From Gracilinema caldarium DSM 7334 (GTDB taxonomy: Bacteria > Spirochaetota > Spirochaetia > Treponematales > Breznakiellaceae), in NCBI RefSeq assembly GCF_000219725.1, contig NC_015732.1, positions 930,001-994,000 on the forward strand: a DNA stretch of 64,000 bases. The letters run 5' to 3'. Position 1 is the stretch's first letter. Each line of letters starts with the position of its first letter. Position numbers and translations under genes: made by a program. Shown here piece after piece: positions 1 to 64,000 of this stretch. The notes below the pieces were generated by a model, which was not told the origin of the DNA, searched no databases, and worked only from the letters and a program-made list of their open reading frames with translations.

Positions 1-1128
1 CTTTAGGATCAGGGTCCTGCGGGCTGCATCTCTGACCCGTTCCCGGAACTTAGGTTCCCGTTTCATGGCATCAAGCAGATTGTTCCAAACCGGGTCGGAA
101 AGGTTCGGGGTTTTAGACATCATCAGGATATCGTTTCCTGCTTCTAGGGCCAGTTTAGCAGCCCGTGAGAGGCTTCCTGCCGGTATGGTGACACCATTCA
201 TCAATAAATCATCGGTGATAACAAGCCCCTTAAACCCTATGGTTTCTCTCAGAATGGTGGTGATAAACCAGCGACTCAGCGACGCTGGTTCGCTCCCTCC
301 CCTGGTGTTGGGAAATGCGAGGTGGCCCGTCATAATGGCAGGGATCCCTTCCTTGCTGAGCATACGGTAAGGAAGCAATTCCCGGTTCCACAGGGTCTCA
401 AAATTGGCCTGGATGTGGGGAAGAATCCCATGGGAATCCAATTCCGTGTCTCCGTGTCCGGGATAATGTTTGGCTGTAGGAATTACCCCGGCCTTTTCCA
501 GACCCTTTGCAAAGGCGATGCCTAAAATTCCTGCGGTTACAGGGTTATCGCTAAAAGCCCGAGGACCAATCAGAACCGACTGCTGGTTCGTAAACAGATC
601 CACCGAAGGGGCAAAATTCATATTGATGCCCAGCGCCGCCAGTTCCCGGCCAATATAATACCCGGAAAGATAGGCATCCCGGGGAACCCCAGAGGCACCG
701 ATGGCCATATTTCCCGGGGTTTCGCTGGTAATGCCCTTTACATGGCGGATCCAGCCACCCTCCTGATCGGTGGCAACGAGGAGAGGGATCTTTTTATCAC
801 TTTGTTGTGCCGCTTTTTGTAAAACTCCAACGGTGTTGGCCAGCCGGTAGGTGTCTTCGGTATTCCATCCAAAGATTTTTATGCCGCCTATATGCCGTTT
901 CTGAATCCAGTCTATGATAGCCGGTGAAGGATCAGCGCCTACCCAGCCCAGCATGAAGGTCTGAGCCAGGGCTTCCTCATCGGACATGGCGGCGAGGAGT
1001 TTTTCTGCCAGTTCTTCGGGTTTTCCGGGGCTGTAAAAATGTTCAGCCCCGAAGCCCCGATAGCTTTGCAGTGAGAATAGTACTAGCAGGATTGCAATGA
1101 AAACTTTTTTATATGCTCTCAATATCAC
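1..1128 (-). CDS. Family 3 glycoside hydrolase, beta-N-acetylglucosaminidase-like (3' end cut by window edge)
   Basis: An open frame of 376 codons runs off the left edge. It begins with a hydrophobic signal peptide (residues about 4-20), so the enzyme is probably exported. GH3/NagZ hallmarks are readable in order: ATDQEGGWIRHVKG, NFAPSVDL, AKHYPGHGDTELDSH (the His loop that distinguishes N-acetylglucosaminidases) and ITDDLLMNG, which carries the expected catalytic Asp. The likely role is removing GlcNAc from cell-wall fragments. The GTG start at 1128 is chosen because AGAGGTGA lies 9 nt upstream and GTG overlaps the trxB stop as GTGA, implying translational coupling to trxB. Family and reaction are well supported; the exact substrate is not. 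Confidence 0.88.
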   Translation of the reverse strand, partial: MILRAYKKVFIAILLVLFSLQSYRGFGAEHFYSPGKPEELAEKLLAAMSDEEALAQTFMLGWVGADPSPAIIDWIQKRHIGGIKIFGWNTEDTYRLANTVGVLQKAAQQSDKKIPLLVATDQEGGWIRHVKGITSETPGNMAIGASGVPRDAYLSGYYIGRELAALGINMNFAPSVDLFTNQQSVLIGPRAFSDNPVTAGILGIAFAKGLEKAGVIPTAKHYPGHGDTELDSHGILPHIQANFETLWNRELLPYRMLSKEGIPAIMTGHLAFPNTRGGSEPASLSRWFITTILRETIGFKGLVITDDLLMNGVTIPAGSLSRAAKLALEAGNDILMMSKTPNLSDPVWNNLLDAMKREPKFRERVRDAARRTLILK

Positions 1129-2063
1129 CGATATGCTTCACCTCTGAGTTCATCAATATACTGGGATGCACAGTGGGCTGCAATAGCCCCTTCTCCGGCG
1201 GCGACGACTACCTGACGGAAGGGGCTAGAGCGGACGTCTCCGGCGGCAAAAAGCCCCTTAATCGATGTTTCCATCCGCTGGTTGGTTACAATATAGCCGG
1301 CTTCGTCCTTTTCAGCCTCAGGGACCAGGTCAGTCTGGGGAATAGAGCCAACAAAAATAAAGACCGCTTCTGTGTTATCCTCATAACGCTCTCCCGTATC
1401 GGTTTGTTCCAGAACCACGGACCGGACCTTGGTGTCCCCTTTAATTTCCACAATCCGGGTATTAAAGTGAACCTGAATGTTTTTATTATGCAGTACCCGA
1501 TCGGCTAGAGCCTTCTGGGCCCGGAAACGGTCCCGCCGGTGTATCATAACGATTTGGTTTGAAAGGTTGGAAAGATACTGTGCTTCGTCGCAGGCCGCGT
1601 CGCCGCCGCCGACCACATACATCTTTTTCCCCTTAAAGAATGGTCCGTCGCAGGTGCCGCAGTAGGAAACGCCGCGGCCCTGAAATTCCATTTCACCGGG
1701 GACTTCCAGGTGCCGGTGTTTGGCTCCCGTTGCAAGAATAACCGCCGGTGCGGTCATCGTATCTCCGGAGCCCAGGTAGGCAGTAAAGAGGTTACCCTGT
1801 TTTTCGAGCTTGGTTACCGTATCATTAACAAATTCAGCACCGAATTTTTCTGCCTGTCGGTGCATGTCCTGGGCAAATTCAAAGCCGCTTTTGGGTTCCA
1901 CATAGCCGGGATAGTTTTCCAGGTGATCAATCAGTAGGGCCTGACCACCCGGGGCCATTTCTTCGATCATAACAGTTCTTAAATTTGCCCGGGCTCCATA
2001 TTGAGCCGCGGTAAGGCCCGCTGCGCCGGCTCCAATGATGATGAGATCTACTTCACGATTCAT
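1125..2063 (-). CDS. trxB: Thioredoxin reductase
   Basis: A 312-residue flavoprotein of normal family length. The N-terminal FAD-binding loop is GAGAAGLTAAQYGARA (about residues 11-26). The redox-active dithiol is CGTCDG (about residues 136-141), a variant of the usual CATCDG. The NADPH-binding GGGDAACDEA follows, and the C-terminal FAAGDVR closes the FAD site. It reduces thioredoxin with NADPH in the cytoplasm. The start has AGGAG upstream with a rather long spacer. It is the first gene of a two-gene unit with the GH3 hydrolase downstream. Confidence 0.97.
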   Translation of the reverse strand: MNREVDLIIIGAGAAGLTAAQYGARANLRTVMIEEMAPGGQALLIDHLENYPGYVEPKSGFEFAQDMHRQAEKFGAEFVNDTVTKLEKQGNLFTAYLGSGDTMTAPAVILATGAKHRHLEVPGEMEFQGRGVSYCGTCDGPFFKGKKMYVVGGGDAACDEAQYLSNLSNQIVMIHRRDRFRAQKALADRVLHNKNIQVHFNTRIVEIKGDTKVRSVVLEQTDTGERYEDNTEAVFIFVGSIPQTDLVPEAEKDEAGYIVTNQRMETSIKGLFAAGDVRSSPFRQVVVAAGEGAIAAHCASQYIDELRGEAYR

Positions 2064-2090
2064 ATCTTATAATACTCCTATATATGAAAA

Positions 2091-2119
2091 AATATATGAA
2101 ACAACACCTACTTTGTCAA
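2091..2119 (-). promoter_or_regulatory. Sigma-70-type promoter of trxB
   Basis: On the minus strand TTGACA (2119-2114) and TATATT (2096-2091) are separated by exactly 17 bases, upstream of the trxB start at 2063. This is a near-consensus housekeeping promoter within the divergent trxB/chemoreceptor spacer. Confidence 0.75.
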
Positions 2120-2235
2120 TTCAACTTTTTAATGATAACATAATTTTCTATTCTTAGACAGTCGTGGCATGGCAAAGACCGAAGATTAAAATTGAAGAAT
2201 AAATTCGGAATAAGGCCATTCTGCTTATAAAGGAA

Positions 2236-2264
2236 TTTTACTTTTTGGAGAGTAATGGTATAAT
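2236..2264 (+). promoter_or_regulatory. Extended -10 promoter of the chemoreceptor gene
   Basis: TGGTATAAT (TATAAT at 2259-2264) lies 7 bases before the ATG at 2271, so the predicted transcription start is at or next to the A of the start codon. The -35 (TTTTAC, 2236-2241) is poor, but the TGn extension compensates. No Shine-Dalgarno sequence fits the start, so the mRNA may be leaderless. Confidence 0.55.
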
Positions 2265-2270
2265 ACCGAT

Positions 2271-4259
2271 ATGAATATTCGAGCTAAACTTATACTATTA
2301 GTAATCGGGATGATTGTTCTCATCACCGGAGCTTCATCGGTTTATTTTATTCTACAGGCACCACTTGTTCAGATTGCTAGAGAACGTGAGTATCTTGATA
2401 ACCTAGTGATAACAACCCAATCGTTACAAACCGAAGTAAATCGACTAGATTCATCTAAATTTGTTACAGAACGTCCTAAATTTTATGCTGCCCGGGTTAA
2501 ATTCGGAGAAGCATTTAAGTATATTCAGCAAATTACCTTTTTACGAAAGGCCGACAAAGCTCTTGCTGATGCGCTTATGATTGTTGAACGGTTACAGAAT
2601 TTGAATGAAGAGAACCTTAGTAATGTCTTGGATGTTTATGAAGAGCTTTATAAACATGCAGAAGAACTGTTTGTGTTTCCTGATAATATTAATTTGCAAC
2701 AGTTTTATCGGGATGATCTGATAATTAATAAAAATTCCAATTTAGTTCAAAATGCACGGTTTACCTTATCTCGGTTCGATTCCTATGTAAATATTTTAAA
2801 TGACAGTCTAGAATCGTCCATCAATGTTATTTCTGAACAAGGTAGTCTCATCGATGGGCAAATTAAAAACATACAACGGCAATCTATAACTGTAGCTCTT
2901 TTTATAGTAGGTTTTATTATTATCCTTATTGCCCTGGTGGCTCTTGTATTTGCCAACACGATTGCCAAATCGGTTATTGCAATAGCTCAGGGTGTTCGGG
3001 CTTTGGCAGAAGGGGATCTCTCTGTTTCTTTTACAGTTAAATCCAAGGATGAGGTTGGTAAACTTTCCAAACAGATGAATGATTTTATTACATCTCTTGA
3101 TATGGCCCTTCTCGGAATAAAAGATGCGGCAGATCTGAATAATCAGGTTAAGAACCAATTGCTCGAATCTTCAGAACGCACCCATCGAACACTTCAAGAA
3201 ATGCAATCGGCTGTACACAATGTAGAAGAACAGGCACGGCTTCTAGATCAACGTATTGCGGATACCCGAAAAATAGTAACCGATATGACCGGTGGTGTAG
3301 GGCAGCTTGATGCACGGCTTTCTGATCAGATCGCTATGGTCGAAGAATCTACCGCTTCCATCACACAGATGCTGGCCACTATTGGCAATATGGCCCGGCT
3401 TGCTGAACGCGATAAAGAACTGGCCGATGCTTTGGTTAAGATTTCCGACGATGGTAAGGAAGTGTTTTCTTCTGCCTTCGAACGTGTCGAGGCTATTACC
3501 GAACAGGTCGATAAAATTGAGGAAATGATTGAAATAATCAACAATATTGCAAGCCAGACCAATCTTCTCGCTATGAATGCAGCTATAGAAGCGGCCCATG
3601 CAGGTGATGCTGGTAAAGGGTTTGCAGTTGTAGCCGATGAAATCCGTAAACTCGCTGAAGCCTCTCAGGAAGGTTCGAAAGAAATAGCTGATTCAGTGAG
3701 AGATATTGTAAACTCCATAGAAAGTGCAAAAGCAGGTAGTGGAGAAACAAATAAGGCCTTTGCTGAAATTGAAGAAAAAATTAAGGATGTTTCCCGATCT
3801 GTTGCGGAAATCAGCAATAGTCTTGCAGAGACCAATGAGGGGGGCCGACAGATTCTGACCGCTATGACTAGTTTGAGAGAACTTTCTGCCTCTATTAATC
3901 AAGAATCTCGAAATATGGCCCAAAACACACGGTCTATAGAAGCTACCATGGAACAGCTTGATCAGGTCGCAGAAAGCCTTCGTGGGGCTATGGTATCTAT
4001 GAGCCAGAAAAATGGCGATATGGCCCAGGTAACTGACCTAACGATTTCATTAGCCCATCAACTAGCAGCAATTGGTAAAGATCTGGAGGCCCGTATTTCT
4101 CATTTTAAAACAACTTGTGAACAGAATGGAGGAGAAATTACCACAGGGGGTACATGTGTAGATTCAGACCAATCAGAGCAACAGGTTCAAACAAAGCTAC
4201 AAACAGATAAACTGGTTGCAGGAAACCTAGAAGCAAGTGCGACTTTACTTGAGATATAA
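2271..4259 (+). CDS. Methyl-accepting chemotaxis protein, helical-bundle sensor type
   Basis: A 662-residue transmembrane chemoreceptor. TM1 is at about residues 7-29, a mostly helical periplasmic region of about 175 residues follows, TM2 is at about 205-228 and HAMP at about 229-281. A long cytoplasmic coiled coil carries the conserved hairpin tip [21 protein letters not shown] near residue 421. It should signal through CheW/CheA to the flagellar motor. The periplasmic part lacks a recognisable Cache domain, so a four-helix-bundle sensor is likely and the ligand is unknown. The C-terminal tail after about residue 620 is hydrophilic, with two Cys. It is monocistronic. Confidence 0.93.
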
Positions 4260-4283
4260 ATAATTCTTTATTGTGATAATGAT

Positions 4284-4313
4284 GCCCCCCTGCTGAAACA
4301 ACAGGGGCGTTTT
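4284..4313 (+). terminator. Rho-independent terminator after the chemoreceptor
   Basis: CCCCTG (4287-4292) pairs with CAGGGG (4302-4307) around a 9-nt loop and is followed by CGTTTTA, 25 bases after the stop codon. Confidence 0.6.
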
Positions 4314-4416
4314 ACTGTGTTACAGACTGTGTAATTAAAGCAATACTGTGGTATCAAAGTAAGAGGGCTGACGATTCCATCTTGATGTTCTATAGGACCC
4401 TAGATACACTAAAGAG

Positions 4417-4644
4417 TTAGCGTCTTCGTAAATATCCTGTTAGTGTAAGCACAAGGCCAATAAGAGTTGCAGCGCCACCACCTATCATGAGATACAAACC
4501 CTGTTGTTCCGCTTGAGATTTTCCAGTAAACACTTTAGTGATAACATTTCCTAAAGATTGATGTGCCGTTTGGTATTCATAATAACCGTAGATACCAATC
4601 ACAATCCCTGCAACGAGCAGGATAAAGCCTATTGTTCGTTTCAT
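4417..4644 (-). CDS. Small two-TM membrane protein, DUF3185-like
   Basis: A 75-residue protein with two hydrophobic helices (about residues 5-21 and 51-69) joined by a polar loop containing KVFTGKSQAEQQ. It ends in the positively charged GYLRRR. Length, helix positions and the FTGK loop resemble DUF3185 small inner-membrane proteins of unknown function. AAGGGG precedes the ATG. It follows the 170-residue hypothetical gene by 10 nt on the same strand, so the two are probably co-transcribed. No function can be assigned. Confidence 0.7.
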   Translation of the reverse strand: MKRTIGFILLVAGIVIGIYGYYEYQTAHQSLGNVITKVFTGKSQAEQQGLYLMIGGGAATLIGLVLTLTGYLRRR

Positions 4645-4654
4645 AGTTACCCCT

Positions 4655-5167
4655 TTAATCTACCCAGCGGACCTTGTCTGGGGCCCACTCATTTATATAT
4701 ATTCTCGCAAATCTCCCAGAATGTGCAACTCCCGGGTTCTCTGGAAAATAGGTTTTTCTAAAAAACCAGACCACATCTGCCATATCATCTACCGAGTTTG
4801 TTACAGCATACCGAAAATAAATCTTTTTATCCTGAAGAATTTGTATCACTTCAGGATTTTCAACTAATTCGGGATCTGTTAAGCGTCGAATTTCTGATCT
4901 GAGCCCACCATAACGGGCATTTCCAATAGTAAGTAACCGTAAATGTTGATGATCATCCATCCAGTAAATTTCATAAACTCCACCAACTGCAGGAACGGAA
5001 CTGGCAATGGCCCAACGATTGGCATTAGTCAGTTTAGACCAATGAATGGAAAAAAAAGCATCCTTTCCTTTTTTTCGTGCTGTAATACCAGATTCCATGA
5101 GTTCAGCATAGCACAGAGCCGTTACTTTTTCCATACATGTATTATTAATATTTGTATAAAGAATCAT
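4655..5167 (-). CDS. Conserved hypothetical protein, possibly GIY-YIG-like fold
   Basis: Up to 170 residues, soluble, no signal peptide. The central block (about residues 60-95) reads GGVYEIYWMDD...LLTIGNARYGGLRSEIRR. This loosely follows a GIY-YIG layout (G-x-Y-x-I, then a G-x-A-x-LR-x-x-I motif), but catalytic residues cannot be confirmed. No convincing ribosome-binding site marks the start. Internal ATGs at codons 12 and 24 are alternatives, giving 159 or 147 residues. It sits 10 nt upstream of the small DUF3185-like gene. Coding status is supported by length and regular composition; function is unknown. Confidence 0.6.
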   Translation of the reverse strand: MILYTNINNTCMEKVTALCYAELMESGITARKKGKDAFFSIHWSKLTNANRWAIASSVPAVGGVYEIYWMDDHQHLRLLTIGNARYGGLRSEIRRLTDPELVENPEVIQILQDKKIYFRYAVTNSVDDMADVVWFFRKTYFPENPGVAHSGRFARIYINEWAPDKVRWVD

Positions 5168-5264
5168 ACATTTATTTCATAAACTTTTTTGGTACAGTTA
5201 ATTTTTAATTATAATTCTTTGTTATATAAAGAAAAAATATTTAAATTAGCTTGATAAACTGACT

Positions 5265-5280
5265 TGGCATGATATTTGCA
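5265..5280 (+). promoter_or_regulatory. Sigma-54 (-24/-12) promoter of the sigma-70-family factor gene
   Basis: TGGCATGATATTTGCA matches the RpoN consensus TGGCAC-N5-TTGCA at all but one position. The invariant GG (5266-5267) and GC (5278-5279) are separated by exactly 10 bases. The predicted start is near 5291, about 25 bases before the ATG at 5316. This excludes the upstream in-frame ATG at 5283 as a start. No enhancer-binding site could be recognised in the A+T-rich stretch upstream. Confidence 0.85.
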
Positions 5281-5315
5281 GTATGTTCCATAGAGCTAAA
5301 GCTCTGGAGGATTAT

Positions 5316-6161
5316 ATGGCAAAGAAGAAGGACAACTTTAATACCGATGATGTGCTTAAGACCTACTTTGACCAGATAAAGGCAGCCCCTCTTCTAACTT
5401 TTGAAGAAGAACTGGAACTGTCCCGGAGAATCATGCAGGGTGATGAATTTGCTCGTCAACGACTTATAGAATCCAATTTGCGACTGGTGGTTAAAATTGC
5501 AAAGGCTTATGTGTCCAACGATGTTGCTCTACTTGATCTAATCCAAGAAGGTAATGTTGGGTTAATTCATGCAGCTCAGAAGTATGATTTTAAAAAACAG
5601 GTTCGTTTCTCAACCTACGCGAGTTGGTGGATTAAACAGGCAATTACCCGCTCCCTTGCAAATAAGCGACGTACCATACGGCTTCCCCATCGAAAAGAAG
5701 AGGCTTTAAAAAAAATACAAAAAGCCTATAACACACTTTCTCAATTATTTATGCGAAGGCCTTCAACAGAAGAGATTGCTACAGAAGTCGGACTTCCTCA
5801 GGACGAAGTTGAACATATTATGAATATCGCTAATGGTATGGTGTCCCTTGATGCTGAGACGGGTGATGAAGATAGCACATCACTTCTCGATTTGTGTGAA
5901 GACTATACCTATAGTCCAGATATGGAATTTTTGCGCAATTCTGTTCGGGAAGATACTTTGAAATTCTTAGAACGACTTATGGAACGGGAAAAGAAAATTC
6001 TAATGTATCGATTCCAGTTTTTTGGAGGAGAGAGGTATACCCTTAAGGAAATTGGTGATGCAATGGGTATTTCTCCTGAAACAGTACGACAAATTGAAAT
6101 GAGGGCTCTTAAAAAGATTAAGGAAGAAGCGGCTGACCTGAAGGAATACGTTTATATATAG
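5316..6161 (+). CDS. Sigma-70 family RNA polymerase sigma factor, group 2-like (RpoS/RpoD-like)
   Basis: 281 residues from the ATG at 5316, which has GGAGG 5 nt upstream. An in-frame ATG at 5283 lies before the predicted transcription start. Region 1.2 starts near residue 15. Regions 2.1-2.4 (NLRLVVKIAKAY, DLIQEGNVGLIHAAQKYD, FSTYASWWIKQAITR) are intact. Region 3 follows, and region 4 ends with the helix-turn-helix LKEIGDAMGISPETVRQIE. There is no region 1.1 and the protein is far shorter than a primary RpoD, as expected of an alternative factor. Transcription from a sigma-54 promoter implies a two-sigma cascade like the RpoN-RpoS arrangement known in Borrelia. It should direct a stress or stage-specific regulon. 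Confidence 0.9.
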   Translation: MAKKKDNFNTDDVLKTYFDQIKAAPLLTFEEELELSRRIMQGDEFARQRLIESNLRLVVKIAKAYVSNDVALLDLIQEGNVGLIHAAQKYDFKKQVRFSTYASWWIKQAITRSLANKRRTIRLPHRKEEALKKIQKAYNTLSQLFMRRPSTEEIATEVGLPQDEVEHIMNIANGMVSLDAETGDEDSTSLLDLCEDYTYSPDMEFLRNSVREDTLKFLERLMEREKKILMYRFQFFGGERYTLKEIGDAMGISPETVRQIEMRALKKIKEEAADLKEYVYI

Positions 6162-6253
6162 GAATTTCTTTCAATCAATTTGTAGTCCTATTTGTTTTAC
6201 GAATTAAAGAAAGAATAGGCTTGACCCTGCTAGTTATAGCCGGTACAGTATAG

Positions 6254-7447
6254 TTGGTGGCTAATTTGCAGGGGAAAGCATCCCAACGCGGACGACAGAA
6301 AAAGAAAAAAAAGCTAAGCTCTGAAGATGCAGTACGGGCTGTACTGCTTAGTTCTCTCTTTATTGGACTAGCGATAGCACTGAGTGTGAGTTTATTAATC
6401 CTTATGCCTCCCCGGGAGCAGCAAGATCTAAAACACAATGGAGAGGAGCAAACTAGTTTTCCGGCTAAGGTAAAACCAAATCCAGAAACTGCTATTCAAT
6501 CAGGTACGCTGTCGACAATCAAAAACCAGCCAATTGAAGCGGACAAAGATGCTAAGCCAAAAACAGGAAGCCCCAGTCAAATTGCTTCAACAATAGAAAA
6601 CTCAACCGAAGTACCTTCGTGTACGACATCTTCGAGAAAGGATTCGACTACCCCTACTGTTCCAAAGACAACTCGACCTATGAAACCTAACGGCGGCAGT
6701 ACAGGGCTTGTGGTTTCCGCACCGCTTGAGCGGCCTCCGCAGCCCCCACCTAAACATAAGGGATCCCTCGCTATCGTTCTAGATGATGCGGGCAATAATC
6801 TTAGGGAACTGGAGCCCTTTCTCAAATTTCCCGGCCCCCTTACGATCGCGGTATTGCCTGGTCTTCCTTATTCTGCGGAGGCCGCTCGGCGTATTCGGGC
6901 AGCGGGGAAAGAAGTGATCCTCCATCAACCTATGGAAGCAGTGGGAGGACAAAATCCGGGACCTGGAGCCATTTATGCTGGTATGTCCCGGGATGAAATC
7001 GAAGCAGTGCTGAAGCACAATCTGGCAGAAGTTGGCCCTGTGGTGGGCATGAATAATCATCAGGGGTCGAAAATAACTGCAGATGAACGTATTATGGAAA
7101 TAGTTCTCGCCTTTTGCAGGCGAAATGGTATATATTATTTAGATTCACGGACTACTGCAGATACGGTAGTCCCCACTGTGGCAGAGCGGTTGGGAATACG
7201 AATTGGGGAGCGCGATGTGTTCGTAGATAACATTCAGGAGAAGGCGGCCATGATCCGCTTTATGGAAGAGGGTTTGCAGAAGGCAGAAAAAAAAGGGGCC
7301 GCAATTGTCATTGGTCATGTATGGTCAAATGAACTGGCCGCTACCCTGTCAGAACTCTATCCAGAACTGATAGCCCAGGGATTTTCCCTTACTACTATAT
7401 CAAGAATTATGATGGGAACCTTTGAAGATGAAGGTTTTGGGGATTGA
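6254..7447 (+). CDS. Divergent polysaccharide deacetylase, YibQ-like, membrane anchored
   Basis: 397 residues from a TTG start (GTG at 6257 is an equal alternative; neither has a clear ribosome-binding site). One N-terminal TM helix is at about residues 30-52, then a low-complexity Thr/Ser/Pro linker to about residue 165. The C-terminal half has YibQ features: LAIVLDDAGN, TIAVLPGLPYSAEAA, EVILHQPMEA, GMNNHQGSKIT and YYLDSRTT. The family adopts the NodB deacetylase fold and is linked to envelope maintenance; the substrate is not established. It overlaps tsaD by 20 nt, so translation is coupled. Confidence 0.88.
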   Translation: MVANLQGKASQRGRQKKKKKLSSEDAVRAVLLSSLFIGLAIALSVSLLILMPPREQQDLKHNGEEQTSFPAKVKPNPETAIQSGTLSTIKNQPIEADKDAKPKTGSPSQIASTIENSTEVPSCTTSSRKDSTTPTVPKTTRPMKPNGGSTGLVVSAPLERPPQPPPKHKGSLAIVLDDAGNNLRELEPFLKFPGPLTIAVLPGLPYSAEAARRIRAAGKEVILHQPMEAVGGQNPGPGAIYAGMSRDEIEAVLKHNLAEVGPVVGMNNHQGSKITADERIMEIVLAFCRRNGIYYLDSRTTADTVVPTVAERLGIRIGERDVFVDNIQEKAAMIRFMEEGLQKAEKKGAAIVIGHVWSNELAATLSELYPELIAQGFSLTTISRIMMGTFEDEGFGD

Positions 7448-8456
7448 ATCTTCCTGCGACGAATGCGCTGCGGCGGTTGTCGAGGATGGAAAAATCATAC
7501 GTTCTAATGTGGTAGCTACCCAGATACCCTTTCATGAGGTATATAACGGGGTTGTGCCAGAAATTGCTAGCCGTATGCATACTGAGTGGATCAGTGGTGT
7601 CGTAAAGACTGCCCTGAGCGATGCGGGTTGTAAGCCCGGTGATATCGATGCGGTAGCTGCCACAACACAGCCTGGACTCTTGGGTTCGCTCCTTGTGGGA
7701 CTCAGTTTTGCCAAGGCTTTTGCCTATAGCCTGGATAAGCCTTTTATTGCGATAGACCACATGCTAGCCCACCTCTATGCTCCAATGTTATCCGAAAATG
7801 TAGATTATCCTTTTTTAGGGCTTCTTGTATCCGGTGGCCACAGTATCATTTGCCGGGTAGATGATTTCGATGCCATCACGGTTCTTGGTACCACCATCGA
7901 TGATGCGGTTGGCGAGGCCTTTGATAAGGTTTCCAAATTCTATGGTTTTGGCTATCCCGGCGGTGTCCATATTGATAGGCTGGCAAAAAATGGTGATAGC
8001 AACGCCTTTAAATTCCCTCTGCCTAATCTATACAAGGGAGAGCATCGATACGATGTATCCTATTCGGGCCTAAAAACAGCGGTTATCAACCAGATTGAGC
8101 AGTTCAGACAGACCGATGCACAGGGAAACCCAGTTGCCTTAAGCCCCGAAAATATAGCTGCTTCTTTTCAGAAAACAGCTATCGATATATTGCTGCGGAG
8201 TCTCTTTCGGGCTATAGAAGATACGGGCCTTACTACGATTGTTGCCGGAGGCGGGGTTGCGGCGAATTCCTATCTCAGGCAGTGTCTTGCGGAACGGAAG
8301 GATATCCGCTGCCTCTTTCCGCCCCTCAATCTCTGTGGTGATAACGGAGCCATGGTAGCCGGCCTAGGATATAAGTATTTGGCCAGGGGTGATCGATCCC
8401 CATGGACGGTTACCGCATCTGCCCGGGTGAAAGCCTTTAAGCGTCGATATCCTTAA
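7428..8456 (+). CDS. tsaD: tRNA N6-adenosine threonylcarbamoyltransferase
   Basis: 342 residues from the ATG at 7428, giving the canonical N-terminus MKVLGIESSCDE. A TTG two codons upstream is less likely. Metal-binding HMLAH (about residues 108-112), SGGHS, the Gly-rich GTTIDDAVGEAFDKV and the C-terminal CGDNGAMVAGLG all match TsaD. It transfers threonylcarbamoyl to A37 of ANN-decoding tRNAs, working with TsaB/TsaE/TsaC, which are not in this window. The start lies inside the yibQ-like gene. Confidence 0.97.
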   Translation: MKVLGIESSCDECAAAVVEDGKIIRSNVVATQIPFHEVYNGVVPEIASRMHTEWISGVVKTALSDAGCKPGDIDAVAATTQPGLLGSLLVGLSFAKAFAYSLDKPFIAIDHMLAHLYAPMLSENVDYPFLGLLVSGGHSIICRVDDFDAITVLGTTIDDAVGEAFDKVSKFYGFGYPGGVHIDRLAKNGDSNAFKFPLPNLYKGEHRYDVSYSGLKTAVINQIEQFRQTDAQGNPVALSPENIAASFQKTAIDILLRSLFRAIEDTGLTTIVAGGGVAANSYLRQCLAERKDIRCLFPPLNLCGDNGAMVAGLGYKYLARGDRSPWTVTASARVKAFKRRYP

Positions 8457-8477
8457 AAAAAAGAGGATGGCTACCCT

Positions 8478-9434
8478 TCATGAGAGGTAGACGGCTTTCA
8501 GGTCTTCATTATCGGGGTATAAATGGGGCATCGTCGGAATTGGCTCTGAAATCAGGCGGCCCGCTATAGCCTGAATAGCCTGGGCAAAAGGGCTGTCAGG
8601 CTGGAGGAGAATTGCCGGTTTACGGGCTGTTACAGAGGCACTTACCGAGGAGTCCCAAGGAATATAACCAATATATTCTACGTTTAGTTCTAGGTTCTTT
8701 TTTGCAATTTCTCGAAGCTTTATACCAACTCCCAGATCATGGGGGCCAGTACCCATATTGAGCACAATTCGAGGATAGAGCCGTTCAACCACTGAGATAG
8801 CTTGTTGAGCATTTTCTCCAAAATTTTCGAGTAGTGTTTTTTTAAGAACAGAAGAGGTGTTTGAAGTACCTTCCATTTTTTGTGCAAAAAAGTTGCTTAT
8901 TACCTGTCGTTCTGGTCCTTTAGGGGGAAACGATCGTATCAAGGTTCGATAAAACACTGTTTTAAGAAATGAGTAAGCATTAAGGATTGCGGTGCTTTCT
9001 CCCATCGTTACGATACATCCTGAACTGCTGGTAAGGAAAAAATCCACAGTATTGTAAGAGGAACCTGCTCCAAGATCAAGGAGGATATAATCCGCAGGAA
9101 GATTAGTAATACTTTTCATAATCTTTTGTTTAGTAAAAAAATCAATGTTGGCTGTTCCTGGAAGAAGGGTGTCCCCGGGAATAAAAAAAAGTCGAAGTAT
9201 ATCAGTCTCAATCAGTAAGGCTTCGAGACACGTTTCTGTACGGTTGATGAGGTTGCCAATACCGGGATATCTATTTTTAATTCCCAGAAGGGTATGTAAA
9301 TTAGAAGCACCAAGGTCTAAATCGATAAGAACTGTGGTTTTTCCGAGCTTTGCCAGGGCTACTGCACAGTTGATTGCGAATACACTTTTCCCTACGCCAC
9401 CTTTCCCTGACGCTATCGGTAGTATAATGGCCAT
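8478..9434 (-). CDS. MinD/FlhG-like P-loop ATPase
   Basis: A 318-residue SIMIBI-class ATPase with deviant Walker A GKGGVGKS (residues about 10-17), switch I near DLDLGASNLHTLLG and Walker B YILLDLGAG. The C-terminal half contains an IGYIPWDSSVSASVTARKP stretch typical of MinD/FlhG/Mrp-like proteins. No C-terminal amphipathic membrane helix like that of cell-division MinD is evident. A role in positioning flagella or another polar structure is therefore possible but unproven. It is a single gene between two plus-strand genes. No Shine-Dalgarno is seen. Confidence 0.85.
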   Translation of the reverse strand: MAIILPIASGKGGVGKSVFAINCAVALAKLGKTTVLIDLDLGASNLHTLLGIKNRYPGIGNLINRTETCLEALLIETDILRLFFIPGDTLLPGTANIDFFTKQKIMKSITNLPADYILLDLGAGSSYNTVDFFLTSSSGCIVTMGESTAILNAYSFLKTVFYRTLIRSFPPKGPERQVISNFFAQKMEGTSNTSSVLKKTLLENFGENAQQAISVVERLYPRIVLNMGTGPHDLGVGIKLREIAKKNLELNVEYIGYIPWDSSVSASVTARKPAILLQPDSPFAQAIQAIAGRLISEPIPTMPHLYPDNEDLKAVYLS

Positions 9435-9440
9435 ACTGTA

Positions 9441-9469
9441 AGTATGAAAAACAATAGATTCGTATGCAA
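9441..9469 (-). promoter_or_regulatory. Promoter of the MinD-like gene, leaderless geometry
   Basis: On the minus strand TTGCAT (9469-9464) and CATACT (9446-9441) are 17 bases apart. The -10 ends 7 bases before the ATG at 9434. Together with the missing Shine-Dalgarno this suggests a leaderless transcript. Confidence 0.5.
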
Positions 9470-9572
9470 GAAATTTGTGACAAAAATGCGTAGATGCATA
9501 GGATATCCTTCAATTATCGGTTCCCTTGCAACATTATCCCCTCATCGGGTACAATGACCGCAGGAGAAGATA

Positions 9573-11600
9573 ATGCTGGAACGGATGCGCAACATCGGCA
9601 TAATGGCCCATATCGATGCCGGAAAAACTACAACTACAGAACGAATCCTCTACTACACCGGAAAAAGCCATCGTATCGGAGAAGTAGACGATGGTGAAGC
9701 CATTATGGACTGGATGGAACAGGAACAGGAACGGGGAATCACCATCCAGAGCGCGGCCACTACAACTTATTGGAAGGATCATCAAATCAATATTATAGAT
9801 ACTCCTGGACATGTGGATTTTACTGCCGAGGTAGAGCGGTCTTTACGGGTCCTGGATGGAGCAATCTGTATTTTTTGTGCTGTAAGTGGCGTAGAACCTC
9901 AGACCGAAACGGTCTGGCATCAGGCAGACCGGTATCGGGTTCCCCGGATTGGGTACATTAATAAGATGGATCGAATGGGAGCCGATTTTTTTCAGGTTCT
10001 GGAGGATATAAAGGTAAAACTGGGAGCCCAAGCGGTTCCCATACAACTACCAATTGGCCGGGAAAGTGCCTTTGAAGGAGTGATTGACCTTCTTGAGATG
10101 CGGGAGATTCGCTGGGATGCCAGCACGGATGGCGAAACAGTACTTTACAGCCCCCTCTCTCAAGGTAACCTTGAAATTGCCCAGGCATGGCGAGAAAAGC
10201 TCATCGATGCCCTTTCTGAACATTCAGAGGCTATCACAGACCTGTATCTGAATGGGGAAGAGATTCCCTTTTCGTTGATTAAAAAAGAACTACGGAAAGC
10301 GGTTATTCATGACAAATTTGTTCCTCTTTTATGCGGTGCATCCCGAAGAAATATGGGGGTTCAGCCTCTGATTGATGCGGTGGTGGATTTCCTTCCTGCA
10401 CCGGATGAAGTTGGGCCTGCGGTAGGGCACCACTTAAAAAAGGAAGAGGAAGTACAGGTTCCCTGTGATCCAAAAGGAACTCCGCTGGGACTGGTATTTA
10501 AAATACAATATGACCGGGAAGCAGGAAGTCTCTGCTATGTACGAATGTATTCGGGTAGTTTCAAACCTGGAACGGTGGTCTTTAATGTAGGTAAGAAAAA
10601 GCGCGAACGGGCAAACCGGATTCTTAGAATGCATTCTAATAAAAGCGAGCCTATGGATGAACTCTCTGCCGGTGATATTGGGGTCATTATCGGTATGAAG
10701 GAAGCTCAAACAGGGGACACCATTGGCAGTGAAGGCTGGCCGGTGGTCTTGGAAAAAATGCATTTCCCTGAGCCGGTTATTTCCGTTGCCATAGAGCCCA
10801 AGAGCCTTTCTGAACAGGATAAACTGCGGGAAGTGCTTGCTATTCTTGCGAAGGAAGATCCTACATTTACCACCAAGGAAAATGAAGAAACAGGACAGCT
10901 TATTATTTCCGGTATGGGTGAATTACATCTGGATGTACTGGTTACCCGTATCCTTAAAGAATACAATGTTGGGGCAAAGGTAGGTAACCCCCAGGTGACC
11001 TACCGGGAGTCCATTGCAAAAACAATTGAACATACTCAGGAGTTCACCCGGGTTCTCGCTGGCAAGGAGCATAAAGCAAAGTTAACCCTGAAGGTAGAGG
11101 GTCTCCCTCGGGGATCAGGAAATCGCTATACCTGTGCGGCTAAGAAAAATAAGGCCCCCGAAGAAATCTTTGATGCCATTGAACGGGGCATCAATGCAGC
11201 CTTCCCATCGGGTATTGTGATGGGCTATCCCTGTATCGATATTGGCGTAACCCTCTTAGACTTAGAATATTCGGAGCTTACCGGTTCAGAATTCGCTTTT
11301 GAAGCCTGTGCCAGCATGGGTTTTGATGAGGCATGCCGGAATGCAGATCCTTTCCTGCTGGAGCCGATTATGGCGGTAACCCTTATTTCACCAAAGGAAT
11401 TTGTGGGAGATGTGATCAGCCTTGTGATTCAACGAGGCGGTATTGTTCATAGTATGGATTCTAAATCAACGATGGATCACGTTAAAGCCCAGGCCCCCAT
11501 GGCAAAAATGTTCGGTTTTATGACCGCCCTTCGTTCAGTCAGCCAGGGCCGGGCTACTTTTTCTATGGAATTCTCCCACTTCGAAAAAAAACAGGGATAA
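9573..11600 (+). CDS. fusA: Elongation factor G paralogue (EF-G2-type translational GTPase)
   Basis: 675 residues with all five EF-G domains. GTPase motifs: G1 [12 protein letters not shown] (about 12-23), G2 RGITI, G3 DTPGH and G4 NKMD. Domain IV (about residues 460-590) and a C-terminal domain V are present. AGGAGA precedes the ATG. Spirochaetes are known to carry two EF-G proteins resembling mitochondrial EF-G1 (translocation) and EF-G2 (ribosome recycling). Isolation from rpsL/rpsG/tuf and the diverged N-terminus ([15 protein letters not shown]) suggest this is the second paralogue, but assigning the subfamily needs a tree. Confidence 0.92.
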
Positions 11601-11615
11601 CACAGATCACCACCA

Positions 11616-11689
11616 GGGGCTAGCCATTCTCTTTCCGGAGCCCAGTCGGATGCCGGTAAGGAGCCACGCCAGCGGGCTAGCTAAGCCCC
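11616..11689. other. Structured spacer between convergent EF-G and ParB-domain genes
   Basis: The 110-base spacer has complementary ends, GGGGCTAGCC (11616-11625) and GGGCTAGCTAAGCCCC (11674-11689), with G+C-rich sequence between. There is no terminal T run in either direction. It may be a shared terminator structure or a degenerate palindromic repeat. Confidence 0.35.
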
Positions 11690-11710
11690 ATCGGAGTACC
11701 GCCGGGGGCG

Positions 11711-12100
11711 CTAGTCTACATGAAAGAGCCTTATAAAAAAGCCTGCGATGGCGTTCCAGATGCGGCGGAAGAAGCCGGGGTTGCGTAATTTGTAGATGCG
11801 ATCCCTGGCACTTTGGATTTCATCATTGGTTAGATTAAGTCGTTGTAGATTCTCTTCCAACTCTAGTTCCAGTTTTTCAACCTCATCTTGAGCATCCACA
11901 ATTTGGGCGTTAATTGTACGCCAGCCCAGAAGTTTCGCAGCCTCCAGCCTGCGGCGTCCGGAAATGAGAATATTTTTTTTAGTGATCAGTATTGGATGAA
12001 TCTGTCCATGCAGTTTCATGCTCTCCGCAAGGGCTGTAAGATTTCCCATATCCTTGCGGATTCTTCTTTTTACCTTTATTTGTTCCAGTGGAACCTGCAT
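11711..12100 (-). CDS. ParB/Srx-domain protein with C-terminal hydrophobic tail
   Basis: 129 residues. The first 80 form a ParB-N-type domain (VPLEQIKVKRRIRKDMGNL...GQIHPILI...ILISGRRRLEAAKLLGW), including the GRRRLEAA motif equivalent to the nucleotide-contacting GERR box of ParB CTPases. A charged helical stretch follows. The protein ends in an aromatic, amphipathic segment FFRRIWNAIAGFFIRLFHVD that could lie on the membrane. No helix-turn-helix or CTD dimer domain is present, so it is not a canonical chromosome-partition ParB. It begins 10 nt after the PBP1A stop, in the same operon. Function is unknown. Confidence 0.78.
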   Translation of the reverse strand: MQVPLEQIKVKRRIRKDMGNLTALAESMKLHGQIHPILITKKNILISGRRRLEAAKLLGWRTINAQIVDAQDEVEKLELELEENLQRLNLTNDEIQSARDRIYKLRNPGFFRRIWNAIAGFFIRLFHVD

Positions 12101-12110
12101 GGCAAACCTC

Positions 12111-14699
12111 CTAATCCAATAATGGATTGTATTCCTGGTTTAATGGATTGGACGGTGCATCTTCTTTGTTATTGGTCGTATTTGCAGGAGGCACCGATGA
12201 TGGTGTCGATGCAGGGGGCGCCGATGGTAACGAATTCATATCGAGGGTGGGTAGTTTTAAACGGTTTTGCAGTTCCGTATCATCAATATGGTAGCTGTCC
12301 TGCATCATGATATCCAGGGCTTGCCGCGTATATTGGCCACCGGCATCATGGATATCGCAATATTTTTGTGGCTGTGTCCCTTCGAGGAAGGTGAGGGTAA
12401 TCGTGCCTTCATTGCAATAGGAGGTAGGTAAGAGTCCCGATTTTGCACAGACCGTAACATCAATAAGCCCCGTCGAAGGCCGAATAAAATCCTTCATTGG
12501 CAGTCCTCGGTGTACTTCCCTCATGTAGTTGGCCCAGACAGGTCCCGCAATGGTAGCCCCTGTTTGAGTAACCCCAAGAGAATTTCCTGGCCTATCGAAA
12601 CCGAACCAGACCGCAGTGGTATAATAGGGAGTGTATCCAACAGTCCAGGCATCGGCCCAGTTCTGGGTTGTACCGGTTTTACCCGCCGCAGGAATGGTAT
12701 ATTTCTTCCCGTTGTTGTCCGTATAGGTAAACTTGGTCCCATAACCAGATGCATAGGCCAGGGTACCGCTCTGGACAGTCTTTTCTAAAAGGCTTGTCAT
12801 CACATAAGCAGTCTGGGGGCTGATAAGCTGAATCGCAGAACCCTTACGTTTCTGTTGCAGCCTAAGTTCCTTTTCGGGGTCTAAAAAGATCTTTCCATTA
12901 CGATCTTCTACCTGGAGTATGGCAATAGGAGTTACTTCCCGCCCCTGGTTGGCAAAGACCGCAAAGGCCCGGGCCATTTGTACCGGAGCCACACTGATAA
13001 CACCTAACCCAAGGGGATAGAGGCGTGGAAAGGTTTTTCGTTTCTCTTCCGGGTCGGTAATACCAAGGAGGAGTGCAGCTCGATCTATGGCGGCATCGAA
13101 ACCAATACCATCAAGAATCTTTAATGATGGCACATTCATCGATTGGGCCAGGGCATACCAGAGCAGAACCGGACCCTTCCATTCACCTTTATAATTGAGC
13201 GGTATATAGGGGGTACCATTTTCATTATAGAACACTACCGGTGAATCATAGATGAGCGAAGCGGGGGTGAATTTTCGTGAATCTATGGCGGCTGAGTAGT
13301 AGAGCGGCTTAAAGGAGCTTCCCGGCATGATTTTTCCCTGAACAGCCCGGATAAGCTGGTTGCTCTGATCGTATTTCGAGCCACCGATCATAGCCTTAAT
13401 ATAACCAGTTTCGTTTTCAATAGAGATCAGGGCCCCTTCAACAGTATTCTTCTCTGCTATTGTCTTTAATTTCCCATAGGCTGTATTGGTAATCATTTTA
13501 ACATTCGGGATGTTGAACATCATCGCTGCCACATCGAGTATAGGATTCAGCCGTTTAACATAACGGTCCATCGCATTTTTAGCGCTTTTGGTTTCCGATG
13601 TGGCATGAATTTCATCAATACCAAAGGATAAGGAGAGTAGATCTACAATGGGAACATAGAGGGCTTCTGCTGCATCAAGACGGGTAGAAATAGTTTTTTT
13701 ATACTCTTCGTTTGCCTGGACAAGTCCGAGAGCCATCTGGCGATCCGCTGCGGCCTGAAAATTGAGGTCCAGGGTTGTTTTAACCACGAACCCGTCCTTA
13801 TATAAGTCGAGGGACCCATAGAGCATGGTTTCCAACTGCCGGCGGACATATTCACTGAACCAGGGGGCTTTATCATCCCGGGCAAAGTAGGCAGAGGTAG
13901 ATACCCTGGTATAATCATAATTCGCCCAGTACTCTTCAAAGGAGGCATCAGCCTCCTGTCGTGTGGTATACCCCAGTTCTACCATTTTATCCAGAACAGC
14001 TTTTTGCCGGTCCCGAGCTAAGTTGGGGTTGTCCAGGGGGTTATACCGGGCTGGACTCGAGAGCTGAATCACGAGAATTGCCGATTCCGCAAGGGTGATC
14101 TCCCGGGCACTATGGCCAAAGAAATATTTGCAGGCCGCTTCTACTCCATAGGTACCAGCACCCATATACATCTTGTTTAAATACAATTCTAGAATTTCAT
14201 TTTTACTGTACCTGCGCTCAAGCTGCAGTGCCCACCATAATTCACGAATTTTTCTAATAACAGACCGTTCTGAGCGGTCCAGGTACAGGGTCCCTGCAAG
14301 CTGCTGGGTAATGGTTGAACCACCTCCCAGGTTTTTACCGATTAACTGTCCAATGACAGCCCGCACGATGGCTTTAATACTATATCCATGATGCTTGTAG
14401 AAATCCGGATCTTCCCGTGCAAGGACCGCATGAATTAAATGGGGCGGCAATTCTTTCAGGGTAATGATTTCCCGTTTCTCTTCCGCAGAGAATTCGGTGA
14501 TAAGATTGCCATTAATATCCAGCAGTTTGGTCGGTAAAGCTGGCGCAAAGTCAATAAAGTTTTCTTGATTTTTAATATTGATAGTCTCTGCAACAAAAAG
14601 GCCAACTCCGATACCTAGGAATATTGCAGAGAATAATACAAAGACGGTTACAAAGATTACGATGGTTTTTTTCTTCGGTTTTCTCAAGGTAAATGCCAT
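12111..14699 (-). CDS. Penicillin-binding protein 1A, bifunctional class A PBP
   Basis: 862 residues. A single TM anchor is at about residues 11-33. The GT51 glycosyltransferase domain starts near residue 90 (EDPDFYKHHG, GGSTITQQLAGTLYL, RKIRELWWALQLE). The transpeptidase domain has the SSFK nucleophile motif near residue 460, SMN in QSMNVPSL, and KTGT near residue 671. The C-terminus is Pro/Ser/Asn-rich. It polymerises and cross-links peptidoglycan at the outer face of the inner membrane. It is the first gene of the unit with the ParB-domain protein. Confidence 0.96.
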   Translation of the reverse strand: MAFTLRKPKKKTIVIFVTVFVLFSAIFLGIGVGLFVAETINIKNQENFIDFAPALPTKLLDINGNLITEFSAEEKREIITLKELPPHLIHAVLAREDPDFYKHHGYSIKAIVRAVIGQLIGKNLGGGSTITQQLAGTLYLDRSERSVIRKIRELWWALQLERRYSKNEILELYLNKMYMGAGTYGVEAACKYFFGHSAREITLAESAILVIQLSSPARYNPLDNPNLARDRQKAVLDKMVELGYTTRQEADASFEEYWANYDYTRVSTSAYFARDDKAPWFSEYVRRQLETMLYGSLDLYKDGFVVKTTLDLNFQAAADRQMALGLVQANEEYKKTISTRLDAAEALYVPIVDLLSLSFGIDEIHATSETKSAKNAMDRYVKRLNPILDVAAMMFNIPNVKMITNTAYGKLKTIAEKNTVEGALISIENETGYIKAMIGGSKYDQSNQLIRAVQGKIMPGSSFKPLYYSAAIDSRKFTPASLIYDSPVVFYNENGTPYIPLNYKGEWKGPVLLWYALAQSMNVPSLKILDGIGFDAAIDRAALLLGITDPEEKRKTFPRLYPLGLGVISVAPVQMARAFAVFANQGREVTPIAILQVEDRNGKIFLDPEKELRLQQKRKGSAIQLISPQTAYVMTSLLEKTVQSGTLAYASGYGTKFTYTDNNGKKYTIPAAGKTGTTQNWADAWTVGYTPYYTTAVWFGFDRPGNSLGVTQTGATIAGPVWANYMREVHRGLPMKDFIRPSTGLIDVTVCAKSGLLPTSYCNEGTITLTFLEGTQPQKYCDIHDAGGQYTRQALDIMMQDSYHIDDTELQNRLKLPTLDMNSLPSAPPASTPSSVPPANTTNNKEDAPSNPLNQEYNPLLD

Positions 14700-14750
14700 G
14701 CCCTGAGCCTACGGAAGCCTAGCCCTTTTGTCAAGCATGAAAAAAACGAT

Positions 14751-14777
14751 AAAAAAGGGCTGCCTTTCGGGCAGCCC
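14751..14777 (-). terminator. Rho-independent terminator of the PEGA/M23 operon
   Basis: On the minus strand GGGCTGCC-CGAA-AGGCAGCCC (14777-14757) forms an 8-9 bp stem with a tetraloop, followed by TTTTTTATCG. It lies downstream of the gene ending at 14888. Confidence 0.9.
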
Positions 14778-14789
14778 TGCCAATGTGGC

Positions 14790-14833
14790 TGTCGGAAGTA
14801 TAGCGGTTTGGGAGGGGAACTATAGGTCCGACA
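14790..14833. other. Short hairpin beside the terminator
   Basis: TGTCGGA (14790-14796) pairs with TCCGACA (14827-14833). After a 2x2 internal loop TATAG (14799-14803) pairs with CTATA (14820-14824). It lies between the PEGA-like gene and the terminator at 14751-14777, so it probably belongs to the 3' end of that transcript. Confidence 0.5.
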
Positions 14834-14887
14834 CTGATATCATCGGAATTATAGAAAACTTCTTAACTAAATTTACAAGGCCTCTCT

Positions 14888-15865
14888 CTAATCTTCCTTA
14901 ATCAAAACATCGATGGTCAACGCAATGTTATAGGTTTTTCCCTTTTCTATGGTGAGATGTTTTACAACTGAGTAATCACCAACCTGAAAGCGCACCGTAT
15001 GCTGCCCTGGTTCTACAGAAAAGGGCTGACGGGAATTGGTGAGCAGTATATCATCTAGATACACCCGGGTATTCTCAGGAACTTCAAATTGGAGTACCGG
15101 CGTTGTATCCCGCAGGTCCACCGTCATATCCAGAGTTCTGGCCCGTTCTATAATGAAAGTTCTGCTTTCAGTTCTAAAATCTTCTGAGATAATGCTGAGA
15201 TAATGTTCACCGGTTTTCAGAATCCGTTCTTTGGAAAAATCAGGCACCACCACATCATCGATCAGCACGGTGAAGGGTTTATCCTTCATCGCTTCTGGCG
15301 GGCGGACCCGCAGTCTCAAGGCCCCTTCATCAGCAATAATAGGCCGGACAGTAAGATTAAATTCCATGGTCTCCACCTCTTCGGAGAGGCCTTTTATAAG
15401 AGGCATGAGCCGGATGACCAGCGGAAACGTGGTAGGCGGAATAATCCCTGTGGGAACTGTTACATAGGGACTGGTCCTTAATCCATGGCCTTGTCTGAGC
15501 GGAATCTGAAATACTGCCTGAAGCTTTGCAGGAATAATCTCAAAGGCAAGCCGGTCCAACTGGAAATCCACCACTCCAGGTTTTGGCAGTTCTTTGAGAC
15601 CATTATAAAGAGACATACCCACACTACTGCGGTACTTTAAATAGATCTGAGGAACCTTAAGTTCTATTTCGATGCCCTTTAAAAACGCCGACTCCGGTGA
15701 CAGGGTTACCACTACCGCGTCAATGTAGGTCATGGTAAGGCTTTTCCCCTCAGGACGTAAGGGAGACACCTCAATTGTTCCCTTGAGGGTTGTCCTAAAG
15801 GTTTCTGCTTCGAGCGGGACAAGAATAGATACTAAACAGAGCGCGGCATAGAGCCTGGGCTTCAT
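14888..15865 (-). CDS. Exported PEGA-like domain protein of unknown function
   Basis: 325 residues with a signal peptide (about 1-20, cleavage after LEA). The body is beta-rich. The C-terminal 70 residues (FEVPENTRVYLDDILL...PFSVEPGQHTVRFQVGDYSVVKHLTIEKGKTY) match the short beta-sandwich pattern of PEGA-type surface domains, and an earlier segment (FTVLIDDVVVPDFSKERILKTGEHYL) looks like a second copy. It is probably periplasmic or envelope associated. Its ATG overlaps the stop of the upstream LysM/M23 peptidase gene by 4 nt, so the two are translationally coupled and may act together in the envelope. Confidence 0.75.
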   Translation of the reverse strand: MKPRLYAALCLVSILVPLEAETFRTTLKGTIEVSPLRPEGKSLTMTYIDAVVVTLSPESAFLKGIEIELKVPQIYLKYRSSVGMSLYNGLKELPKPGVVDFQLDRLAFEIIPAKLQAVFQIPLRQGHGLRTSPYVTVPTGIIPPTTFPLVIRLMPLIKGLSEEVETMEFNLTVRPIIADEGALRLRVRPPEAMKDKPFTVLIDDVVVPDFSKERILKTGEHYLSIISEDFRTESRTFIIERARTLDMTVDLRDTTPVLQFEVPENTRVYLDDILLTNSRQPFSVEPGQHTVRFQVGDYSVVKHLTIEKGKTYNIALTIDVLIKED

Positions 15866-16869
15866 CGATTTGTTCCTTTCCCCGGCAAAAAGGAGGCCGG
15901 ATCTCGAGCCTTACCATCTTGCCGTAATTCAAAATGTAAATGGGGACCGGTCGTTTGTCCAGTCATTCCTACGGTACCAATAACTGTACTCGAATGTACA
16001 ACACTATTCAAGTTTATCGTGATGGATGCCAGGTGCCCATAGAGGCTTGTCCAGCCCCCGTCATGGGCTATAATAATGTAGTTTCCATATACTTCATTAT
16101 ATCCCGTATTTGATACAATTCCTTCCCGGCATGCATAGACCGGTGTTCCCAGAGGAGCCGCGAGGTCAAGCCCCTCATGAACCTTCAAGTTCCCTGTAAC
16201 AGGATTTTTTCGAAGGCCAAAGCCGCTGGTGATCCGAACTACCCGAAGGGGATACTTGAATATCGTGTTCAGAAAGAAGGCCCGTTCAGTACCACTGAAG
16301 GTTCGATCTGGCAGGCACTCCATATCAAGTCTGGCCCCGTCCGGATAGACACCTATGCTAAAAGCCGCATCTTCACTATGGGCCCCTGCAATGAGCTGTT
16401 CCAGGTCATTTATCGCGGTCTCGGGAAGAAAAAGAGCTGGTAGAGAGGGAAGGAGAATTTCCCGACCCGCCTGTAACAATGAGGGGTGTTCCAGGCGATT
16501 TAATGTAGCAATAGCCTCATAGGGAATGGTGCATCGGGCTGCAATGGAAAAAATATCATCTCCAGATCGGATTGTATACCGGTAGATTGTGAGGCTCTGG
16601 GCGAGCTTTGTAAAGGCCTCTGCATCGTTTTTATACAGCCCTTGGCGATACCGGGCAAGCAGGATCCGGTTATCTTCCACATCCTGCTGGAACTGAAGAA
16701 AGGTCGGATCAGAACTCTGCAATAGATTGATGAGCGGATGGGGCGAATTTGGGGCTGCAGCTGTATATAAAGGGAAAGACCAGCTCGATACAGCAAAAAA
16801 AACAAGAAATGTAACTATTCCAGGAGGTTTCCCAGATCTATTCATCACCATCTGCGTATGATGCTGCAT
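15862..16869 (-). CDS. LysM-M23 peptidoglycan endopeptidase
   Basis: 335 residues with a hydrophobic export signal (about 18-38). A LysM module is at about 96-145 (YTIRSGDDIFSIAARCTIPYEAIATLNRL). The C-terminal M23/lysostaphin-type domain starts near residue 205 (RITSGFGLRKNPVTG). Zn-binding and catalytic motifs HEGLD and HLHFE are intact, so it should be an active peptidoglycan peptidase. Internal ATGs at codons 7 and 9 are alternative starts; none has a strong ribosome-binding site. It leads the unit with the PEGA-like gene. Confidence 0.92.
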   Translation of the reverse strand: MQHHTQMVMNRSGKPPGIVTFLVFFAVSSWSFPLYTAAAPNSPHPLINLLQSSDPTFLQFQQDVEDNRILLARYRQGLYKNDAEAFTKLAQSLTIYRYTIRSGDDIFSIAARCTIPYEAIATLNRLEHPSLLQAGREILLPSLPALFLPETAINDLEQLIAGAHSEDAAFSIGVYPDGARLDMECLPDRTFSGTERAFFLNTIFKYPLRVVRITSGFGLRKNPVTGNLKVHEGLDLAAPLGTPVYACREGIVSNTGYNEVYGNYIIIAHDGGWTSLYGHLASITINLNSVVHSSTVIGTVGMTGQTTGPHLHFELRQDGKARDPASFLPGKGTNR

Positions 16870-16930
16870 AAAAAAAGCCGTCCAAGTTCGGGCCTAAACC
16901 GGCACGTATGCCAGCACCCCCTTGAACGGC
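16870..16930 (-). terminator. Terminator of the ferredoxin gene
   Basis: On the minus strand GCCGTTCAAG (16930-16921) pairs with CTTGGACGGC (16886-16877), with one G-T pair. The long loop contains further complementarity. TTTTTTT follows (16876-16870). Confidence 0.75.
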
Positions 16931-16952
16931 TCCATTAAGGATAGAATATGCC

Positions 16953-17123
16953 TTAGCCAGCGATAATGGCTTCGGTGGGGCAAACCCCGGCGCAGGCACC
17001 GCAATCCTGGCACTTGTCAGGATCAATCCAGCGCATTCCGTCCTTCTCAGAAATAGCCTCAACCGGGCACTCGCCTTCGCAGGCGCCGCAGTTTACACAA
17101 GCATCGGTTACCTTGTATGCCAT
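16953..17123 (-). CDS. 2[4Fe-4S] ferredoxin
   Basis: A 56-residue ferredoxin, easily missed because it is short. Two cluster-binding motifs are complete: CVNCGACEGECP (residues 9-20) and CQDCGACAGVCP (residues 38-49). Each has the CxxCxxCxxxCP pattern of clostridial-type ferredoxins. It carries low-potential electrons for fermentative redox enzymes in the cytoplasm. GAGG stands 8 nt before the ATG. It has its own promoter and terminator and is a single-gene unit. Confidence 0.95.
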   Translation of the reverse strand: MAYKVTDACVNCGACEGECPVEAISEKDGMRWIDPDKCQDCGACAGVCPTEAIIAG

Positions 17124-17154
17124 GAAAAACCTCGCAAATAAGGTGTGATATGAA

Positions 17155-17184
17155 AAAATAGCACATTTTTTATATATTATGCAA
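17155..17184 (-). promoter_or_regulatory. Promoter of the ferredoxin gene
   Basis: On the minus strand TTGCAT (17184-17179) and TATTTT (17160-17155) are 18 bases apart, about 32 bases before the ATG. Confidence 0.5.
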
Positions 17185-17238
17185 GGCCTGGATTAATCAT
17201 TACCAGTGAGCTACACTGAAAAAAGAGAGGTTATGTTG

Positions 17239-18150
17239 ATGAACAGCAGTCGCTTTGTATTCATGTCAGTGGTTTTTGTTACAGCCCTTTTTATGGGCTG
17301 TAGCAAAAATGAGGCTGCTTTTACCAGCCTTGACCGCGGTCCCAAGCTGATGGCAGAGGCTCCGCTCATGGCAGAGTCCAGGACCCGAGCAGATAGTGGT
17401 GAAGTAGCAAAGCTTGTATCTGATACAGCAGGGCAAGCAGGCTCTGCTGAAGCGAATCGGTCTGAGGCCGGTTCTGACGGTCGAAAGCTCATCTATACGG
17501 CGAGTCTTACTATTGCGGTGCCTGAAGTACAAGATGCGGCAAAAAAACTCGAAACCCAGCTTACAGCCTTTAAGGCCTATATCGCCTCACAGGACTGGTA
17601 CGAATCTTCCATAAGCTATGAAATTAAGGTCCCCGTAGAACACTTTCATGCACTTCTAGAATCACTAGGCTCAGCGGGAAAAATCCGCAGAAAAACTGTC
17701 CAGGCCCGGGATGTGACCGAATATTACTATGATCTGGAAAACCGTGTAAAAAATAAACGTATTCTCGTTGAGCGGTACCAAACGTATCTCAGAAATGCCA
17801 AAAATGTAGAAGACCTCCTCAATGTGGAACGCTTTCTCAATGACGCCACCACCGATTTGGAGAGCCTTGAAGGCAGTTTCCGAGGCCTTGTTAAACAGGT
17901 TGAATATGCCACCATATCCCTTACCTTGGAACCTCTTGTCACCACCAGTACCAGTTCGCCGACCCTTGGGGAACGGCTCAGAAACCTTTTTAATTCCTTC
18001 AGCTCTTTCTTGCAAAGCGCCATAGTAATCCTGATCGCTCTTATCATCTATGGCATACCTTTGGTACTCATCCTGGCACTCCTCTGGCTCCTCCTTTTCG
18101 GTAGGGTAGGCCTTGTAAAAAAGATCTTTATCCTTGTGAATAGGAAGTAA
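17239..18150 (+). CDS. DUF4349 lipoprotein
   Basis: 303 residues from the ATG at 17239, which has GAGAGG 8 nt upstream. An in-frame GTG at 17206 and ATG at 17233 are poorer. The signal peptide ends in the lipobox LFMGC, so Cys21 should be lipidated. A DUF4349 domain follows (RKLIYTASLTIAVPEVQDAAKKLE...YYYDLENRVKNKRILVERY), with a central coiled coil. A C-terminal TM helix (about 257-284) and a basic tail complete it. The family is envelope associated and of unknown function. Confidence 0.88.
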   Translation: MNSSRFVFMSVVFVTALFMGCSKNEAAFTSLDRGPKLMAEAPLMAESRTRADSGEVAKLVSDTAGQAGSAEANRSEAGSDGRKLIYTASLTIAVPEVQDAAKKLETQLTAFKAYIASQDWYESSISYEIKVPVEHFHALLESLGSAGKIRRKTVQARDVTEYYYDLENRVKNKRILVERYQTYLRNAKNVEDLLNVERFLNDATTDLESLEGSFRGLVKQVEYATISLTLEPLVTTSTSSPTLGERLRNLFNSFSSFLQSAIVILIALIIYGIPLVLILALLWLLLFGRVGLVKKIFILVNRK

Positions 18151-18176
18151 GCCCTAGGTTTATCGAACAGTGCACC

Positions 18177-18234
18177 TGCCCTATTGTCCAGGTCTAAACT
18201 GATCATCTGTACAATGGGGAAGGGTAAAAGGGCA
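18177..18234. other. Stem-loop in the spacer after the DUF4349 gene
   Basis: TGCCCT (18177-18182) pairs with AGGGCA (18229-18234). Inside, ATTGTCCAG (18183-18191) pairs with CTGTACAAT (18207-18215) with one mismatch. It may terminate the DUF4349 transcript, although no strong T run follows. Apart from tRNA-Pro nothing else is seen in the spacer 18151-18566. Confidence 0.4.
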
Positions 18235-18425
18235 ATATTGATATCACTATTTTAGATCATTGAACCACAGTCTGCACTACCCGGGAGATAAACCGACTCA
18301 CTACAATGATCCTATACCAAAACCCAAAACAGAACCTATGTAAAGGATCTATTAGCCATGAGTAAATTAATTTGTAAATATTTATATAAGAATGCTTTAT
18401 AATGAAATAAAAGAATCTATTGTTT

Positions 18426-18499
18426 TCGGGCAAGGCGGACTCGAACCGCCGACCCCAAGTCCCCCAGACTTGTACGCTAACCACCTGCGCTATTGCCCG
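18426..18499 (-). tRNA. tRNA-Pro, anticodon GGG
   Basis: The minus strand folds as a complete cloverleaf. The acceptor CGGGCAA pairs with TTGCCCG. A D arm follows, then an anticodon stem CAAGT/ACTTG with loop CTGGGGG, giving anticodon GGG. A 5-base variable loop and T arm GGCGG-TTCGAGT-CCGCC complete it. The discriminator base is A (18426), and CCA is not encoded. It reads CCC and, by wobble, CCU. Confidence 0.96.
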
Positions 18500-18527
18500 A
18501 TTTCAGGATTACTCCGGAACGAAAAAG

Positions 18528-18557
18528 ACCCTATCATATTCTTAATTGGTATGTCAA
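18528..18557 (-). promoter_or_regulatory. Possible promoter of tRNA-Pro
   Basis: A perfect TTGACA lies on the minus strand at 18557-18552. TAGGGT 18 bases downstream is a weak -10. The mature tRNA begins about 29 bases further on. Confidence 0.4.
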
Positions 18558-18566
18558 CTGGGGATA

Positions 18567-18575
18567 TGCTATTAT
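18567..18575 (+). promoter_or_regulatory. Extended -10 promoter of the phospholipase-like gene
   Basis: TGCTATTAT (-10 hexamer 18570-18575) ends 7 bases before the ATG at 18582, and no Shine-Dalgarno is present. This again suggests a leaderless mRNA. TTGGTA at 18546-18551 could be the -35. Confidence 0.4.
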
Positions 18576-18581
18576 TATGGT

Positions 18582-19679
18582 ATGCCAGCCCAAATTGTCC
18601 ATATTCTGTTTGGACAGGAACTGATCCGTATCTGTGAGGAGTTATTACAGCACAAATATGGTGATCGGTTTCATCAACCTATAAGTAAGCTGAAACATGA
18701 ATATAGTGCTTACTTTGCCCTTGGGTGTCAGGGACCGGATATCTTGTATCACAGCCAGAAACGGCGACCCGTAGCTATTGAATATGGGAGTCTGCTTCAT
18801 CGTCGGGGTTATGGGACTTTTATGACGGTGCTCCTAAAGAAGACCCTAAGTTCTGCTCTCACAAGCCTCGGCGCCTATGCCCTGGGCTTTCTCACCCATG
18901 CCTACCTCGATCGGGCCGCCCATCCCTATATTGTCTATAAAGCAGGCTGGGTCTCACCGGAAAAACCAGAAACGGCAAAATACGGCCGGCTCCATGCCTT
19001 TTTTGAGCGTATTCTGGATGTTCAGCTTTTGGAATTGATGAAAGGAATCCATATTTCTTCCTGGAACCAGGATAAGATGCTAACCCGGGCCTGTGAAGAG
19101 CCACCCCTGTACCTTGTGGAAACCCTGGCCGATGCCCTGCGAACTGCCTACCCGGAACGGGCCGGAAAGGATACACGCTTAGATCAACGTATCGAAAACG
19201 CCCTTCTGGATGCAGCAGATTTTTACCGAAATACCAATCCACAACGGACTTCTCTTAATTACCGGAAAAAGGATGAGGGTCTTTACTTAAAATATGACCA
19301 GACTCCCGCCTCGGTAGCCCTGGTGTATCCAGAGGGGCTACCGCTCACCATCGACTATCTTAACCTGGCCTGCAAAAGCTGGCACCATCCCTGTCAGGAA
19401 GGCAGGGATGACAACCGTTCGTTCATCGACATATTTCAAGAAGCCTGCCAGAGGGGTGCAGAATTTCTTTTTACCTTTATCGAAAGTTTTATTGATACGG
19501 GACATGTCCCGCTCGATGCGGCAGAACAAATCGGAAACGGAGGGCTTTCTGTATGTGATACGGAGGGGAAGCCCTGTAAGCCCCGCTGGTCCGATCCGCT
19601 TCCCCTCGATCTTGTTCTGGAACAGCAATATGAACAGCGAATAGCCTGGTTTCTGCGCTACCAGGAACGATGCCTCTAA
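18582..19679 (+). CDS. Zinc-dependent phospholipase C-like protein
   Basis: 365 residues from the ATG at 18582 (N-terminus MPAQIVHILFGQEL). Upstream in-frame ATG 18546 adds an unlikely 12 residues. The pattern of a conserved N-terminal His, YFALGCQGPDILYH, YGSLLHRRG and LGFLTHAYLDRAAHPY is that of the bacterial Zn_dep_PLPC family, whose His/Asp residues bind zinc. No signal peptide is seen. Substrate and role are unknown. Its final codons (TGC CTC TAA) lie within a copy of the dispersed palindromic repeat. Confidence 0.82.
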   Translation: MPAQIVHILFGQELIRICEELLQHKYGDRFHQPISKLKHEYSAYFALGCQGPDILYHSQKRRPVAIEYGSLLHRRGYGTFMTVLLKKTLSSALTSLGAYALGFLTHAYLDRAAHPYIVYKAGWVSPEKPETAKYGRLHAFFERILDVQLLELMKGIHISSWNQDKMLTRACEEPPLYLVETLADALRTAYPERAGKDTRLDQRIENALLDAADFYRNTNPQRTSLNYRKKDEGLYLKYDQTPASVALVYPEGLPLTIDYLNLACKSWHHPCQEGRDDNRSFIDIFQEACQRGAEFLFTFIESFIDTGHVPLDAAEQIGNGGLSVCDTEGKPCKPRWSDPLPLDLVLEQQYEQRIAWFLRYQERCL

Positions 19680-19706
19680 AAATCTAACCGAGTTTTTTAA
19701 AGGTGC
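19671..19706. repeat. Dispersed imperfect palindrome, copy A
   Basis: TGCCTCTAAAAATC and GAGTTTTTTAAAGGTGCT form complementary arms around a short loop. The same arm sequences recur near 44053, 50179, 63228 and 63299. This copy overlaps the stop codon of the phospholipase-like gene. Confidence 0.6.
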
Positions 19707-19757
19707 TCCGATTTGCATTCTATTACAAAATGTATATAGTTTTTGGAGGGAGGCACT

Positions 19758-21809
19758 ATGAAGCTAAAAGGAAAAATGCTTTTGTACCTTGCTTTGCCAT
19801 CAGCCTTGGGGCTCATTGGATTAGCTATGATTATTGCCATCTCGGTTGGTAATATGAGCCATGAATCTATTTTGGGACTTACAGAGCTTAATGTTGAAAG
19901 CCGGGCCGCAGAAATTGGCCGTTGGCTCGAAGGCCACCTCAATAATGTTAAACGGACTGCCGGCAACAGTGAAATGGTAAGTGGAGACCTCGTACGGATT
20001 AAAAATTATATTATGTCCAGGAATGCGAATTTGCCAGCTGATGTAGCCTATGAATATTTTGGAGATCTACAGGGAGACTATTTTACCTCCGCTGGAGGCA
20101 AGGGAAATCTTTCGAGCCGTGACTATTTTAAGCAAATTGCCAATGGAGCGGACTATGTTATTAGCGAAGGTCTTATATCGCTTTCTACTGGAAAGGCGAC
20201 AGCTTTTATTGTGGTGCCCCAAAAAGATAAAAATGGTAAACGGATCGGACTCACTGCAGCTGCGGTCGATTTGGAGACCATTTCTACGATAGTTTCCCAG
20301 ATTAAATATGGGCAGGCTTATGCGGAAATTATTGACAGTAAGTTTAATGTAATCGCCCATCCCAATAAAGATATGGTGCTCAAGGCAAATTTCGCCGAGC
20401 CTTCTAAACTTGGGTACCGTGATATGGAACCGGCAATAGAAGCTATGAAGGCGGGGAAGTCCGGCAGTCAGCGCTACTGGGATGATAAGGGCATAGAAAA
20501 ATTTATGGTTTTTGCACCGGTCCCTCTAAGCCAGGGCTGGAACTTTATTATGGTAGTTCCCGCCAGTCAGATCAATGAAGCCCCCATACGAATTGTTTCT
20601 ATTATCGCTGTTATGTCTCTCATCATTTTATTGATTTTAATTGTTATCATTTTATTTGCCATCAATTCTCTGACTAGTCCTATACGGCTTGTGTCTTCGG
20701 TGATTCAGCAGGTTGGGAAAGGTCAGGTTTGGGTGGATGAAAGGACGAATCTTCAGTTACAGCGGGCTCAAGTTGTGAAGGATGAGGTGGGTGATGCAGT
20801 ACAGGCTACGACCACCCTCATGCGGACCCTGACCGATATTGTTCACTCTATACAGACTGCTGCGCTGGAAGTAGAGAAGGGGGCTGCTGCCATCAGCCAG
20901 ACGAGCCAGAACCTGTCCCAGGGTTCTACCGAACAGGCGGCCAGCGCTGAGCAGGTTTCTTCCATGATAGAAGAAATCAGTTCTACTATAAAGCAGAGTG
21001 CGGATAATGCAGCCAGTACGGAACAGCTTGCCCGGCGGGCCCTGGAAGATGCCCGGCAGGGTGCTGAAGCGGTGCTGCAGTCTGTAGAGGCAATGAAGTC
21101 TATTGCATCCAAGATCAGTATTATTGATGAAATTGCACGTCAGACGAACCTCCTCGCATTAAATGCAGCCATAGAAGCGGCGAGGGCAGGGGAGGCTGGC
21201 AAGGGCTTTGCCGTGGTGGCCAGTGAAGTACGCAAACTAGCGGAGCGGAGCCAGACAGCGGCTAACGAAATACTGGGTATTTCCAAACAGAGTGTAGTAA
21301 CTGCAGAAGAAGCGGGGCACCGTATTACCAATGTGCTTCCCGATGTGGAAAAAACCGCTGAACTGGTACAGGAAATTAGCGCCGCAAGCCGTGAACAGAG
21401 TATCGGTATAGAACAAATCGTATCGGCTATCATGCAGTTGGATTCGGTTATTCAACAGAATGCCAGCTCCAGCGAAGAGTTGGCCTCCATGGCAGAGGAG
21501 CTTTCTTCCCAGTCGATGAATCTGCGGCAGACAGTCCAGTATTTCTCTTTAAAAGAGGCGGATGTACATCTGGTGAATACTCCCTTGTTACGGTCTGCTA
21601 CCTTAAAAGGTGCTATCCCTCAGGAAGAGCTAAAGGCTGAGAAAATATCGAAGCCCTTACCTAAACGCGAAGCCCTGCCAAAGCGACCACTTCCACTTCC
21701 TCCAGAGCCTGAAAAGAAAATTCCTATGCCCGAACATAAAGCTGAACATAAACCGGAAAGTATCATCCCTCCCCCTACGGCAAGCGATGATGACTTTGAG
21801 GAGTTCTGA
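19758..21809 (+). CDS. Methyl-accepting chemotaxis protein with periplasmic Cache sensor
   Basis: 683 residues from the ATG at 19758, preceded by GGAGGGAGG. TM1 is at about residues 8-30. A dCache-type periplasmic domain spans about 35-275 ([41 protein letters not shown]). TM2 is at about 278-305 and HAMP follows. The signalling hairpin is [21 protein letters not shown] near residue 455. The last 80 residues are a Pro/Lys-rich flexible tether ending DDDFEEF, without a classic CheR-binding pentapeptide. Cache receptors of this layout often bind amino acids or organic acids; the ligand here is unknown. Confidence 0.95.
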
Positions 21810-21826
21810 CAGGTTCTGACAAACAG

Positions 21827-21868
21827 AAGGGGCTGTCCCGGATCAACTTTCAGGATAGCCCCTTTCTT
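21827..21868 (+). terminator. Rho-independent terminator of the Cache chemoreceptor
   Basis: AAGGGGCTGTCC (21827-21838) pairs with GGATAGCCCCTT (21853-21864) with one G-T pair, followed by TCTTT. The stem is 12 bp. Confidence 0.85.
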
Positions 21869-21881
21869 TAAGTGCTACCTT

Positions 21882-21928
21882 CAGGACTTTTCCATCGGGG
21901 CCAATAGCCAGCTGCTACAAAAGTCCTG
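21882..21928 (-). terminator. Perfect 10-bp inverted repeat after gpmI
   Basis: CAGGACTTTT (21882-21891) is the exact reverse complement of AAAAGTCCTG (21919-21928). The intervening 27 bases have further pairing potential. It lies 13 bases beyond the gpmI stop and probably ends that transcript, although no extended T run follows on the minus strand. Confidence 0.5.
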
Positions 21929-21940
21929 TATCAGCTCCAC

Positions 21941-23608
21941 CTACATTGCAAGCACCGAGGGGTCGTAATCCTCGGGGGGTATGAAGCCTAAAAGCTGTAT
22001 ACAGGTTGCAGCGAGGGAGCTAATACCAAGACCGGTTTTCAGCACCCCTTCTCCTGGCTTATAGGTGTATTCTCCCTTATGTTCAGGATCATAGATAATA
22101 CACGGGACCGGATTCAGACTGTGGCTTGTTTTAGCTTTTGGCTGACCGTCTTCTTTGTAGATCACTGCGCCGGTTTTTTTGTCATGTTCAAACATATCAT
22201 CGGAGTTCCCATGGTCTGCTGAAATAACCATGATACCACCAGCCTTTTCAACCGCCTTGGCAAGGCGTCCCAACTGCAGGTCCATGGCTTCCATGGAGCA
22301 GACAACAGCCTCGTAGTTTCCCGTGTGACCAACCATATCGCCGTTGGGGTAATTAAGCCTGATAAAGTTATATTTACCCGATTCGATAGCTTCGAGAACT
22401 GCATCGGTAATTTCGGCGCACTTCATCCAGGGCCGCTGCTCAAAGGGCAGGACATCGCTGGTAATTTCAATATAATCTTCCAGCTCTTCGCTGAATTTTC
22501 CGGTACGGTTCCCGTTAAAGAAATAGGTCACGTGGCCATATTTCTGGGTTTCAGAAATTGCCAGGGTCCGCACTCCCGAAGCTGCCAGGTACTCGCCCAT
22601 GGTGCGATCGATCGCAGGGGGACTCACGAGGTACCGTTTGGGTACATGCATATCTCCGTCATATTCCATCATCCCAGCATAGACTACCTTGGGTCGGCGA
22701 ATCCGGTTAAATTTATCAAAATCGTCCTGTTCAAAGGCGGCGGTCATTTCCAAGGCCCGGTCACCCCGGAAATTAAAGTAGATGACCGAGTCGCCGTCTT
22801 CTATGGTACCAACCGGTTTGCCGTTCTCTGTAATAACAAATTCCTTAAGGTCCTGGTCGATAATGCCGGGGATTTCCTTGCGATAGGTTTCTACCGCTTC
22901 CCGGGCAGAGCTAAATTGCCGGCCCATACCGAGTACATGGGTTTTCCAGCCCCGTTCGACCATGGCCCAGTCCGCACCATAGCGGTCCATGGTGATCCAC
23001 ATACGGCCGCCTCCTGAAGCAATGCGGGCGTCGAAGGAAGCATTATTCAAGCTCTTAAGAAAGGTCTCAAAGGGATCCACATATTCAAGGGCACTGGTCT
23101 CACCCACGTCTCGTCCATCGAACAGTACATGGATTCGTACCTTTTTCACCCCTTCCTCTTTTGCTTTAATAATCATGGCCTTCAGGTGATCGATATGGCT
23201 GTGGACATTACCATCGGAGAAAAGACCGATAAAATGAAGGGCTCCACCTGAAGTTTTTACATTGCCAATGACCTCTCTCCAGGTTTTTCCCTGGAACATG
23301 GCGCCGCTTTCGATGGATTTAGATACCAGGGCTGCACCCTGGGAAAAGACACGGCCGCAACCAATGGCATTGTGTCCAACCTCACTGTTGCCCATGTCTT
23401 CGTCTGAGGGGAGCCCAACGGCCGTCCCATGGGCCTTAAGGCGGGTATGGGGGCTTTTTGCCTTAATCGCCTCCAGATTGTACATTTTGGAATCGGCAAC
23501 TGCGTCGCCTTCCTTATATTTTCCGTATCCGACACCATCCATAATAACGAGGACTACCGGACCCCGGCGGCCTTTCCAGGCCGAATTTTTTTTGAGGGCT
23601 TCCACCAT
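21941..23608 (-). CDS. gpmI: 2,3-bisphosphoglycerate-independent phosphoglycerate mutase
   Basis: 555 residues of the alkaline-phosphatase superfamily. The N-terminal metal site is VLVIMDGVGYG, and the catalytic Ser lies in DMGNSEVGHNAIG. The phosphotransferase insert follows, and the C-terminal metal motifs VISADHGNSDDM and the adjacent His are intact. It interconverts 3- and 2-phosphoglycerate in glycolysis using Mn2+. A strong AAGGAG precedes the ATG. It is a single gene. Confidence 0.96.
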   Translation of the reverse strand: MVEALKKNSAWKGRRGPVVLVIMDGVGYGKYKEGDAVADSKMYNLEAIKAKSPHTRLKAHGTAVGLPSDEDMGNSEVGHNAIGCGRVFSQGAALVSKSIESGAMFQGKTWREVIGNVKTSGGALHFIGLFSDGNVHSHIDHLKAMIIKAKEEGVKKVRIHVLFDGRDVGETSALEYVDPFETFLKSLNNASFDARIASGGGRMWITMDRYGADWAMVERGWKTHVLGMGRQFSSAREAVETYRKEIPGIIDQDLKEFVITENGKPVGTIEDGDSVIYFNFRGDRALEMTAAFEQDDFDKFNRIRRPKVVYAGMMEYDGDMHVPKRYLVSPPAIDRTMGEYLAASGVRTLAISETQKYGHVTYFFNGNRTGKFSEELEDYIEITSDVLPFEQRPWMKCAEITDAVLEAIESGKYNFIRLNYPNGDMVGHTGNYEAVVCSMEAMDLQLGRLAKAVEKAGGIMVISADHGNSDDMFEHDKKTGAVIYKEDGQPKAKTSHSLNPVPCIIYDPEHKGEYTYKPGEGVLKTGLGISSLAATCIQLLGFIPPEDYDPSVLAM

Positions 23609-23719
23609 GGGGAACTCCTTTCGTATAGATTAACAACGGATCTAACACCGATTAATAAGATGACAATTGCAAAAATATGTCACTTTTGCAATAACCTATC
23701 TTTATAATACTAAAAAAAC

Positions 23720-23749
23720 TTGACAATACCAACCGGTGCCCAGGATACT
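23720..23749 (+). promoter_or_regulatory. Promoter of the P-II-like/EIIA/Mrp operon
   Basis: TTGACA (23720-23725) and GATACT (23744-23749) are 18 bases apart. The -10 ends 7 bases before the ATG at 23756. A TATAAT at 23703-23708 could be a second -10, but it lacks a -35. Confidence 0.5.
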
Positions 23750-23755
23750 TGGAGT

Positions 23756-24106
23756 ATGAAACTCTTAGTTTTCATTTTGAATGATGAAGAGTATCTGGAA
23801 GAAATTCTCGAAGCTTATGTGGAAGCAGGTATTTCACGGGCTACCATTTTGGATTCTGAAGGTATGGGCCGCTTTCTGACCTATGAGGTTCCCCTTTTTG
23901 CTGATTTCAAGGATTTTATGAAGGGTAATAAACCCTATAATAAAACAATACTTTCCCTTATCAATGATGATACACTCTTAGATCATCTGGTGCCTCTTAT
24001 TGAAAAAACAATAGGATCCCTGCAAAATCCGGGAACAGGACTCATGTTTACCGTTCCGGTAGATTGGGTCCATGGAATTTCCAAAATCTGTACAGAGGAG
24101 CGGTAA
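23756..24106 (+). CDS. Small P-II-like (GlnB-fold) protein
   Basis: 116 residues from the ATG at 23756 (N-terminus MKLLVFILNDEEYLEEILEAYVEAGI). A longer TTG-started frame from 23720 would begin on the promoter. The beta-alpha-beta opening, the central ATILDSEGMGRFLTY loop region and the C-terminal GTGLMFTVPVDWVHGI resemble GlnB-like ferredoxin-fold sensors that bind small ligands. No uridylylation Tyr loop can be assigned. Only 2 nt separate it from the EIIA gene, and it heads the antiporter operon, so it may sense a metabolite or ion state. The fold assignment is moderate. Confidence 0.65.
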   Translation: MKLLVFILNDEEYLEEILEAYVEAGISRATILDSEGMGRFLTYEVPLFADFKDFMKGNKPYNKTILSLINDDTLLDHLVPLIEKTIGSLQNPGTGLMFTVPVDWVHGISKICTEER

Positions 24107-24108
24107 GT

Positions 24109-24564
24109 ATGGTGGACTTTTCCGGTATTTTGGATAAAAGCTGTGTCGAAATAGATGTGGAAGCCAGAAATAAAGAAGAAGTAATTCAAAAAGCAGTTCA
24201 AATGTTGGAGCAAGCAGGTAAAATTACCCAGGGAGATTCCATATATCATGATATTATGGCCAGGGAGCAACTAGCCACCACCGCGATTGGTGAGGGAATT
24301 GCGGTGCCCCATGCCTTAAGTGATGCTATGCAAGCCACTGTTATGGCGGTGGTTCGGCTGAAAAGCCCCATTGACTATGATGCCCCCGATGGAAAACCGG
24401 TGGACCTCTTTTTTATCATGGCCGGCCCTAAAAACGATACAGCCTATCATCTTAAACTCCTTTCTAAGCTTGCTCGCTTGTTGCATGATCCCCATTTCCG
24501 TGAACAGGCACGGAGGGCTAGCAGTTCTGAAAAACTGGTAACCCTGATGTTAGAAAAGGAATAG
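24109..24564 (+). CDS. PTS EIIA type-2 domain protein (EIIA-Fru/Ntr-like)
   Basis: 151 residues from the ATG at 24109, with GAGGAG upstream. A GTG-like start 15 codons earlier would overlap the previous gene. The type-2 EIIA signature GEGIAVPHALSDA contains the phosphorylatable His, followed by VDLFFIMAGP and HLKLLSKLARLL. No EIIB/EIIC domains or sugar genes are nearby, so this is probably a regulatory EIIA. In other bacteria EIIA-Ntr modulates K+ transport, so its place directly before a cation antiporter is suggestive. The first antiporter gene starts 3 nt later. Confidence 0.9.
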   Translation: MVDFSGILDKSCVEIDVEARNKEEVIQKAVQMLEQAGKITQGDSIYHDIMAREQLATTAIGEGIAVPHALSDAMQATVMAVVRLKSPIDYDAPDGKPVDLFFIMAGPKNDTAYHLKLLSKLARLLHDPHFREQARRASSSEKLVTLMLEKE

Positions 24565-24567
24565 CCA

Positions 24568-25086
24568 GTGAGTATGAAGGCTCGGAATGTATGGAGTATC
24601 ATTCGGTACGGTTTTACTGTATTGTTTTTGTTTATCTGTTGGATCCTCTTTTCTGCAACCTTTGATATACCCTATTTGTTTATTGGCCTGATTGGATCTA
24701 TGGTGATTGCCCTGATGGTCTATCCTGTTTTTATCGAAGAACATGAAGCGGGTCGCCATTCAGTTATTCCACGGTTTCTACCATTACTAGGGTATCTCCC
24801 ACTACTGCTATGGGCTCTCTATAGTTCGAGTTTTAACATGCTGAAAGCCATAGTGACCGGGAAAATAGCTCCGGGAATCGTGCATTTTAAAAGTACCCTT
24901 CGTTCTGATCTTGCCCGGGTACTATTAGCCCACGCTATTACCTTCAGTCCCGGGACGATCACTATGGATCTGAATGAGGATCATTTTATTGTGCATTGGA
25001 TGTTTGTGAGTACACGGCACTCCAGGCAGGCTGGTAACGAGATTAAAGGCTCTCTAGAGGGACAGTTGCGGAAGATTTGGATATGA
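24568..25086 (+). CDS. mnhE: Na+/H+ antiporter subunit E (MnhE/MrpE)
   Basis: 172 residues from a GTG start. Two to three N-terminal TM helices occur (about 12-32, 34-52, 68-90). A cytoplasmic C-terminal domain contains the family pattern VLLAHAITFSPGTITMDL. MrpE is needed for assembly of the multisubunit cation/proton antiporter. The stop overlaps the next ATG as ATGA. Confidence 0.92.
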   Translation: MSMKARNVWSIIRYGFTVLFLFICWILFSATFDIPYLFIGLIGSMVIALMVYPVFIEEHEAGRHSVIPRFLPLLGYLPLLLWALYSSSFNMLKAIVTGKIAPGIVHFKSTLRSDLARVLLAHAITFSPGTITMDLNEDHFIVHWMFVSTRHSRQAGNEIKGSLEGQLRKIWI

Positions 25087-25361
25087 AAGACGAGATATTT
25101 TTTATCACCAGCTGGGTTTTTATTCTGTGTATTGGTATGAGCCTTATACGGTTGTTGCTGGGACCACGGGGTGCAGACCGGCTCACCGCATTGGCGGTTA
25201 TTTCCTCGCTCATTCTCGCTCTACTTGTCTTATATGGTACACAGGAAGGCAGGCTTCTCTATCTTGATGTGGCCCTTTTATATGATGTTTTTGGTTTTCT
25301 TGGAATTTTAGCGATTGCTCAATTTTTCCGGGATAAGGAATCGGGGGAACGGAAGCTATGA
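25083..25361 (+). CDS. mnhF: Na+/H+ antiporter subunit F (MnhF/MrpF)
   Basis: 92 residues with three TM helices. The family motif LLGPRGADRLTALAVISS is at about residues 21-38, followed by DVALLYDVFGFLGILAIAQFF. The ATG at 25083 overlaps the mnhE stop by 4 nt. A small membrane subunit of the Mrp complex. Confidence 0.93.
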   Translation: MKDEIFFITSWVFILCIGMSLIRLLLGPRGADRLTALAVISSLILALLVLYGTQEGRLLYLDVALLYDVFGFLGILAIAQFFRDKESGERKL

Positions 25362-25678
25362 TGAGCGGCATTATCGATCTGATATCTATTGGTATTGCCT
25401 TATTGGCCTGTCTCTTTGCAATTGTGGGTACAATAGGTTTATTTAGATTTTCTGATTGTTACACTCGACTGCAGGCTTCTTCATTGGCAGCTACTACTGC
25501 ACCTTTCACGATCTTTATACTGAGCCTCATCAATGCGGGTGATGTGGCCTCGGCCTTCAGAATTCTCCTTATTATGGTATTTTTTCTTATTTCTTCACCG
25601 ACAACGACCCATATTATCAGCCGTTATGCATGGTTTTCAGGTATAATACCCTGGACAAAACCCGGGGATAAATCATGA
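25358..25678 (+). CDS. mnhG: Na+/H+ antiporter subunit G (MnhG/MrpG)
   Basis: 106 residues, three TM helices. The MnhG pattern GTIGLFRFSDCYTRLQASSLAATTAPF sits around residues 23-49, and SSPTTTHIISRYAW follows near the C-terminus. It overlaps both neighbours by 4 nt. Confidence 0.93.
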   Translation: MMSGIIDLISIGIALLACLFAIVGTIGLFRFSDCYTRLQASSLAATTAPFTIFILSLINAGDVASAFRILLIMVFFLISSPTTTHIISRYAWFSGIIPWTKPGDKS

Positions 25679-25905
25679 TTACGGTTTTGCTTGTGTTTGT
25701 GGTAATTGGTTCTGCCTATGCATTATTTTCCAGGGATCTCCTGCATAGTACGATAGCCCTTTCCATGACCAGTGTGGTCTCTGCCTTCATTTTTTACCTG
25801 TTACATGCTCCGGATGTGGCAATTACTGAGGCCGCAGTGGGGGCAGGTCTTTCTACCGTTATTTTCCTCTGGATTATTAAACAAACAGGACGGAGTGATC
25901 CATGA
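25675..25905 (+). CDS. DUF4040/MbhD-like antiporter subunit
   Basis: 76 residues, two to three TM helices, with HAPDVAITEAAVGAGLSTVIFLW. This is the sequence that forms part of the C-terminal region of MrpA in fused systems and is the separate MbhD subunit in membrane-bound hydrogenases and archaeal-type Mrp modules. Here it is free-standing. ATGA overlaps on both sides. Confidence 0.88.
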   Translation: MITVLLVFVVIGSAYALFSRDLLHSTIALSMTSVVSAFIFYLLHAPDVAITEAAVGAGLSTVIFLWIIKQTGRSDP

Positions 25906-26609
25906 TCTATACCATGGGGATTATCAGTATTGTACTCCTTTTCATTGTTCTTGGCCCCTTTATGATTCCAGATACCTTGTGGCCACAGACAGCCCGGGAT
26001 TTCCTACAATACAATGGATTGAATGATACGGGGGCGAGTAATCTGGTTTCAGCAATTTATTTGGGGTATCGTGCCTATGACACCATTGGCGAGACGATTG
26101 TACTTCTAGCTGCTGTTACTGGCGCTTTATATCTTATTAAACGTGCACCCCTGCCCCAAATCGGTATCGCCCAGCCACAGCCTAAACCAAAGCGCAGAAC
26201 TACTATCATAGGATTAACCACAGGAAAATTAGCACCGGTAGTCATGCTCTTTGGTTGGTATGTCATGTTTTTTGGACATCTTTCTCCCGGAGGGGGATTT
26301 CAGGGAGGTGTTGTGCTTGCATCGGGTATGCTCTTCATAGCCCTTGGCCGGGAAGGGTATCATAGAGAATCAAAACTGAATAACCATGGATTCCACCTGA
26401 TAGAAGTTCTCTCGTTATGGTTTCTTGTAGTGCTTGTATGTATTCCCCTAGCATTTGGTGCATCCATTCTTGAAAACCCTTTTACTAAGATTGATGAGAT
26501 GCTGCCCAGAGTTATCTATGTGATTAGTTTTAATATGGCAATTGGTCTAAAAGTTGCCTCTGGTCTTACACTCCTTGGCTTACTTATGATGGATATGACC
26601 CATGATTAA
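25902..26609 (+). CDS. mnhB: Fused MbhE-MnhB antiporter subunit
   Basis: 235 residues. The first 95 or so (helices near 5-22 and 62-80, with YDTIGETIVLLAAVTGALYLI) match the MbhE/MrpA C-terminal region. From about residue 105 the sequence is MnhB: LTTGKLAPVVMLFGWYVMFFGHLSPGGGFQGGVVLASGMLF. The two families are usually separate genes in archaeal-type operons, so this appears to be a fusion. It overlaps mnhC by 8 nt. Confidence 0.88.
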   Translation: MIYTMGIISIVLLFIVLGPFMIPDTLWPQTARDFLQYNGLNDTGASNLVSAIYLGYRAYDTIGETIVLLAAVTGALYLIKRAPLPQIGIAQPQPKPKRRTTIIGLTTGKLAPVVMLFGWYVMFFGHLSPGGGFQGGVVLASGMLFIALGREGYHRESKLNNHGFHLIEVLSLWFLVVLVCIPLAFGASILENPFTKIDEMLPRVIYVISFNMAIGLKVASGLTLLGLLMMDMTHD

Positions 26610-26943
26610 CAGAATTCTGGTACTCTGTCTTTTTCTTTTGGGCTTTTATGGCCTCATAGTCCAAAAAAATATGGTAAAAAAGGTGTTTGCCCTCTCAATA
26701 CAAAATACTGCGGTAGTTCTGCTTTTTATATTGGAAGGCAGTCGGATTGGCAGCCTTGCTCCGATAGTTACCGAATCTCAGGCTGCTTATGTAGACCCGA
26801 TTCCCCAAGCCCTTATGTTAACAGCCATTGTTGTCGGCATCTGTGTTACTGCTCTGGCGTTAGCCCTTGTATACCGGTTATATAAAAAATATGAAACCAT
26901 GGATATAGAAGAGATTCAAAGGAAAGCTATCGATGAGAGCTGA
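26602..26943 (+). CDS. mnhC: Na+/H+ antiporter subunit C (MnhC/MrpC, NuoK-like)
   Basis: 113 residues with three TM helices. Typical features are GFYGLIVQKNMVKKVFALSIQNTAVVLLFI and VDPIPQALMLTAIVVGICVTALALALVYRLY. Homologous to NuoK of complex I. It overlaps mnhD by 11 nt. Confidence 0.92.
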   Translation: MINRILVLCLFLLGFYGLIVQKNMVKKVFALSIQNTAVVLLFILEGSRIGSLAPIVTESQAAYVDPIPQALMLTAIVVGICVTALALALVYRLYKKYETMDIEEIQRKAIDES

Positions 26944-28639
26944 AAATCTTGTGCTGGCTCAGATCCTGCTTCCACTGGCCGGAGCAGCCCTCTGTTTTTC
27001 ATCCAAATTGATGCAACATCGGTTATTACGGCAGTGGGTTGAATCTTTTGCTGGCTTTGTCGGTCTTTTTATACCCATTGGATTACTGGTATGGTTGTAT
27101 CCAATCGTTAGAGATGGTCCAGTACGTTTTTTTGTCGGGAACCAGCATCCGCTCATTGGTATTGAACTGAGTTTCGATGGTATGAGCTGGCTTCTTAATG
27201 GAATGGGCTTCATCAGTGCGGGTAGTGCATGGCTTTACTCTCGGACTGCAGGGCCCCATGCACCGGAATTTTCTGCCCTCTTTTTCATTCAGACCTTTGC
27301 ACTGACAGCGACTGCTTCGTCTTCGGATTTGTTCAATTTGTTTGTTTGTTTTGAAATTTTAGGCATTGCATCCTATGCCCTGACAGCTTTTTCAGAAAAG
27401 GGTCGGGCCTATTTGGCAGCTTTCAGCTATATGGCCGTAAGTTCAACGGCTATGGCAATTTTCTTACTAGGGGTCTTTGGGTTCTATCGCATAACAGGTT
27501 CTCTTTCTTACGATGGAATTTTACAACATATTACAAGGATTACCACAGAATCTGAGATTCTTAGTATTGGTCTTTCACTGGTCTGTATTGTGGTAGCCAC
27601 CGCCGTACGGGTTGCCATATTACCGGTATATGGATGGCTGCCAGAAGCCCATGCTTCGGCACCCCATGCAATCTCGGCGGTACTTTCTGGGGTGCTCATC
27701 AAGGTGCCGCTCTTTGCACTCGGGCGGTTTCTATTTCTTCTCATGTCTCACATGTCAGCGATTGATGTGATTTTTAAGGAAATCCTGGATGTACTCAAAG
27801 TTTCTGGAACCCTTACTGCCCTGGTTGCAGTGATTTTTGCCCTTGCTCAGAAAGAGGCAAAACGACTCCTTGCCTACCATTCGATAAGTCAGATTGGCTA
27901 TGTGGTGAGCGCCTGGGCTCTGGGAAGTCCCCTGACAATTGCTGCTGCCTGGATGCATGCTTTTTATCATGCCCTTTTTAAGGGGCTTCTCTTCTTAAGT
28001 GTTGGTTCTATAACCGATGCAGCGAGCTCAAAGAATGTGTATGCAATCCGAAGAGCGTATAAAACTGGTTTTATCCCAACCATAAGCTTCTTTGTGGGAG
28101 CTCTTTCAATCTCAGCCTTTCCGCCGTTTAATGGATTTGCCAGTAAGGCTGCCATTTCTTATCTGCACAAGGGTTCCTGGGAATATATAGTCCTGAGCCT
28201 CGCATCGGCAGGCACCGTTGCTTCTATGATAAAACTGAGCCGTATCTTCTGGCCTATCGGACAAAAAGAAAACACAAGTGGAACCAGCTTTACACAACCG
28301 AACTATGTACAAGGTTTTTGGCTTAAGACATCCCTTGTGTTTTTTTCTGTTGCTTGTCTCATAACAGGACTTTTTGCACCCCAGATCGGGGCAGTAGCCG
28401 GTTCTCTTGCAGGAACAGCAAAGAATCCCGTGCCCGCTTCGCTGTTTTCATTTTCAGCATTGCAAGGTACGTTGCTGCTTCTGGGGCAGGGGGTATTGGT
28501 ATACCTTGGGATAACAAGTCCACTGGGAAAGCATATCACCCATGTACTGGAAGTTCGAAGGCCCAGTTTTGCGGGCCTCCTCTTCGCCTTTTCTCTTAGT
28601 CTTGGTATGCTTGGCGGTTTGGTGTTGCTCCGCCATTAG
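26933..28639 (+). CDS. mnhD: Na+/H+ antiporter subunit D (MnhD/MrpD, proton-conducting transporter)
   Basis: 568 residues, about 14 TM helices. Core motifs of the NuoL/M/N/MrpD family are present: SSDLFNLFVCFEILGIASYALTAF, YGWLPEAHASAPHAISAVLSG and LLAYHSISQIGYVV, carrying the conserved Glu and Lys of the ion channel, then AWMHAFYHALFKGLLFLSVG. It is the only large antiporter-like subunit in the operon; no MrpA N-terminal domain is found. The last gene of the operon, ending 13 nt from a convergent gene. Confidence 0.94.
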   Translation: MRAENLVLAQILLPLAGAALCFSSKLMQHRLLRQWVESFAGFVGLFIPIGLLVWLYPIVRDGPVRFFVGNQHPLIGIELSFDGMSWLLNGMGFISAGSAWLYSRTAGPHAPEFSALFFIQTFALTATASSSDLFNLFVCFEILGIASYALTAFSEKGRAYLAAFSYMAVSSTAMAIFLLGVFGFYRITGSLSYDGILQHITRITTESEILSIGLSLVCIVVATAVRVAILPVYGWLPEAHASAPHAISAVLSGVLIKVPLFALGRFLFLLMSHMSAIDVIFKEILDVLKVSGTLTALVAVIFALAQKEAKRLLAYHSISQIGYVVSAWALGSPLTIAAAWMHAFYHALFKGLLFLSVGSITDAASSKNVYAIRRAYKTGFIPTISFFVGALSISAFPPFNGFASKAAISYLHKGSWEYIVLSLASAGTVASMIKLSRIFWPIGQKENTSGTSFTQPNYVQGFWLKTSLVFFSVACLITGLFAPQIGAVAGSLAGTAKNPVPASLFSFSALQGTLLLLGQGVLVYLGITSPLGKHITHVLEVRRPSFAGLLFAFSLSLGMLGGLVLLRH

Positions 28640-28652
28640 ATAAAGGCCTTCT

Positions 28653-29822
28653 TTAAAAGCGGATATCCACCAGGGTAATGTCATCGGCCAGGTGGGACTC
28701 TCCAATCCACCGATCTATCTCTTCATCAATTTTTTGTGAGATTTCTGAAAGGGGTGTCTTATGCAGTTCCCGGAGTAATTCAATGGTTTTTTCTTCCCCA
28801 TACCGTTCACCAAAAGGATCGGTCATATCCGTAAGGCCATCGGAATAGGCGGTAAGCCGCATACCCCTCACAATAGGAAGCGAAATAGGAGCATCATTGA
28901 CTAATTTTTCTTCGATACCAAGAGGCGGCAGGTTGGGGCGGGCGATTTTACAGGAAATTTTCTTTTCTCCCTCCTGAGGGATAAAGGCGAGTACCGGTGA
29001 AAAACCGCAGTTGTGTACTTCTATGGTATTCGTATCGAAATCGATATAAAAGAATACTGCTACTACAAAAACATCATCGGGATTTACCTCTTTAATCATG
29101 GCATTGATAAGCCCTGTTGTTTTCCGAGGATCCCCTTCGTAAGAAAACAGTTTAAAGGAAGCAAAAAAAGCACCCAGGGCAGTGGTTGCCAGGGATCCGG
29201 AAATATTTTTCCCTGCCACATCAAAGCAGGCTACCATGTACCTGTTGGGACCGATACGGGCGGCTCGGTAAAAGTCTCCCCCTACCTCATGGGCCATGCG
29301 GTTATAAAAAAGCACCTTGTAACGGGGATCCTCCGGAATGGGTTTACTGAGCAGGTACTGCTGTATTTCGCCAGCCCTCCGGAGGTCTTGGGCTCTGATT
29401 TCGTTTAAGTGTTCCAGCATTTGCCGTAAGTTAACAATTCCAAGATAACTTCTATGATGCTGTACGATATACCAACCTGGATCATCTTCCTGGGTTTCTC
29501 GTAAACCTTCTGCTACGATACGATCGACAAAATCGGTAGCTTCTACGGTTTTTCGGGCAGGAATAACATAGGCGTCTAGATCTTTTTGCCAGAACCGCTT
29601 CCAGGTAGAGCCTACAATTTCCTCGAGTACATGCCGCGGTACGACCCCAAGGACCGCACCATCCCTCTCAATGGGTAAAACCTTTAACTCAGGACGATCC
29701 GCAAGCAGTTCCAGTGCCCAGCCTGCCTCAGAGCCGGCGCTGAGGGGTTCAACACAGTCGGCAATATAACCTACCTGAAGTGGTGAAAAAAGCCTGCCGA
29801 TATCTCGAGCCTTTGTGGTCAT
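28653..29822 (-). CDS. CBS-domain plus SpoIIE-type (PP2C) serine phosphatase
   Basis: 389 residues. The N-terminal 150 look like a pair of divergent CBS motifs (VLPIERDGAVLGVVPRHVLEEI, YIVQHHRSYLGIVNLRQML). A short coiled linker follows, then the SpoIIE/RsbU phosphatase from about residue 185. Metal-binding motifs AHEVGGDFYRAARIG, VACFDVAGKNISGSLAT, AYSDGLTDMTD and LADDITLVDIRF are intact. Such enzymes dephosphorylate anti-sigma antagonists or similar partners in response to ligand binding. AGGAG precedes the ATG. No partner-switch genes are adjacent. Confidence 0.9.
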   Translation of the reverse strand: MTTKARDIGRLFSPLQVGYIADCVEPLSAGSEAGWALELLADRPELKVLPIERDGAVLGVVPRHVLEEIVGSTWKRFWQKDLDAYVIPARKTVEATDFVDRIVAEGLRETQEDDPGWYIVQHHRSYLGIVNLRQMLEHLNEIRAQDLRRAGEIQQYLLSKPIPEDPRYKVLFYNRMAHEVGGDFYRAARIGPNRYMVACFDVAGKNISGSLATTALGAFFASFKLFSYEGDPRKTTGLINAMIKEVNPDDVFVVAVFFYIDFDTNTIEVHNCGFSPVLAFIPQEGEKKISCKIARPNLPPLGIEEKLVNDAPISLPIVRGMRLTAYSDGLTDMTDPFGERYGEEKTIELLRELHKTPLSEISQKIDEEIDRWIGESHLADDITLVDIRF

Positions 29823-29889
29823 GTAAACATCTCCTGTTTTTGGTTTTCAATTGTATCATTATACTATAGAATTAACAAAGGGGGTATCC

Positions 29890-31086
29890 ATGAATATTAT
29901 TTCAAGGATTAAAAATTCCATAGGTAGGACTTTTCAACAGTTCCTGGGAGTATCGCAACGACTTTTGAGGTCCCTCAGTAAGTCAAAAAATCCCCTGGCC
30001 GAGCGTATTCTGTCCGATGCATTGCAGTTAAGTGGTATACCTTCACCTACAACCAAAGAAGAAGCCCGCTCCACCTTCATTGTGGAACGTCTGTTGGGGG
30101 TGGGTATCCAGGCGACCCTTGAGGAGGAAGGACATCTGATTGCCCGAATACCCAGTCCCACACCGGATGATCTACAGCCTATACTGTTAGTCGCATCATT
30201 GCCAAGTGAACATTGGCATCCGACAGAGAGCCTTGGAAGACTGGATATAGATAAGGCGTATGGTTCAGGACTTGCCGATGCGGTTGGGCCTGCAAGCCTT
30301 CTGGCTGTTGCAGAGGCACTTAAAACAGGAACCCTCCGCTGTAGTCGAGATGTGCTTTTACTGTTTACCACATCTCCCTATGGAAAAGTGCCAGTAGCAT
30401 TGTTTAATACCCTAGTTGATGAAGTACATACGAGACCTGGGGTTGTTCTGGCGGTTCGCGGACTCTCACTAGGGGTGCTTAATACTTCCTATAAAGGTAC
30501 CTATCAAATTCGTGTCCAGTTAACTCTGGATGACTCTGATGAAATGGAATCAAACTATTCTGCTGTTGATGTAATAACTCAACTCGCTCAAAGCTTGTCC
30601 CTGGTACAGTGGGATGATAAGAGAGAAACAACCTTAGTGATAAGTCGTATTGAGGCAGGCTTCGGTTTTGGGAAACATCCAACTGAAGGTATGGCAGATA
30701 TTGAGTTGTTTTCATCCGATTCGGCTGTGTTGGATATGGCTATGAAAGCTGTTATGGCTACTGCAGAAAAAACTGCTGCCCAATATAAGGGAAAAGCCAA
30801 AGTCGAAGTAGTCAGCTCCATTCCAGTGGGTAAAGCCGAGGTGAATACACAGCTAACCAAAATTGTGGCTTCAACTATGAAAGAACTGCATATAAAGATA
30901 AAAGAAAAACCAGCTCTTTCTGCGGTCTCCTATTTTACCACCAGGGAAATCCCTGCACTTGTACTTGGTATGACCCGGGGACACATAGGACTTGAGTATG
31001 ATGAGATAGAAGTCGCTAGCCTTGAGTCCGGCAGGCTCCTTCTCTTTTCACTGTTAGAACGGTTATCTAAGGAAAGGGTACTGTAA
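29890..31086 (+). CDS. M20-family peptidase homologue, probably inactive
   Basis: 398 residues from the ATG at 29890 with AGGGGG upstream. The overall M20/peptidase-T layout is visible (LSGIPSPTTKEEARSTFIVERLL, GSGLADAVGPASLLAVAEAL, dimerisation domain, C-terminal GMTRGHIGLEYDEIEVASLESG). Expected zinc ligands appear replaced: the HxD motif region reads VASLPSEHW, and the catalytic Glu-Glu position reads FTTSPYG. Only the Asp of GLADAVG is kept. A non-catalytic or repurposed protein is inferred. The stop codon abuts the ATG of gpgS, so the two are coupled. Confidence 0.72.
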   Translation: MNIISRIKNSIGRTFQQFLGVSQRLLRSLSKSKNPLAERILSDALQLSGIPSPTTKEEARSTFIVERLLGVGIQATLEEEGHLIARIPSPTPDDLQPILLVASLPSEHWHPTESLGRLDIDKAYGSGLADAVGPASLLAVAEALKTGTLRCSRDVLLLFTTSPYGKVPVALFNTLVDEVHTRPGVVLAVRGLSLGVLNTSYKGTYQIRVQLTLDDSDEMESNYSAVDVITQLAQSLSLVQWDDKRETTLVISRIEAGFGFGKHPTEGMADIELFSSDSAVLDMAMKAVMATAEKTAAQYKGKAKVEVVSSIPVGKAEVNTQLTKIVASTMKELHIKIKEKPALSAVSYFTTREIPALVLGMTRGHIGLEYDEIEVASLESGRLLLFSLLERLSKERVL

Positions 31087-32091
31087 ATGGTAAAAAATCA
31101 GTCGATTCTTAACCGAACCTGGCATCATTCCCATTTTGCTGATATAGGCCGACTCGTAGAACTAAAACAGAAAAAGGGCTATACCATTTCTCTTGCCTTT
31201 CCAACCCTCAACGAGGAAGCCACCATTGGCAAGGAAATATTGGTTATACGAACCGAGTTGATGGATCGCTATCCCCTTCTCGATGAGATTATTGTAATAG
31301 ATTCTTCATCCCAGGATAAAACAAGAGAAATCGCTGAACGATACGGTGCGAAGGTCTATCAATCTAAAAACATCCTTCCCTCCTATGGTACCTATCGAGG
31401 GAAAGGAGAGAATCTGTGGAAGAGTATGTATGTATTGCAGGGGGATATTGTTGTTTGGGTTGATGCAGATATTGCCAATATTTCCCCGAAATTTGTCTAT
31501 GCTCTAGTGGGGCCCCTCCTGGAAAACGAGACCATAGGCTACGTAAAAGCCTTTTATGAGCGGCCTATACGTTCCAGTGGTGATCTCAAGCCATCCGGTG
31601 GCGGGCGGGTAACTGAAATCCTGGTTCGGCCCCTTTTCTCATTGTTTTATCCAGAACTAGCAGCTCTCATTCAGCCCCTTTCTGGTGAATATGCAGGCCG
31701 GCGCAGTATACTTGAACAGCTCCCCTTTTCAGTAGGTTATGGGGTCGAGTTGGGGCACCTCCTGGATATTTATTATCAATTTGGCATTGAAAGTATTGCC
31801 CAGGTTGATCTGGATATCCGAATACACCGTAACCAGACGACCCAGGCCCTCGGTAAGATGGCCTATGGTATTTTAAATACCTTTTTTAAAAGGGCCACAG
31901 GGTACGGAGATGCCCAGCTTCTCAAGACTCTGGGAGCCTATCATATAAGCCTCGAAAGCGAGGGAGAAATTCATCGGATTATCGAGACCGAAATCCCTAG
32001 TATTGAGCGGCCTGCGATGATAGCAATTCCTGAATATCGGGAGCGCTTTGGCAGAGAAGGCCTTGCTGGCCAGGAAGGCCTTTCAGTCTAA
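31087..32091 (+). CDS. gpgS: Glucosyl-3-phosphoglycerate synthase-like glycosyltransferase (GT81)
   Basis: 334 residues. A GT-A fold with ISLAFPTLNEEATIGKEI near residue 34, DEIIVIDSSSQDKTREIA, the DxD-type VVWVDADIANISPKFV, and the GpgS-typical GGGRVTEILVRPLFSLFYPEL, QPLSGEYAGRR and GYGVELGHLLDIY. It would make glucosyl-3-phosphoglycerate from NDP-glucose and 3-phosphoglycerate, a precursor of the osmolyte glucosylglycerate or of glycoconjugates. The phosphatase GpgP is not adjacent. ATG directly follows the previous stop. Confidence 0.88.
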   Translation: MVKNQSILNRTWHHSHFADIGRLVELKQKKGYTISLAFPTLNEEATIGKEILVIRTELMDRYPLLDEIIVIDSSSQDKTREIAERYGAKVYQSKNILPSYGTYRGKGENLWKSMYVLQGDIVVWVDADIANISPKFVYALVGPLLENETIGYVKAFYERPIRSSGDLKPSGGGRVTEILVRPLFSLFYPELAALIQPLSGEYAGRRSILEQLPFSVGYGVELGHLLDIYYQFGIESIAQVDLDIRIHRNQTTQALGKMAYGILNTFFKRATGYGDAQLLKTLGAYHISLESEGEIHRIIETEIPSIERPAMIAIPEYRERFGREGLAGQEGLSV

Positions 32092-32101
32092 TAAGTATTT
32101 T

Positions 32102-32122
32102 GGGCACCCTTTCGGGGTGCCC
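32102..32122. terminator. Hairpin between convergent gpgS and carB
   Basis: GGGCACCC (32102-32109), loop TTTCG and GGGTGCCC (32115-32122) form a perfect 8-bp stem. No T run follows in either direction, so termination is plausible but not certain. Confidence 0.55.
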
Positions 32123-32145
32123 AGTACTAAACCTCAACGCAAACC

Positions 32146-35100
32146 TTAGCGGTACTCTTCCCAGGCCTTAATTTCGAGACCCCTCTGTTCCTTGTACACC
32201 AGTGAATCGATAAACTGCCGGGCCACCTTGATATTGGTAAAGAGGGGAATATCAAAGTCAACTGCCAGCCGGCGGATGAGGTAGTCATTCTTCAATTCGG
32301 TCTGCCGGTTATTTTTAGGTATATTGATGACCATATCCACCGCCCGAGACTTGATCATAGTTGCTATGTTGGGTTCCTTGGATTCCAGAGGCCAGTTTAG
32401 TGCTGTGGCTTTTACCCCATTAGATTCAAGAAATTTAACCGTGCCCCGGGATCCATAGAGCTCATAGCCCATTTCTACCAGTTTCCTTGCGGAATCCAAA
32501 AAGTCTACCTTGTCTTCAATAGGACCAGTAGAAAGGAGGATTTTCTTCTTCGGAATCCGGTACCCAACGGAGAGCATCGCCTTTAAGAATGCATCGTCAA
32601 GGTCCGTACCAATACAGCCCACTTCGCCGGTGGATGCCATTTCCACCCCCGTAACCGGGTCTGCTCCATGGAGCCGGGAAAAGCTGAACTGGGCAGCCTT
32701 GACGCCGACCCATTCCAGGTCAAGGGCCGAAGCAGGTGCTTTCTGGACCGGTTCGTCGAGCATTGCCCGTGTTGCCATTTCGATCATATTTACCCGGCTT
32801 ACTTTGGAACAGAAGGGGAAGCTCCGGCTGGCCCGCAGGTTGCATTCAATAACCCGTACCCGGTTCCGTTGGGCAAGGAACTGGATGTTAAAGGGGCCTG
32901 TAATGTCCAAGGCCTGGGCAATACGGGCGGTAATCTTGCGGATTTTTCTGATTGTCTCAATATAAAGCCGTTGAGCCGGCAGGACTACCGTGGCATCCCC
33001 CGAGTGAACCCCCGCATTTTCTATATGTTCGGTGATGGCATGAAAGAGTATCTCACCCCGCTTTGCCACCGCATCAACCTCGATCTCCTTAGAGTTCTCC
33101 ACAAATTTTGAAATTACTACCGGGTGTTCCGCGGAAACCTCTGCCGCAAGCCCCAGGTAATCCTCCAGACTCTCATCATCCCAGGCGACGTTCATTGCCG
33201 CTCCGGAAAGCACATAACTGGGCCGGATAAGTACTGGGTAACCTACTTGTGCCGCAAAGGCTTTAGCGCTGGCCAAGTCGGTTAGTTCCTTCCATTCAGG
33301 CTGTTCAATCCCAAGCTCATCTAGGAGGGCGGAGAACTTGTGCCGGTTTTCGGCCATATCGATGGAATCGGGTCTGGTTCCTAAAATGATGGTCCCCGCT
33401 TTGTAGAGCTTGGTGGCTAGATTGTTGGGAATCTGTCCCCCCATGGAAAGGATGAGACCTTCGGGCTGTTCGTATTCGTATATATCCAGAACTCGTTCCA
33501 GGCTGAGTTCTTCAAAATAGAGCCGGTCGCACACATCATAATCGGTGGAGACCGTTTCGGGGTTACAGTTAACCATGATAGTGTAGCGGCCAATCTTGCG
33601 GGCAGTCTGTACCGTATTAACGCAGCACCAGTCAAACTCGACACTGCTGCCAATCCGATAGGGTCCGGAACCCAGAACCATGACGCCCCGGTTAGCAGGC
33701 AGCACATCGTTGATAGCAAGGGCTGCTGGTGCTGCCTGGGTGTTGGTTGTAGTACCGTAAGTCATATAGAGATAATTCGTTTTTGCTGGATATTCAGCCG
33801 CCAGAGTATCAATTTGTTTAATGGCTGGTTTTAACCGGTACTCGTCCCGGAGCTTGCGAATCCGCTCTTCTGGAAACCCCAGGATTTCTCCAATACGGGC
33901 ATCGGAAAAACCCTGCCGCTTTGCCTGAGCAAGGAGTGCCCTGTCGGGTAGGCTCGCTGTTGTATTATTATCTGAGCGATCTGGGCGGTGTGCTATAGCA
34001 CGAGGGCGGACCGCTGTCGTGCTCGGGAAGCCTTCTGGAACGCCGGTTCTCGTCTGGGTTGTTCTAGCTTTAAGTTGTCTAAGATTCCGTTCCGTCTCAA
34101 GTACCGCAGCTATTTTAGAGAGGAACCAGCGGTCTATTTTAGTAATTTTATGAATTTTATCCACAGACCAGCCAGAGTCCAGGGCTCGGTAAATCGCAAA
34201 TATACGCCGGTCCGTCGGTTTTGCCAGGGCTTCCTTGAGGTCCTTAAACTCGCTGCCCAAAAGCCGGTCTTCGCCGCTTAAGCCCGGTGCTCCGATGCCG
34301 GTCATTCTGATTGCCTTTTGCAGGGCCTCTTCGAAGGTTCGGCCGATGGACATTACTTCTCCAACAGATTTCATTTCTGAGCCGATCCGCTGGTCTACAT
34401 TTTTAAACTTGGTCAGGTCCCACCGAGGGATTTTTACAACGCAGTAGTCCAGGGCAGGTTCAAAACAGCTTTTGGTAACCTGGGTAATCCGATTCTCGAT
34501 ATTGACAAGGGAATACCCCAGGGCAAGCTTTGCCGCTACATAGGCTAGGGGGTAGCCTGTAGCCTTGGATGCCAGGGCGGAACTCCGAGAAAGCCGGGCA
34601 TTTACTTCGATAATCCGGTAATCCTCCGAATAGGGGTCCAGGGCATATTGGATATTACATTCCCCCACAATACCCAGGTGCCGGATTACATCGATGGCAA
34701 TACGGCGCAGTTTATGGTATTCCGAATCGGTGAGGGTTTGGGAAGGTGCGACGACGATGCTTTCTCCTGTATGGATACCCAGGGGGTCAAAGTTTTCCAT
34801 ATTACAGACCGTAATGCAGTTGTCAAAACGGTCCCGGACAACCTCATATTCAATTTCCTTCCATCCTCCGAGCCATTCTTCCACCAGCACCTGGGGAGCA
34901 TGGGCAAAGGCCCGATCACAGCGCCGTCTCAATTCTGCCTCATTTTTACAAAGCCCAGAACCGGCTCCTCCCAGGGCATAGGCCACACGGACCATCACCG
35001 GATAGCCAATCTCTTTTGCCGCAGCCACTGCCGCTTCGGTACTGGTGGTGGCGATACTCCGGGGCGTTTTTGCTCCAATTTCGTTTAACCGGTCTACGAA

Positions 35101-35499
35101 AAGCTGCCGGTCCTCCGTATCTTCTATGGTCTTTACCGGAGTTCCCAGCACTTCGACACCGTATTTATAGAGGGTCCCATCCTTTGCCAGGGCAACCCCG
35201 CAGTTCAATGCAGTTTGTCCGCCGAAGGAAAGAAAAATCCCGTCGGGCCGTTCCTTTTCAATGACCTGCCGAACATATTCAGGGGTGATTGGTAAAAAAT
35301 AGGTAGCATCAGCCATGCCTTCGCTAGTCTGGATGGTGGCTATATTCGGATTAATGAGCACCGAATGTATGCCCTCTTCCCGGAGCACCTTAAGGGCTTG
35401 GGAACCCGAGTAGTCAAATTCACCGGCCTGACCTATTTTAAGCCCCCCGGACCCCAGGACTAGTATTTTTTTATATTGATGTAATGCTGTTCTGCTCAT
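32146..35499 (-). CDS. carB: Carbamoyl-phosphate synthase large subunit, with an internal insertion
   Basis: 1117 residues, longer than the usual 1060-1075. Two ATP-grasp halves, an oligomerisation domain and a C-terminal allosteric domain (MGYELYGSRGTVKFLESNGVKA) are intact. It makes carbamoyl phosphate from bicarbonate, ammonia and 2 ATP for pyrimidines and arginine. Between LETERNLRQLKA and LPDRALLAQAKRQGF, about residues 475-515, there is an extra stretch of roughly 35 Thr/Arg/Pro/Asp-rich residues absent from the E. coli protein. Its DNA contains a palindrome (33997-34023). The ATG shares one base with the carA stop (TAATG). Confidence 0.97.
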   Translation of the reverse strand: MSRTALHQYKKILVLGSGGLKIGQAGEFDYSGSQALKVLREEGIHSVLINPNIATIQTSEGMADATYFLPITPEYVRQVIEKERPDGIFLSFGGQTALNCGVALAKDGTLYKYGVEVLGTPVKTIEDTEDRQLFVDRLNEIGAKTPRSIATTSTEAAVAAAKEIGYPVMVRVAYALGGAGSGLCKNEAELRRRCDRAFAHAPQVLVEEWLGGWKEIEYEVVRDRFDNCITVCNMENFDPLGIHTGESIVVAPSQTLTDSEYHKLRRIAIDVIRHLGIVGECNIQYALDPYSEDYRIIEVNARLSRSSALASKATGYPLAYVAAKLALGYSLVNIENRITQVTKSCFEPALDYCVVKIPRWDLTKFKNVDQRIGSEMKSVGEVMSIGRTFEEALQKAIRMTGIGAPGLSGEDRLLGSEFKDLKEALAKPTDRRIFAIYRALDSGWSVDKIHKITKIDRWFLSKIAAVLETERNLRQLKARTTQTRTGVPEGFPSTTAVRPRAIAHRPDRSDNNTTASLPDRALLAQAKRQGFSDARIGEILGFPEERIRKLRDEYRLKPAIKQIDTLAAEYPAKTNYLYMTYGTTTNTQAAPAALAINDVLPANRGVMVLGSGPYRIGSSVEFDWCCVNTVQTARKIGRYTIMVNCNPETVSTDYDVCDRLYFEELSLERVLDIYEYEQPEGLILSMGGQIPNNLATKLYKAGTIILGTRPDSIDMAENRHKFSALLDELGIEQPEWKELTDLASAKAFAAQVGYPVLIRPSYVLSGAAMNVAWDDESLEDYLGLAAEVSAEHPVVISKFVENSKEIEVDAVAKRGEILFHAITEHIENAGVHSGDATVVLPAQRLYIETIRKIRKITARIAQALDITGPFNIQFLAQRNRVRVIECNLRASRSFPFCSKVSRVNMIEMATRAMLDEPVQKAPASALDLEWVGVKAAQFSFSRLHGADPVTGVEMASTGEVGCIGTDLDDAFLKAMLSVGYRIPKKKILLSTGPIEDKVDFLDSARKLVEMGYELYGSRGTVKFLESNGVKATALNWPLESKEPNIATMIKSRAVDMVINIPKNNRQTELKNDYLIRRLAVDFDIPLFTNIKVARQFIDSLVYKEQRGLEIKAWEEYR
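33945..34065. repeat. Palindrome-containing in-frame insertion inside carB
   Basis: The DNA for the extra carB residues contains AGCACGA (33997-34003) and its exact complement TCGTGCT (34017-34023), with CGG/CCG inside, and an alternative GCGGT/ACCGC pairing (33985-33989/34010-34014). The boundaries are approximate, set by where the protein resumes similarity to the remembered CarB family sequence. Confidence 0.45.
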
Positions 35500-36644
35500 T
35501 ATTTACCCCCTGCCATGTTTCGCTTCACATCCTGAATAAATGCATCGATGAGGAACTCCGTATCCCGGGGACCCGGACAGCCCTCGGGATGAAACTGAAC
35601 GGCTCTGAAAAGTCCCTTTTCAGACCTGATCCCTTCTACGGTGCCGTCGTTAGCATTTTCAAACCAGGTTTTCCAATTCCGCGGCAGGGTATCCTCCCGG
35701 ACCGCATAACCATGGTTCTGGCTGGTAATGTAACACCGTTCGGTACCGCTTTCTCTGCAGGGTTGATTCTGGCCCCGGTGCCCATAGGGCAATTTATAGG
35801 TATCCGCACCAGCCGCAAGGGCCATAAGCTGGTTCCCCAGACAAATGCCAAAGATGGGTTTGGTATCCTGAAGAGCCCTGCGGACCGTAGCAATGGTTTT
35901 TGCACAGGCCTTTGGGTCCCCCGGCCCGTTGGATAAAAAGAGTCCGTCATACTCTATATCTGAAAGGTCATGATCCCAGGGTAGCCGGATGACTTCGACT
36001 CCCCGACTTAAAAGTACTCTCAAAATATTGGCTTTAGCTCCGCAATCTAAAAGGGCAATCCTCGGAACAGCACCATGCTCCATCGACTGGGGGCTATAGA
36101 TCTGAACTTCCTTTGGGGAAACCTCCGCGACTGGGTGAGCAATATCGCCAGAATCAAAGGTTACATCCCGGCTGCCCTCTACGAGAATTTTACCCCGCAT
36201 CACCCCATGTTCCCGGAGACGTTCAGTTAATGCCCGGGTGTCTATTCCAGAAATTCCCACTACATTCTGTTTTTCCATCCATTGGGAGAGGGTTGCACCA
36301 CTGGCAAAATGACTTGGTTCCTCGCATAGGTCTGCCACTACAAAACCTGCAACTTGGATACGGTGAGATTCAAAGTGAATCGGGATCCCCCAAGCATCCA
36401 GGGCCATATTCCCCTGTATATCCAGGGGGACTCCATAATTTCCGATAAGGGGGTACGTGGCTACGAGAATTTGTCCCCGATAGCTCGGGTCGGTGAGTGA
36501 CTGAGGATAACCGGTCATCCCAGTGGTAAAGACCACTTCTCCTGCCTGGGAACGGGCCTTGCCAAAGGCCAATCCAAAAAACTCTGAACCGTCTTCCAAT
36601 ACAAGCCTGGCGGAGAGCCGGCTGCTATTTACCTTGCGTTTCAT
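35499..36644 (-). CDS. carA: Carbamoyl-phosphate synthase small (glutaminase) subunit
   Basis: 381 residues. The N-terminal domain (RLVLEDGSEFFGLAFG, FTTGMTGYPQSLTDPSYRGQI) is followed by a class I glutamine amidotransferase with FLSNGPGDP, the nucleophile elbow FGICLGNQLMALA (Cys) and AVQFHPEGCPGP (His/Glu). It supplies ammonia to CarB. AGGTTCC-type spacing precedes the ATG. The ~195-nt A+T-rich region upstream (36645-36840) presumably carries its promoter, but I see no clear -35/-10 pair or pyrimidine-sensing structure. Confidence 0.97.
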   Translation of the reverse strand: MKRKVNSSRLSARLVLEDGSEFFGLAFGKARSQAGEVVFTTGMTGYPQSLTDPSYRGQILVATYPLIGNYGVPLDIQGNMALDAWGIPIHFESHRIQVAGFVVADLCEEPSHFASGATLSQWMEKQNVVGISGIDTRALTERLREHGVMRGKILVEGSRDVTFDSGDIAHPVAEVSPKEVQIYSPQSMEHGAVPRIALLDCGAKANILRVLLSRGVEVIRLPWDHDLSDIEYDGLFLSNGPGDPKACAKTIATVRRALQDTKPIFGICLGNQLMALAAGADTYKLPYGHRGQNQPCRESGTERCYITSQNHGYAVREDTLPRNWKTWFENANDGTVEGIRSEKGLFRAVQFHPEGCPGPRDTEFLIDAFIQDVKRNMAGGK

Positions 36645-36840
36645 GGAACCTCCAGTGGGTATTTTCCCAATAATACGGATAAAATGAAGATTTTACAAGA
36701 TAGCTAGGAAAAATTAGGAATAGAAATTATAAAAAATAGCTGAAAACCAGTTTGTTTGTAGGCTAAAAATGCAAGAAATACTTATTTCTATTCTTAGAAA
36801 CACTTGATTGGTTACAAAAATATAACAGCGGTCCTATAAA

Positions 36841-37311
36841 TTACCCAATGAGATCGCAGAAAACTCCTTGTGACAATTCAACCAATACCTGAGGATCAAT
36901 GAGGATCTGCAGGCCCCGGCGGCCTGCACTTACTGAAATGGATTCAAAGATGAGGGCCGTTTCATCAATATAGGTGGGAAATTTCTTTTTCATAAGTAGG
37001 GGTGAACAGCCCCCGCGGATGTAGCCTGTTACCGCTTCCAATTCGCGGAGGGGGAGGGGGCGAACTGCCTTGTCCCCCGCTGCTCTTGCTGCTTTTTTTA
37101 CATCGACTTCACAGGTTCCTGGAATAACACAGACCAGATAGCCACTGCGCTCACCTTCCAAAACAATAGTCTTAAATACCCGGTCCGCTTCCAGGCCCAG
37201 GAGTTCCGCCGCGTGGGTAGCAGAGAGGTCAGTTTCATCAACCTCATACTCCAGAACCTGAAAGGGTATATGTTGTTGTTCGAGCATCCGGATTACGGTG
37301 GTTTTTTCCAT
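36841..37311 (-). CDS. ybaK: YbaK/EbsC-type aminoacyl-tRNA deacylase
   Basis: 156 residues. The family pattern is clear: FKTIVLEGERSGYLVCVIPGTCEVDVKKAARAAG near residues 46-80, then GYIRGGCSPLLMKKKFPTYIDETA and the C-terminal GLQILIDPQVLVEL. YbaK hydrolyses Cys-tRNA(Pro), a product of ProRS mischarging. It lies 31 nt downstream of the flavodiiron gene on the same strand, probably in one transcript. No clear ribosome-binding site was seen. Confidence 0.92.
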   Translation of the reverse strand: MEKTTVIRMLEQQHIPFQVLEYEVDETDLSATHAAELLGLEADRVFKTIVLEGERSGYLVCVIPGTCEVDVKKAARAAGDKAVRPLPLRELEAVTGYIRGGCSPLLMKKKFPTYIDETALIFESISVSAGRRGLQILIDPQVLVELSQGVFCDLIG

Positions 37312-37342
37312 ACACAGTCTGAGCCTTTGTTCCTGGAAGTGT

Positions 37343-38563
37343 TTACTTCGAGAGAGCTTTTACTGCCTGAGCCAGAGCCCGGCCCCGTTCTTCCAGAATC
37401 TTCAGGTCTGCTTCGGTCGGAGCTCCGGGCCATTCATGGGATTCCAGAGAGGTCCACTTAAGATCAGCAATGGCCGCTTCATATTCCTTTTTTGCTCCTC
37501 CGACCCAGCCCCAGGAACCAATGCGGAGCACCTGTTTGTTATAGACATGCTTCCGTTTTAGTATGTCGATCACATAAGCCATAGGCGGGAACATGGCGTA
37601 CTCATAGGTTGGCATGGCCAGAACTATACCGGCACTTTTATAGGCGTCTGCCAACACATAGGATACGTCCTCGTTGGGAACCCGGTGGATTGAGTAGGGG
37701 ACCCCTTCGGCTTCGATACCACGGATAACCGCATCGAGGCCAGCCTTGGTGTTCCCATACATGGATCCCCAGACTATAGCGATCTCCTTTTCCGGTTTGC
37801 CGTTGGTATAGGTCGCATAGTTCAGGTAGCGCTCAACAATTTTAAGCGGTTCCTTCCGCCACACAATACCATGGCTCGGTGCAACACAGCGGATCTGCAG
37901 GCCTTCGAGCTTTTTAACCGCCCGTTCAACAAAAATGGAAAAGGATCCCACAATATTGGCATAGTAGCGAAGACTTTCCCTTTCATAAAAAGCATGTTCC
38001 TCTGGGGTAAACTGATCATCAAAGACCCGGTCCCCGAGGGCTCCAAAGGATCCGAATGCATCACAGCTAAAGAGGGTGCCCGATGTAGCTTCCCAGGTCA
38101 TCATGGTTTCAGGCCAGTGCACATTGGGGGTTTCGTAAAATTCAAGAACCATCCCCCGGCCAAGATCCAGCTTATCCCCGGTTTTAACCGCCCGTACATT
38201 GTCTGAAAGGTGGTAAAAACTCTTAACCAGTTCAATCCCCTTGGCGGTCGAAAGAATTTCTATGTTGGGGTTGATAGCTTTAAATTCTCCCAGCCACCCC
38301 GTATGGTCCGGTTCCAGGTGATTTAAGATCAGGTAACTAATGTCCTTAAAAGAAATACCGATCGATGCTAACTCTGTTTCCAACTGTTTGGGTGCATCGG
38401 TCCAATCCCGAACAAGGTCAATCAGGGCGATTTTATCTCCCCGAACTACATAGGAATTAAGAGATACTCCTTCTGGAATAGGCCAGATGCCTTCGAATAA
38501 ATCGGTTGTTTGTATGTCCGCATGTAAACAGTAAATTGAATCGGAAATAGAATATGCTTTCAT
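37343..38563 (-). CDS. Flavodiiron protein (A-type flavoprotein)
   Basis: 406 residues. The N-terminal metallo-beta-lactamase domain has diiron ligands in LNHLEPDHTGWLGEF, VHWPETMMTW, LFSCDAFGSFG and the later APSHGIVWR His. The C-terminal flavodoxin domain starts near residue 260 (IAIVWGSMYGNTKAG, VLAMPTYEYAMFPPM). It reduces O2 to water and/or NO to N2O in anaerobes, taking electrons from rubredoxin or a similar donor. AGAGGAA precedes the ATG. Oxygen or NO protection fits an anaerobic spirochaete. Confidence 0.95.
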   Translation of the reverse strand: MKAYSISDSIYCLHADIQTTDLFEGIWPIPEGVSLNSYVVRGDKIALIDLVRDWTDAPKQLETELASIGISFKDISYLILNHLEPDHTGWLGEFKAINPNIEILSTAKGIELVKSFYHLSDNVRAVKTGDKLDLGRGMVLEFYETPNVHWPETMMTWEATSGTLFSCDAFGSFGALGDRVFDDQFTPEEHAFYERESLRYYANIVGSFSIFVERAVKKLEGLQIRCVAPSHGIVWRKEPLKIVERYLNYATYTNGKPEKEIAIVWGSMYGNTKAGLDAVIRGIEAEGVPYSIHRVPNEDVSYVLADAYKSAGIVLAMPTYEYAMFPPMAYVIDILKRKHVYNKQVLRIGSWGWVGGAKKEYEAAIADLKWTSLESHEWPGAPTEADLKILEERGRALAQAVKALSK

Positions 38564-38607
38564 AAGTTCCTCTTTCTTGTATAAAGATTACTAAAAGAAT
38601 TAAACTT

Positions 38608-38635
38608 AGTATAGCAAAAATTAGGGCTCTTGCAA
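38608..38635 (-). promoter_or_regulatory. Promoter of the flavodiiron-ybaK unit
   Basis: On the minus strand TTGCAA (38635-38630) and TATACT (38613-38608) are 16 bases apart. Confidence 0.6.
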
Positions 38636-38654
38636 GACTTTTGCAAAGCTCTAT

Positions 38655-38684
38655 TTGCATGAAGTGGTATGAGTGGGCTATAGT
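38655..38684 (+). promoter_or_regulatory. Promoter of the GGDEF gene
   Basis: TTGCAT (38655-38660) and TATAGT (38679-38684) are 18 bases apart. The predicted start is near 38691, downstream of the earliest in-frame ATGs. This favours the ATG at 38746. Confidence 0.5.
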
Positions 38685-38745
38685 TATTATAGTTAGATGG
38701 TATACAAAGGGAGAGACTTCATTTTCAGTATCCCAAGGGTATGTA

Positions 38746-40998
38746 ATGGAACATAATATATATACAGAACTGGTACAGGAACTGAATAAGGAATTGGAAA
38801 TAGCCTGGAAACTATCTAGTGCTCATCCGATTCTAGCAATCGAAAAGGTTGAAACCCTCTTTCATCGTGCAGAAGAACTGCAGTATCAGAAGGGTAAAGC
38901 TTGGGCTCTGCTTATAAAGTCAAGAAGTGCTTTTATGATGTCTAATATGGAACTTGCTAATAGCTCAGTTAACAAAGCTATTTCGATGTTTCAAAAAGAT
39001 AATGAAATATCGAGCCTTGCTGAAGCCTTTTTAATTAAATCAGCCATTTCCCTTAAACAAGGATCCCTAGATAAGGCTTTAAACGCTGCTACAAAAACCC
39101 TTGAAATAGCAAAATCCTGTAATGACATACTACTCGAAGCTAGAGCTGAGAATGGTCTTGGAGAGGTTTTGTTAAAAGCAGGAGCGGTCCATGAAAGCTT
39201 GGAATATCTCATGCAAGCTTCATCGTATCTTAAGAAGTTAGAAAACAATTTTAAACAAGAAAGTTCTGATATAGTATTTTCTGAAGATGAATATAGCCCT
39301 GCCGATGATGAAATATTAAATTTACACGCACGGCTTTTTTATAACTTAGGGAATGCGTTCCTGAGCATTGGTGAAACTAATAATGCCATTGAGCATTTTG
39401 AGTTGGCCCTTGAGTCCACCGAGCAAAATCAGGATAACACATTGGAATTGTTAATTTATAAAGGCCTCTCTATTGCATATCGAAGAAATGGAAATAGATC
39501 GAAGGCTCAAGATCTTCTATTTCATGCGATTGAATTTGCGCAAACTTTACAGCAGGATCTAATGCTTCTTGAATTATACCTGGAACAAGCGCTCATTCTT
39601 ATTGAGGCGGATATTTACCCGGAGGCTATAGAAACCCTATCTCGGGTTATAGCCGAGGGGGAAAAAAATCGACTCCTTCCATTACTGTCAGAAGCCTACC
39701 GGCTTCGTTCCCTGGCCTATGAATTGATGGGCGATGCCGCCGCTGCTCTTGAAGACTATAAACAATTTCATAAAAATCAGGAAGCAATTTCAGGAGAACA
39801 AATTGCACAGAGTAAGCGGGATGCAGAAATCATCTTTGAGCTGGAACGGTCAAAAAATGAAGCAGAAATATACCGACTGCGTATTGTGGAACTTCGGCAG
39901 CATAAAGAAGAATTAGAACAGAGTAATAAACGGTTACATGCGGTTATGGAAATTGGCCGGGTGGTTACCGCATCCTTAGACTTACAGGAAATTGCCAGAA
40001 CTGTCTATGAAAGCCTATCTATGTTGATAGACGTCTCAGGTTTTTCCTTAGCCCAGAACGATGAGGCTCATAACCAGATTCACTTCATCCTCTTTATAGA
40101 GGCTGGAAAACTCCACGAGCCCTTTACTATTACAGCCGATAGCAAGGAAAGCTTTGCCGCTTATGTGATTAAGAACAAGGAGCTTATTAAGCTCGATAAT
40201 ATTGAGTTAGAATATAAAAAGTATGTTGAACATGTTTCGCTGTTTGGAGATCGTAAAACAAAATCTTTGATTTTTGCTCCCTTCTTAATTGGCGGTAAGG
40301 TTCTTGGGGCAATTAGTGTACAAAGTATGAAGGAGCGAGCCTATACCGATGAAGATGTAGAACTGTTACGATTGGTCAGCAATTATATTGCAATAGCTTT
40401 AGAAAATAGCCAGAATCATGCCGAGTTACTAAGGCTCAATGAAGCGTTGCGTGCTGAAAAAGAAGCTCTAGAACAACTTACTAAAAAGGTGAGCCGTCTT
40501 GCAAATCATGATGGTTTAACGGGATTGCCGAATCGGCTTCTCTTGGGGGAATTACTTGATAAGGCAATACTCCGTGCAGCACGGCATGAAACTATGGTGG
40601 CTGTTTTTTTTCTCGATTTAGATAACTTTAAACCAATCAATGATCGCTTCGGTCATCATACAGGTGATTTAGTGCTTATTGAAGTAGCCCATCGATTCAA
40701 AAATGCCCTCAGGGCTATGGATGTTATTGCCCGAGTCGGGGGAGATGAATTTGTAGCTCTACTGACAGATTTGCAGGATTTTGAATCTTCAATTGTTGTA
40801 GCAGAAAAATTATTAAATACCCTTAACGATCCCATCTATATTGAAAATATGCCCTGTAATTTAGGGGTATCCATAGGGATAGCTCTTTTCCCTAAGGATG
40901 GAAAACAAGGTGACGATCTTCTTCGGAAAGCAGATGAAGCAATGTATGAGATTAAGCGAAAAAATAAAAATGGGTACGCTTTTTATCAGAAAAAATAA
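38746..40998 (+). CDS. TPR-GAF-GGDEF diguanylate cyclase
   Basis: 750 residues from the ATG at 38746, preceded by AAGGG. In-frame ATGs from 38641 lie before the promoter. Residues 1-~370 are TPR-like helical repeats (LFYNLGNAFLSIGETNNAIEHFELALE is one). A coiled coil is at about 375-420, GAF at about 425-570, another short coil, then GGDEF from about 595. The active site RVGGDEFVALL is intact, and RAMD five residues before it fits the inhibitory c-di-GMP site RxxD. No TM helix is seen, so it is a cytoplasmic cyclase whose TPRs probably bind a protein partner. Confidence 0.93.
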   Translation: MEHNIYTELVQELNKELEIAWKLSSAHPILAIEKVETLFHRAEELQYQKGKAWALLIKSRSAFMMSNMELANSSVNKAISMFQKDNEISSLAEAFLIKSAISLKQGSLDKALNAATKTLEIAKSCNDILLEARAENGLGEVLLKAGAVHESLEYLMQASSYLKKLENNFKQESSDIVFSEDEYSPADDEILNLHARLFYNLGNAFLSIGETNNAIEHFELALESTEQNQDNTLELLIYKGLSIAYRRNGNRSKAQDLLFHAIEFAQTLQQDLMLLELYLEQALILIEADIYPEAIETLSRVIAEGEKNRLLPLLSEAYRLRSLAYELMGDAAAALEDYKQFHKNQEAISGEQIAQSKRDAEIIFELERSKNEAEIYRLRIVELRQHKEELEQSNKRLHAVMEIGRVVTASLDLQEIARTVYESLSMLIDVSGFSLAQNDEAHNQIHFILFIEAGKLHEPFTITADSKESFAAYVIKNKELIKLDNIELEYKKYVEHVSLFGDRKTKSLIFAPFLIGGKVLGAISVQSMKERAYTDEDVELLRLVSNYIAIALENSQNHAELLRLNEALRAEKEALEQLTKKVSRLANHDGLTGLPNRLLLGELLDKAILRAARHETMVAVFFLDLDNFKPINDRFGHHTGDLVLIEVAHRFKNALRAMDVIARVGGDEFVALLTDLQDFESSIVVAEKLLNTLNDPIYIENMPCNLGVSIGIALFPKDGKQGDDLLRKADEAMYEIKRKNKNGYAFYQKK

Positions 40999-41002
40999 AA
41001 GC

Positions 41003-41031
41003 CGGGACAGAAGCATTCTCCCGTCCCCGCC
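41003..41031 (-). terminator. Weak terminator of the CheY-like gene
   Basis: On the minus strand GGGAC and GTCCC enclose GGGAGAATGCTTCT-type sequence and are followed by GGCTTTTATTTTTT. The stem is only 5-6 bp. Confidence 0.4.
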
Positions 41032-41037
41032 ATAGAT

Positions 41038-41067
41038 ACTAGATGTTTTAAAACTAGATGTTTTAAA
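41038..41067. repeat. Perfect tandem duplication of 15 bp
   Basis: ACTAGATGTTTTAAA occurs twice head to tail (41038-41052 and 41053-41067) in the spacer between the convergent GGDEF and CheY-like genes. Confidence 0.85.
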
Positions 41068-41088
41068 ACACAGGCTCTGAGAAAGAAC

Positions 41089-41526
41089 TTATTTTTTTAA
41101 TACCGAGACGACCCGTTCAAGTACCTTCTTACGGTCCAATGGTTTTACAATATAGCTTTTTGCACCCAGAAGTAACGATTTTTTTACCACATCTTCCTTT
41201 CCAAGGGCACTGACCATAATAACTACGGCGTTTTTATCAAATTCAAGTATTTTTTCAAGGGCCGATACACCATCCATGACCGGCATAGTAATATCCATGG
41301 TCACCAAATCTATATTAGGATAAAGCTCTTTGTATTTCTCTATTCCCTGTAAGCCATCGGTAACAGCAGCAACAACTTCAAAACCCTCAGAGGTTAAGAT
41401 TTGCCCCAATTGTTTTGCAATAAACATTGAATCGTCTATAATAAGTACCCGATAGGGTGTTCCATCTGGCTTTATACCATCCGGTTCCTTCTCATTGATA
41501 CTGGGCATATCGCTTTTGGCAATCAT
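41089..41526 (-). CDS. CheY-like single-domain response regulator
   Basis: 145 residues. A 25-residue polar N-terminal extension precedes a receiver domain. Acidic pocket is IDDSM, the phospho-acceptor Asp is in LVTMDITMPVMDG, then the conserved Ser of VMVSALG and Lys of IVKPLDR. There is no output domain. It could act in chemotaxis or signal by protein contact. AGGAGG precedes the ATG. Not linked to a histidine kinase; its neighbour is the convergent GGDEF gene. Confidence 0.92.
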   Translation of the reverse strand: MIAKSDMPSINEKEPDGIKPDGTPYRVLIIDDSMFIAKQLGQILTSEGFEVVAAVTDGLQGIEKYKELYPNIDLVTMDITMPVMDGVSALEKILEFDKNAVVIMVSALGKEDVVKKSLLLGAKSYIVKPLDRKKVLERVVSVLKK

Positions 41527-41612
41527 GCGGTATCCTCCTAATTAAGTTATAACCTAACTTACAATTTAATTCAAGGGAAAAGCCGGGAATCATAATTTTA
41601 AAAAGAATTAGC

Positions 41613-42746
41613 ATGAAACATGCCGATAAGTATGTTATGCAAGGCAAAGCCGTTAAATTATTGCTAATACTCGTTATAAACGTTCCTCTTGTTGCACTTG
41701 ATTTATTAGTTTCCCCAAATGATGTACGTATTGAACAAAGGGTTGATGGAGGTTACCATCTCTTTATCCGAAAAAAGCCTGATATCGCCTCGGTGTTGCT
41801 TGCTGAATCCACCAGGGATCCGACGTTGAAGGCTGATAACTATGCCTATCGAGCACCGGAATGGAATCCTATAAATGGTGATGAAATCCGTTATCTTGAT
41901 GGCAAACCTATCCCAAAGGAAAGCAACATCTGGTCCCTCATCGATTCCACTCCCGAACCAGACCTTGAGTTTGGCCAAGCATTCCATATTTATATCCCTT
42001 ATATTCTCAATTATGGATATAGCTGGACTCGGCATGGAGAAATCTATGTGGTCGATGGTACCTACCTGAATATCCGGGCCTTTGAAAAACCCTATGCAGA
42101 CTATCAAGGCGCCTATAAAGACAATCCTTTCGTGCTTCGAGTAGTACAGAAACCCCTCGAAGGTCCTCCGGATGGGAACTTTATGAAGGATACAATAGCA
42201 TCCTTTGCCGAAATTGCCGCAGCAGGGAAGGGTGAACTGGTCTATTCCACCGGTGTGGATGATATAGTTCCTAAAATGAAAAAGATTCTTGAGACCGTAC
42301 AGGGTAAATCGGTCGATCTTGTGGTTGCTCTGGATACGACCGACAGTATGCGGGATGATATCGATTCAGTACGAGCTATGCTTATCCCCATGCTTCAGGA
42401 GATTATTAAGAACTATTCTTTTTTTAGAATTGGCATGGTACTATACAAGGATTATTTCGAAGAATATCTGAATAAGGTAATTCCTTTTACGAGCGATTTT
42501 ACCAGTTTTCAGCGAACCTTGAATGCCATACGAGTTGGCGGCGGCAGAGATATTCCCGAAGCGGTCTATGAGGCCCTTTATGTGGCATGTACCAAATTCC
42601 CCTGGATGGCAGAAGAAAAACTCATCATATTGATAGGCGACGCCCCGCCTCATCCACGGCCTCGGGGAGATATAACCAAAGAAATGGTCGAAAAAGCAGC
42701 AGCCGAAAGGAATCTTAAAATTAACGTTATGATATTGCCACAGTAA
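41613..42746 (+). CDS. Exported von Willebrand factor A domain protein
   Basis: 377 residues with an N-terminal hydrophobic segment (about 13-30) suggesting export. ATG at 41637 is an alternative start. The first 230 residues are unassigned and rich in aromatic and Pro residues. The VWA domain starts near residue 232 (VDLVVALDTTDSMRDDIDSVRAML), with a DxTxS-type metal-ion site, and continues through GGRDIPEAVYEALYVA and LIILIGDAPPHPRP. VWA domains mediate metal-dependent protein binding. Periplasmic or surface location is inferred; the partner is unknown. Confidence 0.85.
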   Translation: MKHADKYVMQGKAVKLLLILVINVPLVALDLLVSPNDVRIEQRVDGGYHLFIRKKPDIASVLLAESTRDPTLKADNYAYRAPEWNPINGDEIRYLDGKPIPKESNIWSLIDSTPEPDLEFGQAFHIYIPYILNYGYSWTRHGEIYVVDGTYLNIRAFEKPYADYQGAYKDNPFVLRVVQKPLEGPPDGNFMKDTIASFAEIAAAGKGELVYSTGVDDIVPKMKKILETVQGKSVDLVVALDTTDSMRDDIDSVRAMLIPMLQEIIKNYSFFRIGMVLYKDYFEEYLNKVIPFTSDFTSFQRTLNAIRVGGGRDIPEAVYEALYVACTKFPWMAEEKLIILIGDAPPHPRPRGDITKEMVEKAAAERNLKINVMILPQ

Positions 42747-42759
42747 AAAGATTATAACA

Positions 42760-42797
42760 GGGAATTGAAATATACACTTTCGGCTTTTTCAATTCCC
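42760..42797. terminator. Shared hairpin between convergent VWA and lipoprotein genes
   Basis: GGGAATTGAAA (42760-42770) is complementary to TTTCAATTCCC (42787-42797). The 11-bp stem lies between two convergent genes and probably terminates both. T runs are weak. Confidence 0.6.
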
Positions 42798-42806
42798 ATA
42801 TAGTAT

Positions 42807-43205
42807 TTATTTCCGCTCCAGTTCCATCTTAGCGAGAACCTTTTCTGAAAGAATTTTATACTGGGTTGGGAGAAACTCTGCATCCACTGCTTCATACCGT
42901 TTAAGAAGCGCAGAAAAGCCAGCTTTTGCTTCGGCATATTTTTTCTGCTTGTATTTTATAAAGGCAATTTCGTATTCAGCGGTACAGATCATTTCAATAT
43001 TGTCAGAATAACGGTCTAAAATTGCCTGGTAGTATTGAATCGCTACTTCGTATTGGTTTTTATCGGTTGCATCCTGGGCACGCTGTACCAGTTCCATAGG
43101 AGTGAGATCTTCAGGAATTACGACTGGTGTTGATGTACAGGAAAGAAACGATCCTGCAATTATGATAAGAACAACGATAAATAAAGTAAAGGTGTTTTCA
43201 CGCAT
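42807..43205 (-). CDS. Small lipoprotein with TPR-like repeats
   Basis: 132 residues. The signal peptide ends in the lipobox FLSC, so Cys23 is the lipidation site. The mature part is helical with at least two TPR-like units (YEVAIQYYQAILDRYSDN, EIAFIKYKQKKYAEAKAGFSALLKRY), in the style of BamD/YfiO-type adaptor lipoproteins but much shorter. Envelope-anchored, function unknown. Confidence 0.8.
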   Translation of the reverse strand: MRENTFTLFIVVLIIIAGSFLSCTSTPVVIPEDLTPMELVQRAQDATDKNQYEVAIQYYQAILDRYSDNIEMICTAEYEIAFIKYKQKKYAEAKAGFSALLKRYEAVDAEFLPTQYKILSEKVLAKMELERK

Positions 43206-43270
43206 ACCTTAGGATATACCATGCTTTAAAAGGAATGACAAGAACAGTGTTCTGCTTTCTAGGGACCCTT

Positions 43271-43310
43271 AAAAAAGGCCGGTTACCAGGGGATCCCTCG
43301 ATAACCAGCC
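43271..43310 (-). terminator. Rho-independent terminator of the Cys-rich protein gene
   Basis: On the minus strand GGCTGGTTA (43310-43302) pairs with TAACCGGCC (43285-43277), with one wobble pair, followed by TTTTTT. Confidence 0.8.
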
Positions 43311-43316
43311 CATCAT

Positions 43317-43655
43317 TTAACGAACGTATAGCTCATCCCTGACCGGGAGGGTTTTCTTTAATTCCCGCATGAATTCCCGGGGGTCGCCCATTTCCTCGTA
43401 GGCATCGCAGTAGCTTAAGCTGCGCCGGGATACGGTACAATATTTATATATCTTCTCTTCACCCAGCTTTTTGCGCCATTTCCCCGCATCACAGCGTACC
43501 CGTAAAAAGTACCGTTCGTCCCCATCGGGACTGGAAGGTACCACCTTGCAGTGAATGCAGTTGGCACAGTAAATCTTGCCGCTCAGAGCCGCGTCATCGT
43601 CAAAGTCCACACCGTGAGGTTCAACTTCAACTTCCGATTCAATGGTGTCCAGCAT
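43317..43655 (-). CDS. Cysteine-rich conserved hypothetical protein
   Basis: 112 residues from the ATG at 43655, which has AAGGGGGAAGG upstream. An open frame continues 19 codons further but overlaps the promoter. Cys residues occur as CANCIHC (near residue 29), then single Cys in RVRCDAGKW, YKYCTVSRRSLSYCDAY. The spacing suggests a metal site (Zn or Fe-S), not disulphides, since no signal peptide is present. Family not recognised. The gene has its own promoter embedded in a long palindromic operator, so it is likely tightly regulated. Confidence 0.75.
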   Translation of the reverse strand: MLDTIESEVEVEPHGVDFDDDAALSGKIYCANCIHCKVVPSSPDGDERYFLRVRCDAGKWRKKLGEEKIYKYCTVSRRSLSYCDAYEEMGDPREFMRELKKTLPVRDELYVR

Positions 43656-43682
43656 AGCCTTCCCCCTTTTAGTAATGTTGGA

Positions 43683-43739
43683 AGTATAACCCCCCTTTAA
43701 CTGAACAGTCAAATTTTAGTTACTGTTGTTCAGTTAAAG
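43683..43739 (-). promoter_or_regulatory. Promoter with palindromic operator for the Cys-rich protein gene
   Basis: On the minus strand TTGACT (43712-43707) and TATACT (43688-43683) are 18 bases apart. A perfect 13-bp inverted repeat, CTTTAACTGAACA (43695-43707) and TGTTCAGTTAAAG (43727-43739) separated by 19 bases, covers the -35 and spacer. Each half contains a smaller ACTG...CAGT dyad, as expected for two dimer-binding sites. The cognate repressor is unknown. Confidence 0.75.
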
Positions 43740-43743
43740 TTAA

Positions 43744-43757
43744 TGTATAAATATGCT
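43744..43757. promoter_or_regulatory. ARG-box-like site 1
   Basis: TGTATAAATATGCT fits the ArgR half-site pattern TGnATWWWWATnCA except for the last base. Its 12-base core is the exact inverse of site 2. Confidence 0.4.
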
Positions 43758-43906
43758 AAAACAGATGAAAGGTCAAGAGGATTCTGTGGTTATTCTGATA
43801 AAATTTATATTAAAAACGTTTGTGTTTTGTTTATTTATTCATTGTAATGCAATAAAATGTCATTTTTCTCTAAAATCAACAAGAATATTATTTCATTATT
43901 AAGACA

Positions 43907-43940
43907 TTGACAGGAATTTATATTTATGCATATTTATACC
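43907..43940 (+). promoter_or_regulatory. Promoter of the arg operon overlapped by ARG-box-like site 2
   Basis: TTGACA (43907-43912) and TATTTA (43931-43936) are 18 bases apart. TGCATATTTATACC (43927-43940) fits the ARG-box pattern and covers the -10, the position expected for arginine-dependent repression. Between 43740 and 44161 nothing else is coding. A TATAAT at 44108-44113 lacks a -35. Confidence 0.5.
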
Positions 43941-44052
43941 TATGAAATTGCATCACCGGCGTCTCCGTAAAATCTAACCCACCTTTAAAGCCCCTGCTAG
44001 GGTCATGCAAGCTGTTATACTACAACTAGTATGCTAACGGCCTGCTCTCTTT

Positions 44053-44093
44053 GGTGCCTCTAAAAATCTACATGAGTTTTTAAGGTGCCCTTT
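44053..44093. repeat. Dispersed imperfect palindrome, copy B
   Basis: GGTGCCTCTAAAAATC and GAGTTTTTAAGGTGCCC form the two arms. Closely similar to copy A at 19671. It lies in the leader of argJ, 69 bases before the start. Confidence 0.6.
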
Positions 44094-44161
44094 ATCCGGA
44101 ATAATAGTATAATTGATGATTAGTTAAGAAAACGTGATCAAACAAGGAAGAAGGAGCTAAT

Positions 44162-45388
44162 ATGAAACAGATACAGGGCGGCCTTTGTGCCCCGCAAGGC
44201 TTCCGTGCTGGAGGGGTATGGTGCGGTATCCGAAAAAAGAATGATAAACGGGATCTCGCCCTCATTGTATCCGATACGGTCTGTACCGCCTCAGGTATGT
44301 ATACAACCAACAAGGTTAAGGCTGCTAGCGTACTGGTAACCCAAGAACATCTGATGAAAGGGCAGTGTCAGGCTATCATCTGTAATTCGGGCAATGCCAA
44401 TGCCTGTACCGGCGAAGCAGGGCTCGATGCTGCTCGCCGCATGGCCCGGGCTGCAGGATCTGCCCTTGGAATCGATCCTGCTCTTGTTGCTGTGGGCTCT
44501 ACTGGTGTTATTGGGGTTCCCCTGCCGGTGGAAAAGGTCGAAAAGGCCATGCCGGAACTCCTCTTTGTCCTTTCTGCCGATTACCCGGGCCATTCAGCGG
44601 CTCTGGAAGCAATCATGACCACCGACACCCGTAAAAAGGAAATAGCCCTGGAGTTCGAGCTTGACGGTAAACCGGTCCGCATCGGGGCTGTAGCCAAAGG
44701 CGCAGGGATGATACATCCCAACATGGCTACCATGCTGAGCTTTATTACCACCGACGCCGCCATAGCACCGGCCATGCTGGATAGTGCCCTGCGACTGGCG
44801 GTCCGCCGTTCCTTTAACCGGGTCACCGTCGATGGGGATACCAGTACCAACGATATGGTTCTTATCCTCGCCAACGGCAAAGCCGGAAATACTCCCATAG
44901 AAAAGGATTCTGCCAATTTTCAACGGTTTAGCGCCGCATTGGAACAGGTGAGCATCAACCTGGCCCGAGCTATTGCCCGGGATGGGGAAGGGGCTACGAG
45001 GCTTGTTACCTGCACCGTAAAGGGCGCAAAGGACGAAGAATGCGCCGAAATACTGGCCAAGTCCGTGGTCGGTTCAAGTCTGGTAAAGGCCGCCTGTTTT
45101 GGGGCCGATGCCAACTGGGGCCGCATTCTCTGTGCCATGGGGTATTCCGGCGCAGACTTTGAACCGGACACGGTGTCGGTCCGCTTTAGAAGCACCGCAG
45201 GAGAAGTTGCGGTCTGCAAGGGGGGCGCTTCAATACCCTTTTCAGAAGAACTGGCCAAGAGAGTCCTTTCGCAGGAAGAAATTGAAATACTCATCGATAT
45301 AATCAATTCGGGGACCTCCAGCGCCACCTGCTGGGGCTGTGACCTGACCTACGACTATGTGAAAATAAACGGTGATTACCGCTCGTAA
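44162..45388 (+). CDS. argJ: Bifunctional ornithine acetyltransferase/N-acetylglutamate synthase
   Basis: 408 residues of the Ntn-hydrolase-type ArgJ family. The self-cleavage and nucleophile Thr is in GAGMIHPNMATMLSF, where the chain splits into alpha and beta subunits. It recycles the acetyl group from N-acetylornithine to glutamate, so a separate ArgE is not needed. Conserved VDGDTSTNDM and DANWGRILCAMGYSG are present. AAGGAG precedes the ATG. First gene of argJ-argB-argD-argG-argH. Confidence 0.97.
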   Translation: MKQIQGGLCAPQGFRAGGVWCGIRKKNDKRDLALIVSDTVCTASGMYTTNKVKAASVLVTQEHLMKGQCQAIICNSGNANACTGEAGLDAARRMARAAGSALGIDPALVAVGSTGVIGVPLPVEKVEKAMPELLFVLSADYPGHSAALEAIMTTDTRKKEIALEFELDGKPVRIGAVAKGAGMIHPNMATMLSFITTDAAIAPAMLDSALRLAVRRSFNRVTVDGDTSTNDMVLILANGKAGNTPIEKDSANFQRFSAALEQVSINLARAIARDGEGATRLVTCTVKGAKDEECAEILAKSVVGSSLVKAACFGADANWGRILCAMGYSGADFEPDTVSVRFRSTAGEVAVCKGGASIPFSEELAKRVLSQEEIEILIDIINSGTSSATCWGCDLTYDYVKINGDYRS

Positions 45389-45424
45389 CAGGTATTGAGC
45401 GAAGGATGCAGAAGGAGAGCCATC

Positions 45425-46327
45425 GTGAAGGAATTTTCTGTCAGTAACGAAGACCGGGCCCAGGTGCTTATCCAGGCATTGCCCTATATTCAAAAATTTA
45501 TGGGCAAGACCATTGTGGTAAAGTACGGCGGGAACGCCATGATTAACGAGGACCTAAAGTCAGCGGTCATCCAGGATGTGGTCCTCATGGCCTGTGTGGG
45601 AATCCGAACGGTTCTGGTCCACGGCGGGGGCCCTGAGATTGAATATATGCTTCGGAAAATCGGTAAGGAAAGCCGTTTTGTGAATGGTCTCCGGTATACC
45701 GATGAAGAAACCATGGAAATTGTCCAAATGGTGCTGGCCGGAAAGGTAAACAAAGACATTGTTTCCCTGATACAGCAGGCCGGAGGCCAGGCTCTTGGAC
45801 TCTGCGGTCTCGATGGGGGACTCCTTCAGGCCCGAAGGTTGGTTTCTTTTGAAGGAGACCTGGGCCTCGTGGGCGACATTAGCACCGTAAAAACCGCGGT
45901 TCTGGAGGACGTTCTGGAGCGGGGCTATATTCCTGTTATTTCTACCGTAGCCCAGGGAATTGATGATGCGGCTGGACATGCGCTGAACATCAACGCGGAC
46001 ACGGCTGCTGCCCGGATTGCCGCAGACCTTGGGGCGGAGAAGCTCATCCTCATGACCGATGTTCGGGGCATACTGAAGGATGTGAAGGACCCTGATTCAC
46101 TCCTGCAGGAAATTCAACGTTCAGAACTCGATAGCCTTATTAAAGAAGGCATAGTCAGCAAGGGAATGATTCCCAAAGTAGACTGCTGCCGTCTTGCCCT
46201 GGATGCGGGGGTACGGAAGGCCCATATCATAGATGGCAGAATCCCCCATGCCCTGCTTTTGGAACTCTTTACCGATGAAGGTATTGGAACCCAGGTTGTA
46301 AATGAGGGCGGAACATCCCATGAATAG
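45425..46327 (+). CDS. argB: Acetylglutamate kinase
   Basis: 300 residues from a GTG at 45425, chosen because AGGAGAG stands 6 nt upstream. A TTG at 45395 lacks one. Amino-acid kinase motifs: TIVVKYGGNAMI near residue 27, VLVHGGGPEIEYML and NINADTAAARIAADLGAEKLILMTDV. It phosphorylates N-acetylglutamate. The N-terminal helix (about residues 1-22) resembles that of arginine-feedback-inhibited hexameric enzymes. It overlaps argD by 8 nt. Confidence 0.96.
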   Translation: MKEFSVSNEDRAQVLIQALPYIQKFMGKTIVVKYGGNAMINEDLKSAVIQDVVLMACVGIRTVLVHGGGPEIEYMLRKIGKESRFVNGLRYTDEETMEIVQMVLAGKVNKDIVSLIQQAGGQALGLCGLDGGLLQARRLVSFEGDLGLVGDISTVKTAVLEDVLERGYIPVISTVAQGIDDAAGHALNINADTAAARIAADLGAEKLILMTDVRGILKDVKDPDSLLQEIQRSELDSLIKEGIVSKGMIPKVDCCRLALDAGVRKAHIIDGRIPHALLLELFTDEGIGTQVVNEGGTSHE

Positions 46328-47498
46328 TTTTATGAATACCTACCACCGGCTTCCGGTGGTGTTTACCAAGGGTTCAGGTGCCCGGCTTACCGACAGTCAG
46401 GGCAAAACCTATGTCGACTTTACCTCCGGTATTGCGGTGAACTGTCTGGGGCATAATCACCCGGCCCTGGTCAAAGCCATCAACGACCAGGCCGCGCGGC
46501 TCATCCATACATCAAACTACTTTCTCAGTGATACATCCATCGCCTTCGCAGAACGGCTTGTGCAGGCCTGTAAATCCGTGGGAATGGAACGGGTCTTTTT
46601 ATGCAATTCCGGTGCTGAAGCAAACGAAGGGGCCATTAAAATAGCCCGCAAGTATTCTCAAAGCCGGTATGGTAATGGCCGCCACCGGATTGTTACCTTA
46701 AAGGGCAGTTTCCACGGCAGAACTCTGACGACCCTCTCTGCGACCGGACAGGACCGGTTTCATCCGGACAGTTTTGCGCCTTATACCGAAGGGTTTATAT
46801 TTGTGGAGCCCCATGACATCCCCGCCATGGAAAAAGCCCTGGACGGGACCGTGGCGGCGGTGCTCATGGAACCCATTCAAGGGGAAAGCGGCATCCGGCC
46901 CCTCGATGCCGCTTATGTACAGCGTGTAGCCCAGCTTTGCAGGGAACGGGATGTACTCCTCATGTTCGACGAGGTTCAATCCGGCGTCGGCAGGACCGGA
47001 ACCTTTTTAGCTTCTGAAATCTATCAGGTTCAAGTTGATGTAGTGACCCTGGCTAAGGGGCTTTCCGGCGGTGTGCCTGTCGGGGCTGTTCTGGCGGGTC
47101 AAAAAACGGCGGAAACCCTCGGAGTGGGAGACCATGGCAGTACCTTTGGGGGCAACCCGCTGGCCGCAGCGGCGGGCCTCGCGGTGCTTTCGGTGGTGGA
47201 CCAGCCGGCCCTGCTGGCGGAAATTAGCCGGAAAGGGAACCATATTATGGAAACTATTCGGGCCTGGAAACATCCGGCGGTGCGGGAAGTGCGGGGAAGG
47301 GGCCTTATGATTGGCATCGATATTGCCGGTGATGCCTGGCCGGTACTGGAAGCGGCCCTGCAACAGGGACTTTTGCTTTTGTCGGCGGGGCAGAAAACCC
47401 TGCGGCTTCTCCCCCCCTATATCATTACCGATGATGAAATAGATGAGGGTCTTAAGATCCTTAGGTCTATTCTGGATACTATATCCCTCGGCGCATAG
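46320..47498 (+). CDS. argD: Acetylornithine aminotransferase
   Basis: 392 residues from the ATG at 46320, inside the argB end, with AGGGCGG upstream. Class III PLP-dependent aminotransferase: [50 protein letters not shown] and the PLP Lys in [15 protein letters not shown]. It converts N-acetylglutamate semialdehyde to N-acetylornithine. The preceding enzyme ArgC is not encoded in this window. Confidence 0.96.
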
Positions 47499-47533
47499 TT
47501 CCAAGGGTACAATTCCTATACAAGGAGAAAGAG

Positions 47534-48793
47534 ATGAAAAAGAAGATTGTGTTAGCCTATTCTGGCGGTCTGGATACGACGGTTATTATTCCCTGGCTCA
47601 AAGAAAACTATGACTGTGACATTATAGCGGTCTGCGTGGATGTGGGGCAGGAAGCGGATTGGGAAACCATTAAACAGCGAGCCCTGACTACCGGTGCGTC
47701 AGCATGCTATGTGGCGGATGTAAAAAAGGAATATGTAGAGAACTATGTGTGGCCCGCCCTTAAGGCCGGGGCTGTATACGAAGATAAATACCTCTTGGGT
47801 ACCAGCACCGCCCGGCCCCTCATTGCCAAGGTCCTCGTGGAATATGCCCGGAAGGAAAAGGCTGTCGCCATAGCCCATGGTGCTACCGGCAAGGGAAACG
47901 ACCAGGTCCGTTTTGACCTGGGTATTATGGCCTTTGCTCCGGACCTGGAAATCATCGCCCCCTGGCGGACCTGGGACATTAAAAGCCGGGAAGAGGAAAT
48001 TGAATACCTGGAAAAACGGGGCATCCCGGTTCCCATGAAAAAGAGCGATTCCTACAGCCGGGACGACAACCTGTGGCATATTTCCCACGAAGGACTCGAG
48101 TTGGAGGACCCCGCCAACGAGCCCAACCTGGAGCGGATGCTTAAGATGACCGTTCCCCCTGAAAAGGCTCCTGACAAGGCCGAATATGTGGAAATAGAAT
48201 TTGAACAGGGTATTCCGGTTGCGGTAAATGGCAAGCGGATGGATGGGGTAAGCCTCATTAAAACCCTGAACAAGATTGGCGGTGCCCATGGGGTTGGTAT
48301 CGTGGACCTGGTGGAAAACCGGGTGGTCGGCATGAAGAGCCGGGGCGTCTACGAAACCCCCGGCGGGGCCATCCTTTATTATGCCCACCAGGAACTGGAA
48401 CACCTCTGTCTGGACCGGCAGACCTATGCCTTTAAGCAGATGGTAAGCCAGAAGATGGCCGAAGTTATCTACGGCGGCCTCTGGTTTACCCCCTTGCGGG
48501 AAGCCCTCAGTGCTTTTGTCGATTCCACCCAGCGGACCGTAAGCGGCAAGGTGCGGCTTAAGCTGTATAAGGGCTCCATCAGCGCCGCGGGCAGCACATC
48601 CCCCTATTCCCTCTATAATACGAGCATCGCCAGCTTCACCACCGGCGAGCTGTACAACCATGCCGACGCCAAGGGCTTTATCCGCCTGTACGGCCTTCCT
48701 GTGCTGGTCCGTGCCCTGATGGAACAAGGTTTTGTTAAGGGAACCCAGCATATTGATGGAACTGAAGCGAAGTCTTCAGGCGTAGCGGGGTAG
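47534..48793 (+). CDS. argG: Argininosuccinate synthase
   Basis: 419 residues. N-terminal ATP-pyrophosphatase loop [15 protein letters not shown], then [21 protein letters not shown] and the citrulline/aspartate-binding [23 protein letters not shown]. It joins citrulline and aspartate. AAGGAGAAAGAG precedes the ATG. A noticeably G+C-rich gene, like argH and glyS. Confidence 0.97.
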
Positions 48794-48796
48794 GCT

Positions 48797-50179
48797 ATGG
48801 CCCAGGTCTTGTGGTCCGGCAGGCTTGAGGAAAAACCCGATGCGGAAGCCCTTGCCTTTGAGTCTTCCATCGCAGTGGATAGCCGTCTTGCCCAGGAAGA
48901 CATAACCGGAAGCCGTGCCCATGTGGCCATGCTGGCTAAGCAGGGTATCATCCCCGCCGAAGCCGCCCAGGCCATCGATACAGAACTGGGGCGGATTTCC
49001 CGGGAACTTGCCGAAGGAAAAATTTCCATCGACCAGGAGGCGGAGGATATTCATTCCTTTATCGAAGGGCTTCTCACGGAGCGGCTTGGCGACGTGGGCC
49101 GCATGGTCCATGCGGGCCGGAGCCGGAACGACCAGGTGGCGGTGGACCTGAGGCTCTACTTAAAGGGGGTTGTCCCCGAAATAGCCGAAGAAATCCGGGC
49201 CACCTGCCAAACCCTGCTGGACCTGGCGGAACAGCACCTGGAGACCCTGATGCCGGGCTATACCCATCTTCAGCGGGCCCAGCCGGTCAGTCTGGCCCAT
49301 CACCTGGTGGCCTGGACTGCGGGACTCGAACGGGACCGCGGGCGCTTTTTGGATGCCCTCACCCGGCTTGATGAATGTCCCCTGGGTTCGGGGGCTTTAG
49401 CCACATCCACGCTGACCCTGGATCGGTATGAGACCGCCCGAGGCCTTGGCTTTCCGAGACCTACGGTCAATTCCATGGATTCGGTGGCTGACCGGGACTT
49501 CGCCCTGGAACTGGCCGGAGCCTGTGCCATACTGGCCACCCACTTGTCACGGTTTTGCGAAGATGTAGTCCTCTGGGCTACAGAAGAATTTGGGTTTATC
49601 AATCTAGCGGAACAGTGGAGTACCGGTTCTTCCATCATGCCCCAGAAAAAGAATCCCGACTTCGCCGAGCTTATCCGGGGCAAGACGGGTAGACAAATTG
49701 GCAATCTGGTGACCCTGCTTACCCTCTTAAAGGGACTTCCCTATGCCTATGACCGGGACCTGCAGGAAGATAAGGAAGCCCTCTTCGATGCCCTGGATAC
49801 GGCCCGGGCTACCCTCAGAATGTTCCGTCCCATGATGGCCACCGCCCAATTCCGCAAGGATAGGATGGAAGCCGCCTGCGTCGGTGGCTTCCTGGAAGCC
49901 ACCGATGTGGCCGAATACCTGGTGCGGAAGGGGCTCCCCTTCCGTAAAGCCCACGAGGTAGCCGCCCAGGTTGTGCGGGACTGCGGAGCCGCCGGACAAC
50001 GGAGTATCGCAGAGCGGACCCTGGAGGAGCTGCGCAGCCGCTCTGAACTTTTTGATGCAGACCTCTACGAAGTGATACGTCCCGGCACAGCCCTCCGCAA
50101 CCGTTCCCGGTCCGGCGGCCCCGCCCCTGAGGCTGTCCAGGCTCAAATCGCCGAACTGCGCCGCCGGCTCGAGAAGTAG
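48797..50179 (+). CDS. argH: Argininosuccinate lyase
   Basis: 460 residues of the fumarase/aspartase superfamily. The signature loop GSSIMPQKKNPDFAELIRGK is at about residues 275-295 and includes the catalytic Ser. MPGYTHLQRAQPVSLAHHL and VHAGRSRNDQVAVDLRLY are also present. It releases arginine and fumarate. It starts 3 nt after argG, ending the operon. Its stop codon directly precedes a copy of the dispersed repeat. Confidence 0.97.
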   Translation: MAQVLWSGRLEEKPDAEALAFESSIAVDSRLAQEDITGSRAHVAMLAKQGIIPAEAAQAIDTELGRISRELAEGKISIDQEAEDIHSFIEGLLTERLGDVGRMVHAGRSRNDQVAVDLRLYLKGVVPEIAEEIRATCQTLLDLAEQHLETLMPGYTHLQRAQPVSLAHHLVAWTAGLERDRGRFLDALTRLDECPLGSGALATSTLTLDRYETARGLGFPRPTVNSMDSVADRDFALELAGACAILATHLSRFCEDVVLWATEEFGFINLAEQWSTGSSIMPQKKNPDFAELIRGKTGRQIGNLVTLLTLLKGLPYAYDRDLQEDKEALFDALDTARATLRMFRPMMATAQFRKDRMEAACVGGFLEATDVAEYLVRKGLPFRKAHEVAAQVVRDCGAAGQRSIAERTLEELRSRSELFDADLYEVIRPGTALRNRSRSGGPAPEAVQAQIAELRRRLEK

Positions 50180-50210
50180 GGCACCTCAAAAACTGAAGTT
50201 TTAAAACCCC
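50179..50210. repeat. Dispersed imperfect palindrome, copy C
   Basis: GGGCACCTCAAAAACTG followed by AGTTTTAAAACCCC. Its reverse complement matches the right arm of copy B (AGTTTTTnAGGTGCCC). It lies immediately after the argH stop. Confidence 0.5.
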
Positions 50211-50231
50211 AGTAGAAAAATCAGGAGTAAG

Positions 50232-50304
50232 ACTCCATAAATTATTATAAATTTATGGAGTTTAACTCCATAAATTTGACAAATATTGCAGAATAGCCTA
50301 AGTT
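50232..50304 (+). promoter_or_regulatory. Promoter and overlapping palindromes of the DUF4143 ATPase gene
   Basis: A 29-base palindrome (50249-50277, two 14-base arms around T50263) contains ATGGAGTTTAACTCCAT at its core. A third CTCCATAAATT copy at 50233-50243 can pair with the left arm. TTGACA (50276-50281) starts within the palindrome, with TAAGTT 17 bases later (50299-50304). The -10 ends 7 bases before the ATG, and no Shine-Dalgarno is present. This looks like an operator plus a leaderless start. Confidence 0.65.
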
Positions 50305-50310
50305 GATAGT

Positions 50311-51438
50311 ATGTTTTTACGAGCCTATGAACCATTAGAGAAACATCTTGAAGTGGGCAAAGCGCTGATTATATTTGGTCCCCGTCGTACTGGAAAAACC
50401 ACAATACTGCAGCAGTTTTTAAAGAAAACTCATAAAAGATATAAATTAGACTCAGGCGATAATATTAGAGTCAGGGACATCCTTGGATCACAGGACTTTT
50501 CACGGATTATTTCATATCTCGAAGGTTATGATATATATGCTATAGATGAGGCTCAGAATATTCCTTCTATCGGTATGGCCCTAAAAATTATTGTAGATCA
50601 ATGTCCGAATATGCAAGTGGTGGTTACGGGCTCTTCATCTTTTGAGCTAGCTGGACAAATTGGAGAACCACTAACCGGTCGTAAAAAGACCTTCATATTG
50701 TATCCTATGTCACAATTAGAGTTACTGCAGAGCTATAACCGCTTTGAACTCACAGAGGGATTATCGGATTTTTTGGTTTTTGGTTCCTATCCAGAGGTAC
50801 TTACCGCCAGTACGTATAATAAAAAAAAAGAGCTCCTGTATGAGTTGACCCAGTCCTACTTATTAAAAGATATATTAGCTTTTGATAAGATTAAACATTC
50901 CAGGACTTTACTAGATTTATTAATGTTGCTGGCCTATCAAATTGGTAACGAGGTTTCATTAAATGAATTGGCCACTAAGCTTAATATTGATGTAAAAACA
51001 GTCCAGCGATATCTCGATCTACTTGAAAAAACTTTTGTTATTATAAGGTTTAATGGCTTTAGCAGAAATCTTCGGGATGAAGTAACCAATAAGGCAAAAT
51101 ATTATTTTATAGATACTGGTATCCGCAATGCACTCATCAATCAATTTAATCCTTTAGATATGCGGAATGATCAGGGTGCGCTCTGGGAGAATTTTATGCA
51201 GGTTGAACGTATTAAGTACAGAACATACAAAGGAATGTATGCTCATTCTTATTTTTGGCGAACCTATCAACAACAGGAAATAGATTTAATAGAAGAATAC
51301 GAAGGTAAACTCCATGCTTTTGAGTTTAAGTGGTCATCAAAAAAACAAGTAAGACCGCCAAAAACATGGAGTACTGCCTATCCTGATGCGGATTATAAAG
51401 TTATCACCCCCGAAAACTACCAATCGATAATACTATAG
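50311..51438 (+). CDS. AAA_14/DUF4143 family P-loop ATPase
   Basis: 375 residues. Walker A GPRRTGKTT near residue 24, Walker B YDIYAIDEAQNIP, sensor VVTGSSSFELAG, and a winged-helix-like segment VSLNELATKLNIDVKTVQRYLDLLE. The C-terminal DUF4143 portion (YYFIDTGIRNALI, ALWENFMQVE, QQEIDLIEEYEGKLHAFEFKW) resembles a PD-(D/E)xK nuclease fold. The family is abundant in anaerobes and of unresolved function, often suspected to be selfish or mobile. Base composition is clearly A+T-richer than the flanking arg genes and tdh, suggesting acquisition. Confidence 0.9.
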   Translation: MFLRAYEPLEKHLEVGKALIIFGPRRTGKTTILQQFLKKTHKRYKLDSGDNIRVRDILGSQDFSRIISYLEGYDIYAIDEAQNIPSIGMALKIIVDQCPNMQVVVTGSSSFELAGQIGEPLTGRKKTFILYPMSQLELLQSYNRFELTEGLSDFLVFGSYPEVLTASTYNKKKELLYELTQSYLLKDILAFDKIKHSRTLLDLLMLLAYQIGNEVSLNELATKLNIDVKTVQRYLDLLEKTFVIIRFNGFSRNLRDEVTNKAKYYFIDTGIRNALINQFNPLDMRNDQGALWENFMQVERIKYRTYKGMYAHSYFWRTYQQQEIDLIEEYEGKLHAFEFKWSSKKQVRPPKTWSTAYPDADYKVITPENYQSIIL

Positions 51439-51467
51439 CATTTGATCATGGAGATCATTTTTGCTCC

Positions 51468-52490
51468 TCAGTCCAGGCTGAGCACCACCTTGCCGCTTTG
51501 GCCGCTTAACATCGCATCAAAACCCTTTTGATATTGGTCAAAAGGAAGCCGATGGGTAATGATCGGGGCGATGTTTAAGCCGCTTAAGAGCATGGCCTGC
51601 ATCTTATACCAGGTTTCAAAAATTTCCCGGCCATAAATACCCTTTAGGTGCAGGCCCTTAAAAATAACCTGGTCCCAGTCAATCTTTGTTTCAGGGGGCA
51701 GAATACCCAGGAGGGCAATCCTGCCGCCGGGGTACATACCCTCGAGCATCGATTCAAAGGCGGTGCCGGAGCCGGACATTTCGAGCCCAATGTCAAAGCC
51801 CTTCATCCCTTCGCGCTCAATAAAGGCCTTTACCGAGTCTTTTGTTACATCAATCGTGTGGGTCGCACCCAGCTTCATCGCAAGCTCGAGCCGCCAGGGG
51901 TTTACATCGGTTACCACAACCCGCCGGGCTCCCACATGCCGGCTGATTGCGGCGGCCATACAGCCGATGGGGCCTGCGCCGGTAATGAGCACATCTTCGC
52001 CAATCATTTCAAAGGATAGGGCCGTATGGGTTGCATTCCCATAGGGATCAAAAATCGCCGCCACATCATCGGGTATCGAAGGATGTACCCTCCAGGCATT
52101 CGATGCGGGCAGGGCCAGGTATTCGGCAAAACAGCCGTCCCGGTTTACCCCAACCCCAATCGTATTAGGACAGAGGTGCCGTCGCCCCGCAAGGCAGGAC
52201 CGGCAGGTGCCGCATACAATGTGGCCTTCACCAGAAACCCGCTCGCCAACCTGCCAGCCTGTTACCGAAGACCCGATTTCTACAATTTCGCCTACAAATT
52301 CATGGCCAATTACCAGGGGCGGCCGGATATGTTTCTGGGACCAGGCATCCCATTTATAGATATGCACATCGGTCCCGCAAATGGCTACTTTTTTTATTTT
52401 AATAAGGAGGTCATTGGGCCCCACCTTCGGTATGGGTACGTCCATCATACGGACCCCTACGCCAGCTTCATGTTTCACAATTGCTTTCAT
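51468..52490 (-). CDS. tdh: L-threonine 3-dehydrogenase-like zinc alcohol dehydrogenase
   Basis: 340 residues of the medium-chain dehydrogenase family. Catalytic zinc ligands: Cys in [16 protein letters not shown] (TDH-typical) and GHEFVGEI. The structural zinc Cys cluster is [15 protein letters not shown]. The Rossmann motif is [12 protein letters not shown]. It oxidises L-threonine to 2-amino-3-ketobutyrate with NAD+. The usual partner kbl is not adjacent, so the product may decompose to aminoacetone or be handled elsewhere. Another polyol or sugar substrate cannot be excluded. Confidence 0.9.
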
Positions 52491-52550
52491 ACAAGCCTCC
52501 AGATGAAATTATAATCGAGGGTGGGGAAAAAGAAAACAGTAGAGTCACTA

Positions 52551-52678
52551 GGCCTGCGCTCAGGGGGATAGGGCTCTTACTGGGGGTCCTGTCGTGGGAA
52601 AGCCATGGGGTCCCCTGTTTCCCCATGGTTTCCCCCGCCACCCCCGCAGCCTTTTTACTATCCCCCTGGGCGCAGGCC
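52551..52678. other. 128-nt long hairpin element upstream of gltX
   Basis: Outer arms 52551-52571 and 52658-52678 pair over 21 bp with a single G-T. Nested inside are GGCT/AGCC (52572-52575/52648-52651), GGGGGT/ACCCCC (52582-52587/52640-52645) and GGGAAA(G)CCATGGGG with CCCCATGGTTTCCC (52596-52610/52621-52634, one bulge). It lies upstream of the gltX promoter, between divergent tdh and gltX. It may be a non-coding RNA gene or a palindromic mobile element. Long ORFs crossing it on both strands are incidental. Confidence 0.7.
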
Positions 52679-52712
52679 CGCTCATATCGGGGGGCCTTAT
52701 TTCGAGCCGGTC

Positions 52713-52741
52713 TTCCCGTTTTGCCACTGAATCGGTATAAT
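52713..52741 (+). promoter_or_regulatory. Promoter of gltX
   Basis: A perfect TATAAT (52736-52741) is preceded 17 bases earlier by TTCCCG (52713-52718), a weak -35. The leader is about 25 bases and contains CGGGAGA before the ATG. Confidence 0.5.
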
Positions 52742-52773
52742 AGGCCCTCTATTATTACCCACGGGAGATTTAT

Positions 52774-54252
52774 ATGGAAGTTCGCGTTCGCTATGCCCCA
52801 TCGCCGACGGGGCTTCAGCATATTGGAGGGGTACGGACCGCCCTCTTTAACTATCTTTTCGCCCGGTCTAAGGGCGGAAAGTTTATTCTGCGCCTGGAAG
52901 ATACGGATCAGACCCGGTATGACCCAGCCTATGTTCAGAACCTCTATGATACCTTTAACTGGCTCGGTATTCACTGGGATGAAGGCCCCGATGTGGGCGG
53001 TCCTGCGGCACCCTATATTCAATCCCAGCGTTTTGCCCTGTATAAGGAATATGCGGAAAAACTCGTAGCCATGGGGCAGGCTTATTACTGTTTCTGCACC
53101 GAAGATCGGCTCGAGAAGATCCGGAAAGAACGGGAAGAGTCCAAATCCAGCGAAACCGGATACGACCGGCACTGCCGCGCCTTGGATCCCGCTGAGGCCG
53201 CAAAGCGGGCTCAAGCCGGGGAAAGCCACGTAATCCGCCTTAAAATCCCCCTCGGAGAGGTAACCCGTTTCCATGATCACCTCTTAGGTGATATTGAATG
53301 GAAGAATGATGATGTAAATCCCGATCCGGTACTGCTGAAATCCGACGGTTTTCCCACCTATCACCTGGCCAACGTGGTGGATGATCACCTGATGCAGGTT
53401 ACCCATGTACTCAGAGCCCAGGAATGGATACCCTCCACACCCCTGCATGTCATCATGTATAAGGCCTTTGGCTGGGATCATCCTGAGTACTGCCATCTCC
53501 CCATGGTTATGGGCCAGGACGGTAAAAAGCTCAGCAAGCGTCATGGAGCCACCAGTATTGATGAATTCCGCCGACAGGGCTATCTGCCTGAGGCTCTTAT
53601 CAATTATGTGGCCCTCCTGGGTGCTTCCTATGAAGAAGGCAAGGATATCTATACTGTAGCCGAACTGGCAGAACGCTTCAGTCTGGATAAGCTTAACAAG
53701 GCCCCCGCAATTTTTGACTATAAAAAGCTGGAATGGTATAACGGCCAATATATCCGGATGAAATCCGATGCTGAACTGGCGACCCTCATCGAACCCTATG
53801 CCGTATCCTCTGGTCTTTTTGGCGAACCTGGAACAGCACCCTCAGAAGCACAACGGTCGCTTTTTGTGGCCGCCATGCCCCTCATTAAAGAGCGGCTCAG
53901 TTTTCTCCATGAAGGTCCGGCCAAGCTCACCTATCTTTTTGATGAACCTGCCATGCCGCAAAAGGAAGAGTTCTTTCCTAAAAAGGCCGACCTGGCAGTT
54001 GCCATCAATCTGCTTACCATGGTCCGTGAATTAGTTCCGGCCATGGCCAGGCAGTCCGATGAAGCATCGGAAGCCATGGTAAAGCAGTATGCCGAAGAAA
54101 AACAGGTAAAGATGGGGGACCTCATGATGCCCCTCCGGGTTGCCATTACCGGCAGCCGGGTGAGTCCGCCCCTCTTTGGTTCTATAAAGCTTCTCGGCGA
54201 AGCAAAAGCTCTGGCCAGGGTTGACCGAGCTTTAGAATATCTCCGTTCTTAG
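52774..54252 (+). CDS. gltX: Glutamyl-tRNA synthetase
   Basis: 492 residues, class I synthetase. The HIGH-type motif is YAPSPTGLQHIGG near residue 7, and the KMSKS-type motif is KKLSKRHGATS near residue 249. The C-terminal helical anticodon-binding domain is complete. It charges tRNA-Glu, and in many bacteria without GlnRS also tRNA-Gln; no amidotransferase is visible here to decide. Followed after 7 nt by a hypothetical gene. Confidence 0.97.
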   Translation: MEVRVRYAPSPTGLQHIGGVRTALFNYLFARSKGGKFILRLEDTDQTRYDPAYVQNLYDTFNWLGIHWDEGPDVGGPAAPYIQSQRFALYKEYAEKLVAMGQAYYCFCTEDRLEKIRKEREESKSSETGYDRHCRALDPAEAAKRAQAGESHVIRLKIPLGEVTRFHDHLLGDIEWKNDDVNPDPVLLKSDGFPTYHLANVVDDHLMQVTHVLRAQEWIPSTPLHVIMYKAFGWDHPEYCHLPMVMGQDGKKLSKRHGATSIDEFRRQGYLPEALINYVALLGASYEEGKDIYTVAELAERFSLDKLNKAPAIFDYKKLEWYNGQYIRMKSDAELATLIEPYAVSSGLFGEPGTAPSEAQRSLFVAAMPLIKERLSFLHEGPAKLTYLFDEPAMPQKEEFFPKKADLAVAINLLTMVRELVPAMARQSDEASEAMVKQYAEEKQVKMGDLMMPLRVAITGSRVSPPLFGSIKLLGEAKALARVDRALEYLRS

Positions 54253-54259
54253 CTAGAGC

Positions 54260-55030
54260 ATGAATTTCATGAAGCAGAGAAAACTGGCCATTATTCTTAT
54301 TTATTCATTATTTCTGCAAAATCTACAGCAAAACTTGCATGGTCAGGCTTTCTCTGCTTCCAAGCCTTCACTGGACCTTTCGTTTCTTCCTCAGGAACTG
54401 CAACAGGATCTGCAGGAATCCGGTTTTCTTACGTCCTTCCGTATGAAACCCAAGACCTTGAAACTGGTACCATTTTTCTCAGGTCGTAGTGATTTTATAC
54501 GCCGTCATGAAACATTGGAACCCCATGCAGTACAGGAGGCTCTGTTCCTATTATCACCTCGACCCATAGCAACCAATAAAAATAATCTCTATAAACTACT
54601 CATGGAAGCTCCCAGTCTCGCCGGTTTAAGCTACAATCGAAAAAAGGGTGGACCTGTTCTCCTCTTCCGGAACGTCCGGTTTATCACTACTCCTGACCCT
54701 GTTACACTTGAAGCGATTATCCAGGTGGAAGATACCGAATTTGGAACCATCAAATTTAAAACTAGTCTCGAATATGATGAAACCAAGATAATACTAAAAA
54801 TGATAAATCTCGACCCGCTCTCATATCTGGTGTTTCCTGCTGTACCACCAGGCCAGGCTCTGGTAGATATCGTATACGGTATGGGCCCTGGAGCATCTTT
54901 TGTATATACTGCCTGGAGTGTTCGGGCTTATCTTTTTATACCCTCCGCCGCAACAGTGGAGACCCCGCTATATCGGCGGGCAATCAGTCTTAAAAACTGG
55001 TTTATAAGTTTATTGGAGACATTAGAATGA
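54260..55030 (+). CDS. Exported hypothetical protein between gltX and arginase
   Basis: 256 residues with an N-terminal hydrophobic segment (about 8-20) and LHGQAFS-like cleavage region, so probably periplasmic. ATG at 54269 (codon 4) is an alternative start. The mature part is mixed alpha/beta, with TLKLVPFFSGRSDFIRRH, a central LSYNRKKGGPVLLFRNVRFIT and a C-terminal VYGMGPGASFVYTAWSVRAYLF. I do not recognise the family. It overlaps the arginase start by 4 nt (ATGA), indicating coupled translation. Confidence 0.72.
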   Translation: MNFMKQRKLAIILIYSLFLQNLQQNLHGQAFSASKPSLDLSFLPQELQQDLQESGFLTSFRMKPKTLKLVPFFSGRSDFIRRHETLEPHAVQEALFLLSPRPIATNKNNLYKLLMEAPSLAGLSYNRKKGGPVLLFRNVRFITTPDPVTLEAIIQVEDTEFGTIKFKTSLEYDETKIILKMINLDPLSYLVFPAVPPGQALVDIVYGMGPGASFVYTAWSVRAYLFIPSAATVETPLYRRAISLKNWFISLLETLE

Positions 55031-55935
55031 ACATCCGTGTGATTGAGCTTCCCCTCGATTTTGGTGCTAACCGGCGCGGCAGTGATATGGGGCCTTCGGC
55101 CATGCGGCTCGCAGGGCTAAAGCAGGTACTCACTGAGCTAGGCCATACCTGTGAAGAGTCCTTCCCCGGCATTTCGGTCCCCGCCCAGGAATTTCTGGAA
55201 GAAGGCGATCCCCAGGTCAGATTCCTCAAGCCCATTGCAGAAGCCTGTACGGCCCTAGCAGAGCGGGTAGAGCAGGCGGTCGATGCCGGAGCCTTCCCCC
55301 TGGTGCTGGGCGGGGACCACTCCATCGCCATCGGCACCCTCTCTGGCCTTGGTGCTGCCTACAGAAAACGGAACCTCCGCTGGGGAACCCTCTGGATCGA
55401 TGCTCATGGAGATTTTAACACCCCTGAATCCACCCCTTCCGGGAATATCCATGGTATGTCCCTTGCCATTGCCTGCGGCTATGGCCACCCCGATTTGGTT
55501 AATCTCTATGGAAAATTCAGAAAACTGGACCCCGCCAACGTAGCCCTTGTGGGGGTCCGTGATCTGGACCCCCTGGAAAAGGTGAATATGCGGGAGGCCG
55601 GTGTTACGGTCTTTACTATGACCGAAGTTGACCGCTTAGGTATTGCGGAAACCGCCCGCCAACTTGTAGCTTTTTTTACATCCCGGGTGGATCGGCTTCA
55701 TGTGAGCGTGGATATGGATGTGATGGACCCCATGATTGCTCCCGGGGTGGGTATTCCACTTCCTGGAGGTTTCTCATACCGGGAAGTACTGTTATTGGCG
55801 GAGGAACTGGCTTCATCGGGCATTTTGGCTTCCGCTGAATTGGTAGAAGTAAACCCCGTCCTCGATGTTCGCAACCAGACCGCCCGGATGGCTGTAGAAA
55901 TTGCAGGGCGGCTTTTAGGTTCGAGGGTATATTAA
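55027..55935 (+). CDS. rocF: Arginase family ureohydrolase
   Basis: 302 residues. Binuclear Mn2+ ligands: GGDHSIAIG, IDAHGDFNTPESTPSGNIHGM and SVDMDVMDPMIAPGVG. All three metal motifs are intact, and the DFNTPESTPSGNIHGM loop is arginase-like rather than agmatinase-like. It splits arginine to ornithine and urea. Notable beside an arginine biosynthetic operon 5 kb upstream, implying regulated arginine turnover. Confidence 0.92.
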   Translation: MNIRVIELPLDFGANRRGSDMGPSAMRLAGLKQVLTELGHTCEESFPGISVPAQEFLEEGDPQVRFLKPIAEACTALAERVEQAVDAGAFPLVLGGDHSIAIGTLSGLGAAYRKRNLRWGTLWIDAHGDFNTPESTPSGNIHGMSLAIACGYGHPDLVNLYGKFRKLDPANVALVGVRDLDPLEKVNMREAGVTVFTMTEVDRLGIAETARQLVAFFTSRVDRLHVSVDMDVMDPMIAPGVGIPLPGGFSYREVLLLAEELASSGILASAELVEVNPVLDVRNQTARMAVEIAGRLLGSRVY

Positions 55936-55941
55936 CAATAA

Positions 55942-55980
55942 CCTGGGAAAAGCAATACATAACTTTTCCCAGGCTTATTT
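55942..55980 (+). terminator. Terminator of the gltX-arginase unit
   Basis: CCTGGGAAAAG (55942-55952) and CTTTTCCCAGG (55963-55973) form a perfect 11-bp stem, followed by CTTATTT. Confidence 0.85.
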
Positions 55981-56022
55981 AACTACAGCATGTATTTAAC
56001 TAAACGATAGAAAAGGTTTTTA

Positions 56023-56805
56023 TTATTGAATTGGTATCCCTGCTGCAAAGCCAAGTGTGAAAGCTCGGTTAGTATCTAACGCATCAGTCAGCATTGCATC
56101 AATAACAAATTTGTATTTTCTAAGAGAAGGAGAAGCGGCAAGGTCGATTCTTATACCAGTGTTTAAACTACCCCGTTGGTATGCATTTGATCCCACAGCC
56201 TGTACACTGTAAGAAAAGTTAGAAAAATCAGTAATCCAATGAATATAGTTTTGAAAAACTTTGGGAAAAAGTAGTAAATCAAAGCCCATACCAAAATCAA
56301 TATTAGAGTCATTGCTATCTTTAATAAAGGTTTTTCCTACTACCACTGTAGTCTCGGCAGGCATATTAAAAAAGGTTGATGGATAGGTTGCTGCAAGGTA
56401 GATTTGGGTAGCGTTCGAACTTGAGCCACCTTGTTGTAACATTTGAAAATTGGTACCAACTGCTACTGCAGTCCCAGAGGTTGGCAACTGAATTTTACCA
56501 CCGATTAATGTATCCCCATTGTCATCGCCAATTTGATTATCATAGGCAAAGGATAGCTCTACCCGTTTAAAAAGACTGACACTTGCAGCCCCAATATGGG
56601 CAATTTCACTATCTTCAAAAATTCCATGATATCCCAAATCTACACCTATATCGGCACTTTTTTCCCATCCAATTCGTCCGTTGGGAATAGATATAAGTCC
56701 GGTTGAACCATTTAAACTCATGCCTTTAAGAGATTGAGCCGAAATGGTGGGTATTAATCCGATAACCAGCACAAAGGAAACCAAATAAAACGTAACTTTG
56801 TTCAT
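56023..56805 (-). CDS. Probable outer-membrane beta-barrel protein
   Basis: 260 residues with a clear signal peptide (cleavage after ISA, about residue 23). The mature part alternates polar and hydrophobic residues in short strands and ends in FTLGFAAGIPIQ. The opening SLNGSTGLISIPNGRIGWEKSADIGVDLGYH is typical of barrel proteins related to YjbH/porin-like families. AGGAG precedes the ATG. No substrate can be inferred. It is a lone gene in an A+T-rich neighbourhood. Confidence 0.7.
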   Translation of the reverse strand: MNKVTFYLVSFVLVIGLIPTISAQSLKGMSLNGSTGLISIPNGRIGWEKSADIGVDLGYHGIFEDSEIAHIGAASVSLFKRVELSFAYDNQIGDDNGDTLIGGKIQLPTSGTAVAVGTNFQMLQQGGSSSNATQIYLAATYPSTFFNMPAETTVVVGKTFIKDSNDSNIDFGMGFDLLLFPKVFQNYIHWITDFSNFSYSVQAVGSNAYQRGSLNTGIRIDLAASPSLRKYKFVIDAMLTDALDTNRAFTLGFAAGIPIQ

Positions 56806-56981
56806 CGTTTTCTCCTTACCTCATAGTTAAGAAAATGTATTAAAAATATAACGTGTCTCACGCTATAATTCAATTATTATACAATAAATTATTCTTATAA
56901 TAACAACAAAGATATATAAATCAATATACTGACCAAGCGTTTTGATGGTAATGCTTCTCATTTTAGAGTATAACTATTAGT

Positions 56982-57548
56982 ATGGACAAAGCATCCAATT
57001 CAAACTGGTATGAAAAAAGTCGTAAACGACTTTTTGAGTGTTCTATGTTCTCTGTTTTTGAAGCAGAACGGTATACTAATAAAAATAACCCCGGGACCTT
57101 TTATCTTATAGATGCCCCTGACTGGGCTGGAGTCATCCCGGTGGTGAATACCCCCGAAGGCCGTAAATTTGTTATGATAGAACAGTATCGCCATGGCACG
57201 GGCCGCAGGTCTATAGAATTCCCCGGCGGCATCATCGATGCCGGTGAAGACCCGGTTTTAGCCATTTCGCGGGAATTACTAGAAGAAACAGGCTATGCGG
57301 CGGAAATGATCATTCCCCTCGGATCTCTTTCTCCAAATCCCGCCATGATGACCAACCATTTCCATGCCTTTGTGGCGGAGGACTGCCATTTGGTCCAGGA
57401 ACCCCATCTCGATGAACATGAGGACATCCAGGTCCTCCTGGTGCCAGAAGACGAAGCCATCAATCTTGTGGGGGGCGAAGAGATGGGCCACGCCCTCATG
57501 ACCGCCGCCCTTTTCCTCTACTCCCGCTATTTGGGACGTTGTTTATGA
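56982..57548 (+). CDS. NUDIX hydrolase, ADP-ribose pyrophosphatase-like
   Basis: 188 residues. The Nudix box GGIIDAGEDPVLAISRELLEETGY satisfies GX5EX7REUXEEXGU. The preceding VIPVVNTPEGRKFVMIEQYRHGTGRRSIEFPGG and following SPNPAMMTNHFHAFVAEDC are as in ADP-ribose pyrophosphatases. It hydrolyses nucleoside-diphosphate derivatives. No Shine-Dalgarno precedes the ATG, while TATAAC (56969-56974) lies 8 bases upstream, so the message may be leaderless. Confidence 0.92.
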   Translation: MDKASNSNWYEKSRKRLFECSMFSVFEAERYTNKNNPGTFYLIDAPDWAGVIPVVNTPEGRKFVMIEQYRHGTGRRSIEFPGGIIDAGEDPVLAISRELLEETGYAAEMIIPLGSLSPNPAMMTNHFHAFVAEDCHLVQEPHLDEHEDIQVLLVPEDEAINLVGGEEMGHALMTAALFLYSRYLGRCL

Positions 57549-57558
57549 AACAGTGCCC

Positions 57559-57587
57559 TTGTCATGCCTTGCCTGCTTTACTATAAT
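57559..57587 (+). promoter_or_regulatory. Promoter of glyS
   Basis: TTGTCA (57559-57564) and TATAAT (57582-57587) are exactly 17 bases apart. It predicts a leader of about 117 bases before the glyS ATG. Confidence 0.75.
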
Positions 57588-57596
57588 CCCATCCAT

Positions 57597-57644
57597 GTCC
57601 GGGACGTTCCGCTCCCTGCGGAATAGTAGCCGGACCATCTTTTT
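57597..57644 (+). promoter_or_regulatory. Candidate attenuator hairpin in the glyS leader
   Basis: GTCCGG (57597-57602) pairs with CCGGAC (57630-57635), and inside TTCCGC (57607-57612) pairs with GCGGAA (57618-57623). CATCTTTTT follows. It begins at about +4 of the transcript. A second small hairpin, ACACC/GGTGT, precedes the ribosome-binding site. The arrangement suggests premature termination control, but the signal is not identified. Confidence 0.5.
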
Positions 57645-57710
57645 ATATACGCACCTTCACACCGCGGAGGTGTATGCGAACGGCAGGCCCGTTTGCGCTA
57701 GGAGTATTTC

Positions 57711-59102
57711 ATGGCTGAACAGCAAAACGAGTATCAAGGCAAGGCTACCATGGAGAAAATCACGTCCCTCGCCAAGCGACGTGGTTTTGTGTTTCAATCG
57801 TCGGAAATTTACGGCGGCCAGGCAGGCGCTTGGGACTACGGTCCCCTGGGCATCGAACTGAAAAACCGTATCGCCCAAACCTGGTGGAAGGAGATGACCC
57901 AGCTTCATGATGACATCGTCGGTCTCGATGCGGCCATCCTTATGCACCCCCGGGTATGGGAAGCCTCCGGTCACGTCGAAAACTTCACCGACCCCCTGGT
58001 GGACTGCAAAAAGTGTAAAGCCCGCTTCCGGGCCGACCAGATTGATCCCGAAAAGCTTGCTAAAAAGGAATGTCCCGAATGCGGCGGCGAACTGACCGAT
58101 ACCCGCAAGTTTAACCTCATGTTCAAAACCAACATCGGCGCCGTAGAAGACAGCTCCAGCGTTATCTACCTGCGCCCCGAAACCGCCCAGGGCATCTATG
58201 TAAACTATAAGAACATCATCCAATCCAATCGGATGAAAATCCCCTTCGGCATTGCCCAGATAGGCAAGGCCTTCCGGAACGAAATCGTCACCAAAAACTT
58301 CATTTTCCGCACCTGCGAATTTGAGCAGATGGAAATGCAGTTCTTTGTAAAACCCGGCACCGATGAGGAATGGTTCAACACCTGGCGGGACCGCCGCTGG
58401 AAATATTATGAAAAACTGGGCGTAAAAATGGACCACCTCCGCTGGCACCGCCACGGTCCGGACGAACTGGCCCACTATGCCAAGGACGCCTACGATATCG
58501 AATACCTCTTCCCCATGGGCTGGAAGGAACTCGAAGGGGTCCACAACCGCTCCAACTACGACCTGTCACGGCATATGCAGTTTAGCGGCAAGGACCTGCA
58601 ATACATCGACCAGGACAACGGCAACGAACGGTACATCCCCTTCATCATCGAAACCTCCGCGGGCCTCACAAGAAGCCTCCTCATGCTCCTCTGCGACGCC
58701 TACGACGAAGAATACGTCGGCACCGGAGACCCGGCCACCTCGGATAAAAACTCCGACGACTGGCGCACGGTCCTCCGTTTCCACCCCAACCTGGCCCCCA
58801 TCACCGTGGCGGTCCTCCCCCTCATGAAGAAGGACGGTCTGGCTGAACTCGCCCAGGATATCCGGGCCGAACTCAAGGAAGACTTCGCCACCGACTACGA
58901 CCAGTCTGGAGCCATCGGCCGCCGCTATCGCCGCCAGGACGAAGCCGGCACCCCCTTCTGTGTCACCATCGATTACCAGTCCAAAGAGGATAACACGGTT
59001 ACCCTCCGTTTCCGGGACTCCATGGAACAGGTTCGGGTGCACCGCTCTGAGCTGGTCCAGCGAATCCGCGCAGAAATTAAAAACTACAAGCGCACTAAAT
59101 AA
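57711..59102 (+). CDS. glyS: Glycyl-tRNA synthetase, homodimeric type
   Basis: 463 residues. Class II motifs: FQSSEIYGGQAGAWDYGPLG at the N-terminus, motif 2 RNEIVTKNFIFRTCEFEQMEMQFF, motif 3 GLTRSLLMLL, and the zinc-binding-like CKKCKARF...CPECGGEL insertion near residue 100. The C-terminal anticodon-binding domain starts near LAPITVAVLPLMKKDG. AGGAG precedes the ATG. Strongly G+C-rich codon choice (C at third positions) compared with the NUDIX gene before it. Confidence 0.97.
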   Translation: MAEQQNEYQGKATMEKITSLAKRRGFVFQSSEIYGGQAGAWDYGPLGIELKNRIAQTWWKEMTQLHDDIVGLDAAILMHPRVWEASGHVENFTDPLVDCKKCKARFRADQIDPEKLAKKECPECGGELTDTRKFNLMFKTNIGAVEDSSSVIYLRPETAQGIYVNYKNIIQSNRMKIPFGIAQIGKAFRNEIVTKNFIFRTCEFEQMEMQFFVKPGTDEEWFNTWRDRRWKYYEKLGVKMDHLRWHRHGPDELAHYAKDAYDIEYLFPMGWKELEGVHNRSNYDLSRHMQFSGKDLQYIDQDNGNERYIPFIIETSAGLTRSLLMLLCDAYDEEYVGTGDPATSDKNSDDWRTVLRFHPNLAPITVAVLPLMKKDGLAELAQDIRAELKEDFATDYDQSGAIGRRYRRQDEAGTPFCVTIDYQSKEDNTVTLRFRDSMEQVRVHRSELVQRIRAEIKNYKRTK

Positions 59103-59120
59103 GAAAACCTATAGCAGCTC

Positions 59121-59255
59121 GGGAGATTCCCCATGGAGCTTCAAGGGGGGAAGTCTCCCCCTCGGCCCCACGCGGGGCCCCGCGCTGCCCCATGTAACGC
59201 ACCGGTCTCGACGAGCCCGGTGCCGCCCGGAGCGACCGCTCCGCTGTCGCTCCGG
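59121..59255. repeat. Array of four GC-rich hairpins after glyS
   Basis: Hairpin 1: GGGAGATTCCCC with GGGGAAGTCTCCC (59121-59132/59147-59159, one bulge). Hairpin 2: GGCCCC-ACGC-GGGGCC (59164-59179). Hairpin 3: CACCGG with CCGGTG (59200-59205/59217-59222). Hairpin 4: CCGGAGCGAC with GTCGCTCCGG (59227-59236/59246-59255). The rest of the 59103-59480 spacer holds no gene. The first hairpin may terminate glyS. Confidence 0.7.
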
Positions 59256-59377
59256 CCGCCCCCACCGCCCCGGTGCTCCTTGTTGGTGCCTACCCCCTCT
59301 CATGAATTATTCCGAGCTATGAGCACAGGTACTTTAATAAAACCTGCCACCGGTCTGATGAAAAAATAAAAATGAAC

Positions 59378-59406
59378 TTGACATATTTCAAAAATAGCTT
59401 TTATCC
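59378..59406 (+). promoter_or_regulatory. Promoter upstream of the frameshifted lipoprotein and the A+T-rich cluster
   Basis: TTGACA (59378-59383) and TTATCC (59401-59406) are 17 bases apart. This is the only good promoter seen before the cluster beginning at 59754. Confidence 0.5.
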
Positions 59407-59420
59407 TAAAAGCACAAAAC

Positions 59421-59442
59421 CAAAAGCTGCAGCTTGGTTTTT
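59421..59442 (+). terminator. Terminator or attenuator before the lipoprotein gene
   Basis: CCAAAAGC-TGCA-GCTTGG followed by TTTTTT. The stem is 6 bp with a bulge of two A. It lies between the promoter at 59378 and the ATG at 59481, so it could attenuate the downstream genes. Confidence 0.5.
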
Positions 59443-59480
59443 TAAAATAATAGGCCTAAAAAAGTAACGGAGGTTATTGT

Positions 59481-59737
59481 ATGTACAAAGGGTTCTTTAA
59501 AACTCTGAAAAGGGTAATCGTTCTGTCTGTTTTCTTCCTTCCTTCTTTTCTTCCTTCCTTTTAGGAGCCTGTGCCTTTCCATTCAGTGGAGGCAGCCAGG
59601 GTGTAACACTTAATCCGGTATCTACCGAATTTCGAGAAATTGCGCAGAAAGGATATATGGGTGGTAGCGTAGTGTATAATCCTGAAGCTCCAGAAGCCGG
59701 GCATTTATATGCTTTTATGTATAAATCAACAAGGTAG
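59481..59737 (+). pseudogene. Short lipoprotein gene frameshifted within a TTCC repeat tract (phase-off or broken)
   Basis: ATG at 59481 with GGAGG upstream opens a signal-peptide-like frame (MYKGFFKTLKRVIVLSVFFLPS) that stops at 59562. In another frame the sequence at once continues as LLGACAFPFSGGSQGVTLNPV, with lipobox LLGAC, and runs 59 codons to a TAG at 59735-59737. The two frames meet in a pyrimidine tract (59530-59561) made of TTCC-like units and a 16-base tandem duplication. Adding one 4-base unit would join them. No alternative start exists in the lipoprotein frame. The mature protein (about 56 residues, ending YKSTR) is not recognised. Confidence 0.65.
59530..59561. repeat. Tetranucleotide/16-mer pyrimidine repeat in the lipoprotein signal sequence
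   Basis: TTTTCTTCCTTCCTTC (59530-59545) is followed by TTTTCTTCCTTCCTTT (59546-59561). Within each, TTCC is repeated. Slippage by 4 bases changes the reading frame of the lipoprotein. Confidence 0.85.
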
Positions 59738-59753
59738 ATGGAGAAAAAACTCA

Positions 59754-60482
59754 ATGATTAGTGGGAAATGCCTTGTGTGCGGTGCTAAACTAGAACATCG
59801 TGACGAAAGCATAATTGTCATGTGCTCTAAATGTGGAAAAAAAGAGAGGACATGTATTGTTTGTGAAAAAGAGCATTATCTTTGTAATGCTTGTGCAACT
59901 GAAACGGTGATGGCTAAAATCTTTCAAAAGATACCCGAGATTGATTGCCAAAATCCCTGTGATATAGGAGAAAAGCTTTTAATTGAATGTGGGTATGCTG
60001 GTAATTCTCCGCATTTTGTTGTTGCAATAGCTTTCTTGTTGGCTTTAAAGAATTTAAGTTTTGTAACGCTCGAAGATGTTTTTGAAGGAATGATGCGAGC
60101 TTCTCAAATTCCTGGTGGGTGGTGTGGATATTACGGCTCATGTGGAGCTGCAGTCGGATTGGGTGTTGCTGTTAGTATATTAACAAAAGCTACACCTATG
60201 ACGGATAAGTCGCGTAGTATGGCAAATGAAGCTACAGCTGAAGGGCTAAAAATTGTGGCATCACAAGGTGGACCAAGGTGCTGTATAGGTTCTGTGCGTG
60301 GTGTTTTAGAAGCTGGAGTAAAGTATATAAAGGAAGCGCTCGGAATTGATTTTCCTACCCGAAGAATAGAAATAAAAAAATGCTGGGCAAGTAGGCTACA
60401 ACCGGATTGTAAAAAGGAACGATGTCTTTTTTGGGAAAAAAACATAAGTAAAAATGGGAGGTGCGAAAATGGAGAATCTTAG
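59754..60482 (+). CDS. Cysteine-rich DUF5714/C_GCAxxG-type protein
   Basis: 242 residues from the ATG at 59754. An upstream in-frame start at 59709 lies within the lipoprotein gene. The N-terminus is a zinc-ribbon-like array: CLVC, CSKC, CIVC and CNAC within the first 60 residues. The core GGWCGYYGSCGAAVGLGVAVS matches the C_GCAxxG pattern, then GGPRCCIGSV and KKCWASRLQPDCKKERC near the end. These Cys suggest metal or metalloid binding or redox chemistry; no reaction is established. First gene of the A+T-rich cluster, overlapping the next gene by 14 nt. Confidence 0.8.
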   Translation: MISGKCLVCGAKLEHRDESIIVMCSKCGKKERTCIVCEKEHYLCNACATETVMAKIFQKIPEIDCQNPCDIGEKLLIECGYAGNSPHFVVAIAFLLALKNLSFVTLEDVFEGMMRASQIPGGWCGYYGSCGAAVGLGVAVSILTKATPMTDKSRSMANEATAEGLKIVASQGGPRCCIGSVRGVLEAGVKYIKEALGIDFPTRRIEIKKCWASRLQPDCKKERCLFWEKNISKNGRCENGES

Positions 60483-61575
60483 AGAAATGTTACAGAAGAT
60501 GATCAAAAGTGCGTTAAAACATAACAGTAATTTAGACTTGGCAAAAATGTTAGGAAGTGAAGAACATTTTTATTATTTTCCTTTAGAAAGCTTTCAAGGT
60601 AAAGAAAAAGTTTTGTTAATGGGATGCAATGGTATTAAATTTTTGAAAGATATTGTTTTAACGGCAGGGAAAGCGGGTAAAGTTATAATTGTGACAGAAA
60701 ATAAGGATGAAAAAGAAAAAGTAGAAGAGGATTTAGAAGCAACTCAAAAGGAAATTGGTTTTTATAATTCTGAACTGGTTTTAGTAAGTTCATATGATCT
60801 GCGGGTTAACCCTGAATATATTGTAAAAGAATTATCGATGTTTCCTGTGCGTACTTTTAGCGATTATATAAATTTACAAAAAAAGATAGAAAATCAAAAA
60901 GAAGCTGAGCCTTTCTTGAACAATGAGAGTGTAGATATTGTTTATATTGATTTGCTAAATCGTTATAAGAAAGAATATGTCAATTTGTTGCTTAGCGAAG
61001 CATTTCGAATACTTAAAAGAAAGGGAATTCTTTTGATTAAGGTTTATTTGAGTGATGAACCACTAAAAAGTGCTGACTTAAATGTGTGTAACAATATGAA
61101 AATGCATTATATTCCTTTAGAAAATGAGATAGAAGAGGTTTTAGCATTACATGGATATATAGGAATGCGTTATCAATGGCGTGCAGAAATTCCGCAATTT
61201 ATCCATAATAATATAGAGATAAGACCTTTTCTAATAGAGGCTTACAAAGGAGAGCAAGGACCTTGTTTTGAAAAGGGGCATGCAGTTTTTTATATTGGTC
61301 CTTGGAAAGAAGTGGTTGATGATGATGGGCATAGATTATATCGTGGTCAACGTATGGCTGTGTGTGAGAAAACATATAAAAATCTCACAAGTTGTAGTTA
61401 TGAGGGGCAAATTATTGGTATTCCACCTTACAATGAAATTTCAGATGGAGATGTTCGACTTTTCGATTGCGATATTTCTGAAAAACGAAATCCTAAAGTG
61501 ACAAAGGGGCTTAGACCACTTTTTGAAGGGGGGAATATATCTAAAAATGATATTAATGAGAGTAGTTGTTGTTAA
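60469..61575 (+). CDS. SAM-dependent methyltransferase homologue, ArsM-like, with SSCC tail
   Basis: 368 residues from the ATG at 60469, with GGGAGGTG upstream. Rossmann motif I is diverged (KVLLMGCNGIKFLKD near residue 48). The DIVYIDLLNRYKKEYVNLLLSEAFRILKRKGILLIKV stretch corresponds to the methyltransferase core. The C-terminal region GHAVFYIGPWKEVVDDDGHRLYRGQRMAVCEKTYKNL resembles the C-terminal domain seen in bacterial ArsM-type arsenite methyltransferases. The protein ends DINESSCC. Catalytic competence is uncertain because motif I lacks the usual GxGxG. Arsenic as substrate is inference, supported by the ArsP-like permease downstream. Confidence 0.65.
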   Translation: MENLREMLQKMIKSALKHNSNLDLAKMLGSEEHFYYFPLESFQGKEKVLLMGCNGIKFLKDIVLTAGKAGKVIIVTENKDEKEKVEEDLEATQKEIGFYNSELVLVSSYDLRVNPEYIVKELSMFPVRTFSDYINLQKKIENQKEAEPFLNNESVDIVYIDLLNRYKKEYVNLLLSEAFRILKRKGILLIKVYLSDEPLKSADLNVCNNMKMHYIPLENEIEEVLALHGYIGMRYQWRAEIPQFIHNNIEIRPFLIEAYKGEQGPCFEKGHAVFYIGPWKEVVDDDGHRLYRGQRMAVCEKTYKNLTSCSYEGQIIGIPPYNEISDGDVRLFDCDISEKRNPKVTKGLRPLFEGGNISKNDINESSCC

Positions 61576-61595
61576 CATGATTAAGGAAGTTAAGT

Positions 61596-62852
61596 ATGCA
61601 AGCTGATAATTATGTATTGTTTGTTTCTATTAGTAAATATCTAGATTATTATATCAACCTTGCTCATCGATTAGGGTACAAAGTTATTCTTTTAAGCAGA
61701 AAAATAGATATGGATGCGTTGATAATGGTAGATATTCCTGTAGAAATCGAATTAAACGATAAAGAATTGGTAATGCAAAAAGTCAAAGAATTGCGAAACA
61801 AGTTCTATATTTGTGCTGCATTTACAACAAATGAGTATCGTGTTCCTTTAGCAAAGGAGATCGCTGTGTTGCTTGGTTTGGCACACCCTGCCGATATTGA
61901 TGCTGTTTTGCAATGCCGCAATAAGAAACTTACAAGGAACAAGTTGGCAGAAAAAGAAATTTCACCTGTTAGGTACCAAGTTGTGACTTGTAGTTGTAGT
62001 GCAAAAAAATTCGCGTCGGAAATTGGCTATCCTGTTGTTGTAAAGCCTTCTAATGATTCTGGAAGTCGTAACGTGTTTTGTTGCCGAAATGAAATTGAAC
62101 TACTAGAGGCATTTAATATTATTACCAATGCTAAAGTAAATCAAGTAAATGAAGAACTTGATACAGATATTCTGGTAGAAGAATTTTTAGTTGGTCCAGA
62201 ATATAGCGTGGAAGCTGGAACTGATGATGAAAAAACGGTTATATATTCTATTACCGCTAAGATTACAACTCCTCTTCCTTATGCTGTAGAGATTGGTCAT
62301 TTAAGTCCTGCAAAATTAGATCCGCTTATAAAGCAACAAATGGAGGATTTGGTTATGCAGGCCATAGATGCTCTAGGTCTTAGAAGATGTGTAACACATA
62401 CGGAAATCAAACTTACGCCTAAGGGGCCAAGGATTGTGGAAGTTAATGCTCGCCCGGGAGGTGATGAAATACCACGACTTGTACAGCTTACTACAGGTTA
62501 CGATATTCGTCAGATTGCACTTTACTTGGCTTTAGGATATAGTCTTGAGGAAATGCCTCGTGATTCCGTTGTGGCAAGATCAGCAGCTATTCGGTTTTTT
62601 GTTAGTGATAGGGATGGTGAAGTTATGATATCTTATCCTAACAATATAAAAGATAATAATAACGTTGTGGAGTTGGAGTTTTATGTTCGTTCTGGTGACT
62701 GTGTTGCGAAAACGGTCGATAATTTCTCTCGTTTGGGTCATATTATTTGTTATGACCCAGAGGGTGAGATGGTAGATCAGCTTATTGATGCTTTAGTTGA
62801 ACAAGTGCAAATTACTATAAATCCAAAAGAAAGAGGAGGATGTATATGTTAA
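61596..62852 (+). CDS. ATP-grasp ligase with C-terminal Cys motif
   Basis: 418 residues. A pre-ATP-grasp domain (about 1-105) leads into an ATP-grasp fold: GYPVVVKPSNDSGSRNVF near residue 143, VEEFLVGPEYSVEAG near 193, and metal/ATP ligands HTEIKLTPKGPRIVEVNARPGGDEIP near 267-292. Such enzymes join a carboxylate to an amine or thiol with ATP. No pathway partner from purine or peptide biosynthesis is nearby. It ends ERGGCIC, matching the Cys tails of its neighbours. AAGGAAG precedes the ATG. Overlaps the next gene by 7 nt. Confidence 0.85.
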   Translation: MQADNYVLFVSISKYLDYYINLAHRLGYKVILLSRKIDMDALIMVDIPVEIELNDKELVMQKVKELRNKFYICAAFTTNEYRVPLAKEIAVLLGLAHPADIDAVLQCRNKKLTRNKLAEKEISPVRYQVVTCSCSAKKFASEIGYPVVVKPSNDSGSRNVFCCRNEIELLEAFNIITNAKVNQVNEELDTDILVEEFLVGPEYSVEAGTDDEKTVIYSITAKITTPLPYAVEIGHLSPAKLDPLIKQQMEDLVMQAIDALGLRRCVTHTEIKLTPKGPRIVEVNARPGGDEIPRLVQLTTGYDIRQIALYLALGYSLEEMPRDSVVARSAAIRFFVSDRDGEVMISYPNNIKDNNNVVELEFYVRSGDCVAKTVDNFSRLGHIICYDPEGEMVDQLIDALVEQVQITINPKERGGCIC

Positions 62853-63160
62853 ATTTTATCTCACAATTGGAAAAAAGTTTTGCTGAATTTATTTCGGAAG
62901 CCTATCAAAACCAAACTCTTTGTAATAAAAGTAAGGTGATAGTGCTTTTGACATTTGCTCTTTCAGAAGAAAATCCAGAACTTGTAAAAGAGGGTCTTAT
63001 AAAAGCAAAACAAGAAGGATTGACCAATGAAGAGATTGCACAAATTGAAGCAATAGTAATTGCATTGAAAGGCCGAAAAATTGTACATCTTCTGACAACA
63101 GGTTCTACAAAGCCTGGAAGTAACGAAGGGACGAACAAAAGTTCATGTTGCTGTCAATAA
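62846..63160 (+). CDS. Small carboxymuconolactone-decarboxylase-like protein with SSCCCQ tail
   Basis: 104 residues from the ATG at 62846, with GAGGAGG 5-7 nt upstream. An ATG two codons earlier overlaps that site. The helical core (SKVIVLLTFALSEENPELVKEGLIKAKQEGLTNEEIAQIEAIVIAL) follows the AhpD/CMD-fold pattern in which GLTNEEI marks the conserved GAT-x-EEI turn. The catalytic CxxC of AhpD is absent. A Gly/Ser/Thr-rich linker leads to the C-terminus NKSSCCCQ. The cysteines may bind a metalloid. Function unknown. Confidence 0.65.
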   Translation: MLNFISQLEKSFAEFISEAYQNQTLCNKSKVIVLLTFALSEENPELVKEGLIKAKQEGLTNEEIAQIEAIVIALKGRKIVHLLTTGSTKPGSNEGTNKSSCCCQ

Positions 63161-63227
63161 TGAGGAATAGAGTTACCAGACTACTTTTTAATCAAGATAT
63201 TGAAGTGAATGTTGCATATAAATTATA

Positions 63228-63265
63228 GGGTACTTCTAGAAATTTCAGTTTTAAGAGGTTAACTT
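63228..63265. repeat. Dispersed imperfect palindrome, copy D (degenerate)
   Basis: GGGTACTTCTAGAAATTTC and AGTTTTAAGAGGTTAACTT form partly complementary arms resembling copy E. Confidence 0.4.
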
Positions 63266-63298
63266 AGTTTATATGCGAAATCCTGATAAGATTTGCTT

Positions 63299-63338
63299 AG
63301 GCGCTTCTAAAAATTTAACAGAGTTTTTAGAGGCGCTT
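63299..63338. repeat. Dispersed imperfect palindrome, copy E
   Basis: GCGCTTCTAAAAA (63301-63313) pairs with TTTTTAGAGGCGC (63324-63336) with one wobble, extendable by two pairs, followed by TTTAT. This is the best-formed copy. It could end the transcript of the preceding Cys-tail genes. The 63161-63477 spacer holds copies D and E, a possible promoter, and no gene. Confidence 0.65.
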
Positions 63339-63345
63339 TATACTG

Positions 63346-63374
63346 TTGTGCAACGTTAAATGAAAAAATAAAAT
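63346..63374 (+). promoter_or_regulatory. Possible promoter of the permease gene
   Basis: TTGTGC (63346-63351) and TAAAAT (63369-63374) are 17 bases apart, just after repeat copy E. Confidence 0.4.
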
Positions 63375-63477
63375 ATTGAGATTATGTTATTTTCATAAAA
63401 GGCATTTAAATGATGAATGTATTAAGGGATATGTTACTGATTTTTTTAAGTTAATGTTTAAGAAGAGAGGGAAAAAT

Positions 63478-64000
63478 ATGAGTGTAGCTGCTATTTTTTA
63501 TGAACTACTCAGAATAGGGCAGTTTATTTGGGATTCATTTATGCACATCTGGTGGCTACTCTTAATTACCATTCCTTTGGCGGTGTGGGTAAATATCAGC
63601 GACTTTGGAAAGTATGTAAAAAAACTAACAAATTACAACGTTTTTTTGTCAATATTTTTTGGTACTGTTATTGGAGCATTTAGCCCATTTTGCTCATGTA
63701 GTGTTATACCCGTAATTACTTCTTTTTTAATAACAGGTGCTCCACTTGCCGCTGTAATGTCTTTCTGGATTGCTTCGCCATCAATGGATCCAGAAATCTT
63801 TTTTCTTAGTGTTGCATCACTTGGTTGGCCGCTTGCTTTTGCAAGATTAGTTGCTACTTTCTTCTTAAGTCTTGGTGGAGGATTAATAACACACTTTTTT
63901 ATTTCAAAAGGATGGATAGGTAACGACTATCTCAAGCTCAAAAGTAAGCCGCAGCATACTGTCTATTCTTTACGAAATCTAAAAGAAAGGATAAAATCGA
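63478..64000 (+). CDS. arsP: ArsP/YraQ-type (DUF318) permease, N-terminal part (cut by window edge)
   Basis: 174 codons are visible from the ATG at 63478, which has AGAGAGGG upstream, and the frame is open to the right edge. Four TM helices are visible (about 22-38, 52-68, 78-97, 110-130). The permease signature GAFSPFCSCSVIPVITSFLITGAPL contains the Cys-Ser-Cys pair implicated in trivalent organoarsenical binding by ArsP, followed by FWIASPSMDPEIF. ArsP exports methylated and aromatic As(III) compounds. Position after the ArsM-like gene supports that role. Other YraQ-family substrates remain possible. Confidence 0.75.
   Translation, partial: MSVAAIFYELLRIGQFIWDSFMHIWWLLLITIPLAVWVNISDFGKYVKKLTNYNVFLSIFFGTVIGAFSPFCSCSVIPVITSFLITGAPLAAVMSFWIASPSMDPEIFFLSVASLGWPLAFARLVATFFLSLGGGLITHFFISKGWIGNDYLKLKSKPQHTVYSLRNLKERIKS

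Follow-up and report, generated by a model that had tools for sequence, protein, structure and literature searches.

Background

The opa genes of Neisseria carry CTCTT pentamers in the part of the gene that codes for the leader peptide (PMC3745409). The gonococcal virG gene carries a tetranucleotide tract, (AAGC)3, which stayed the same on passage of the cultures and was considered too short (PMC5320596), and one survey placed its threshold for tetranucleotides at 5 or more units (PMC6321876). Here we describe a TTCC repeat that interrupts the start of a lipoprotein reading frame in Gracilinema caldarium DSM 7334. The window, that is the whole stretch of DNA analysed, comprises 64,000 nucleotides (positions 930001-994000 of a contig of 3,239,340 bp), and coordinates refer to it unless a contig is named. 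A first-pass annotation of this DNA had read the locus as a lipoprotein gene in the OFF phase of a contingency locus. Our analysis points to a different identity: the feature is likely a 5' stub, duplicated and dead, from a lipoprotein gene, left behind by the route of decay proposed in the Discussion.

Results

Behind a good ribosome site (GGAGG), the ATG at 59481 opens a signal-peptide reading frame of 27 codons on the forward strand (59481-59564), which translates as MYKGFFKTLKRVIVLSVFFLPSFLPSF and is closed by the TAG at 59562-59564. An imperfect TTCC tract of about seven TTCC-like units (59530-59562, forward strand) contains an exact 16-bp tandem of 31 bp (59530-59560). The lipobox (LLGAC) and the start of the mature lipoprotein lie on the same strand in another frame (59556-59737), which reads LLGACAFPF and stays open until the TAG at 59735-59737; homology in this frame ends at 59712, and from there to the stop the sequence is that of the adjoining gene cluster. 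The basic n-region of the signal peptide, its hydrophobic core and the lipobox cysteine are thus all there but are split over two frames, whereas the orthologue of the related genome G015 encodes them in a single one. Translation and repeat analysis therefore bear out the first-pass annotation in so far as it placed signal peptide and lipobox in different frames on either side of a TTCC-rich tandem of 16-mers, and the locus does have the in-frame tandem repeat near the start, with a unit that is not a multiple of three, that characterises contingency loci. Its frame arithmetic was also right: the distance from the ATG to TTTTAGGA is 78 here as compared to 70 in the in-frame G015 orthologue, and the ATG-to-lipobox distance of the latter is shorter by exactly 8 bp, or two units. 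The 'continuous lipoprotein' said to be restored by such a change, however, would be a stub of merely 82-86 residues, the last few of which come from cluster DNA.

The repetitive character of the tract exceeds what base composition yields. Its period-4 score is 21/27 as compared to a best score of 17-18 in 40 simulated windows matched in dinucleotide composition, and a period-16 run of at least 28 bases arose in only one of the 40 (28 bases) against 31 bases observed. Genome-wide, with up to two mismatches allowed, the top TTCC-like sites are this tract and its duplicate, and among the best-scoring sites of the pattern search no second TTCC-coded lipoprotein was prominent besides these two. 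The longest pure TTCC-type run measures 12 bases in the window copy, 14 in the duplicate and 22 in the G015 orthologue, so that both copies, with only two to three pure units at the locus, fall short of five uninterrupted tetranucleotide units, which the orthologue attains. Too short and too interrupted for contingency rates, the tract would be poorly mutable.

The duplicate defines what the feature is. A 352-bp 5' fragment (59361-59712, forward strand) is a direct repeat of contig positions 994878-995229, 5.5 kb downstream and outside the window, and spans the promoter region, leader, ribosome site, signal peptide, tract and first approximately 50 mature codons. The copies are identical at 350 of the 352 positions. 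One mismatch, at 59549, falls within the tract; at the other, 59615, the window copy has the G015 base and the downstream (parent) copy is changed. Tract length is equal in both, and the parent is consequently out of frame as well. What had been taken for a free-standing lipoprotein gene is hence the truncated copy of a gene that is longer and lies just past the window. A near-identical partial copy with broken ends, next to a parent truncated beside an insertion sequence, is what a duplicated pseudogene fragment looks like. The flanks of both copies are essentially single-copy in the genome. We found no origin or cause of the duplication; a GGTGGCAGGTTT motif shared near both copies was considered as the sign of a mobile element and dropped, since 14 of 200 shuffles had equal matches. 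An IS91-family transposase is encoded at L003:15886-17127, with some 4.5 kb between it and the broken parent gene upstream; elements of this family can copy adjoining DNA, which might bear on the duplication.

In the parent copy the open frame continues, free of stops, for 443 mature residues and there comes to its end, while orthologues in the family reach about 710-760 residues. A complete gene therefore follows the tract in neither place, the window holding a stub and the parent lacking residues past 443. A search of the genome for the missing 3' third found nothing, a result that is weak alone as the query had no demonstrated match there. An N-terminally incomplete IS256-type transposase adjoins the break. 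Between the parent and its G015 orthologue pN is 0.19 and pS is 0.74, the latter near saturation, and nonsynonymous differences per site are thus far below synonymous ones. Unique amino acid changes in the comparison of the parent with G015 stand at 24:21, 23:17 and 18:16, with a clear excess in neither lineage. This, together with the lack of stops, suggests that loss of function is probably recent, or that the gene was probably expressed until lately. A truncated lipoprotein could also still be functional, which, like the open frame and the even changes, counts against a dead remnant. An FG-GAP match fell below the cut-off, and sequence searches of Rfam and PDB gave no match. Downstream of the broken parent gene lies a fragment that a weak Pfam score assigns to the omptin family (L003:12494-12742); the intact orthologue of G015 has an omptin-like gene (L007:290-1246) directly upstream. 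Just downstream, at L003:13000-15000, GC content is 56-69% near the low-GC cluster, which gives the region a mosaic appearance.

The DNA between the direct repeats, from 59713 to contig position 994877 (5165 bp), has a GC content of 29-40% as compared to 45.6% for the genome. It is taken up by an AT-rich cluster of metalloid type, which extends on the forward strand from 59713 to 64000 and for a further 877 bp past the window. On that strand it encodes a DUF5714 protein (59754-60482), an ArsM-like methyltransferase (60463-61575), an ATP-grasp ligase with an L-amino-acid-ligase C-terminal domain (61596-62852), a small AhpD-like protein (62840-63160) and, from 63472, a permease of the ArsP/SO_0444 type. 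The ATP-grasp protein has family matches of only 24-27% identity and no close relative among the family genomes searched; its best plasmid matches (42% identical) are from Priestia. The cluster has apparently been acquired, and possibly specifies a pathway of organo-metalloid biosynthesis or detoxification. Several proteins of this cluster (which covers 59754-64000 and L003:8472-9749) carry a cysteine pair at the C-terminus or close to it. Homologous recombination between the 352-bp repeats should, we predict, be able to remove the cluster.

A promoter-like sequence, TTGACA-18-TATCCT, is located at 59378-59407 on the forward strand, where it aligns with TTGACA-18-TACTCT of the G015 orthologue. 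It is the best promoter-like site preceding the cluster, lies within the copied fragment and is likely the cluster promoter, because that fragment ends 41 bp before the first cluster start codon (59754) and the site is matched in G015. The earlier suggestion that the lipoprotein start shares a promoter with the cluster is plausible on these grounds.

Orthologues of the parent gene in G015, G116, G040 and G079 are 30-68% identical, full length and in frame, and have a lipobox and a conserved core. The closest of them, from G015 (68%), carries an in-frame (TTCC)5 at this position; in G040, G116 and G079 the site has no TTCC tract, which leaves G015 as the only one of the orthologues compared to have it. 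No same-genus relative holds the locus. Whole-unit differences in tract length amount to 8 bp between species and to zero between the two copies in one genome. At least 4.5 pure TTCC units occur in three of 200 family genomes (G015, G017 and G022), and two of the three sites (G015 and G017) code for a lipoprotein signal peptide, the G022 site having no lipoprotein reading. In G017 two contigs, L059 (the end of G017:C93) and L061 (the start of G017:C120), both terminate within a TTCC tract; if joined over it, they would encode MSKKNKTDDRV-(LPSF repeats)-LLFVTLSCSLG, a signal peptide with a TTCC-coded core that is in frame with 6, 9 or 12 units. This makes the G017 tract a candidate for a long or variable one. 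The joined lipoprotein is without a Pfam match, and no likeness to the lipoprotein of the window was noted. Signal peptides are rich in Phe, Leu and Ser, the residues that TTCC happens to encode, and the coincidence of such tracts with signal peptides is therefore in part one of composition.

Discussion

Could the tract then work as a switch? The proposal that it is an active contingency locus in its OFF phase, at which slipped-strand mispairing reversibly switches a surface lipoprotein, can point to the position of the tract in the signal peptide, to a difference of whole units from an in-frame orthologue that has five pure ones, to a mature frame open and free of stops, and to the unrelated G017 lipoprotein with its own TTCC tract. 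We nevertheless consider it unlikely to hold, as there is no complete gene behind the window copy, the parent is truncated at its 3' end, the pure units are few and the copies have kept equal tract lengths despite two base differences. If substitution is assumed to proceed at 1e-10 to 1e-9 per base and generation, the chance that neither length had changed would be no more than 0.3% at a slippage rate of at least 1e-6. The equal lengths could instead be due to gene conversion, or to a duplication that took place very recently, and either would weaken this argument about slippage rate. Stub and truncated parent together make it unlikely that a surface lipoprotein is actively phase-variable in DSM 7334. 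The contingency reading of the first-pass annotation thus stands as regards a frame break at a tetranucleotide and a whole-unit change relative to an orthologue, and fails on the short pure runs, the equal copies and the fragmentary gene; the signs of a pseudogene that it had itself set beforehand as speaking against a switch are present in the form of a 5' fragment whose parent, too, has its frame broken and lacks the 3' third.

It is very improbable that the break arose as an error of sequencing or assembly, either within the tract or across the duplicated block. Mistakes do classically fall at short repeats and at near-identical copies, but the finishing of the DSM 7334 genome drew on 283x Illumina and 27x 454 coverage, with polishing, and its stated error is less than 1 in 100,000 (PMC3739177). 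Moreover, the copies are 5.5 kb apart and the sequencing included a 12-kb paired library, and the same tract length is found in both, between different flanks and in spite of the two base differences, one of which is inside the tract. Base-calling error, which had been named as a possible cause, is unlikely with 454 plus 283x Illumina data. Similarly, we think it quite improbable that the stub is a functional leader, in which either a hairpin or the translation of the 27 signal-peptide codons would set expression of the metalloid cluster. Apart from the promoter-like site, the case for this is the leader hairpin CCAAAAGCTGCAGCTTGG (59415-59443), a stem pair of which is changed from A-T to G-C in the leader of the G015 orthologue. 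The hairpin, however, is located ahead of both copies and of the orthologue and has therefore not arisen for the cluster; its folding energy is no better than that of shuffles (z about 0), and it has no Rfam match.

We thus favour decay of a duplicated gene end. An ancestral, lineage-specific gene of about 700 codons, which is intact in relatives, would have had TTCC repeats coding for the hydrophobic core of its signal peptide. In the lineage of Gracilinema caldarium the tract exceeds that of the in-frame orthologue by two units (8 bp), which puts the gene out of frame. The cluster would have been placed between two copies of the 352-bp 5' end; the direct repeats are consistent with a single cross-over of a circular molecule bearing the 352-bp piece, the route we infer, and would also fit a duplication with insertion afterwards. 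The parent copy would in addition have lost its 3' third beside the IS256-type element, and the window copy would today most likely serve only as promoter and leader for the cluster. Duplication, truncation and homology can be read directly from the DNA, as can the equal tract lengths and the in-frame orthologue, whereas the order of these events, the use as a promoter and the low mutability are inferred. The main lesson of the locus is a caution: behind a frame break at a repeat there may be nothing more than decay.

In the relatives, a TTCC-coded signal peptide may be phase-variable, now or formerly. It is conceivable, although we hold it to be doubtful, that some Breznakiellaceae switch unrelated lipoprotein genes in the manner of opa by means of a TTCC-coded core, with G015 and G017 as candidates and the window locus as a fossil or slow member. 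Should the tracts of G015 and G017 prove variable in cultured cells, phase-variable surface lipoproteins would reach beyond the well-studied pathogens to free-living or gut-symbiotic spirochaetes.

How, then, does the locus relate to the known systems? As in Neisseria opa, a repeat rich in pyrimidines encodes a portion of a surface protein's signal peptide, and the frame shifts when a unit is gained or lost. Different from opa, where many pure units switch intact genes at a rate of approximately 1e-3 per generation, the present locus combines two to three pure TTCC units with a stub and a truncated parent and belongs to a free-living thermophilic spirochaete. Gonococcal virG shares with it a coding tetranucleotide of two or three units, (AAGC)2-3, which varies between strains and not within a strain; yet protein, unit and organism are others, and virG is listed as possibly phase-variable whereas the window gene is truncated. 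The lipoprotein family of G015, G116, G040 and G079 is itself uncharacterised, and its members, unlike the window copy, are in frame and full length.
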